This document shows, one piece after another, positions 1-36,166 of a stretch of 36,166 bases of DNA; the first letter of the stretch is position 1, and each line of letters opens with the position of its first letter. Location: NCBI RefSeq assembly GCF_002006795.1, contig NZ_MVDN01000006.1, forward strand, positions 25,547 through 61,712. Direction: 5' to 3'. The notes beneath the pieces were generated by a model. The model made no database searches, was not told the DNA's origin, and saw only the letters and a list, made by a program, of their open reading frames with translations. The translations under genes were made by a program, and so were the position numbers. This DNA is from Wohlfahrtiimonas populi (GTDB lineage: Bacteria; Pseudomonadota; Gammaproteobacteria; Cardiobacteriales; Wohlfahrtiimonadaceae).

Positions 1-615
1 ATCTTCATCATGATAAAAGGGATTACTTTCTATAAACTTTAACAAATTCCCAAAAGTTTGAATATCATTTAAGCTTGGTTGCAAATCATGCATGACATTC
101 CATGGTGCCGCATTAGTCATACCTAGGAACTTAGAACCTATAAAGGAAATATTCATCTCTTGATCTTTCTTTTCTGCTTGAATCTCAGTAAAAAAAGGTA
201 ACAAATGAATCCTGCTTTTACTCACTCCAAAATCTAAATTTAGACATTCCACTGACTCAACTTGTGGAACAAAAAATAAATACCTTTCCGAATTCTGACG
301 AAGTTTTTCTTTATTTGCATAATATAAAGGTGAATCAACTTCATATATAACAATAGGACAATCTATAACTTTAGAAACATCGTAATAATTATTATTAAAT
401 AAAATTACTAGATCTGGGTCAAATGTTACCAGTTCTTTTTTATGTACATCGGGAATACTTTTTTTAAACTCTTCCCCATTGAAATACATATGATGATAAA
501 CCAATAGCTCATTACCATGCGTTCTCAGCCCTTCTAAAAAGCTCTCATAAAATGCAGGCATTGCAGATTCACCATCTTTTACTGCATTAAAAAAAGAAAC
601 AAATATTCTCGCCAT
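1..615 (-). CDS. Partial glycosyltransferase-like protein (CgeB/DUF3880-like, tentative), C-terminus off the window
   Basis: An open frame of 205 codons starts with ATG at 615 and stays open to base 1, so the C-terminus lies outside the window. The N-terminus (MARIFVSFFNAV) begins a Rossmann-like strand. It is followed by segments with the flavour of a GT-B donor or acceptor domain: 'FDPDLVILFNNNYY', 'CPIVIYEVDSP' and 'RIHLLPF'. After that comes 'MNISFIGSKF', which resembles the start of the second half of CgeB/DUF3880-like glycosyltransferases. It is last in transcription order in the polysaccharide locus, 85 bases after the preceding GT2 gene. The role is therefore probably sugar transfer during O-antigen or capsule repeat assembly in the cytoplasm. 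The family assignment is inference from general pattern, and substrate cannot be read. Coding on this strand is well supported by the long open frame and the clear start after an intergenic gap. Confidence 0.6.
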   Translation of the reverse strand, partial: MARIFVSFFNAVKDGESAMPAFYESFLEGLRTHGNELLVYHHMYFNGEEFKKSIPDVHKKELVTFDPDLVILFNNNYYDVSKVIDCPIVIYEVDSPLYYANKEKLRQNSERYLFFVPQVESVECLNLDFGVSKSRIHLLPFFTEIQAEKKDQEMNISFIGSKFLGMTNAAPWNVMHDLQPSLNDIQTFGNLLKFIESNPFYHDED

Positions 616-700
616 AACTAAATTCCACTATTCCTCGCACCAAACTATTAAATATACCCATTGGGTATTTGAATTTTTACGTTCTTAAAACTCTATATCA
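616..700. other. Intergenic gap with short palindrome
   Basis: This 85-base AT-rich gap lies between two minus-strand genes. It contains a 7-bp inverted repeat, ATACCCA-T-TGGGTAT, at 654-668. The arms almost touch, so as RNA only about a 5-bp stem could form. There is no long T-run after it on the minus strand, so it could be an operator or chance symmetry rather than a terminator. Confidence 0.3.
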
Positions 701-1606
701 TCATTTATAATACGATGTAATTTTCCATAAAAAGCTAAGCACATAAGCTTTCAATGCTCTTAAAAACTTGCTTGTAAAAACAATTAGTGGGTAATACATC
801 ACTGATTTTCGTAAAAAACAAAGCTTTTTGTCATCACTTTCAAAAAAAGATGCTAAATGTGCAGCAGCAATAGCCTCCTTATATTTTATATGTGATGGAT
901 ATTGTTCTATAATTTCTAACCGGCCATTATGCATAATATCTAGATTTCCTGATAAATTGTTATCATGCCTACGGTAAAAAGCATAGTTATCGTCTATATA
1001 ATCTAAGCTGCCATTTTCTTTCGTTAATTGAAGCCACATATCCCAATCTTCAATTTTTAAATTGGGATTATATGCATTTTGTTTTAATTTCTCTGTGCGA
1101 CAGAGATTTGTTGGCGCAGGTAAAAAATGTTTATGCAAAAAAATGTCATTAAATTTATATTTTTGACTATCACGGGCGATATCCATAGTTTTTTGACCAT
1201 GTTGGTCAATTAATATAATTCCACCAAATGCACCAATACTATTTGGATTATGATTCAAATATTCAACTTGTGCACTAGTTTTATGCTTCATCCAAATATC
1301 ATCTGATGCAACAGAGGCTGTATATACCCCATTACACCACTCTAAAGCTTCGTTGAGTGTTGCACATAATCCTAAGTTTGAACGATGCCTAAACTCAAAG
1401 CGAACAAACCTAGCATTACATACAGTACGCATTTCCTCTATTTTCAGCACAGAATTATCTTTTGACCCGTCATCAATAATGATTAGCTCAATATTCGAAT
1501 AATCTTGATCAATCACACTTTGGATACAATCTTGCACATATTCAGCATGGTTATAAGATGGAATAATCACCGAAACTAAAGGTAAATTGCTATCTTTACA
1601 GCTCAT
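701..1606 (-). CDS. Glycosyltransferase family 2 (GT-A fold)
   Basis: The N-terminus shows the GT2 signature: 'LVSVIIPSYNHAEYVQDCIQSVIDQDY' in outline, then 'IELIIIDDGSKDNS' with the nucleotide-binding acidic residues. Further on, 'SVASDDIW' supplies the D-x-D-like metal site and 'IEDWDMWLQL' the conserved ED motif. It probably adds one sugar from a nucleotide-sugar donor to the lipid-linked repeat unit at the inner face of the cytoplasmic membrane. An upstream in-frame start at 1657 would overlap the aminotransferase gene by 44 bases and add a hydrophobic leader unlike this family. I chose ATG 1606, which gives 301 residues and begins 8 bases after the upstream stop. The C-terminus is rich in aromatic and basic residues, as often seen in membrane-associated GT2 enzymes. 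Donor and acceptor are unknown. Confidence 0.88.
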   Translation of the reverse strand: MSCKDSNLPLVSVIIPSYNHAEYVQDCIQSVIDQDYSNIELIIIDDGSKDNSVLKIEEMRTVCNARFVRFEFRHRSNLGLCATLNEALEWCNGVYTASVASDDIWMKHKTSAQVEYLNHNPNSIGAFGGIILIDQHGQKTMDIARDSQKYKFNDIFLHKHFLPAPTNLCRTEKLKQNAYNPNLKIEDWDMWLQLTKENGSLDYIDDNYAFYRRHDNNLSGNLDIMHNGRLEIIEQYPSHIKYKEAIAAAHLASFFESDDKKLCFLRKSVMYYPLIVFTSKFLRALKAYVLSFLWKITSYYK

Positions 1607-1613
1607 ACCGAAT

Positions 1614-2729
1614 TTACACATTAAAATTATTACAAATACTAACAATCTTCTGGGCATCCTCTAGGGATAAGATCGGACTTATTGGTAAACTCAAAACCTC
1701 AGTATGTAATTGTTCAGAAATAGGATAACTTAAATGATTCCACTCTTTATATGCCTGTTGCTGATGTGGTGGTATTGGATAATGAATCAATGTTTGAATA
1801 CCATGATTCGATAAGTATTTTTGCAACTCATCCCGTTTTTCTGAACGTACAACAAACAAATGCCACACGTGTTGATCATATTTTTCAGCATCAATATTTT
1901 GTAAAGGCAAATGAATCAAAGGATTTTTAATTCCAGTCAAATACAATTGAGCAATTTGACGACGATGTTCAACTTCCTTATCCATATAAGGTAACTTAAC
2001 ATTTAACATCGCAGCTTGAATTTCATCTAAACGACTATTCACACCAGGTACAAGATTTTTATATTTCTCATGAGAACCATAATTGCGCAGTGCTTTTATC
2101 ATCATTGCAAGTTCAGGATCACTGGTTGTCACTGCACCGGCATCACCCAATGCACCTAAGTTCTTACCTGGATAGAAGCTAAAACCTGAAGCATCACCCC
2201 AATTCCCTGCTTTTATCCCATTGATTGAAGCTCCATGAGATTGTGCGGAATCTTCTAACACCAACAGATCATTAGCTTTTGCTATTGCCATAATTCTTGG
2301 CATGTCTGCCAATTGCCCATACAGATACACAGGTAAAATTACTTTTGTCTTATCTGTAACTGCTCTTTCTATCGCCTGAGGATCAATATTAAAACTATTA
2401 ATATCAGGTTCAACCAATACAGGTGTCAAATTATTTGCTGTAATGGCTAAAATACTCGCAATATAAGTATTTGATGGTACTATCACCTCATCACCATCTT
2501 TTAATTTTCCTAACTCTTTCCAAGCTCTCAGTGTTAAAATTAGAGCATCTAAACCATTAGCAACACCGATCGCAAACTTCGCACCACAATATTCAGCAAA
2601 GTTCTTCTCAAAACTCTCCAACTCAGAGCCACCAATATACCAACCTGAATCAATGACTCGTGTACATGCAGCAATTAATTCATCTCTGTATTGTGCATTT
2701 ATATTTTTTAAATCTAAAAATGGAATCAT
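1614..2729 (-). CDS. fdtB: dTDP-3-keto-sugar aminotransferase (DegT/DnrJ/EryC1/StrS family, FdtB/QdtB-like)
   Basis: This 371-residue PLP enzyme has fold-type-I features of the sugar aminotransferase family: '[14 protein letters not shown]' near residue 56, '[12 protein letters not shown]' at 81-92, the cofactor aspartate in '[10 protein letters not shown]' (D160) and the Schiff-base lysine in '[14 protein letters not shown]' (K189). FdtB and QdtB transfer an amino group from glutamate to C3 of a dTDP-3-keto-6-deoxyhexose. The gene follows the ketoisomerase/acetyltransferase fusion with a 4-base ATGA-type overlap (2726-2729), and rmlA and rmlB lie just upstream. This context favours a 3-aminotransferase over the otherwise similar 4-aminotransferases such as WecE. 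Whether the product is the galacto form (Fuc3N) or gluco form (Qui3N) depends on the isomerase and cannot be read here. Confidence 0.85.
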
Positions 2730-3592
2730 TTATTTACATAGCCTTTTATAATAGCTGGGTTACCAATCATAATTGCATGATCAGGGACACTTTTAGTCAC
2801 AACAGCACCAGCGCCAATCATAGCGTTTTGGCCTATTGTGATACCTGGCAAAATTGTAGCATTAGCTCCAATACTTGCCCCGAATTTAATGATTGTTTTA
2901 CTAAATTCATCTGGATATTGTTTAGATCGTGGATTTTTATCATTAGTAAATGTCACAGATGGACCAATAAATACATTATCCTCTATTGTAACTCCATCCC
3001 AAATATACACACCTGACTTTACAGTCACATTATTACCAATTCTGACATCATTTTCGATGAGAGTATGTGCGCAAATATTACAATTTTCACCTATAACTGC
3101 ATCTTTTAAAATGACACTGTATTGCCAGATTTTTGTATCACTACCAATATTTTCACTTTTAACGTCAGATAATGAATGGATAAATGGTTTATGAGCCTCT
3201 TTTAAAAACTCATCATAATTACGTATATAATCAGATTCATCATAATATTCACTCGCAAAAACCAACAAAACACAATTTGAAGAAAAATCATGCATTTCTC
3301 GCCAAATATTATTACCAATCAACAGCCCTTTATTTGGTGAATCTAACCAAACATCTTCCTTTAAATAGCCATCATCTAAAACCATTCGGCACTTACCTGC
3401 AACACAAACAGCAACTTGCTGTAGTGCCTTATGTGCATGAAAACCTCTTGCTATCGTCTCATCAGCACCAAAAATATAGTACACACGCTTAATGTCAAAT
3501 GGGATATTTTTCATTGCTTCTAATGCAATTAATGAGCCACGCTCATCTCCTAATATAGGAAATTCAACCAAATTAATTAATGACATTTTCAT
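2726..3592 (-). CDS. Bifunctional dTDP-4-keto-6-deoxyglucose 3,4-ketoisomerase / N-acetyltransferase
   Basis: Two enzymes are joined in one 288-residue chain. Residues about 1-135 are a cupin sugar 3,4-ketoisomerase of the FdtA/QdtA/WxcM type. The active-site segment '[11 protein letters not shown]' (49-59, with H52 and H54) and '[12 protein letters not shown]' are visible. Residues about 150-288 form a left-handed beta-helix acetyltransferase with hexapeptide repeats: '[20 protein letters not shown]', '[16 protein letters not shown]' and '[24 protein letters not shown]'. Together with the aminotransferase that follows, it would turn dTDP-4-keto-6-deoxyglucose into dTDP-3-acetamido-3,6-dideoxyhexose. 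The start at 3592 overlaps the end of rmlA by 20 bases, and a second ATG is two codons later. The two activities are usually on separate proteins, though bifunctional versions are known (WxcM, FdtD). Here the isomerase comes first. Confidence 0.88.
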
Positions 3593-4457
3593 TCACCAAT
3601 GAAATCAAATATTGACCATAAGCATTTTTACTCATACTCCGACCAATTGTTAATAGCTGTTCTTTTGTTAACCATTCATTGTGATATGCAATTTCTTCTA
3701 AACAGGCAATTTTGTAGCCTTGGCGTTTTTGAATAGTTTCTACAAACATTCCCGCCTCTAGCAAACTTTCATGTGTACCAGTATCTAACCACGCAAAACC
3801 ACGTCCCATTAGCTCAACATTTAAATCGCCACGCTCTAAATACATTTGATTAATAGTTGTAATTTCTAGTTCACCACGTTCTGATGGCTTAACTTGTTTG
3901 GCAAATTCTACAACATCATTGTCATAAAAATATAAACCTGTAACAGCAAAGTTTGATTTTGGCTGCTTAGGTTTCTCTTCAATAGAAATAGCTTGTTTAG
4001 ATTCATTAAATTCTACAACACCAAAACGTTCTGGATCTTTTACTTGATATCCAAAAACAGTTGCCCCTATTTCACGTTCTACAGCTGAACGCAACATCCC
4101 AGTAAATCCTTGACCATAAAAGATGTTATCTCCTAAGACCAAACAGACATTACTATCACCAATAAAATCTTCGCCAATAACAAAAGCCTGAGCTAACCCA
4201 TCAGGGCTAGGTTGAACAGCATAGCTAATAGCAATACCAAGTTGAGAACCATCTCCTAATAAACGCTTAAACCCATCAATATCTTCAGGAGTACTGATTA
4301 CCAAAATATCACGAATACCAGCAAGCATTAAAACAGATAATGGATAATAGATCATTGGCTTATCATAGATAGGCAATAGTTGTTTAGATACGCCTTTAGT
4401 AATTGGATACAAGCGCGTACCAGAGCCTCCTGCTAAAATCATACCCTTTGTTGTCAT
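3573..4457 (-). CDS. rmlA: Glucose-1-phosphate thymidylyltransferase RmlA
   Basis: RmlA joins dTTP and glucose-1-phosphate to give dTDP-glucose, the first step of dTDP-deoxysugar synthesis in the cytoplasm. The 294-residue length is normal for the family. Conserved segments are the nucleotide-binding loop '[13 protein letters not shown]' at 8-20, '[17 protein letters not shown]' just after it, '[13 protein letters not shown]' carrying the metal-binding aspartate, 'GVVEFN' and '[21 protein letters not shown]'. Its ATG shares one base with the stop of rmlB in a TAATG junction, and its end overlaps the isomerase/acetyltransferase gene, so the four sugar genes are translationally coupled. No rmlC or rmlD is adjacent, which argues that the pathway here does not lead to L-rhamnose. 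Confidence 0.95.
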
Positions 4458-5515
4458 TATTTAATGTCTCCCAATCTTTCTCTTTGATAGCTACCGTCTT
4501 GAACATGACGACACCATTCTAAATTGTTTAAATACCATTCAATTGTTTTACGAATACCACTTTCAAATGTTTCCTCTGGAGACCACCCAAGCTCTTTCTG
4601 GATCTTACTTGCATCAATTGCATAACGTAAATCATGGCCTGGTCTATCTTTAACATATGTAATTAAAGACTCATATCTTTGTCCATTTTTCTGTGGCTGT
4701 AATTCATCAAGAATAGAACAAATTGTTTTCACAACATCAATATTAGCTTTTTCATTATGCCCACCGATATTATAGGTTTCTCCTACACTACCTTCTGTCA
4801 CTACTTTATACAATGCCTTTGCATGATCTTCGACATATAGCCAATCACGAATCTGTTGTCCATTGCCATACACAGGTAATGGTTTGCCATCCAAGGCATT
4901 CAAAATCATCAAAGGGATCAATTTTTCTGGAAAATGATAAGGGCCATAATTATTAGAGCAATTTGTCACAATTGTTGGTAAGCCATAAGTACGATGCCAA
5001 GCTCTCACAAGGTGATCAGAACTAGCTTTACTCGCTGAATATGGTGAGCTTGGTGAATATGATGTTATTTCAGTAAATAATTTGGTGGTTCCATCTAAAT
5101 CACCATAAACTTCATCTGTTGAGATATGGTGAAATTTAAACCTTGATTTCTGATCACCTGATAAGCCTTGCCAATATGCACGCGCCACTTCTAAAAGGTT
5201 ATACGTCCCAATAATATTAGTTTGTATAAAGTCAGATGGCCCATCAATCGAACGGTCAACATGTGATTCTGCTGCTAAATGCATGACTAAATCTGGTTGG
5301 AACTTCTCAAAAAGCTTTGCCATGCCAAAAGCATCACAAATATCTGTTTGAGCAAATTGATAACGACCATTATTTTCAATGGAAACTAAAGATTCCAAAT
5401 TGCCTGCATAAGTTAATTTATCGACATTCAATACTGAATTCTGTGTATTGTTAATAATATGGCGAATAACAGCAGAACCAATAAATCCTGCACCGCCAGT
5501 CACTAATATTCTCAT
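4457..5515 (-). CDS. rmlB: dTDP-glucose 4,6-dehydratase RmlB
   Basis: This is an extended short-chain dehydrogenase of 352 residues. It shows the NAD-binding '[14 protein letters not shown]' at 7-20, '[13 protein letters not shown]', the catalytic 'STDEVYGDL' (Asp-Glu) and the '[14 protein letters not shown]' segment with the catalytic Tyr and Lys. Substrate-binding '[18 protein letters not shown]' is also present. RmlB converts dTDP-glucose to dTDP-4-keto-6-deoxyglucose with bound NAD+. It heads the four-gene dTDP-3-acetamido-sugar block. The 249-base gap upstream is the only sizeable gap in the locus, so a separate promoter may lie there. Two inverted repeats in that gap are described separately. 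Confidence 0.96.
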
Positions 5516-5563
5516 GATTACCTATAATTCTTTGATAATTATCACATTTTTCGCTATTTATTT

Positions 5564-5582
5564 TTGAATATACAATATTCAA
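5564..5582. repeat. Inverted repeat in the leader region of rmlB
   Basis: TTGAATAT-ACA-ATATTCAA is a perfect 8-bp inverted repeat with a 3-base centre, about 50 bases upstream of the rmlB ATG. The high A+T content and short centre suit an operator or overlapping promoter elements better than an RNA hairpin. No regulator can be named. Confidence 0.4.
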
Positions 5583-5719
5583 GTCATACTGCTGATATAT
5601 ATTCTCCCCTTATTAGAAGAGCAAAAACTCTTTCTAATGTGCTCTAAAGTTCCATTGTGCTGGCCTGCTTCCAGCTCAAATGTAACACCAAATCCTTCAC
5701 AACTCGTACGCCTGCTACT
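5579..5719 (-). pseudogene. Possible remnant of a cold-shock-domain gene (C-terminal part only)
   Basis: This is an open frame of 46 codons without an ATG at its beginning. An in-frame stop at 5720-5722 precedes it and its own stop is at 5579-5581. The segment 'RTSCEGFGVTFELEAGQ' resembles the C-terminal strand region of cold-shock proteins, whose usual form is close to 'RTLKEGQKVTFELEAG'. After this the match fades: 'HNGTLEHI' stands where the family has a KGPQAANV-like end. The stretch also looks richer in G and C than its flanks. The part that should precede it, with the RNA-binding RNP motifs, is absent. I read it as a decayed or recombined fragment, but a chance resemblance over about 17 residues is possible. 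It lies between a glycosyltransferase gene and rmlB. Confidence 0.35.
5613..5637. other. Hairpin-forming sequence upstream of rmlB
   Basis: TTAGAAGAG and CTCTTTCTAA pair as a 9-bp stem with one bulged base, closed by a short A-rich loop (T-rich as minus-strand RNA). No T-run follows on either strand, so a classical terminator is not supported. It may be a leader structure or attenuator in the 249-base gap. Confidence 0.35.
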
Positions 5720-5764
5720 TTACCCCAAAATCTCGTGTTAGCAAAAATATTAATATAAAAATGA

Positions 5765-6919
5765 TTATATTAATTCTAATAATTTCACCAATCGGTAGTT
5801 TACTTTATCAGAATCAAATCGTTCTACTGCAATTTTGTGGCTTTCTTGTCCCATTTTATTAACTAGCTCTGGATGCTCTATAAAATAAATCATTTTATCT
5901 GCTAAAGCTTCAGGATTCCATTTGGGCACTAAAAAACCATTAATACCATCAATAACAGTTTCCCTACAACCAGTCACATCAGTTGTAATTACAGGGCGCC
6001 CAACAGCCATAGCTTCTTGGGTACTCCGAGGTACACCTTCACGATAATATGAAGGCAATACAAAAACAGCACTATGCTTAATTCGCTGCGCAACATCACT
6101 CACAAAACCAGGATAATCAATAATATCCATGGAGATTAATTCTGCCAATTCATATTCTTTGAGTGCATTAGGGTTTTCAGTATCCAAGCCACCAATCACT
6201 GTAAAAATAGTTTTTGGATATTTTTCTTTGACTATCTTGGCTGCTTCTACATATTCAAAAATACCTTTTTCTGCCAATAATCTAGCAATAAAAATAAAAG
6301 AAACCGAGGTTTTCTCATCCCATGCTTGATAGGAATACTCCTGCAAATTCAATCCTATCGCACCCAACACTTCGATTGCTTCAGGTTTATGTCGAATTCT
6401 ATGCTGATGAATAAGATCAACAGGGTCATCTGGGTTTAAAAAAATAATTTTATCCAGTAGTGGAAAAGCTAATCTATATAAGAAAACTTGAGCCTTCTGA
6501 ATCAACTTAATCTTTGCTGTTTGTCCATTTTTAAGTATTGTAAATGGTGTTCCCAGCCCTTCAATCATGCCGATAATTTTAGGAACTTTGGCCAGTTTTG
6601 CTGCCAATGTTCCATATATTACAGGCTTTGTAAAATATGAAAAAACGATATCCGGTTGGATTTCAGATATTTTTTTTCTTAACTCAAACATTGAACGCAT
6701 GTCAGCCAATGGATTTAACCCTCCACGGCTCATTTTGTACGTTATGGCAATAGCACCCAATGCGCTAATCTTTTCAAGCTCATCAGCACTATATTCACAA
6801 ATCAAAGTATAAACCTGCCAATCCTGACTCACCAAAAACTTAATAAAATCTGACCGAAAGCCATAAACACTCGCAGCAGTTGTCCCAATCAAAACAATTG
6901 TTCGATTATTTTGACGCAT
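5765..6919 (-). CDS. Glycosyltransferase family 4 (PglA-like)
   Basis: This is a GT-B glycosyltransferase of 384 residues. The N-terminal domain has 'TIVLIGTTAASVYGFRSDFIKFL' in outline and 'QPDIVFSYFTKPVIYGTLAAKLA', a segment typical of the group that includes Campylobacter PglA. The C-terminal donor domain has 'SFIFIARLLAEKGIFEYVEAA', 'FTVIGG' and the E-x7-E region 'REGVPRSTQEAMAVGRPVITTD'. PglA-type enzymes add HexNAc residues to undecaprenyl-diphosphate-linked sugars, but the donor here is not known. The gene starts inside the end of the preceding GT4 gene (14-base overlap), so it is in the same transcript. It is the last gene before the 249-base gap preceding rmlB. Confidence 0.88.
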   Translation of the reverse strand: MRQNNRTIVLIGTTAASVYGFRSDFIKFLVSQDWQVYTLICEYSADELEKISALGAIAITYKMSRGGLNPLADMRSMFELRKKISEIQPDIVFSYFTKPVIYGTLAAKLAKVPKIIGMIEGLGTPFTILKNGQTAKIKLIQKAQVFLYRLAFPLLDKIIFLNPDDPVDLIHQHRIRHKPEAIEVLGAIGLNLQEYSYQAWDEKTSVSFIFIARLLAEKGIFEYVEAAKIVKEKYPKTIFTVIGGLDTENPNALKEYELAELISMDIIDYPGFVSDVAQRIKHSAVFVLPSYYREGVPRSTQEAMAVGRPVITTDVTGCRETVIDGINGFLVPKWNPEALADKMIYFIEHPELVNKMGQESHKIAVERFDSDKVNYRLVKLLELI

Positions 6920-7964
6920 AAACTTTTTCCCATTGATCGATAATTTTATTTAAATCAAAGTTATCCTGAACATACTTCAATGCTTGTTGATTATTTACTA
7001 ATTTTTCATCTTCTGAAATTTGTATAGCATCAACAATAGCATTAGCAAGCATTGATGCATTTTGTGGTGGAATCAATAATCCTGTACCACCCATGACTTC
7101 TTTAACACCACCACAGTCTGTTGCAATAACAAATGTACCACTGGCCATGGCTTCAGCTACTACTAAACCAAACCCTTCATATTTAGATGGCAAAATAAAA
7201 TAATCTGCCTGCTGCATCAACATTGGCACATCATCTCTTCGCCCCAACAAAGTCACATAATCAGCTAATTGTAATTGCTTAATCAATTCATTAATATCAG
7301 TCAGCAGCTCACCTTCACCTACAATTTGCAAATGAACATTTGGATACTGTTGAATCACCAACGACAATGCATTTAATAAATTGGGGTAATCCTTTTGCTC
7401 ATTCAGTCGACCAATTGCAAGTAGTGAGATAGTTGAACTTATATTTTGCTGCCCTTGATATATAAATTTATCTAAATCAATACCATTATAAATACAATGT
7501 GCATTCGACTTCGTAAAAGCACCTTTTTCTATAAATGCCTGTATGGCCTCTTGGCTAACATTTGTATTAAAATCAGACAAATAGTTGGTATATTTATAGG
7601 CCAACATACGTATATTACCACCCTCATTAGAATTATGAGCGGTACAAATGAGCCTAGGCACATGACATCCAATGCGATTCAGTCGAACAAAGATATTTGC
7701 ATGAACCATATGGGCATGCACAATATCAGGCTGATATTGTTTGATGAGCTGCCGATATTGACAAGAAGCAGAAAAAAAGTTTTTGCCTGACTCTAATCCT
7801 AAATAAACCAGCTCTACATCAGACTGAGGCTTAACTGATACAGAACCTTTCAGATAAGCAATCTTAACTTCATGGCCTCGTCCAGTCATTTGATCAGCTA
7901 AATCAGCCACAACTTTCTCAGCACCGCCCAATCCTAATCCTGTGACAACATATAATATTTTCAT
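6906..7964 (-). CDS. Glycosyltransferase family 4
   Basis: A 352-residue GT-B enzyme. It opens with 'MKILYVVTGLGLGGAEKVVADLA', in which the GGAE motif is typical of GT4 acceptor domains. 'QYQPDIVHAHMVHANIF' and 'YNGIDLDKF' follow. The donor domain has 'LLAIGRLNEQKDYPNLLNAL', 'LQIVGEGEL', 'VTLLGRRDDVP' and the catalytic-site segment 'SKYEGFGLVVAEAMASG' (E-x7-E). It would add a sugar to the lipid-linked repeat at the cytoplasmic face of the membrane. A gap of only 21 bases separates it from the previous gene and it overlaps the next one, which supports co-transcription. Specificity cannot be predicted. Confidence 0.9.
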   Translation of the reverse strand: MKILYVVTGLGLGGAEKVVADLADQMTGRGHEVKIAYLKGSVSVKPQSDVELVYLGLESGKNFFSASCQYRQLIKQYQPDIVHAHMVHANIFVRLNRIGCHVPRLICTAHNSNEGGNIRMLAYKYTNYLSDFNTNVSQEAIQAFIEKGAFTKSNAHCIYNGIDLDKFIYQGQQNISSTISLLAIGRLNEQKDYPNLLNALSLVIQQYPNVHLQIVGEGELLTDINELIKQLQLADYVTLLGRRDDVPMLMQQADYFILPSKYEGFGLVVAEAMASGTFVIATDCGGVKEVMGGTGLLIPPQNASMLANAIVDAIQISEDEKLVNNQQALKYVQDNFDLNKIIDQWEKVYASK

Positions 7965-7985
7965 CGTATAGCGTCATTCTCTGCA

Positions 7986-9065
7986 TTAATCATTCAAGAC
8001 TTCTTTTTTCCAACGCTCAATAATAATCTCTGGTGAGTATCGATACGATGTTTCTTTAGCATTCAGAGACATTTTCTGTTTTTCTTCAAGAGTTAAGGCA
8101 ATGTATTGCTTAATTTTATCTGCCAACTCAGTAGCATTCTGATCCTCAACCAAATAACCATTGATACCATTTTCAATGACCTCATTGGGCCCAGATTCAC
8201 AATCAAAACTGACACACGGCAAACCATGAGCCATTGCTTCAATCATAACTAAGCAAAAGCCTTCATAGCGTGAGCTGAGAATAAATCCTGAAGCGCTTAA
8301 ATATCTATCTTGTATATCATTAGATTGACCAAAGAAAATAACATTGTCAGTAATCTCTAATTTATCTGCTAACGCTTTTAACATCAGGCCATCTTCACCA
8401 TCACCCACAATTTCAAGCTGCCATTCAGGATAAGATGCTATGACCTCCTTCCAAACAGGCAATAATGTATCAAAGCCTTTTTGATAAACTAATCTTCCAA
8501 CTGCTAGCAACTTTTTATTGTCTACTTTGGAGATATGATCAGTCGTCATGGCAACAGCATTTGGAATATGCACTGACGGGCTATTGATTTTCAAATAGTC
8601 CTCATGAGCATCTCTTGTTAAGGCTATCACTCGGTGCGCTTTAGTAAAGGTATATTTCCGCAAAAACCGCCATGCTTTTCCTGGAAACATAAATTTATTA
8701 TGCTCAAAAGGAATCATCTTAACGGAAGTATTTGTTAAAACTTTAAGTAGCATAGCAGAGCCGCTCATAGCAGCAGAGTTTGCAACTAAATACTCTATAT
8801 CAAGATTACATTTTAAATATTGTTTCAATCGATTGATTGTTTGCACATAACGTTGAATTTTATTTAATAATCCACGTGCAGGTATTTGTATATTTAAGGT
8901 ATCAATAGGACAATGAAGCTCAAAGTAAGTGCACTCTTCCCCATACATCGTTAATACTCTAACATCATACTCTGGAACCAACTCATTAGCTAAAAAAGCA
9001 ATGACACGCTCCATGCCACCCATTAATTCCATCGACTCTGTAAAAAATACTATTTTCTTTTTCAT
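7986..9065 (-). CDS. Glycosyltransferase family 4
   Basis: A 359-residue GT-B enzyme. The N-terminal domain has 'IVFFTESMELMGGMERVIAFLA' in outline, with GGMER in the position of the usual GGAE loop, and 'VIALTRDAHEDYLKI'. The C-terminal domain has 'KLLAVGRLVYQKGFDTLLPVW', 'LEIVGDGEDG', 'VIFFGQSNDI' and 'SSRYEGFCLVMIEAMAHGLPCVSFD' in outline, carrying the E-x7-E pair. It resembles exopolysaccharide GT4 enzymes of the amylovoran type, but only at the level of general motif order. Its start shares an ATGA-type overlap (9062-9065) with the end of the GT2 gene before it, which points to translational coupling. It probably adds one residue of the repeat unit. Confidence 0.9.
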   Translation of the reverse strand: MKKKIVFFTESMELMGGMERVIAFLANELVPEYDVRVLTMYGEECTYFELHCPIDTLNIQIPARGLLNKIQRYVQTINRLKQYLKCNLDIEYLVANSAAMSGSAMLLKVLTNTSVKMIPFEHNKFMFPGKAWRFLRKYTFTKAHRVIALTRDAHEDYLKINSPSVHIPNAVAMTTDHISKVDNKKLLAVGRLVYQKGFDTLLPVWKEVIASYPEWQLEIVGDGEDGLMLKALADKLEITDNVIFFGQSNDIQDRYLSASGFILSSRYEGFCLVMIEAMAHGLPCVSFDCESGPNEVIENGINGYLVEDQNATELADKIKQYIALTLEEKQKMSLNAKETSYRYSPEIIIERWKKEVLND

Positions 9066-10087
9066 TTTGACCCTTTGATCACCTTCATCATGCTCTGTTG
9101 AAGTTCATAGATGACTTTAAACAACCGTGGTGATATTTTAAACAAAATTAAAGAAATAAACTGCTTAGAAAACAGACCGTAATATTGTTTCACATATGAG
9201 TTAGTAATCAAGGTATTATCTAGCCGATTCATTAAATAAGCACAATCATCGACATAATTAGCTGAAAAAGAAGAAATCATATACAGTTGTCGGAAAAAAC
9301 AAAACCTAATATAAGCTTTTTGATAATAATCACAATGTTGTTCATAGATATAATGAGACTCCAAAAATCTTTTATATTCTCGATAAATAAACAAAACACT
9401 GGATACTGATTTTTCTCGTGCATATGAATTCATTGTTGAACCTTCTCTACGCACATAGCAACACAAATACTCCTCTAACAAATACAACTGCTTTTTATAC
9501 AACAAACGAGGCAATATCTCTTTATCCTCATAGATAATGCCCTCAATAAAACGTTGATTCTCCCATACACTACGTCGATAAACTTTATTCCACACGTTAT
9601 AGTCAATATTCTCATATGCAAATAAAACATCTTCTCTCTCATGATCTGGATTTAAAACAGGCATGAACTTTTTAATGACATCGCCATTTTCTTCTACCTG
9701 TTGATAGCCACAAATCACAATATCTATATTAGGCTGCGCTTTAAAAACTGCAAAAATTTTCTCTAAAAAACTATTTTCAAAATAATCATCAGAATCTAAA
9801 AAACTAATACATTCACCTTTGGCATGATCTAAACCAAGATTACGTGCAGAAGCTTGTCCTCCATTCTCTTTTTCTAAAAAAATAAAACGTGAGTCATTAC
9901 CGACTAGTTTTCTCGCAATTTCTATCGAATTGTCTGGGCTGCCATCATCAACCAATAAAACCTCAAAATTTTGATGCGTTTGATCTAGCAAGCTTTGAAT
10001 GCATTTTGTAATATATTTCTCAACCTTATAAACAGGTATGATAATTGAAAAATCTAACATTATATCTTCATGCTCTTTCATATACAT
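9062..10087 (-). CDS. Glycosyltransferase family 2, paralogue of the gene at 11595-12608
   Basis: GT2 motifs are clear: 'FSIIIPVYKVEKYITKCIQSLLDQ' in outline, 'VLLVDDGSPDNSIEIA', 'KENGGQASARNLGLDHAKGE' and 'ISFLDSDDYF', which carries the D-x-D site. The protein aligns over its whole length with the product of 11595-12608, including the C-terminal stretches 'YNVWNKVY', 'GIIYEDKEILP', 'YIRFCFF' and 'VKQYYGLFSKQFI'. Three start codons are possible: 10087, 10081 and 10060. The start at 10081 puts the first strand at the same distance from the N-terminus as in the paralogue. It lies 9 bases after the flippase gene. The C-terminal third is rich in aromatic residues and may contact the membrane. Donor and acceptor are unknown. 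Confidence 0.88.
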   Translation of the reverse strand: MYMKEHEDIMLDFSIIIPVYKVEKYITKCIQSLLDQTHQNFEVLLVDDGSPDNSIEIARKLVGNDSRFIFLEKENGGQASARNLGLDHAKGECISFLDSDDYFENSFLEKIFAVFKAQPNIDIVICGYQQVEENGDVIKKFMPVLNPDHEREDVLFAYENIDYNVWNKVYRRSVWENQRFIEGIIYEDKEILPRLLYKKQLYLLEEYLCCYVRREGSTMNSYAREKSVSSVLFIYREYKRFLESHYIYEQHCDYYQKAYIRFCFFRQLYMISSFSANYVDDCAYLMNRLDNTLITNSYVKQYYGLFSKQFISLILFKISPRLFKVIYELQQSMMKVIKGSK

Positions 10088-10096
10088 ATTCCATTA

Positions 10097-11548
10097 TTAT
10101 TTATTCATCATTTTCTTAGCCAACCGTGATACTTCAGAAAGACATTCTATAAAAAGCTTATCCTTTACAACCCATAGAAACAACATATAAACAATGGCGC
10201 CTATCAGGACTTTAAATAGTATTAATAATATTAAATAATTTATACTAATCGCGATTAACTTCAAAACAAGAAACATAATCAGTGCGCCAATTATATAATT
10301 TTTTACTACTTTCAATTGTTTCACTGCACCAAAATCAAATAATTTATTGGGATAATATGTATTAATAAAAAATGCAATAATCGAGGTAAATATCATTGTA
10401 TAAGCCAATACATTGATACCAAATGGGATAGAGCCTATGATTGCTATCAATATCATTGGAATTTTAATTAAATCTATCTTCAAAAATAAATCTGATCTTC
10501 CAATTGCTTTTAATATATTCATATTGACACCACTAATTGGCGTGGCAACCATAGACAAACATAATGCTGTTAATAATGGTGCAACTGACTGCCATTCTTT
10601 TCCTAATAACAATAAAATAACTTCATCGGCAATTGCAGCCAATCCTACCAATAAAGGGAAAGAAATGAAGCTAGCCAAAGAGATTAATTTTTTATAAATA
10701 AAAATTAATCTTTCACGCTCCTTTTTTACTGAAGCCATCAATGGGTAAGTCACTCCTTGCAAAGTAGAACCAATTAATTCAGATAATTGGCTGCTCATAT
10801 TATTTGCCTGAGCAAAATATCCCACCTGAGTTACATTAAAAAATCTACCAATGAGCATGATAGATAAATTATTCATAATAGTGGCAATTATACCTGCAAA
10901 CATAAGATAAGAACCAAATTGAAATAATGAAATAAATGACCGTTTGCTAAAGCGCCAAGAAGGATACCATTTGGTATAAAAAAATAAAAAAATAAGGATA
11001 ATGATTTGTTTACTTAAAATGATTGCCACTATGGCCCAGTATCCATAGCCTGAATTAACTAAATAAATTGCTAAAATTGCACTCAAGATAGATGCAAAGG
11101 TTGCAGCAAATGCTTGACCTTTAAAGTCTAAATTAATAATTAATTTTGCACGAAAAACTACCATTAAAGAATTGACAAAAACCACTAGAAATAAAACTCT
11201 AGCAACAAAAGTTAATTCTGGTAATTTATAAAATTGCGCAATATATGGAGCGGAACAGTACAAAATTATATAAAATAAACAAGCCCAAATTAAATTAATA
11301 TAGAATGCCGTCGAACAATCATCTTCTGTGACTTCATAACTTTTTTGTACTAACGCTTGAGAAAAGCCCGATAAAATACATTCAGATAAAGTTACAAAAA
11401 TTGTTAACAAACCAATCATTCCATAACTTGCTGGCCCAATAATACGTGCAATATAAAGGCTGACAAACATAAAACCAACTTGGTTAATAAGCTTATCCAA
11501 CAAACTCCATGACATGCTTCGTAGCAGCTTTTGTTTCGTACCCATCAT
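10097..11548 (-). CDS. wzx: Polysaccharide repeat-unit flippase (Wzx, MOP superfamily, WzxC-like)
   Basis: A 483-residue protein composed mostly of hydrophobic segments separated by short loops, with the 12-14 helix pattern of MOP exporters. The N-terminus 'LLRSMSWSLLDKLINQVGFMFVSLYIARIIGP' (outline) and 'YGMIGLLTIFVTLSECILSGFSQALVQK' (outline) are typical of the WzxC-like Polysacc_synt group. Wzx flips undecaprenyl-diphosphate-linked repeat units from the cytoplasmic to the periplasmic side. It sits between two paralogous GT2 genes. A tandem ATG pair makes 11548 or 11545 equally possible. No polymerase (Wzy) or chain-length regulator is in the window, so these are expected beyond the left edge or elsewhere. 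The assignment as flippase is strong; the exact substrate is unknown. Confidence 0.9.
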   Translation of the reverse strand: MMGTKQKLLRSMSWSLLDKLINQVGFMFVSLYIARIIGPASYGMIGLLTIFVTLSECILSGFSQALVQKSYEVTEDDCSTAFYINLIWACLFYIILYCSAPYIAQFYKLPELTFVARVLFLVVFVNSLMVVFRAKLIINLDFKGQAFAATFASILSAILAIYLVNSGYGYWAIVAIILSKQIIILIFLFFYTKWYPSWRFSKRSFISLFQFGSYLMFAGIIATIMNNLSIMLIGRFFNVTQVGYFAQANNMSSQLSELIGSTLQGVTYPLMASVKKERERLIFIYKKLISLASFISFPLLVGLAAIADEVILLLLGKEWQSVAPLLTALCLSMVATPISGVNMNILKAIGRSDLFLKIDLIKIPMILIAIIGSIPFGINVLAYTMIFTSIIAFFINTYYPNKLFDFGAVKQLKVVKNYIIGALIMFLVLKLIAISINYLILLILFKVLIGAIVYMLFLWVVKDKLFIECLSEVSRLAKKMMNK

Positions 11549-11594
11549 TGAGATAGTACACTCTGTTTTAAAATATAAATATTCACAGCTCTTC

Positions 11595-12608
11595 TTAGCT
11601 CTTTAAAAAAGAAAATATTTTCTGTTTTATCTGTAATACCATTTTGGTTAGCACAGGAGAACATTTAAATAGTGCTAAGATCACAAATTGCTTAGATAAA
11701 ATGCCGTAATACTGTTTAACATTAGTCAGATTGACAATATTACTATCAGTACTTTGAATGAGATAATCACAATCTTCTTTATACTGGTCAGAAAAAGCTA
11801 AAATCATGTAAAAGTGTTTATAAAAACAGAATCTTATATAACCCTCTTGATAATAATCTAAATATTGCTCGTATAATTTATTGGATACTAAAAATTTTTT
11901 ATATTCTGCATAGATATACAACATACTTTGCACAGACTTCTCTAATTTATATGAGTGCATAATAGAGCCAGACCGCTGAACATAAAAATACAAATATTCA
12001 TGTAGTAGGTATATATTTCTTTGGTATAACACAAAAGGCATCAGCTGTTTATCTTCGTAAATAATACCATTAGCAAAACGTCTTTCTGCCCATATCTCGG
12101 CTACATAAATCTTATCTGAAACATTATAATGAGTGCGCTCTTTTGTCAGTAAAATATCATCTTTTTTATTATAGCTATCTATATTTGAGATTGAAACATC
12201 TAGTAATGCTTCAAATTCATCCACCATATTAAAGCCAAAAACTACAATTTCAGTCTGTGGATGATTTTGAAAAACGGTCATCACTTTTTCTAAGCAATCA
12301 TCAGCCCAATAATCATCCGAATCTAAAAAAGCAATATAATCACCAGTAGCATGATCTAATCCAAAATTACGAGCGCTAGACAAACCTCCATTCTCTTTTG
12401 CTAAAAAGCGAAAGCGAGGATCATCCTTTACTAATTGTTTCGCAATTTCAATTGAGTCATCAAGACTACCATCATCAATGATCAAAGCCTCAAACTCATG
12501 ATATGTTTGACCCAATAAGCTTTGCATACACTTTTCAATGTATTTTTCAACATTATACACAGGAATAATGATTGAAAAACAACGTATTACACTAACAACA
12601 TCACTCAT
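11595..12608 (-). CDS. Glycosyltransferase family 2, paralogue of the gene at 9062-10087
   Basis: A 337-residue GT2 enzyme with 'FSIIIPVYNVEKYIEKCMQSLL' in outline, 'ALIIDDGSLDDSIEIAKQL', 'KENGGLSSARNFGLDHATGD' and 'IAFLDSDDYWADDCLEKVM'. It shares full-length similarity with the GT2 on the other side of wzx, so the pair most likely arose by duplication. The C-terminal half diverges more than the catalytic half, as expected if acceptor or donor preference has changed. A 131-base upstream gap contains a plausible promoter (12679-12706), so this gene may start a transcriptional unit separate from the sugar-phosphate transferase. Function inferred: one sugar transfer in repeat-unit assembly. Confidence 0.88.
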   Translation of the reverse strand: MSDVVSVIRCFSIIIPVYNVEKYIEKCMQSLLGQTYHEFEALIIDDGSLDDSIEIAKQLVKDDPRFRFLAKENGGLSSARNFGLDHATGDYIAFLDSDDYWADDCLEKVMTVFQNHPQTEIVVFGFNMVDEFEALLDVSISNIDSYNKKDDILLTKERTHYNVSDKIYVAEIWAERRFANGIIYEDKQLMPFVLYQRNIYLLHEYLYFYVQRSGSIMHSYKLEKSVQSMLYIYAEYKKFLVSNKLYEQYLDYYQEGYIRFCFYKHFYMILAFSDQYKEDCDYLIQSTDSNIVNLTNVKQYYGILSKQFVILALFKCSPVLTKMVLQIKQKIFSFLKS

Positions 12609-12678
12609 TAATTAACTTTTTCTTTAAAAATAAAACGGCTTTTATACCACCAATAGAGATCCTAGATACATACGACAA

Positions 12679-12706
12679 ATAATACATAATTTTTTATTGC
12701 ACTCAA
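12679..12706 (-). promoter_or_regulatory. Putative sigma-70 promoter for the GT2/wzx gene block
   Basis: On the minus strand, TTGAGT (12706-12701) is followed after 16 bases by TATTAT (12684-12679), close to the -35 and -10 consensus. It would start transcription about 65 bases upstream of the GT2 start at 12608. It lies in the 131-base gap after the sugar-phosphate transferase gene. This is a prediction by eye only. Confidence 0.4.
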
Positions 12707-12739
12707 TGGTTACACAAGTGTCATTTATAGCTAATACCT

Positions 12740-14059
12740 TTACCTTGCTCCAAAACCCGTCAACATTGTTCTAATTGTTTTAAGTACAATCAAAACATCT
12801 AGCCAAAAGGAGAAATGTTTAATGTAATATAGGTCATACTCTAGTTTTACACTTGTTTCTGCTGCATTTGCAGCATAGCCTTGTGTAACTTGAGCCCAGC
12901 CAGAAATACCTGGTCGCACAACGTGGCGATAAGAATAAAAAGGAATCTCTTTTTTGAATTGTTCCACAAATACCCTCTGTTCAGGCCTAGGCCCAATCAA
13001 ACTCATATCACCCTTCAATATATTGATAAACTGAGGAATCTCATCAATTCTAACCTTACGAATAAACTTACCAACCTTTGTAACACGTGCATCGCTCTGT
13101 GTTGCAAATTGCGCGCCTTTTTTTTCTGAATCTTGGCACATACTACGCAGTTTATACACTTTGAAATCTTTATCTCCAAGACCTACTCGTTCTTGAACAA
13201 AAAACATGGGGCCTTTACTTTCTAATTTTACAATTGCGCCAAAAATTAACATTACTGGTAACCAAATTGGCAATAATAATAGAACAAAAACAATTTCACA
13301 TAAGCGCTTTACAATGCCATAAAATGATGTTGTATATAGAGCACCAAAGATATTTTCTGACAAATGTTTGACTTTCACTCGTCCTGTTAATTGCTCTACC
13401 ATTAAACGACTATGATAAACAGGAATATTTGCCAAGGCACAATTTGCTAAAAAAGCCTGCCATTCATCAGGCATATCACTGCGTAAATCAGCAACCACTG
13501 CATCATAACGGACACCACTAAAAGTAGGATCCTGTAAAATACGATTATCTGAAGATTTCAATACAACAACCTCTTGGTAATCACCAAAGGGAACAATGGC
13601 TAATTTTAGCTGATGATATTTACGGCTCAACTGATTACCCAATATTAATAATGCATTGGCGATTACAAAAGCACTTAATAAGGCGGGACGAGAATAATCC
13701 AAACGAAATAACAAAATAACACCAACAGCAATCGCCCAACAAATCGTTACTGAAGGTAAAAGGTAAATCAGTGTTTGTGCACCTGGAAATTTTTGTAATT
13801 TTTTATACAACAAAAATGCAACCCAATAGGCCAGCCCATTAGCAATCATTGTATGTAATTGCACAGGTTGGAGATTTAATATGTTTTTAATACTTTCTGG
13901 CCAAATGATAAAACTTGGTAAAATTACCACACATACCAAACCAATTATTAGTTGGAGTCCTGCACTAAAAATTAATCGCTCATACCAACGAGAATGCCGT
14001 CTTTGTCCCTCTACCAAAATATCCCCACTATAATACCTAGCCTTAAGATTGTTCTGCAT
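12740..14059 (-). CDS. Undecaprenyl-phosphate sugar phosphotransferase (initiating transferase, WbaP/WcaJ family)
   Basis: This 439-residue polyisoprenyl-phosphate hexose-1-phosphate transferase starts repeat-unit synthesis. It moves a sugar-1-phosphate from a nucleotide sugar to undecaprenyl phosphate in the inner membrane. The N-terminal part has about four membrane helices (from about residue 25 to 140). A soluble middle domain follows, then a fifth hydrophobic segment 'IVFVLLLLPIWLPVMLIFG' and the catalytic domain. The catalytic domain shows 'KGPMFFVQERVG', 'YKLRSM', 'VRIDEIPQFINILKGDMSLIG' (outline, with the catalytic Asp-Glu), 'GPRPEQRVFVEQF' and 'RPGISGWAQV'. Which sugar is used (Glc, Gal or other) cannot be decided. 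The start codon is only about six bases from the probable transcript start (see 14062-14077). It is first in the minus-strand polysaccharide locus. Confidence 0.92.
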   Translation of the reverse strand: MQNNLKARYYSGDILVEGQRRHSRWYERLIFSAGLQLIIGLVCVVILPSFIIWPESIKNILNLQPVQLHTMIANGLAYWVAFLLYKKLQKFPGAQTLIYLLPSVTICWAIAVGVILLFRLDYSRPALLSAFVIANALLILGNQLSRKYHQLKLAIVPFGDYQEVVVLKSSDNRILQDPTFSGVRYDAVVADLRSDMPDEWQAFLANCALANIPVYHSRLMVEQLTGRVKVKHLSENIFGALYTTSFYGIVKRLCEIVFVLLLLPIWLPVMLIFGAIVKLESKGPMFFVQERVGLGDKDFKVYKLRSMCQDSEKKGAQFATQSDARVTKVGKFIRKVRIDEIPQFINILKGDMSLIGPRPEQRVFVEQFKKEIPFYSYRHVVRPGISGWAQVTQGYAANAAETSVKLEYDLYYIKHFSFWLDVLIVLKTIRTMLTGFGAR

Positions 14060-14061
14060 AT

Positions 14062-14077
14062 TATAATCTAGATTATA
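14062..14077. promoter_or_regulatory. Perfect palindrome with back-to-back -10 boxes between the sugar transferase and ung
   Basis: TATAATCTAGATTATA is a perfect 16-bp palindrome placed between two divergent genes only about 30 bases apart. Each arm is a consensus -10 hexamer, one per strand. On the minus strand the RNA would start a few bases before the ATG at 14059, giving a nearly leaderless mRNA. No good -35 hexamer is visible for either direction. It could equally be an operator. Seen directly: the symmetry and hexamers. Inferred: promoter function. Confidence 0.45.
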
Positions 14078-14090
14078 CTTTTTGACTGAA

Positions 14091-14783
14091 ATGAATATTA
14101 ATCACATGACTTTAACCAACTCTTGGAAACAATTTCTCCAAACAGAATCTCAAAAGCCTTATTTCAAAGAAATTTATCGCGAGCTTTCTCAGGTTGATAC
14201 AACGATCACAAGTATTTATCCTACAGAAGAAGAGCGCTTCACAGCCTATAAACTCACATCTCCTACCAATATCAAAGTCGTAATTTTAGGGCAAGATCCT
14301 TATCATGGTCCTAATCAAGCTAATGGATTAGCATTTTCAGTCCATAAAAACATTCCCATTCCACCATCATTACGCAATATGTATAAAGAACTCGCGGATG
14401 ATATTGAAGGATTTAAAATTCCTAATCATGGTTCTTTGATCGAATGGGCTGAACAAGGTATATTTTTGTTAAATACTTCATTATCTGTTGAAGCATCTAA
14501 AGCTGGATCACATTCAAACATCGGTTGGCAGAATTTGACAGATGCAACCATTCGTGAAATCAGTGAACAGTGTAATAATGTTGTATTTATTTTATGGGGT
14601 AGTCACGCTCAGAAAAAAATTCCTTTGATTGATCAATCAAAGCACTACATCATCACTTCTGTGCATCCTTCACCGTTATCTGCTTATCGTGGATTTTTTG
14701 GCTCAAAGCCATTTTCTCAAACCAATCAATATCTTATTTCACATGGTAAAACACCCATTGATTGGCAAATCACCGATCTCTAA
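14091..14783 (+). CDS. ung: Uracil-DNA glycosylase (family 1)
   Basis: Ung removes uracil from DNA and starts base-excision repair. The water-activating loop 'GQDPYHGPNQANGLAFSV' (catalytic Asp near residue 69), the proline-rich 'IPIPPSLRNMYKEL', the uracil-binding 'LLNTSLSVE', and the minor-groove 'HPSPLSAYRGFFG' loop (His near 192) are all intact. An in-frame TTG at 14082 also exists. ATG 14091 and ATG 14106 are both plausible, and 14106 would fit the family N-terminus best. No good ribosome-binding site distinguishes them. It is the only plus-strand gene in the left 23 kb. It is divergent from the sugar transferase and convergent with the GNAT gene, with a shared hairpin terminator between. 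Confidence 0.96.
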   Translation: MNINHMTLTNSWKQFLQTESQKPYFKEIYRELSQVDTTITSIYPTEEERFTAYKLTSPTNIKVVILGQDPYHGPNQANGLAFSVHKNIPIPPSLRNMYKELADDIEGFKIPNHGSLIEWAEQGIFLLNTSLSVEASKAGSHSNIGWQNLTDATIREISEQCNNVVFILWGSHAQKKIPLIDQSKHYIITSVHPSPLSAYRGFFGSKPFSQTNQYLISHGKTPIDWQITDL

Positions 14784-14798
14784 TTCTAAGATTAAAAT

Positions 14799-14827
14799 AA
14801 ATATCGCGCCTATATGGCGTGATATTT
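14799..14827. terminator. Hairpin terminator between convergent ung and GNAT genes
   Basis: AAATATCGCGCC and GGCGTGATATTT form a 12-bp stem with one G-T pair and a 5-base loop. On the minus strand it is followed by a T-rich tract, so it best serves the minus-strand operon ending at 14835. It may also stop ung transcripts. Confidence 0.75.
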
Positions 14828-14834
14828 AATCAAA

Positions 14835-15272
14835 TCATACGGCCAATGCCTTAGTCATATTGATATGAGGCTCACCATCTTCTAAATATTCATCGCCCAC
14901 AACCGCAAAACCTAATTTTTCATAAAATGGTACAGCATAAACTTGTGCAGATAAACTGAGGCTTTCATAAGATAATTTTTCAGCTTGATCTAGAATAGCT
15001 TCCATAATTTTGAAGCCTAAGCCAAGCCCACGAAATTCTTTCAAAATTGCTACTCGACCAATTTTTCCAATCTTATCTTGTGGAATTAAACGTGCTGTAC
15101 CAATTGCAGCGCCATCTTTGTAAAGAATACATTGCCATGCGATCTTATCGTAATCATCAATATCAATTTCAGCAGGAAAACCTTGTTCCTTCGTGAAGAC
15201 TAAATCACGCACATAATATGCATCTTGAATACATGGATCTGTATCACCATGAATTATTTTACATTCCATCAT
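14835..15272 (-). CDS. GNAT-family N-acetyltransferase
   Basis: A 145-residue single-domain acetyltransferase. The acetyl-CoA pyrophosphate loop is visible as 'RVAILKEFRGLGLGFKIMEAIL', close to the (Q/R)-x-x-G-x-(G/A) pattern. It is followed by 'LSLSAQVYAVPFYEKLGFAVVGDEYLEDGEPHINM', shown here in outline, the usual C-terminal GNAT strand and helix. The 'F..R..VF..EQGFP.E.D.DDYD' beginning resembles ElaA/YjcF-type members, whose substrates are mostly unknown. It is the last gene of the long minus-strand operon, 43 bases after the Nudix gene and just before a terminator. Two adjacent ATG codons (15272, 15269) are possible starts. The function beyond acyl transfer is not inferable. Confidence 0.88.
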   Translation of the reverse strand: MMECKIIHGDTDPCIQDAYYVRDLVFTKEQGFPAEIDIDDYDKIAWQCILYKDGAAIGTARLIPQDKIGKIGRVAILKEFRGLGLGFKIMEAILDQAEKLSYESLSLSAQVYAVPFYEKLGFAVVGDEYLEDGEPHINMTKALAV

Positions 15273-15315
15273 ATCGAATCCTCATTGCTATATTTCAATC
15301 AAGATTCAATATACA

Positions 15316-16182
15316 TTAAATTGTAGGTTTAAAATAACTCATTAATTGGGCTTTTTCATCAGCATTGACATCCAACCAATCATGACGTAATAAGAAATTC
15401 ATCATCACTAACGCTGTATTAGGCTTAAACTGATCTTGCTGTTGTAGCAATGAAATAACTTCAGAAACAGGTAAACGCATAAACTTTTCAACTTCACCGT
15501 CCTGATTGTGAGGCTCAAATGCTTCTGGCAACTCCACATCGAAACAATGTAGTACATCATTACGAATACCAAATTCATCTTCCGTCATATATTGAATACT
15601 GCCTTTGTATTGCGCTGGCTCAACTAAATCTTTTGCAATCCCAGCTTCCTCTCCAGCTTCTTTGTATAAATTATCTTTAAGTGATAATTCAGCTGGCAAA
15701 CCACCTGCTACTAATTGATCATATTTCAAAGGTGCAATCACACGATCAGCAGAACGTTGGGCAATCCAAATATGTGGCACATCATCAATCATTGTGTAAC
15801 CATTCAAATGAACGCCATGCGCTTGTAATGCAAGCAGTGGAACAACACCGCGTTCTAGTTGAAAAAGTTCTGTTTGGCGATCAACACCTAAATAAATCGA
15901 AAATAATTCATCTCGCCAATTATTCACTAAACCTTCATCACGTAATCTTTGAGATAGCTCTTTCAAAGCATGTGAACGATCTTCAATGCTCATTTCCACA
16001 AACTCTTGAGCAAACATCCCCATTAAATTGGCAAATGTGAATTGAAAAATCTTAGGAAACTGATCAAATATAGCAATGTGCGCTTTATTCACATAGCCAA
16101 TCTTCTGCCCTTGAAAACTCAAAGGTGTATAATTTGCTAAGTTTGGCATTGGCAAGGCAGCCAATAAATGTTGATATTTCAT
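15316..16182 (-). CDS. DUF4743/Nudix hydrolase, thiamin-diphosphate damage-control type
   Basis: This 288-residue protein has an N-terminal DUF4743-like domain (about 1-115) and a Nudix domain. The Nudix box lies at about 160-182 ('GGLPAELSLKDNLYKEAGEE' followed by AGI). The catalytic Glu cluster 'KEAGEEAG' is intact, with Lys for the usual Arg and Ser at the first-Glu position. That is the form seen in the yeast YJR142W and plant NUDT20/24 family. Members of that family hydrolyse oxo- and oxy-thiamin diphosphate, toxic damaged forms of the cofactor, to monophosphates. I transfer this function by family only. It begins 9 bases after the lipoprotein gene of the MCE transport operon, so it is almost certainly co-transcribed with unrelated functions. 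RBS strength is not obvious. Confidence 0.82.
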   Translation of the reverse strand: MKYQHLLAALPMPNLANYTPLSFQGQKIGYVNKAHIAIFDQFPKIFQFTFANLMGMFAQEFVEMSIEDRSHALKELSQRLRDEGLVNNWRDELFSIYLGVDRQTELFQLERGVVPLLALQAHGVHLNGYTMIDDVPHIWIAQRSADRVIAPLKYDQLVAGGLPAELSLKDNLYKEAGEEAGIAKDLVEPAQYKGSIQYMTEDEFGIRNDVLHCFDVELPEAFEPHNQDGEVEKFMRLPVSEVISLLQQQDQFKPNTALVMMNFLLRHDWLDVNADEKAQLMSYFKPTI

Positions 16183-16191
16183 AACTAAACT

Positions 16192-16779
16192 TTAATGGCG
16201 AGTAATGTCTCTAACAATATTAGGTAACAAACGAGCTAATGCGCGATTGTAAGCTTCTACACCACCTGCTGCATCTTGCGATGCCGCTGTTTCAGTGGTG
16301 GAATAAATTTTAGAAAACACCAATTGATGCGTTGTTGAATTCACTAAACGAACCATTAAGCTCAAATCAATTGTACTTTGTCCATCCACAAAGCGTTGTT
16401 GCATTTTTTGAATTGTTGCATCAACTTTATATGGGCTTTGAATAGATGTTGGTGCCATCAATACATCTTGATAAGCATTCGATGCAATTAAGGCATCTGC
16501 TAAAGCTACTTTCATTAAGTATATTGGTGGTTCAACCCACGCACTTTTTGTGTATGCTTCAATCACATTAGCATTGCGTGTATAAGTCATATCCTTATTG
16601 GCACCTGTGCCAAATGATTTCACATCACTCACCGTAATTGAATAAGACTTCTGCTTAGCACTTGACTGAATAGATGAAATTACATCCGAGTTAAGAGTAT
16701 ATTGAGTTTTATAAGGCGCTGATCCACAACCTGCAATGAATAATAGTGAAGCTAAAACTGCTGTTAATTTTCCCATCAT
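16192..16779 (-). CDS. ABC-type transport auxiliary lipoprotein of the MCE/Mla system
   Basis: The N-terminus 'MGKLTAVLASLLFIAGCGSAP' (outline) is a lipoprotein signal with lipobox FIAGC, so the mature protein is lipid-anchored. The remainder, including 'YTLNSDV' near the start and the C-terminal 'GGVEAYNRALARLLPNIVRDI', matches the PqiC-like family of auxiliary lipoproteins of MCE transporters (PF03886). These are thought to link the inner-membrane MCE complex to the outer membrane. A longer in-frame start at 16803 exists, but AAGGAG lies just before the tandem ATG at 16779/16776, which decides the start. The AAGGAG lies inside the end of mlaD, whose stop is at 16787. No MlaC homologue is visible, so this lipoprotein may take the carrier or outer-membrane role. 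Confidence 0.85.
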   Translation of the reverse strand: MMGKLTAVLASLLFIAGCGSAPYKTQYTLNSDVISSIQSSAKQKSYSITVSDVKSFGTGANKDMTYTRNANVIEAYTKSAWVEPPIYLMKVALADALIASNAYQDVLMAPTSIQSPYKVDATIQKMQQRFVDGQSTIDLSLMVRLVNSTTHQLVFSKIYSTTETAASQDAAGGVEAYNRALARLLPNIVRDITRH

Positions 16780-16786
16780 ATTCTCC

Positions 16787-17707
16787 TTATTCACCTGGGC
16801 CACGCTTAGGTTTAGATTTACCCATAATCAATACATTAGGCTCATTATTCAATTGATTAATTAACTGAGAAGTTTGATATAAAATTGTATTCAACTCAGT
16901 AAATGTAGAATTCAAGTTTGGTATTTGTGTACGAACAGATTTGCCTAAGTTTTGGAAAACTACTGCTGTTTGATTCCATGATTCTAATGTGAGATCTGCA
17001 TTATGTAATGTGATTTGCAAGTCTTCAGATGTTTTTCTCACATTCTCTGTGATCACGCTGAATGAATCAAAGGCTTGTAAAGCTTTATCCAACTTAGGTT
17101 CAATACGATCCACCATTCCAGCAACATCTTCTGAACTTTCAGCCAAATTGCTTGTTAAGCGATCCATATTTTTTAAAATACTATTAATATGTTCGGCATT
17201 TTCTGTTGTCACAACTAGATCTAGTTTCGCTGATAAATCAGAAACAGACTTAGAAACCTCATTGAATGCAGTGTCTAAACGTTTTGCTAAAGATGCACCA
17301 TTTTTAATGCTAGGTATAGGTGTTTTATCAGTAGGCAGAACATCAGGTGAAGATGCTGTACCACCTGTTAAACTCACACCAACTAAACCTGTAATACCAC
17401 GACTTGTTAAGACTGCTTCTGTATCCTTTTTAATCGGTGTACCCTTGATGATATCCAAAGAGATAATGACATAGCGCGGATCTTTTTCATTCAGCTGGAT
17501 TTTGCGAACAATACCAACATCCACACCTTTATAATTCACAGATGAATTCACAGATAACCCTGAAACGGATTCTGTCGTGACAACTTTGTATGGCAAATAT
17601 GTCACTTTTTCTGTACCTACAGTTAGCCAAACCACCAGTGTTAATAATGCGATGGCAAATCCCACCACAAAAACACCGACAGCAGCAAAACTAAATTTAT
17701 TTTCCAT
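16787..17707 (-). CDS. mlaD: MCE-domain phospholipid-transport protein (MlaD family)
   Basis: A 306-residue protein with one N-terminal membrane helix (about residues 7-30) and a periplasmic MCE domain at about 37-115 ('SGLSVNSSVNYKGVDVGIV' and 'RGITGLVGVSLTGG'). A long helical C-terminal region rich in Ser, Asn and Leu follows (about 150-290). It is longer than E. coli MlaD (about 180 residues). The extended helical tail is like that of LetB/PqiB- or YrbD-like MCE proteins in other Proteobacteria. It should form a hexameric ring carrying lipids between membranes. Its start overlaps the end of the ATPase gene by 11 bases. The C-terminus 'PKRGPGE' carries the Shine-Dalgarno for the lipoprotein. 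Confidence 0.9.
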   Translation of the reverse strand: MENKFSFAAVGVFVVGFAIALLTLVVWLTVGTEKVTYLPYKVVTTESVSGLSVNSSVNYKGVDVGIVRKIQLNEKDPRYVIISLDIIKGTPIKKDTEAVLTSRGITGLVGVSLTGGTASSPDVLPTDKTPIPSIKNGASLAKRLDTAFNEVSKSVSDLSAKLDLVVTTENAEHINSILKNMDRLTSNLAESSEDVAGMVDRIEPKLDKALQAFDSFSVITENVRKTSEDLQITLHNADLTLESWNQTAVVFQNLGKSVRTQIPNLNSTFTELNTILYQTSQLINQLNNEPNVLIMGKSKPKRGPGE

Positions 17708-18488
17708 AAGTCTCCTCTGTCGCTCGTCCTCTTGGACCTTGAAAATAGTGTTGAATTAAAGGATGTGGATCTTTCACCAACTCGCCAATTGGCTTATAAG
17801 CTAGAATTTTTTTCTCACCCAAAAAGGCAACTTTATCAGTAATTGCCCACAATGAATCTAGATCATGTGTCACCATCATAATGGTTAATGATAAAGATTC
17901 TTTTAATTGATTCATCAGATCATCAAATTCACCAGCACCCACAGGATCTAAACCTGCTGTTGGCTCATCTAAAAACAATAGCTGAGGATCTAATGCCAAT
18001 GCTCTTGCCAATGCCGCGCGTTTAATCATACCGCCAGATAATTCTTTCGGTAACAAGTTAGCAGCATGTGGCGGTAAACCTGACAAAATAATTTTAAGTT
18101 CAGCCAACTCTTTCATTTCTGCATTGGATAATGATAAATGCTCTTTCATCGGCACCATTACATTTTCCAATACTGTCAAAGAGCTGAACAGTGCGCCACT
18201 TTGAAACAACATTCCAAAGCGTTTTCTTAAATCCATTTGTTGTTGCCCATTGATTCCCCAAACTGGTTCGCCCATCATATAGATTTGCCCAGAATGTGGT
18301 TTTAATAGCATGATGATTGCACGAAGCAACGTGGTTTTACCTGAACCTGAACCACCCACCAAAGCCACCAATTCGCCTTTTTTCACTGTCATGTTCAAAT
18401 CTTCATGCACAGAATGAGTACCAAAGCGATTATATAAATGCTCAATCTCAATTGCGATGTTGGATTTATCTGAAATAATATCTGCCAT
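17697..18488 (-). CDS. mlaF: ABC transporter ATP-binding protein, MlaF family
   Basis: The 263-residue ATPase has Walker A 'GGSGSGKTT' at 45-53, the Q-loop region 'FGMLFQSGALFSSLTV', the signature 'LSGGMIKRAALARALA' from 150, Walker B 'LLFLDEPTAGLDP' from 170, and 'VTHD' for the H-loop. The signature form LSGGM and the FQ-SGALF segment are characteristic of MlaF/MCE ATPases. It energises phospholipid movement with MlaE and MlaD, in the cytoplasm against the inner membrane. Its ATG shares a base with the end of mlaE (18488), and its end overlaps mlaD, showing tight coupling. Confidence 0.95.
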   Translation of the reverse strand: MADIISDKSNIAIEIEHLYNRFGTHSVHEDLNMTVKKGELVALVGGSGSGKTTLLRAIIMLLKPHSGQIYMMGEPVWGINGQQQMDLRKRFGMLFQSGALFSSLTVLENVMVPMKEHLSLSNAEMKELAELKIILSGLPPHAANLLPKELSGGMIKRAALARALALDPQLLFLDEPTAGLDPVGAGEFDDLMNQLKESLSLTIMMVTHDLDSLWAITDKVAFLGEKKILAYKPIGELVKDPHPLIQHYFQGPRGRATEETYGK

Positions 18489-19603
18489 TAGATCGGAACG
18501 TTCCTTGTAATAATTGAGAAAATTGCATCACAAATGATGACCAAGAAGATTGCCTGCACAACAGAAACTGTCGTTTGTTTACCAACGCTATCTGCACCAC
18601 CTTTTACTCGGAAGCCCTGATAACATCCTGTCAATGCAATGATTAATGCAAAAATTGGCGTTTTTGCTAAGCCCACAATGAGCGTATTCACTGTCATAAC
18701 TTCCGGAATACGATCCAAGAAGACAGTAAATGATACATCTAAATAATTATTCGCTAGTACCATTCCGCCAAAGATACTGCAAATATCGGCAAATACAGTC
18801 AATAATGGTAAGGCAATCACTAATGCCAAAGCTTTTGGTATGACCAATTGATCCAATGGATTAATACCAATGGTTTTCAGCGCATCCACTTCTTCATTCA
18901 CAACCATCGTACCAATCTGTGCCGCAATCGCTGAACCCGTTCGACCCGCCACAATAATGGCTGTCATCAAAGGCGCTAACTCACGTAACATGGAGATAGA
19001 AATGAGCTCAACAACGAAGATATTTGCGCCATACTGCTTTAATAAAGCACCACCTTGATAAGCGATGACGATACCAATCAAGAAATTCAATAAGCCAATG
19101 ATGAATAAAGCCTGAACGCCACCTGTTTGCACATTTGCCCACAGCGCTTTCCAGCGAATTTTCATTGGATTGGCTAGGTTCTTGCCCATGACAATAGAAA
19201 CACGGCCAATAAAATCAAAGAAGTTATAGAACTGCCCTTTCACATCATAAGCAAGTTTGCCTGCTGAAGTAAAAAATGAATCTTTAGGTGCAGGCGCTAA
19301 ATCTTCACACTTAATTTTATCTGTACGCTCAGTAATGAACTCAACTAACGTTGAAATTTCATCATGAAATTTTACGAGTTGAACTGTGCCCTGTTGCGCT
19401 TCGATTTGGCATTTGAACTTACTCATCCAATATGCGCCACTTGTATCCATAGCAACCAAAGCATCACCATTGATTTCAACTGGCTGTTTTAAATCTATAT
19501 TAGAAAAATTAACATTCGCAATAGATTTTTCAATCGCTGCAGTATTAGCAATTGTCCAATCACCTTGCAGTGTTAATTGATTTTTATCTTGCGTTAACAT
19601 CAT
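18488..19603 (-). CDS. mlaE: MlaE-family permease with fused N-terminal STAS (MlaB-like) domain
   Basis: Residues 1 to about 100 look like a STAS domain: 'LTLQGDWTIANTAAIEKSI', 'VEINGDALVAMDTSGAYWM' and 'VQLVKFHDEI'. The Asp-Thr-Ser-Gly segment is the usual STAS loop, as in MlaB. The remaining 270 residues are an MlaE permease with about five membrane helices, including 'GVQALFIIGLLNFLIGIVIAYQG' in outline, 'ISMLRELAPLMTAIIVAGRTG' in outline (the EAPLxTA-type coupling helix), 'EVDALKTIGINPLDQLVIPK' and 'GCYQGFRVKGGADSVG'. In E. coli MlaB is a separate small protein; here it is fused to the permease, a form found in many other bacteria. It starts with a 4-base overlap with the PH-domain gene. 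Confidence 0.93.
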   Translation of the reverse strand: MMLTQDKNQLTLQGDWTIANTAAIEKSIANVNFSNIDLKQPVEINGDALVAMDTSGAYWMSKFKCQIEAQQGTVQLVKFHDEISTLVEFITERTDKIKCEDLAPAPKDSFFTSAGKLAYDVKGQFYNFFDFIGRVSIVMGKNLANPMKIRWKALWANVQTGGVQALFIIGLLNFLIGIVIAYQGGALLKQYGANIFVVELISISMLRELAPLMTAIIVAGRTGSAIAAQIGTMVVNEEVDALKTIGINPLDQLVIPKALALVIALPLLTVFADICSIFGGMVLANNYLDVSFTVFLDRIPEVMTVNTLIVGLAKTPIFALIIALTGCYQGFRVKGGADSVGKQTTVSVVQAIFLVIICDAIFSIITRNVPI

Positions 19604-20220
19604 AGGCTTTCATTCTCAACAACCTGAGTTGTTAGTAATTGAGGAAAACGAATCGCAGGTAAACGAGCCGTTAATCCACCAGAAGCTTGAATGATCAAAG
19701 TACCCACTTGCAGAAAACGACTGAACAAACCTTTTTTAATGTGAAATGCATCAATGTGCATTCTTGGAAACTCCACAACTTGTGGTTTCAATAAACCTGT
19801 TTCCACTAAAACACGCATATTCGTTACTGTAATGCGTGTTGATAAAAATGTTAATGTTGCACGAATCAAACGATATAACGCATAGATAATCACAATTTGG
19901 CTCAACCATTTTCTAGGATGCAAACGCGTTTGGCTCAAAAAATCATAAATAGAATCAGGTAAATGCTCACGTAATAAACCTGAGCCTTGATGTAAATAAA
20001 ATTGTATTTGATATTTCAATGAATCGACAACTGCTGTTGGCTCATCAAATACCACTAATGAATACAGTGAAAATGAACCTTTCGATACAGCCTTCAACCA
20101 TAAATAAAAACCAAATAGCAATAACAATCCAGGTACGACAAAGATCCACCAATGGGTATATTGTTGTAATAATATTTCTTCGTTTCGTGCTAAATCTTCT
20201 TCTTTTCTACTGAATAACAT
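19600..20220 (-). CDS. Membrane protein with bacterial PH-like (YdbT/DUF304-type) domain
   Basis: A 206-residue protein with a hydrophobic segment at about 27-43 ('WWIFVVPGLLLLFGFYLWL') and a second around 105-125 ('IVIIYALYRLIRATLTFL'). Between them is a soluble part. The C-terminal third, 'ITVTNMRVLVETGLLKPQVVEFPRMHIDAFHIKKGLF' in outline, has the bPH pattern (T-N-x-R-x-x-x-x-x-G, then hydrophobic and charged strands). Such domains sit at the inner membrane in YdbS/YdbT proteins of largely unknown function. The gene overlaps mlaE by 4 bases and lies 16 bases after the thermonuclease gene. A link to phospholipid transport is inference from position only. Confidence 0.75.
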   Translation of the reverse strand: MLFSRKEEDLARNEEILLQQYTHWWIFVVPGLLLLFGFYLWLKAVSKGSFSLYSLVVFDEPTAVVDSLKYQIQFYLHQGSGLLREHLPDSIYDFLSQTRLHPRKWLSQIVIIYALYRLIRATLTFLSTRITVTNMRVLVETGLLKPQVVEFPRMHIDAFHIKKGLFSRFLQVGTLIIQASGGLTARLPAIRFPQLLTTQVVENESL

Positions 20221-20236
20221 GTCTTTTCCAATATTA

Positions 20237-20920
20237 TTATGGATTAAATCGTCGCCAACGTTCAGGGTTTTGTTGCGCGCCAGAAACTTTCCAAATACCT
20301 AAGCGCGATATTTTAGCTTTTTTCTCTGCATTTATATAGTCTTGATCTTTATTATACCGACGATATACAACAGCAGCGCCCTGTTTCACCATTTCTAAAC
20401 CCAAATCTGCATCATCAATGTATAACTTCCCAATCATTCGCTGATAACGATCTTGCTCCATGATTTGAATACGAATGGTTTTATTTTTACCAATCATTGT
20501 CTTGAGAGTTTTAGTGGCAAAATCGCCCCAATATTCCTGCCCGGTTTCAGGTGCATCCATTCCCCAAACTCTAATATAACGCAAAGTCTTTTCAGAACTT
20601 TTTAATGATTTTGGGCATCGAGCCACAATTGTATCGCCATCCACAATCCTTGATATATCACAAGTTAATTCAATAGGATAATGAGGATAAGGGGATTGAT
20701 CATAACGACTTTGTGGCTCTTCATCTAAAGAAGCAAACCAGACTAAACCAATACATAAGCCAACAATGACTAAAATATTGGTCCATCGGTTAGATTGGCG
20801 AGATTTGCCAATCCACCAACCTAAATACTTGATCAACCTCTGTTTAGAAGAGATAGCCAAATCCCCATAAAATAATGTGCATACAAATGAGCGCCATAAT
20901 GCCTGCAAACACATCATCAA
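20237..20920 (-). CDS. Thermonuclease-family (SNase-like) protein with N-terminal membrane anchor
   Basis: A 227-residue protein with a hydrophobic helix at about 47-64 ('WTNILVIVGLCIGLVWFASL') and a staphylococcal-nuclease-fold domain (about 85-220). Active-site-type segments are 'RIVDGDTIVARC', 'RYIRVWGMDAPETGQEYWG' and 'MEQDRYQRMIGKLYID', giving the Arg, Glu and Arg of the family. It should cleave DNA or RNA in a Ca2+-dependent way outside the cytoplasm, anchored in the inner membrane. The ATG run at 20920 implies a 77-base overlap with pgpA. No later ATG fits before the helix, though a TTG at about residue 29 is possible. The true start is therefore uncertain. The product is likely periplasmic. 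Confidence 0.82.
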   Translation of the reverse strand: MMMCLQALWRSFVCTLFYGDLAISSKQRLIKYLGWWIGKSRQSNRWTNILVIVGLCIGLVWFASLDEEPQSRYDQSPYPHYPIELTCDISRIVDGDTIVARCPKSLKSSEKTLRYIRVWGMDAPETGQEYWGDFATKTLKTMIGKNKTIRIQIMEQDRYQRMIGKLYIDDADLGLEMVKQGAAVVYRRYNKDQDYINAEKKAKISRLGIWKVSGAQQNPERWRRFNP

Positions 20921-21344
20921 TCATAATGCCAAATCCGCCTTTAACTTTTTGATCAATGACTTTTATCGGCCATGGTTTAATCACATCAAAGATTCTAAAT
21001 AAGATAAATCCTAATAAGATATTTATCCATGAAAATGGCACAAGGAACATGGTAATGAAAAAGCCAACAAACTCATCAATCACAATCCCGCCATGATCAT
21101 GCACACCTAATTCTTGGCTCGCTTTCTCGCTCACATACCAACCCAATAGAAAAATGGCTATAACAGCGATTGCATAGGGAATCGGCGATAAAAAGCTCAA
21201 AAGCATCCAAACAGGAATGGATGCAACTGTGCCAAATGTCCCAGGTGCAACGGGCGCACAACCTGAGCCAAAACCTGATGCAAAAAATTGCATTGGCGTT
21301 TTGATGGTAATCTTCACATTGTGATCATGTTTATCTTTCATCAT
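20844..21344 (-). CDS. pgpA: Phosphatidylglycerophosphatase A
   Basis: PgpA removes phosphate from phosphatidylglycerophosphate to make phosphatidylglycerol at the inner membrane. The 166-residue length and membrane-helix pattern fit. Conserved segments are '[22 protein letters not shown]' in outline, '[17 protein letters not shown]', '[21 protein letters not shown]' in outline and '[11 protein letters not shown]'. The acidic 'IDEF' and 'DD' residues are the likely metal site. The start shares an ATGA overlap with the end of orn (21341-21344). Being in the same operon as an MCE lipid transporter makes biological sense because both handle phospholipids. The 77-base overlap with the nuclease gene is discussed in the findings. 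Confidence 0.95.
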
Positions 21345-21880
21345 TCAATATAGTGCTCACGATAAAATTTCAATTCACCAATGGATTCACGAATATCATC
21401 CAAAGCTTGATGTGTATTTTGTTTTGCGTATGTTTCACCTTCAGGATACCAGCGCTTAATCATCTCTTTAAACGAACTCACATCCACATTGCGATAATGT
21501 AAATAATTATCCACCAATGGCATATATTTCTTTAAGAAACGACGATCTGTGCCAATACTATTGCCACATAATGGAGAGCTCTTTTCAATGACCCACTGTG
21601 ATAAAAACTCAAACGTCATTTGCTCTGCTTTTTCTAAATCAATTGCGCTTGCTTTCACTCGATCGATTAAGCCAGATTGACCATGAGTATTTTGATTCCA
21701 ATCATCCATTAAATCTAACACAGCTTGAGATTGATGAATTGCGATCACTGGACCTTCTGCCACAATATTCAGATCACTATCTGTCACGATGGAAGCAATC
21801 TCAATGATATGATCACGCGTTTCATCCAATCCTGTCATTTCTAAATCGATCCAGAACAAATAACGATCACTTGCTTGCAT
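21341..21880 (-). CDS. orn: Oligoribonuclease
   Basis: Orn degrades RNA dinucleotides and very short oligonucleotides to mononucleotides in the cytoplasm. This 179-residue protein carries the DEDDh exonuclease residues: '[11 protein letters not shown]' (Asp and Glu of motif I), '[14 protein letters not shown]' (Asp of motif II), and '[15 protein letters not shown]' (His and Asp of motif III). It heads the tightly packed operon orn-pgpA-nuclease-PH protein-mlaE-mlaF-mlaD-lipoprotein. Upstream lies the sodC terminator at 21905-21927, so its promoter must be in the 75 bases before 21880 or transcription reads through from sodC. Confidence 0.97.
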
Positions 21881-21904
21881 GCTAAATTACCTTATAAAAA
21901 CAAA

Positions 21905-21927
21905 GGGACATTCTATCACGATGCCCC
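21905..21927 (-). terminator. Rho-independent terminator of sodC
   Basis: On the minus strand GGGGCAT pairs with ATGTCCC (one G-T pair) around a 9-base loop, and is followed by TTTGTTTTTATAA. Placed 29 bases after the sodC stop, it is a good intrinsic terminator. Confidence 0.75.
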
Positions 21928-21955
21928 TCTATTTGTATTTCACTGATTTTGATTG

Positions 21956-22483
21956 TTATTTAGGAATCACACCACAAGCCATTCTTGCACCACCGCCGCC
22001 TAATGGCGCGGGATCATCAGAGAAATTGTCACCATGAACATGCACCATAATGGCACGATCTTTAATATCGGCTACAGACTTAATGCGTGGTGCCAATACC
22101 GCTGTAGTCGCTGTACCATCTGCCACAACATGCAAAGGTGGCAAATCACCTAAATGACCATCTCCCCAAGGTGCACCATGTTTTTTTGTATCAGCAGGAT
22201 CGAAATGACCACCCGCTGCTAATGCAGGTCCTTTAGTGCCATCTGCCGCTGTATTACCACAACTTGGATTAGCATGCACATGAAAACCATGCACACCTGC
22301 GGTTAAACCACTCAAGTTTGGTGTCAATACCACACCATATTCTGTCTCTTGTAATTCAACTGTACCAATTTTTTCAGCCACACCATCAGCCGTCACAATA
22401 TTCATATCAACAGTCACAGTTTCAGCCCATGAGTATGATGCGAACAAGGTTGATAAAGACAATGCTAAAACGATTTTTTTCAT
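21956..22483 (-). CDS. sodC: Cu,Zn superoxide dismutase, periplasmic
   Basis: SodC dismutates superoxide in the periplasm. The N-terminus 'MKKIVLALSLSTLFASYSWA' is a Sec signal peptide with likely cleavage after SWA. The metal ligands are in place: 'GFHVHANPSCG' (two Cu His and the disulfide Cys), 'GGHFDPADTKKHGAPWGDGH' with the Zn and bridging His and 'HLGDLPPLHV', then 'RAIMVHVHGDNFSDDPAPLG' with the last Cu His, and 'ARMACGVI' with the second Cys. This is the bacterial dimeric type. A longer start at 22528 would place non-signal sequence in front. AGGA upstream of ATG 22483 supports the shorter form. It is monocistronic, with a terminator after it. Confidence 0.96.
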   Translation of the reverse strand: MKKIVLALSLSTLFASYSWAETVTVDMNIVTADGVAEKIGTVELQETEYGVVLTPNLSGLTAGVHGFHVHANPSCGNTAADGTKGPALAAGGHFDPADTKKHGAPWGDGHLGDLPPLHVVADGTATTAVLAPRIKSVADIKDRAIMVHVHGDNFSDDPAPLGGGGARMACGVIPK

Positions 22484-22568
22484 GTTAACCATCCTTTTAT
22501 AATTGATGTTTAAGAAATAATTTTGCACAACTTCTTTACAGTAACATTAAATCATTCAGTGTACGAAT

Positions 22569-23177
22569 TTATACATGATGCTTTTTTAAAATTTCCATCA
22601 CCTCTTCAGAAGAGTTGACGATATAAACCCAATCAAACGTATCCACACTGATCAGCTTTTGATCCATCAATGATGTTTTAAACCACGCAAACAATTGTGC
22701 CCAGAAATCATTGTCAAACAAAATCACGGGTGAACGTTTTAGTTTACCCGTTTGAATCAATGTTAACACTTCAAACAATTCATCTAGTGTCCCAAAACCA
22801 CCCGGCATGCAGATGAATGCGGATGAATAATTAAAAAATGTGAGCTTTCTTGGAATAAACTGCGAAAATTTTAAAGATTTTGTTTGATAAGGATTGGGAT
22901 GCTGTTCTCGCGGTAAAACAATATTTAGCCCAACTGATTCTGCTTTACCTTGTATTGCCCCTTGATTAGCCGCCGCCATAATGCCAGGCCCACCCCCAGA
23001 AATGATTACAAAACCTGCTTCTGCAATTTTTTGAGCAACTTCGACTGTTGCCTGATAATAATCATTATCCTCAGGAATTCTTGCTGAACCAAAAATTGTC
23101 ACAGCAGTTCCTAAATCATGTAATGTCTCTTTTGCTTGTTTTAATTCATGATCAATTTGATTCGCATCCCACAACAT
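22569..23177 (-). CDS. LOG-family protein (TIGR00730 Rossmann fold)
   Basis: A 202-residue protein with the two LOG motifs: 'SGGGPGIMAAANQGA' at 60-74 and 'MPGGFGTLDELFEVLTLIQTG' from 124 (PGGxGTxxE). Family enzymes hydrolyse nucleotide 5'-monophosphates at the N-glycosidic bond (cytokinin-activating LOG, or PpnN-like nucleotide 5'-monophosphate nucleosidase). In bacteria the actual substrate is often unclear. It is divergent from ubiD with a 111-base shared intergenic region holding a symmetric pair of extended -10 promoters. The RBS-like GAGG lies just before ATG 23177. Confidence 0.9.
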   Translation of the reverse strand: MLWDANQIDHELKQAKETLHDLGTAVTIFGSARIPEDNDYYQATVEVAQKIAEAGFVIISGGGPGIMAAANQGAIQGKAESVGLNIVLPREQHPNPYQTKSLKFSQFIPRKLTFFNYSSAFICMPGGFGTLDELFEVLTLIQTGKLKRSPVILFDNDFWAQLFAWFKTSLMDQKLISVDTFDWVYIVNSSEEVMEILKKHHV

Positions 23178-23226
23178 AGCATCCTCTTTTGCTTTTAAAT
23201 ATCATCATTCTTCGTGTCAGTCGGGA

Positions 23227-23260
23227 ATTATAACAGAAGCATTTTTATTAATGTTATAAT
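23227..23260. promoter_or_regulatory. Symmetric divergent promoter pair for the LOG gene and ubiD
   Basis: ATTATAACA (23227-23235) and TGTTATAAT (23252-23260) are perfect inverted copies. Each is an extended -10 element (TG-n-TATAAT), one for each direction. Predicted starts are near 23220 for the LOG gene and near 23267 for ubiD. The 16 bases between them hold the upstream elements of both. Confidence 0.6.
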
Positions 23261-23288
23261 CACCTTTTTTTGAATTGGACTGATCGCC

Positions 23289-24761
23289 ATGCAATTTCAA
23301 GATTTACGAGAATTCATCGATTATTTAGAAAAAAATGGTAAATTACAGAGAATTTCCCACAAGATTGACACCAATCTTGAAATGACTGAATTTTCAGATC
23401 ATGTTTTAAGACAGCAAGGCCCTGCCCTTTTATTTGAAAACCCCAAAGATCACTCCATACCTGTTTTGACCAATCTTTTTGGCACACCTGAACGTGTTGC
23501 TTTGGCCATTGGGGAAACTGATCCTGCAAAATTACGTGAAATTGGTGAACTGTTAGCATTTTTAAAAGAGCCGAATCCGCCAGAAAGTTTGCGCGCTATG
23601 ATCAAGCAATTCCCAATCTTCAAAAAAGTATTGGCCATGAAATCAAAAGTAACAACATCACCAGCTTGCCGTGAAGTTGTGATTGAAAAAGATGATGTAG
23701 ACTTAAGCAAACTCCCCATTCAAAAATGTTGGCCATTGGATGCTGCGCCTTTAATCACTTGGGGCTTAACCATCACTAAAGGCCCGCATAAAAAACGCCA
23801 AAACATTGGCATTTATCGCCAACAAGTGATTGGTAAGAATCGCATCATTATGCGCTGGTTAGCGCATCGCGGTGGCGCATTAGACTTTCGCGAGTTTCAG
23901 TTAAAAAATCCGGGCAAACCTTTTCCTGTAGTAGTTGCGCTCGGTGCGGATCCTGCCACGATTATTGCGGCTGTTACCCCCATTCCTGATACATTATCCG
24001 AATACGCCTTTGCAGGTTTATTGCGAGGCAAGAAAACTCATGTAGCAAAATCGCTCATTTCAAATGAATTAACTGTGCCTGCTTATGCAGAAATTGTTTT
24101 AGAAGGTTATATTTATCCTGATGATATGGCGCCTGAAGGCCCTTATGGTGATCACACAGGTTACTATAATGAAGTAGATACTTTCCCTGTAATGACAGTT
24201 GAACATATTACACATCGTAAAGATCCTATTTATCATTCAACCTACACAGGCCGCCCGCCAGATGAGCCTGCAATGTTAGGCGTTGCGTTGAATGAAGTTT
24301 TTGTGCCAATCATTCAAAAACAATTCCCTGAAATCGTCGATTTCTACCTACCACCAGAAGGTTGTTCTTATCGCATGGCGGTTGTTTCTATGAAGAAACA
24401 GTATCCAGGGCATGCAAAACGCTTAATGCTAGGCGTTTGGTCATTCTTACGCCAATTCATGTACACAAAATTTGTGATCATTGTTGATGAGGATGTGAAC
24501 TGCCGAGACTGGAATGATGTAATTTGGGCAATCACCACACGCATGGATCCATCACGAGATACCGTCATGATTGACAATACGCCCATTGACTATCTCGACT
24601 TTGCATCACCAGTCTCTGGCTTAGGTTCAAAAATGGGTATGGATGCCACCAATAAATGGCCTGGCGAAACAGATCGCGAATGGGGCATTCCCATTGAAAT
24701 GGATCAAGAGGTTATCGATAAAATGAGTAAAATTCTAAAAGAGTATGGCTATGAAAGATAA
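23289..24761 (+). CDS. ubiD: 4-hydroxy-3-polyprenylbenzoate decarboxylase UbiD
   Basis: UbiD uses prenylated FMN to decarboxylate the polyprenyl-hydroxybenzoate intermediate of ubiquinone synthesis. The 490 residues match the family length. Conserved parts are '[15 protein letters not shown]', '[32 protein letters not shown]' in outline (cofactor-binding Arg and His), '[24 protein letters not shown]' in outline (active-site Glu), and '[21 protein letters not shown]' in outline. The start at 23289 is first after the divergent promoter. The UbiX flavin prenyltransferase is not in the window. Its end overlaps gmhA, so the two are translationally coupled. Confidence 0.97.
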
Positions 24762-25332
24762 TATTATTCAGCAAATTCAAGCATCAATTGAAACAAAACA
24801 AGCGATCTTAAAAGATGAAATTTTACTCAGCAATATCATGACTGTTGCTGAAAAACTCATTCAGCTTTATCACAACAATGGTAAAATTTTAATTGCAGGC
24901 AATGGTGGCTCAGCCGCTGATGCTCAACATATGGCAGCAGAGTTAGTAGGTAGATTTGAATTGGAACGCAAAGGATTGCCAGCAATTGCCTTAACAACAG
25001 ATAGTTCAATTTTAACAGCTGTGGGCAATGATTATGGCTATCACTATACTTTTGCACGCCAAGTGGAAGCTCTGGGCAATGCTAATGATACGTTGATTGC
25101 CATTTCCACATCTGGCAACTCAGAAAGCATTGTCAATGCAGTGAAAGCAGCCAAAGAACAAGGCTTATACTGCATTGGTTTAACAGGATCCAAACCATGC
25201 GAAATGGATGAATTATGTGACATCATGCTAAAAATGCCATCCACACATACTCCACGAATTCAAGAATCACACTTATTGATTGAACATATGCTGTGCCAGA
25301 TCATCGAATCCAATCTGTTTGCTCAAAACTAA
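24745..25332 (+). CDS. gmhA: Phosphoheptose isomerase (SIS domain)
   Basis: GmhA converts sedoheptulose-7-phosphate to heptose-7-phosphate, the first step of ADP-heptose synthesis for the LPS inner core. The SIS domain shows '[22 protein letters not shown]' in outline (52-72, catalytic Glu near 66), '[15 protein letters not shown]', '[13 protein letters not shown]' and '[14 protein letters not shown]', whose His matches the catalytic His of GmhA. The [10 protein letters not shown] form separates it from DiaA, which usually has NGTSAAN. Two ATGs (24745 and 24751) are possible, and both overlap the end of ubiD. AAAGAG upstream fits 24751. The length of about 195 is normal. Confidence 0.88.
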
Positions 25333-25351
25333 TTATTACAGGTCATTCACC

Positions 25352-25828
25352 ATGTTAAAACTATTCAAAGTCTTACCTTTAGCACTTTTATTAACCGCAT
25401 GTGCATCAACGTTCGGTGATCAAGCAAAAGATGCCATTACTTATCAAGAAGCGATTCAATCACCATCCAATGCATTGGGTAAAACCATCATCGTTGGTGG
25501 ACCAATCATTTCCTACAATCAAACCGCAACAGGCACACAAATTGAGATTGCGAATGCGCCTTTGAATGATCAAGATGCACCATCTATTCATGGCAATAGT
25601 AGCCAACGCGCCATCATCAATATTCCTGAAACAATTCCATCAGAGCAACTTCAAAATGTTCGTATTTCTGCAATTGGCACAATTAAAGATTTAGCTGAAA
25701 TGACTCGCTATGGCAACACGAAGATCATCATGATTTCAGCTCAACAACATCGCATTTGGAGAACAACTAAGCCAATGTTTGACCCTAACAATAAAGAACG
25801 TTACGGCTATAAATATCAGGTTGAATAA
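25352..25828 (+). CDS. Slp-like outer-membrane lipoprotein
   Basis: The signal 'MLKLFKVLPLALLLTACAST' ends in a lipobox (LTAC), so the protein is lipidated and probably outer-membrane directed (no Asp at +2). The mature part has features of the Slp family (PF03843): 'SPSNALGKTIIVGGPIIS' (the Y..G..V..GG.I pattern), then 'TQIEIANAPLND' and 'VRISAIGTIKDL'. The C-terminus is 'RTTKPMFDPNNKERYGYKY'. Slp in E. coli is a starvation-inducible lipoprotein of uncertain function. A longer frame from 25280 runs inside gmhA and is less likely, since the lipoprotein signal begins at ATG 25352 with CAGG upstream. It sits between gmhA and a GT4 gene, six bases before the latter. Confidence 0.8.
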   Translation: MLKLFKVLPLALLLTACASTFGDQAKDAITYQEAIQSPSNALGKTIIVGGPIISYNQTATGTQIEIANAPLNDQDAPSIHGNSSQRAIINIPETIPSEQLQNVRISAIGTIKDLAEMTRYGNTKIIMISAQQHRIWRTTKPMFDPNNKERYGYKYQVE

Positions 25829-25834
25829 ATTTCA

Positions 25835-26932
25835 ATGAAGATTCTGCAAATCCTCCCTGCCATGAATCAAGGCGGGGTTGAATATTACGTTTTAGAAAAT
25901 ACTCAGCACATTGCCAAATATGCTGAGTCTTTTGTTATTTCAGCAGGCGGTCGACTGGTTGATCAATTGATTCAAAATGGCTCGCAGCACTTTACATTGC
26001 CCATTGAGAAGAAAAATTTCCGATCACTCTTACAAGTCAAAAAACTCAGAAAGCTTATTGAAGAGATTCATCCTGACATCATTCATGTGCATTCGCGCTT
26101 GCAAGCATGGCTCGTCACTTTTGCTTTAAGAAAGCTATCTTATCGCCCAAAGGTTATTACGACTATTCATGGCTTCAACTCCATCAATCGCTATAGCCAG
26201 CAAATGTTACATGCTGATCAAGTGATCGCTGTTTCTGATTCATTGAAAAAATATCTATCACAAGCTTATCCACAAGAAGCTGTGGATAAAGTATTAGTCA
26301 TTTCACAAGGCATCGATTCAAATCGATTCAATCACACGAATCCAATCAATGATTCGATTCGCCAACAAATACTTGATTTGGGCATTAATTTTTCGCAAGA
26401 TAAAGTAATTCTACTGCCAGGTAGGATCACTCGCATCAAAGGAATTACCTTATTGATTGATTTAATACAACAACTCAAAGATGAAAATCATTCAAACATT
26501 AAAGCCATCATTGTAGGTAGTTATGACAAGCGTAACGAAGAATTTTATCAATCCATGAAATCTCGTATCATTGAACTACAACTGGATCATCAAATCCTAT
26601 GGTTTGGTACTTGTGATGATATGAGATCAATTTATCAATTAGCAGATTTAACATTATCCATCACATCTAAACCAGAATCTTATGGTAGAACTGTGATTGA
26701 ATCACTGGCATGTGGAACGCCTGTTGTCGGTTTTGATTATGGTGGCGTTGGCGAAAACTTACAGCAGTTTTATCCTGAAGGTAAAATTCCCCCCAATGAT
26801 TTAACTGCATTACATGATGCCGTTTTACGTGAACTCTCTGTTCCAAAAGCAGAAAAACAGATCCTGCCAATCAGCGATACCATTGAGAAAAGTCAAGCAA
26901 AACTCAGATCACTTTATGAATCGCTAAAATGA
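25835..26932 (+). CDS. Glycosyltransferase family 4, probably LPS core or related
   Basis: A GT-B enzyme of 365 residues with 'MKILQILPAMNQGGVEYYVLE' in outline (GGVE loop), 'IHPDIIHVHSRLQAWLV', 'ITTIHGFNSINRYS' and 'VISQGIDSNRFN' in the acceptor half. The donor half has 'ILLPGRITRIKGITLLIDLI', 'AIIVGSY' and 'SKPESYGRTVIESLACGTPVVGFD' in outline with the E-x7-E pair. It follows gmhA and the Slp-like gene without a gap worth a promoter. A role in LPS core assembly, perhaps with heptose chemistry, is therefore a fair inference, but donor and acceptor are unknown. It is distinct in sequence from the GT4 enzymes in the left-hand locus. Confidence 0.87.
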   Translation: MKILQILPAMNQGGVEYYVLENTQHIAKYAESFVISAGGRLVDQLIQNGSQHFTLPIEKKNFRSLLQVKKLRKLIEEIHPDIIHVHSRLQAWLVTFALRKLSYRPKVITTIHGFNSINRYSQQMLHADQVIAVSDSLKKYLSQAYPQEAVDKVLVISQGIDSNRFNHTNPINDSIRQQILDLGINFSQDKVILLPGRITRIKGITLLIDLIQQLKDENHSNIKAIIVGSYDKRNEEFYQSMKSRIIELQLDHQILWFGTCDDMRSIYQLADLTLSITSKPESYGRTVIESLACGTPVVGFDYGGVGENLQQFYPEGKIPPNDLTALHDAVLRELSVPKAEKQILPISDTIEKSQAKLRSLYESLK

Positions 26933-27018
26933 TATTGCTCTTTTAGATGTAGAAATGCTTAAAATTTGCTAATATATCCCACTTTTATGATTTCATTCTT
27001 TCTTTGATTTAACCACCA

Positions 27019-28296
27019 ATGACAGTAATAGCTATCGGCATTAATCACAAAGCAGCTTCGGTTGAAATCCGAGGCCAAGCTTCCGTATTGCCAGAAAAAG
27101 TCCCAGCATTCTTACAAACACTCAAAGATAATGAGTGGTCGAACGGTGCTGTCATTCTTTCAACATGCAACAGAACAGAATTCTATTTAGATGGATTAAT
27201 AGCGCCTTTAGAAGAATTTTTCGCACTTTGGGCAAGTCACTCTCAAATATCCATCGATAATATTCAAGAATATCATTATTGCTATCGTGATAACGAAGCC
27301 ATTTCACACTTATTGCGTGTGAGCGCTGGTTTAGATTCGCTAATTTTGGGCGAGCCTCAAATTATGGGACAATTGCGCACTGCATTTGATTTATCACATC
27401 AATCCAATGCATTATGTAAAACCCTTAATCGTTTATTCCAATTAGCATTCCAAACAGCTAAACGCATTCGTACGGAAACCAATATTGGTGCTTATACGAT
27501 TTCCGTTGCTTATACTTCTGTGCAATTGGCTAAGCAAATTTTTGATATTTCTGAACAAAATGCATTATTAGTTGGCGCTGGTGAAACCATAGAATTAGTG
27601 GCTGAACATTTAATTGAAGCGAATGTAAAATCTATTGCCATTGCAAATAGAACACAAAGTCGCGCTCATGAAATGAGTGGTAGATTAGCTATTCCTGCTT
27701 CAGTGCATGAATTAAGTGAATTACCTAAACTGTTAGAAAGTGCAGATATTGTTATTTCTTCAACAGGCGCACCTTTTTCTTTAATCTCTAAAGAAATGGC
27801 GAGCAATGCGTTGAAAGCTCGTCGAAACAAACCTATTTTAATGGTAGATATCGCTGTTCCACGCGATATTGATGCCAATGTTAATGAACTTGATGATATT
27901 TATCTCTACAGCGTAGATGATTTAAACAATATCGTTGAAAAGAATTATCAATCCAGAGAAGCTGCTGCCAAAGAAGCAGAAGTTTATGTTCAGCAAAGCG
28001 TTTCAGAATGGGAAGATTGGTTGCAACTTGCTGATCTCTCTGTCCATCTGCAGTCTGTCTTCCATTTTGTTGATGAGCAAAAAAATACAACCCTGCGTAA
28101 AGCACGACAATTAGTCAATCATCAAGATCAACACGAACTTGATGAAGTGATTGACCAAGTGGTTTCACAAATGGGTAATCGAATCCTACATCCATTAATC
28201 TCTTTATTAAAAGAATTAGAACAGGAAGGTAATTCCGACATGGTTAATAGAATTCTCGCTCAATACACACCAAGTAAGAAACGCACATCTCATTAG
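27019..28296 (+). CDS. hemA: Glutamyl-tRNA reductase
   Basis: HemA reduces glutamyl-tRNA to glutamate-1-semialdehyde with NADPH, the first step of C5-pathway haem synthesis. The catalytic Cys is in 'ILSTCNRTEFY' (C50). 'GINHKAASVEIRGQ' marks the N-terminus, 'LILGEPQIMGQLR' the specific 'GExQIxGQ' region, and 'NALLVGAGETIELVAEHL' the NADPH site. A helical dimerisation tail follows. The 425-residue length is normal. It has its own 86-base upstream gap with no clear terminator. In many Gammaproteobacteria hemA is followed by prfA; here hpt follows after 26 bases instead. Confidence 0.97.
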   Translation: MTVIAIGINHKAASVEIRGQASVLPEKVPAFLQTLKDNEWSNGAVILSTCNRTEFYLDGLIAPLEEFFALWASHSQISIDNIQEYHYCYRDNEAISHLLRVSAGLDSLILGEPQIMGQLRTAFDLSHQSNALCKTLNRLFQLAFQTAKRIRTETNIGAYTISVAYTSVQLAKQIFDISEQNALLVGAGETIELVAEHLIEANVKSIAIANRTQSRAHEMSGRLAIPASVHELSELPKLLESADIVISSTGAPFSLISKEMASNALKARRNKPILMVDIAVPRDIDANVNELDDIYLYSVDDLNNIVEKNYQSREAAAKEAEVYVQQSVSEWEDWLQLADLSVHLQSVFHFVDEQKNTTLRKARQLVNHQDQHELDEVIDQVVSQMGNRILHPLISLLKELEQEGNSDMVNRILAQYTPSKKRTSH

Positions 28297-28322
28297 TTTT
28301 AATCATCCAAATAGGTAATATC

Positions 28323-28877
28323 ATGTCAAATCCCGACAATAAGGCTCAGCAAATCTTAGCCAATTCTGAAGAAATTCTTTCTGCCAAAGCAGTTGAAAAT
28401 GCATTGAATGAAATGGCTGTTGTCATCAAAAATGACTTATCAGATTTAGATCCTGTCGTTTTAGTGGTTATGAATGGTGCGTTAATCCCAGGCGGCCTTC
28501 TACTTTCTCGTTTAAATTTCCCATTTAGAATTGGCTATTTGCACGCAACTCGTTATCGTGGTGAAACAACTGGCGGAGATTTACACTGGGTTGCACAGCC
28601 TAGTATTCCTGTTGAAGGACAACCTGTACTTTTAGTTGACGATATTTTCGATGAAGGTACTACACTAGAAGCGATCACCAAGGCTTTAGTAGATATGGGT
28701 GCAACAAAAGTTTATACCGCAACTTTATTTAATAAGGTACATGATCGCAAACCTAAAGATTTTAGGGTAGATTATATTGGTCTAGATGTTCCAGATCGCT
28801 ACGTATTTGGTTGTGGCATGGATTGCAACGAATATTGGCGCAACCTTGGCAGTATCTGGGCACTCAAAGAAGCTTAA
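28323..28877 (+). CDS. hpt: Hypoxanthine (hypoxanthine-guanine) phosphoribosyltransferase
   Basis: This 184-residue type I phosphoribosyltransferase has the PRPP loop 'VLLVDDIFDEGTTLEAI' at 102-118 (two acidic residues followed by the phosphate loop) and 'VVMNGALIPGGLLLSRL', the N-terminal loop for pyrophosphate. The flexible loop is 'ATRYRGETTGG'. The C-terminal 'DVPDRYVFGCGMDCNEYWRNL' in outline matches the purine-binding end of Hpt (VPDxxVxGxGxD). It salvages hypoxanthine or guanine to IMP or GMP. An AGGT-type RBS precedes ATG 28323. Its end is 20 bases before tolB, so it is likely co-transcribed with envelope genes. Confidence 0.93.
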   Translation: MSNPDNKAQQILANSEEILSAKAVENALNEMAVVIKNDLSDLDPVVLVVMNGALIPGGLLLSRLNFPFRIGYLHATRYRGETTGGDLHWVAQPSIPVEGQPVLLVDDIFDEGTTLEAITKALVDMGATKVYTATLFNKVHDRKPKDFRVDYIGLDVPDRYVFGCGMDCNEYWRNLGSIWALKEA

Positions 28878-28897
28878 TTCATCTCAAGAGGTGTAAA

Positions 28898-30151
28898 ATG
28901 AAGAAACATGTTGCAAAATTGACGTATTGGATATTAATAACGCTGGTTTCTCTAATCACTTTTAGCCATGCGCAATTAAAAATACAAGTGACCAAAGCTG
29001 CCAACAATGCGATTCCAATTGCACTGTTTTCAGCAGATGCACAAGGGAACTATGTAGAACAAGTTGTGGGTGCTGATCTTGCTCGCTCTGGTCGCTTCAT
29101 TGCATTACCTGCAAAAAGCTCTCCAGAACCAACAGCAGGACCTGCTAGCATTAATAGCGATGCATGGATGCAACGTGGCGTTCAATATGGAGTATTTTTA
29201 ACAGTCAGAGGTAATCAAATCTCTGTAGATTTGATGAATACTTTCTCAAAAACATCTATGTTGCAACGTGTTTATACTGTCAATGGTGGCAATGAACGCC
29301 AATGGCGTAAAACTGCACACCAAATCGCAGATTCAATTTACGAGAAAATTTTAGGTGTAACTGGCTCTTTTGATACAAAAGTTGCTTATGTTGCTAAAAA
29401 TGGTCGTCAATATCAGTTGATTGTATCTGATGCTGATGGTGCATATCCAAGCACTATTTTCAACTCTGCTGAGCCAATTTTATCACCTGCGTGGTCACCA
29501 AACGGTCAACAAGTTGCTTATTCTTCTTTAGAAGGTAAAAAGAGCAAGATTGTTGTACAAGATATTTATTCAGGCAAACGTCATGTTGTATTAGATTTAC
29601 CAGGCATTAATGGTGCACCTTCATGGTCACCAGATGGTACGCGCTTGGTATTCACACTATCTAAAGATGGCAACCCTGAAATTTACACATCAGATGTTTA
29701 TGGCAAGAACTTAACTCGCCTCACTAATCATCCTGGGATTGATACAGAACCTGTTTGGGGTAAAGATAACATGATTTACTTCACATCAGATAGAGCTGGC
29801 AATCCTCAAGTTTACCGCATCGGTGCAAACGGCGGAACACCTGTCAGAATTTCAACATCTGGCAACTACAATGCCAGCCCTTCTATCTCTAATGATGGCC
29901 GTTACTTAGCTGTTATGAATCGTGGTAGTGGCAATGGCTTTGGGATTGCGATCATTGATTTACAAACAGGTGCAACGAAGCGTTTAACTAACGGTGGTAA
30001 AGATGAAGCACCAAGCTTCTCAAGTAATGGTCACATGATCATTTATGCGAATGGCAATGGTGGTTTAAATGCTGTTTCTAACGATGGCAATGTAACACAA
30101 CGATTCTCAAGCAATGCTTCAGATGTCCGCGAGCCTGCTTGGTCGAACTAA
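28898..30151 (+). CDS. tolB: Tol-Pal system protein TolB
   Basis: TolB is the periplasmic beta-propeller that links the inner-membrane TolQRA motor to Pal. The signal peptide is 'MKKHVAKLTYWILITLVSLI' with likely cleavage after SHA. After an N-terminal alpha/beta domain (about 25-165) come WD40-like PD40 repeats with the usual 'PAWSPNGQQVAYSS', 'PSWSPDGTRLVFTLSKDGN', 'IYFTSDRAGNPQVYRIG', 'PSISNDGRYLAVM' and 'PSFSSNGHMIIYA'. A longer frame from 28811 runs inside hpt, but ATG 28898 with AAGAGG upstream is the real start. The 417 residues fit the family. TolQ, TolR and TolA are not next to it in this window. Confidence 0.97.
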   Translation: MKKHVAKLTYWILITLVSLITFSHAQLKIQVTKAANNAIPIALFSADAQGNYVEQVVGADLARSGRFIALPAKSSPEPTAGPASINSDAWMQRGVQYGVFLTVRGNQISVDLMNTFSKTSMLQRVYTVNGGNERQWRKTAHQIADSIYEKILGVTGSFDTKVAYVAKNGRQYQLIVSDADGAYPSTIFNSAEPILSPAWSPNGQQVAYSSLEGKKSKIVVQDIYSGKRHVVLDLPGINGAPSWSPDGTRLVFTLSKDGNPEIYTSDVYGKNLTRLTNHPGIDTEPVWGKDNMIYFTSDRAGNPQVYRIGANGGTPVRISTSGNYNASPSISNDGRYLAVMNRGSGNGFGIAIIDLQTGATKRLTNGGKDEAPSFSSNGHMIIYANGNGGLNAVSNDGNVTQRFSSNASDVREPAWSN

Positions 30152-30192
30152 CAATATCAACGTACTGATTAATTTCAAAATTGGGAGAAATT

Positions 30193-30693
30193 ATGAAAAA
30201 ACGCAGCTTCAAACTTCTTAGCATTGTTTGTCTTTCTGCACTCGTTGCAGCTTGTTCTTCCACGTCTGGATCAGGCGCTGGCGGTACTGATGCTTATGGC
30301 AATGGTTCTGGTTACAATGGCGCTCAAGCAAGCACTTACCATGATGAAATGTATGGCAAACGTGGCACACAAGATCGCATCGTATACTTCGATTTTGACT
30401 CAGATCGCTTACGCCAAGAATCATATGCTGTTGTGAGCGCACATGCAGCAGAACTTCGCAACAACCCATCACGCGGCATCATTTTAGAAGGCCATACTGA
30501 TGATCGTGGTTCACGTGAATACAATATCGGTTTAGGTGAAAGACGTGCTAAATCTGTTTCCAGCTTAATGGTTTCAGAAGGTGTTAGCCCTAACCAAATC
30601 CGTGTTGTGAGCTATGGTAAAGAGCGCCCTGCTGTCGGTGGCTCAGATGAAGGTTCTCGCGCACAAAATCGTCGTGTAGAAATCATCTACTAA
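30193..30693 (+). CDS. pal: Peptidoglycan-associated lipoprotein Pal
   Basis: Pal is an outer-membrane lipoprotein that binds peptidoglycan and TolB. 'MKKRSFKLLSIVCLSALVAA' followed by CSS is a lipoprotein signal. After a Gly/Ser-rich linker (about 25-50), the OmpA-type domain has 'RIVYFDFDSDRL', 'ILEGHTDDRGSREYNIGLGE' and 'RRAKSVSSLMV', with the Asp and Arg that hold diaminopimelate, and ends 'AQNRRVEIIY'. A good RBS (GGGAGA) precedes ATG 30193, which is better than the TTG four codons upstream. No cpoB (ybgF) follows; a terminator and msbA do. Confidence 0.97.
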   Translation: MKKRSFKLLSIVCLSALVAACSSTSGSGAGGTDAYGNGSGYNGAQASTYHDEMYGKRGTQDRIVYFDFDSDRLRQESYAVVSAHAAELRNNPSRGIILEGHTDDRGSREYNIGLGERRAKSVSSLMVSEGVSPNQIRVVSYGKERPAVGGSDEGSRAQNRRVEIIY

Positions 30694-30714
30694 TCATTAG
30701 CTTTCAAACCTTTC

Positions 30715-30748
30715 AAAGCGTACAGAAAGAATCTTTCTGTACGCTTTT
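30715..30748 (+). terminator. Intrinsic terminator after pal
   Basis: AAAGCGTACAGAAA and TTTCTGTACGCTTT pair as a long stem of about 14 bp with a short loop, and the plus strand continues with T residues. It separates the tolB-pal unit from msbA. Confidence 0.88.
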
Positions 30749-30791
30749 GCTATCTATGGCATAATTATTTCTTTTTTATGTCGAAAAGATC

Positions 30792-32540
30792 ATGAAAACC
30801 ACTAGCTTACAGCTATATAAAAGACTCCTTTCTTACACAAGTCAAAGACGTGGCATACTTATTTTTGCATTGGTTGCCATTGCAATGTCTGGTGTATTTG
30901 AAGCAGGTTTATTTGCACTATTAAAGCCTATTTTAGATAAAGGCTTTTTTGACAAAGACCCAAGCTTTATCCAAATGATGCCATTTATCTTAATTGGTGT
31001 ATTTTTAGTCAAAAGCATCTTTGCTTTCTTGGGTAATGTTGGCATGCAATTTGTTGCACAAAAAGTTATCCAAACTTTGCGTCAACAAATGTTTGACCGC
31101 CTAATCACTTTGCCCATTGCAGAATATGATAAAAATAGTTCTGGTTCACTCTTATCTAAACTCACATTTGATGTTAACCAATTATTAACCATTAGCTCTT
31201 TCGCATTAGTGACTTTAATTAAAGACTCTGCCGCAGTTATTGGCCTATTATTCGTAATGTTCTATAACAGCTGGAAAATTAGCTTGGTGATGTTTTTAAT
31301 TGCGCCTTTTATTGCCATTATTTTACGAGTTGTATCTAAACGCCTTCGCAAGCTTTCTCATAAAGCCCAAGAAGATATGGGCCACTTGAATCACATTACA
31401 GAAGAAACCATTCGTGGTAACAAAGAGATCAAACTCTTCAATGCTTATGATTTTGTGAGAGAACGTTTCCATAAAACCAATAATCAGCTACAACGTGTGA
31501 ATGTAAAAATCATGGTGGCTTCTGAAGTTGCTAGCCCATTGGTTCAATTATTGATCGTATTCTGTGTTGCAGGAGTCATTAGCTATGCATCACAACAAGT
31601 CAGTGATGATGGATTAACACCTGGTGCATTCTTAGCTACACTAGCTGCAATGGTTGGCTTATTGAATCCTATTAAACGTTTAACTCGCTTAAATGAATCA
31701 CTACAACGCGGTTTAGCGGGTGCAGAAAGCGTATTTAAATTAATCGATGCGCCGATTGAACGCGATACAGCAACCCATCACAATCCTGAAAAACTACCTT
31801 TAAGTATCCAAGGCAATATTCACTTTGATCAAGTAAGTTTTAACTATGGCGAAGACTTACCTAATATCTTCAACCAACTGTCCATTAATATTAATGCCAA
31901 AGAAACCATAGCATTAGTTGGTGCATCTGGTAGTGGGAAAAGTACTTTTGCCAACCTACTCGCAGGCTTCTACTCACCAACAGATGGTAAAATTTTAATC
32001 GATGAATATAATTTAGCTGATTTATCTTTGAGAGATTATCGCCACCATATTAGCTATGTGAGCCAACATGTTGTCCTCTTCGCCGATACAATTGCCAACA
32101 ATATTGCATTGGGTGACCCAAATCCAGATTGGGATCGTATTGTTACTGCTGCTAAAAATGCCAATGCATGGCAATTCATTGAAAATATGCCTGAAGGCTT
32201 AAATACTCAAGTGGGTGAAAATGGTAGCAAGCTATCAGGCGGACAAAGACAAAGAATCGCAATTGCTCGTGCCCTCTATAAGAAAGCACCGCTACTCATT
32301 CTAGATGAAGCAACAAGCAGCTTAGATACTAAGAGTGAATTCAATATTCAAGAAAGCATCAAAGTGCTCAGCGAAGATACAACTATGATTATTATTGCGC
32401 ATCGTTTAAGTACAATTGAGCAAGCAGATCGCATTATTGTTTTCGATGCTGGACAAATTGTAGAAATGGGCACACACAAAGAGTTGTTGGAAAAAAACAA
32501 CATTTATGCCAGCCTTTATCGTTTAGGAGAAGAAAAATAA
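30792..32540 (+). CDS. msbA: Lipid A export ATP-binding/permease protein MsbA
   Basis: This 582-residue half-transporter flips lipid A-core across the inner membrane. The N-terminal membrane domain has six helices (about residues 20-320), and the ATPase domain has Walker A 'VGASGSGKSTFANLLAGFY' (near 378), 'YVSQHVVLFADTIANNIALG' (Q-loop), the signature 'LSGGQRQRIAIARALYK', Walker B 'LLILDEATSSLD' and 'IIAHRLSTIEQADRIIVFD' (H-loop). The 'FDVNQL' and 'IRGNKEIKLFNAY' parts of the coupling regions are MsbA-like. Upstream, TGGCATAAT at 30757-30765 could be an extended -10. lpxK, often next to msbA, is not here. Confidence 0.94.
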   Translation: MKTTSLQLYKRLLSYTSQRRGILIFALVAIAMSGVFEAGLFALLKPILDKGFFDKDPSFIQMMPFILIGVFLVKSIFAFLGNVGMQFVAQKVIQTLRQQMFDRLITLPIAEYDKNSSGSLLSKLTFDVNQLLTISSFALVTLIKDSAAVIGLLFVMFYNSWKISLVMFLIAPFIAIILRVVSKRLRKLSHKAQEDMGHLNHITEETIRGNKEIKLFNAYDFVRERFHKTNNQLQRVNVKIMVASEVASPLVQLLIVFCVAGVISYASQQVSDDGLTPGAFLATLAAMVGLLNPIKRLTRLNESLQRGLAGAESVFKLIDAPIERDTATHHNPEKLPLSIQGNIHFDQVSFNYGEDLPNIFNQLSININAKETIALVGASGSGKSTFANLLAGFYSPTDGKILIDEYNLADLSLRDYRHHISYVSQHVVLFADTIANNIALGDPNPDWDRIVTAAKNANAWQFIENMPEGLNTQVGENGSKLSGGQRQRIAIARALYKKAPLLILDEATSSLDTKSEFNIQESIKVLSEDTTMIIIAHRLSTIEQADRIIVFDAGQIVEMGTHKELLEKNNIYASLYRLGEEK

Positions 32541-32792
32541 TAAATCACATAATTCATTGAAAAAACTGCGAATTTACTGGTATATTATATTTCTAGCAAG
32601 GATAGCTGTATCAGATTTTGTATGATTCAGGATAATATATTTTCATTTTTGACACAAAAATGTATGTTTTTTACCAAAAATGCGGTATCATTCTGCTATC
32701 AGTTGTGTTATTCTTGCGCTGAATATATTTACACTTATATTATTTAGGTGTTCATTTTTTATTTAGTTTAGGTCCTTATTTGGAGGTTACAT
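32541..32792 (+). promoter_or_regulatory. Long AT-rich leader/promoter region of the OmpA-like gene
   Basis: This 252-base non-coding gap precedes a probably abundant outer-membrane protein gene. Candidate promoter pieces are TTGACA at 32649-32654 (no good -10 at normal spacing), and TTGCGC at 32714-32719 followed after 18 bases by TATTAT (32738-32743). The latter would give a leader of about 40 bases. A strong ribosome-binding site, GGAGG, lies at the end of the gap before ATG 32793. The inverted repeat CTGTATCA/TGATTCAG near 32606-32630 is imperfect. I see no tRNA and no convincing riboswitch. Confidence 0.4.
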
Positions 32793-33311
32793 ATGAAAAA
32801 GCAATTAACTACTTTAGTAATTGCTGGGCTTGTTGCTTCAACATCAGCAATGGCTCAACTTGAAGGTTTAGTTGACAGACAAGGCGAATTCGTAAGAGAT
32901 CGCCAAGGCGAATGCGTATTAGTATTAGATGGTACTTCAGGTTGCGGTACACGTAGCGTATCTTTGAATGCTGATGCTTTCTTTGATTTTGACAAAGCTG
33001 TATTAAAACAAGCTGGTAAAGAAAAATTAAACGAATTAGCAGCTGACATTAAAAATGCTGGCGCAAAAGTTAAATCAATTAACTTAGCAGGTTATACTGA
33101 TGCTATCGGCACTCAACAATACAATTTAGGTTTATCTGAGCGTCGTGCTAAATCTGTAGAAGCTTACTTGGTTGCTAACGGCGTTAACCCTGCAATCATC
33201 ACAACAGAAGGTTTTGGTAAAGAAAACCCAATCGCTACTAATGACACAGCTGAAGGCCGTGCTCAAAACCGTCGCGTTGATGTAACTATCAAAGGTATCG
33301 CGAATAAGTAA
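32793..33311 (+). CDS. Small OmpA-family outer-membrane/periplasmic protein (peptidoglycan-binding domain only)
   Basis: The signal peptide 'MKKQLTTLVIAGLVASTSAM' ends in AMA. A short unique segment follows with two near-copies, 'DRQGEFV' and 'DRQGECV', then a Cys pair (at 'GECVL' and 'SGCGT') that may form a disulfide. The rest is an OmpA C-terminal domain: 'ADAFFDFDKAVLKQAG', 'INLAGYTDAIGTQQYNLGLS' (peptidoglycan-binding Asp), 'RRAKSVEAYLVANGV' and 'RAQNRRVDVTI' (Arg). At 172 residues there is no room for a beta-barrel, unlike E. coli OmpA. It resembles the barrel-less OmpA-like/RmpM-type proteins common in Betaproteobacteria. A very strong RBS and intrinsic terminator suggest high expression. 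Confidence 0.9.
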   Translation: MKKQLTTLVIAGLVASTSAMAQLEGLVDRQGEFVRDRQGECVLVLDGTSGCGTRSVSLNADAFFDFDKAVLKQAGKEKLNELAADIKNAGAKVKSINLAGYTDAIGTQQYNLGLSERRAKSVEAYLVANGVNPAIITTEGFGKENPIATNDTAEGRAQNRRVDVTIKGIANK

Positions 33312-33334
33312 TTCATTACTTATCTAGACTATCT

Positions 33335-33364
33335 AAAAACACCTAATAAATTAGGTGTTTTTTA
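33335..33364. terminator. Bidirectional terminator between the OmpA-like gene and fau
   Basis: AAAAACACCTAA-TAAA-TTAGGTGTTTTT is a 12-bp stem with a 4-base loop and T-runs on both strands. It ends the plus-strand OmpA-like transcript and can also end the minus-strand fau transcript. Confidence 0.92.
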
Positions 33365-33368
33365 TTGC

Positions 33369-33914
33369 CTAAAATTTAAGAAAATATGATGGTGAAATAA
33401 AATAATCCATAGGCACATCATGCGATTGCCGCATCAATACTTCATTCACTAGCTGAAAATCCCAACCAACACCAATCAATATCACATCATCCTGCAAAGG
33501 CCCTAAATAACAATCATAATAACCTTTGCCCATACCGATCCTAGTGCCTGTATGATCGATTGCAGTTAACGGTATAATAAAAGCTTCTGGTATAAAATCC
33601 ACAATAGCGGTTACTGGCTCTAAAATATTATATTGCCCTTTTTGCCATAAATTTGGATCTTCATAATTTACAAATACGAGCTCATCATTATTATTAATTT
33701 TTGGCAAAGCAATAACATCATGTGAAATATAATCCATCACACAATCTACAGAAATTTCATTTTGAATGGCTGAATAAATGGCGATCGAAGAAAATTTTTG
33801 AATAAATTCAACTAATTTTTCGTTCAACAGGGATTGATAATAATTAATGTATTCTGAATTAAGTGCTTTGCGTTTTGCAAGCATTTGATGACGAATTAGA
33901 GATTGCATTGTCAT
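33369..33914 (-). CDS. fau: 5-formyltetrahydrofolate cyclo-ligase (MTHFS)
   Basis: This ATP-dependent enzyme recycles 5-formyl-THF to methenyl-THF. The 181-residue protein has the N-terminal 'IRHQMLAKRKALN', 'ISVDCVMDYI', 'VIALPKIN', and the signature 'IPLTAIDHTGTRIGMGKGYYD', then 'GVGWDFQLV'. The family usually has Arg after GYYD or GFYD; here it is Cys (GYYDCYLG), which is mildly unusual. Start at 33914 or, two codons on, 33908. The gene begins 7 bases after the 3' end of 6S RNA, the typical gammaproteobacterial arrangement (ssrS-fau, formerly ygfA), so it is probably read from the 6S promoter. A terminator follows at once. Confidence 0.92.
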   Translation of the reverse strand: MTMQSLIRHQMLAKRKALNSEYINYYQSLLNEKLVEFIQKFSSIAIYSAIQNEISVDCVMDYISHDVIALPKINNNDELVFVNYEDPNLWQKGQYNILEPVTAIVDFIPEAFIIPLTAIDHTGTRIGMGKGYYDCYLGPLQDDVILIGVGWDFQLVNEVLMRQSHDVPMDYFISPSYFLKF

Positions 33915-33920
33915 AAGATA

Positions 33921-34114
33921 TAGAGTGGACTCCGAAGCACCGTTAGGTATACTTTACCCTTGAACCGAATGGTTCAAATGGATATAAGTTTAAGCACCTT
34001 AGGCTCCCGAAACAAGTCGGTATGCTCACTGGTACCTAGTAATATATCTTACGATATACTTAGGATCAAGGGGACTTAAGTATATTAAACACGTATACTT
34101 CAGAAATCCACCCA
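33921..34114 (-). ncRNA. ssrS: 6S RNA
   Basis: On the minus strand the conserved 6S elements appear in order. First is 5' GTGGATTTCTGAAG, which pairs with 3' CTTCGGAGTCCAC to form the terminal stem, with G-U pairs. Then come AGTCCCCTTGATCC, the bubble-flanking GGTACCAGTGAGCATACCG, the CGGGAGCC side, and the TTGAACC-ATTCGGTTCAAGG hairpin near the 3' half. 6S RNA mimics an open promoter and sequesters sigma-70 RNA polymerase in stationary phase. The length of about 194 nt is close to the usual 180-200. Ends are estimated from the terminal stem. A -10 TATACT at 34127-34122 lies 7-8 bases before the predicted 5' end. Confidence 0.93.
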
Positions 34115-34121
34115 TGACAGA

Positions 34122-34150
34122 AGTATAGCATTTTTTCACCAAAGCCCATA
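34122..34150 (-). promoter_or_regulatory. Predicted promoter of 6S RNA
   Basis: TATACT on the minus strand (34127-34122) sits at the right distance from the predicted 6S 5' end near 34114. The corresponding -35 position (34150-34145, TATGGG) is poor. Confidence 0.45.
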
Positions 34151-34164
34151 GTCTTGATAAATTT

Positions 34165-34848
34165 TTACGCTTTGGCTAAAACTAGTGCCGTAATCCTATC
34201 TACCCCTGCATTTTTCAATGCTTGCGAAGCAAATTGCAATGTCTTACCTGTTGTTAAGACATCATCGACTAATAAAACATGCCCACTAATTTGATCGCAC
34301 TCAAAAGCATTACGGAGATTTGTTGCTCGTTCATACTTAGATAGGTTACTCTGAGGAATTGAAAATGCATGTTTATGCAACTTATCATACTCAACAGGTC
34401 GGTCAATCAAAGACTGCAAACTATTCACAACCTCCAACATATGATTGAATCCTCGCCCTGCCAATCGCACACGATCCACAGGCATCGGCACAATCCAATC
34501 AATCGTTTCTAATAAATCTTTATGCTCAATCAATACAGGTTCTATTAATGCTTTAATGACACGAACCATATGCATTTTATGATTAAACTTTAAACGAATA
34601 ATCGCATCACGCATTGCATGATGATAGTGATAACCAACAATATAATGATCAATTGGGTGAACATCCTCATTCAACTCACAAGGCAAACAATGACTGCCTG
34701 TCAACAACCCACCACAACACGATTCACAATAATTCCATTGCCGTTCAGTTTGAGCATAACAAGAATCGCATAGCACTGCATCATCCACAGATTGATGGCA
34801 AATGAAGCATTGCTCGGGATAAAGCACCTGAAATATACGTTTCAACAT
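34165..34848 (-). CDS. comF: ComF/GntX-family phosphoribosyltransferase-like protein
   Basis: A 227-residue protein with an N-terminal zinc-ribbon-like set of cysteines ('CFICHQSV', 'CDSCY', 'CESCCGG', 'CLPCEL') and a C-terminal phosphoribosyltransferase fold. 'HHAMRDAIIRLKFN', 'DWIVPMPVDRVRLAGRGFNH' and 'LLVDDVLTTGKTLQFA' (PRPP loop at 191-203) follow the ComF pattern. ComF acts in the cytoplasm in DNA uptake and transformation; in E. coli the related GntX/YhgH supports use of DNA as a nutrient. The gene starts one base after the Sel1-protein stop and so is in the same transcript. No other competence gene is present in the window. Confidence 0.9.
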   Translation of the reverse strand: MLKRIFQVLYPEQCFICHQSVDDAVLCDSCYAQTERQWNYCESCCGGLLTGSHCLPCELNEDVHPIDHYIVGYHYHHAMRDAIIRLKFNHKMHMVRVIKALIEPVLIEHKDLLETIDWIVPMPVDRVRLAGRGFNHMLEVVNSLQSLIDRPVEYDKLHKHAFSIPQSNLSKYERATNLRNAFECDQISGHVLLVDDVLTTGKTLQFASQALKNAGVDRITALVLAKA

Positions 34849-34849
34849 T

Positions 34850-35851
34850 TTAGAAATGTTTAACTTGAGAATAATCTGGAATTTTTAAACGTGTATCAGA
34901 ATCTTTTAATCGCAAAGGTAAATCAGGCTCAAATACATCAGGATTGATCGATTGCACTGCACGCACAACATCATTCACATGCACACTGTAACTATCCGCT
35001 AAGCTCTGAAATAATGGCAATAAAGACTCATCTATCTCCATTGCTTCCACAATTGGCACCGATCTTTCACCCAACATTCTGCGCGGCCTTAATATTTCAT
35101 CACTACTATATTTAGCCGAATTCAATAATGGACGATACAACGATGAACGATAAGAACTCATCATCAATGGGTAAGTTGTGAATAATGCACGATAACTTGG
35201 TGCTGTCGCTTGATTAGTATTCTCTTCTGTAATTTTTAGCACATCTTCATTTTTAATGATCGTCACTTCACCATCAGCTGAAATGCGCTCAATTTTTTCG
35301 ATGATTTTAGGCAATGGCGTTTCACGAGAAGCAATGCGAACATTATTGGGCAATAACCAACCCACAGCATATTCAAATTGTGCAAAATCATCCAAAATAG
35401 CTTCAGCCATTTTAGAACCCTCTTCTAGCTCTTGGGGTGAAACTTTTGTTGCCAATACATCACGATAAGCGACCAAATCACTTGCGCCATGGCGTGATGC
35501 AATCACAGCCCAAGCATAAGATTCCGCCATATTTTTATAGGTACCAATCCCTAATCTTGCCAATGTGGAATAGTTAAAAGCTGCATCAATATGCCCTGCT
35601 TTAGCAGAACTTAAATACAATTCTGCTGCTTTCACATAATCGCGCGGAATGCCTGTGCCTGTTTGATACATTGTCGCTAGATTATTCATGGCATCTACAT
35701 GCCCCAAATCCTCTAATTCTGTGAATAATCGATAAGCTTCCACATAATCTTGACGATCATAAGCACCCACAGCATCAGTGAAATTATCAGCAAAGCTAAC
35801 AGCATTGATCATGATAAGTAAAGCTAACGTTATTCTTAACATATGTGGCAA
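34850..35851 (-). CDS. Secreted Sel1-repeat protein with C-terminal FimV-like LysM-type domain
   Basis: The signal peptide 'MLRITLALLIMINAVSFA' (after a possible start three codons earlier) leads to Sel1/TPR-like repeats at about 35-145: 'YVEAYRLFTELEDLGHVDAM', 'NNLATMYQTGTGIPRDYVKA' and 'AAFNYSTLARLGIGTYKNMA'. A low-complexity middle region follows. The last 60 residues read 'LLPLFQSLADSYSVHVNDVV', 'RAVQSINPDVF' and 'LPLRLKDSDTRLKIPD'. The A-x-x-x-x-NPDxF....N/RLKx-G/D-x-x-L-xIP pattern is that of the FimV/LysM-like N-terminal domain, which binds peptidoglycan at the pole. No known protein of this exact layout comes to mind. A periplasmic scaffold or peptidoglycan-linked role is inference. 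The start overlaps the upstream gene by 16 bases. Confidence 0.8.
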   Translation of the reverse strand: MPHMLRITLALLIMINAVSFADNFTDAVGAYDRQDYVEAYRLFTELEDLGHVDAMNNLATMYQTGTGIPRDYVKAAELYLSSAKAGHIDAAFNYSTLARLGIGTYKNMAESYAWAVIASRHGASDLVAYRDVLATKVSPQELEEGSKMAEAILDDFAQFEYAVGWLLPNNVRIASRETPLPKIIEKIERISADGEVTIIKNEDVLKITEENTNQATAPSYRALFTTYPLMMSSYRSSLYRPLLNSAKYSSDEILRPRRMLGERSVPIVEAMEIDESLLPLFQSLADSYSVHVNDVVRAVQSINPDVFEPDLPLRLKDSDTRLKIPDYSQVKHF

Positions 35852-36166
35852 ATCATCATTAATGGATCATGGTCACTATAAGATCGATCACTATTGGAAT
35901 CTGTATTGATATGCGTAATCGAACTTTCTATATTTTCAATTTGGTCATTGTACAGAATATAATCTAAAAGAATGGGCTTTTTGTGATATTTGTAAGTGTA
36001 AATTTGATATTGCAATGCTTGATGAGCACTCTCAAATCCTTGAGAAGCCATCGCCTGCACAGTTTTACTTGCAAACGTATCATTCATATCGCCCATCACA
36101 AATAACGGCAAATCCATTAAATTATTCTCTTGAATATAATCTGCAATTAACTGCGCTTGCTTATTG
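35836..36166 (-). CDS. Endonuclease/exonuclease/phosphatase-family protein, C-terminal part (cut by window edge)
   Basis: The frame is open to base 36166, so the N-terminus lies beyond the right edge. The visible part begins 'NKQAQLIADYIQEN', then has 'DLPLFVMGDMND', the GDxN metal motif of the EEP fold. 'ILLDYILYND' is the D-Y/H-I/V-L segment, and 'SDRSYSDHDPLMM' is the C-terminal SDHxP motif with the catalytic His. An internal ATG at 36117 is not the true start. EEP proteins include DNA/RNA exonucleases, sphingomyelinases and phosphatases, so substrate cannot be set. It overlaps the Sel1-protein gene by 16 bases, consistent with one transcript. Confidence 0.82.
   Translation of the reverse strand, partial: NKQAQLIADYIQENNLMDLPLFVMGDMNDTFASKTVQAMASQGFESAHQALQYQIYTYKYHKKPILLDYILYNDQIENIESSITHINTDSNSDRSYSDHDPLMMICHIC

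Follow-up and report, generated by a model that had tools for sequence, protein, structure and literature searches.

In P. aeruginosa, localisation of the pilus machine requires both the AMIN domains of PilQ and the LysM domain of FimV, via peptidoglycan contacts (PMC5285504), and the FimV LysM domain of P. putida binds peptidoglycan sacculi (PMC12918733). Understanding of how the cell wall holds pilus machines in place is still incomplete. IltA (PA3978) of P. aeruginosa, a Sel1-repeat protein of the periplasm, binds the lytic transglycosylase MltF and inhibits it (PMC10746161). The window analysed here, a stretch of 36,166 nucleotides from Wohlfahrtiimonas populi, encodes a protein that combines Sel1 repeats with a C-terminal domain related to the FimV-type LysM (the Sel1-LysM protein, Table 1). 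Our main reading, to which we give a probability of roughly 45%, is that this protein is a Sel1 adaptor that is tethered to peptidoglycan and most likely works for the type IVa pilus machine and FimV. The family was sampled with 18 genomes, falling into groups g1 (Wohlfahrtiimonas, 6 genomes), g2 (1), g3 (2), and g4 (9). The gene is present in all nine genomes of g1, g2, and g3, and absent from 9/9 g4 genomes.

The open reading frame was first listed as 34850-35851 on the minus strand, with a TTG start at 35851. We prefer the ATG at 35842, which gives a product of 330 amino acids, because the orthologs align from that Met; the TTG would add three residues ahead of it. Inspected by eye, the N-terminus is hydrophobic, ends in ..NAVSFA-DN, and contains no lipobox Cys, which is consistent with a signal-peptidase I site. 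This hydrophobic N-terminus is kept in the orthologs, in agreement with the signal peptide proposed in the first-pass annotation.

Table 1 Features of the Sel1-LysM gene and its neighbours (positions in the window; the Sel1-LysM gene includes its stop codon).
Feature	Residues	Positions	Strand	Basis or remark
Sel1/FimV-type-LysM gene		34850..35842	-	orthologs in 9 genomes
Signal peptide, predicted cleavage after ..SFA	~1-20	35783..35842	-	by eye; orthologs share the hydrophobic N-terminus
Sel1 solenoid, helical hairpins	~21-157	35372..35782	-	Pfam Sel1, AF2 helices, fold matches
Variable linker	~158-250	35093..35371	-	ortholog alignment, AF2 model
LRPRR motif, just N-terminal to the tail domain	251-255	35078..35092	-	invariant in 8-ortholog alignment
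C-terminal FimV-type LysM-like domain	~268-329	34856..35041	-	TIGR03505, hhalign, reverse search, AF2
comF (TIGR00201 family)		34165..34848	-	starts 1 base past the Sel1-LysM gene stop
EEP (endonuclease/exonuclease/phosphatase) gene		35836..36165	-	5' end cut by the window

The same annotation had read Sel1-type repeats in the protein, and these were confirmed at the level of both sequence and fold. Pfam PF08238 (Sel1) matches residues 50-84 above its cut-off (E 4.3e-12) and is also found in all 8 orthologs. In the AlphaFold2 (AF2) model, residues 33-157 fold into helical hairpins, with pLDDT mostly 70-90, and this part resembles solved Sel1 structures with Z values of 14-19 (c5321, 18.8; LpnE, 17.2; AlgK, 16.6). 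The protein is thus a member of the Sel1-like repeat family, with PF08238 repeats arranged as an alpha solenoid. Weak NCBIfam matches to AlgK, ExoR, MerG, and MotX cover the Sel1 part and were not counted as membership of these families, and two loci, L022 and L023, were dropped as orthologs, their likeness being confined to the Sel1 repeats.

The linker that follows has a pLDDT mostly under 50, and it is longer in the g2 and g3 orthologs than in g1. Short motifs of the form IPxGFSxL are repeated in the g2 and g3 linkers (L007:655-2070, minus strand, and L009:1425-2768, plus strand) and are unrecognisable in those of Wohlfahrtiimonas; these repeats are possibly short binding motifs.

The last 60 residues had been described as FimV-like. 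NCBIfam TIGR03505 (FimV_core) matches the whole protein with an E value of 0.014 and its last 102 residues with 0.0026, both below the curated cut-off (17.5 bits for the tail vs 43.45). Single-sequence scores against the FimV HMM are weak (12-19 bits), the Sel1-LysM protein itself reaching 15.0 bits and an antisense decoy open reading frame in the window 13.0 bits; single-sequence significance alone is insufficient for a relationship of the tail to FimV. All 8 orthologs match TIGR03505, and the ortholog tail profile aligns with 30 FimV LysM domains with an hhalign probability of 95.9 and a score of 46.8, whereas the highest scores among column-shuffled controls (150 shuffles per side, 300 in total) were 21.8 and 19.5, and about 9-10.5 was obtained with other parts of the protein. 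A relationship of the tail to the FimV-type LysM domain, as the description had it, is thus well supported, strongly at the level of the family and weakly by single sequence. Against canonical LysM the tail profile scores 21.7, which is background level, whereas FimV LysM scores 41.5 against the same profile, which marks the tail as FimV-type. Pfam PF01476 (LysM) gave no match to the protein at E values up to 5, and a canonical LysM identity was rejected.

Modelled alone with AF2, the tail forms two helices with a pLDDT of about 86-88, flanked by strand bridges (bridge-helix-helix-bridge), an arrangement consistent with the LysM fold. Of the beta-alpha-alpha-beta fold named in the first-pass annotation, the model shows the two helices with strand bridges in the right order. 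Among solved structures, Foldseek and VIA-align gave no significant match to the tail model, LysM entries included. LysM entry 7r1l ranked second but was discounted (E 2.1, probability 0.11), and a profile search of PDB sequences with the tail matched nothing.

The two halves of the tail differ in conservation. The second half (NPxxF ... LxIP and the following segment) is the conserved one, with NPxxF ... LxIP invariant in all orthologs, suggesting that it is under constraint. The GETL/GDTL motif ahead of the first LysM helix is replaced by a longer, diverged segment. Peptidoglycan binding by the tail is what its homology would predict, and half of the LysM groove has diverged, so that binding may be altered or lost. 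The tail could then be of FimV-type LysM descent and act as a protein-interaction or structural cap, making the protein a plain Sel1 adaptor. We consider this improbable: the diverged first strand and helix, the low single-sequence scores, and a g3 tail only 21% identical to that of W. populi point towards it, but the invariant NPxxF ... LxIP half speaks against it.

When the tail profile was searched in reverse against 369 gammaproteobacterial genomes, nearly all of the listed matches that ranked next after the orthologs were FimV LysM domains. One exception is L116, a 420-residue frame in which an MltB-like lytic transglycosylase, and not a FimV protein, carries a FimV-type LysM towards its C-terminus. 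This enzyme bears on the main rival to the pilus adaptor, namely that the Sel1-LysM protein is an IltA-like regulator of a cell-wall hydrolase, which the LysM-like tail would bring to its substrate. Compartment and N-terminal Sel1 repeats are as in IltA, whose loss also changes sensitivity to a secretin (PMC10746161), and in L116 a FimV-type LysM was seen on an MltB-like enzyme. However, no hydrolase adjoins the Sel1-LysM gene, the co-loss with FimV described below is left unexplained, and the likeness to IltA is one of description. We regard a hydrolase regulator as unlikely, if less so than a non-binding tail.

The surroundings of the gene suggest another role. Seven bases (ATGTTAA) are shared between the end of the EEP gene and the start of the Sel1-LysM gene, and the order EEP, Sel1-LysM, comF is kept in the other g1 genomes. 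The co-transcription with comF and the EEP gene that had been annotated agrees with this tight order, but the linkage to comF is not universal: in g2 the Sel1-LysM gene lies beside the EEP gene and comF is on another contig. The protein could take part, in the envelope, in DNA uptake or DNA handling together with comF and the operon's nuclease genes, as the overlap, the 1-base gap to comF, and an exonuclease-I-like gene further upstream in the orthologs (named by eye) would suggest. Nevertheless, EEP and comF are adjacent in the g4 loci read, without the Sel1-LysM gene, and this arrangement, together with that of g2, indicates that these neighbours work without it. We rate this role as the least probable of those considered, and take the operon context (nuclease genes and comF) as a weaker guide to function because g2 and g4 break it.

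Two other features were seen around the operon. A 6S (SsrS) RNA occupies 33925-34109 on the minus strand (RF00013, 63.3 bits, E 2.3e-12), between comF and a gene at 33369-33914 that resembles, by eye, 5-formyltetrahydrofolate cyclo-ligase. Just past the window end at 36166, the contig has an N (L001, near 2814). Part of the EEP gene occurs twice, once to either side of this N, as would be expected of a scaffold join.

The W. larvae kbl006 ortholog is 86% identical to the W. populi protein and was the only true ortholog among the related loci checked in genome contigs. The domain order, Sel1 repeats and then a C-terminal FimV-type LysM, is conserved in three genera, and none of the matches listed from the 369 gammaproteobacterial genomes shows it elsewhere. 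The tail domain in its present form is absent from the other families of the order. Our literature search found no paper describing a protein with Sel1 repeats and a FimV LysM, in line with the earlier suggestion that this order was undescribed, and none on Wohlfahrtiimonas together with type IV pili. The domain is thus a known one, but its architecture here is new and, within the genomes sampled, confined to a single family.

The g3 block contains 11 of the window genes. Of these, 10 and 9 are retained in the two g4 genomes checked, and the Sel1-LysM gene alone is lacking in both. In the PilQ tree, g3 and g4 group together (support 99/95, f3 as outgroup; the tree holds part of the outgroup rows, several having been dropped by a motif filter), and the UbiD tree agrees weakly (84/77). 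Given this grouping, g4 most likely lost the gene.

FimV follows the same pattern. FimV_core matches split like the Sel1-LysM gene, with 9 in g1-g3 and 0 in g4, and FimV_Cterm gives the same split apart from g2, where the FimV frame is truncated by the stretch or the assembly; g4 is without FimV by both models. PilQ is retained in g4, with frames of 466-514 residues compared to 684-703 in g1-g3, one g4 gene being split over two contigs. Individually, the g4 PilQ frames (L169, L171, L223-L229) are about 200 residues shorter than L168 and L170. A Pfam scan detected AMIN in the PilQ proteins examined from g1 and g3, but in neither of the two examined from g4. Remodelling of the g4 pilus set goes further: a single PilT-family gene exceeds the cut-off, compared to two elsewhere. 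The Sel1-LysM gene was thus lost on the same lineage as FimV, and PilQ was shortened there too. FimV does not need the Sel1-LysM protein in general, since outgroup families with FimV lack the gene.

The FimV-type LysM and the co-loss with FimV and PilQ shortening make the protein best read as part of a pilus anchoring module. The exported protein would be a soluble periplasmic adaptor, whose C-terminal domain would dock on peptidoglycan, as its homology suggests, and whose N-terminal solenoid would hold a protein partner, as its fold suggests. The most likely client would be the type IVa pilus machine with the polar landmark FimV, the adaptor helping to position the PilQ/FimV assembly in the cell wall or to anchor it there; both the partner and the pilus role are inferred. 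We go no higher than the probability given above because a single co-loss on one branch underlies the pilus role, other genes may have been lost on that branch, and the g4 pilus set is more widely remodelled. The neighbours, nuclease genes and comF instead of pilus genes, also count against it. Somewhat more tentative is the narrower proposal of an accessory factor for the type IVa pilus machine that is specific to this family, is tethered to the cell wall, and has the FimV LysM reused on a Sel1 scaffold alongside FimV itself. A second compact protein with a FimV-type LysM, lost alongside FimV and PilQ shortening, is a specific and easily tested candidate for pilus anchoring.

Compared to known systems, the Sel1-LysM protein combines features of several. 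Canonical LysM proteins (PF01476) belong with it to the wider LysM superfamily, through the FimV LysM alignment, but differ in that the W. populi tail has neither a Pfam LysM match nor a score above background. AlgK, LpnE, and c5321 share the Sel1 fold (Z 16-19) but belong to different systems, and we know of no FimV-type LysM tail in them. IltA is likewise an exported Sel1-repeat protein with three N-terminal repeats, but no LysM-like tail is described for it in the part of the report used here (PMC10746161). FimV/HubP (TIGR03505 core) shares the periplasmic FimV-type LysM-like domain with NPxAF and LxIP, and the link to cell-wall anchoring. Nevertheless, FimV carries its LysM in an N-terminal periplasmic part, followed by a membrane helix, an acidic cytoplasmic part, and a C-terminal TPR-like domain, whereas in the Sel1-LysM protein the LysM-like domain is C-terminal behind the Sel1 repeats, FimV_Cterm has no match, and the whole protein looks periplasmic. 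A separate FimV gene is present in the same genome, and the Sel1-LysM protein was not assigned to FimV/HubP itself. The FimV-type LysM is a mobile module, as the Sel1-LysM protein shows.
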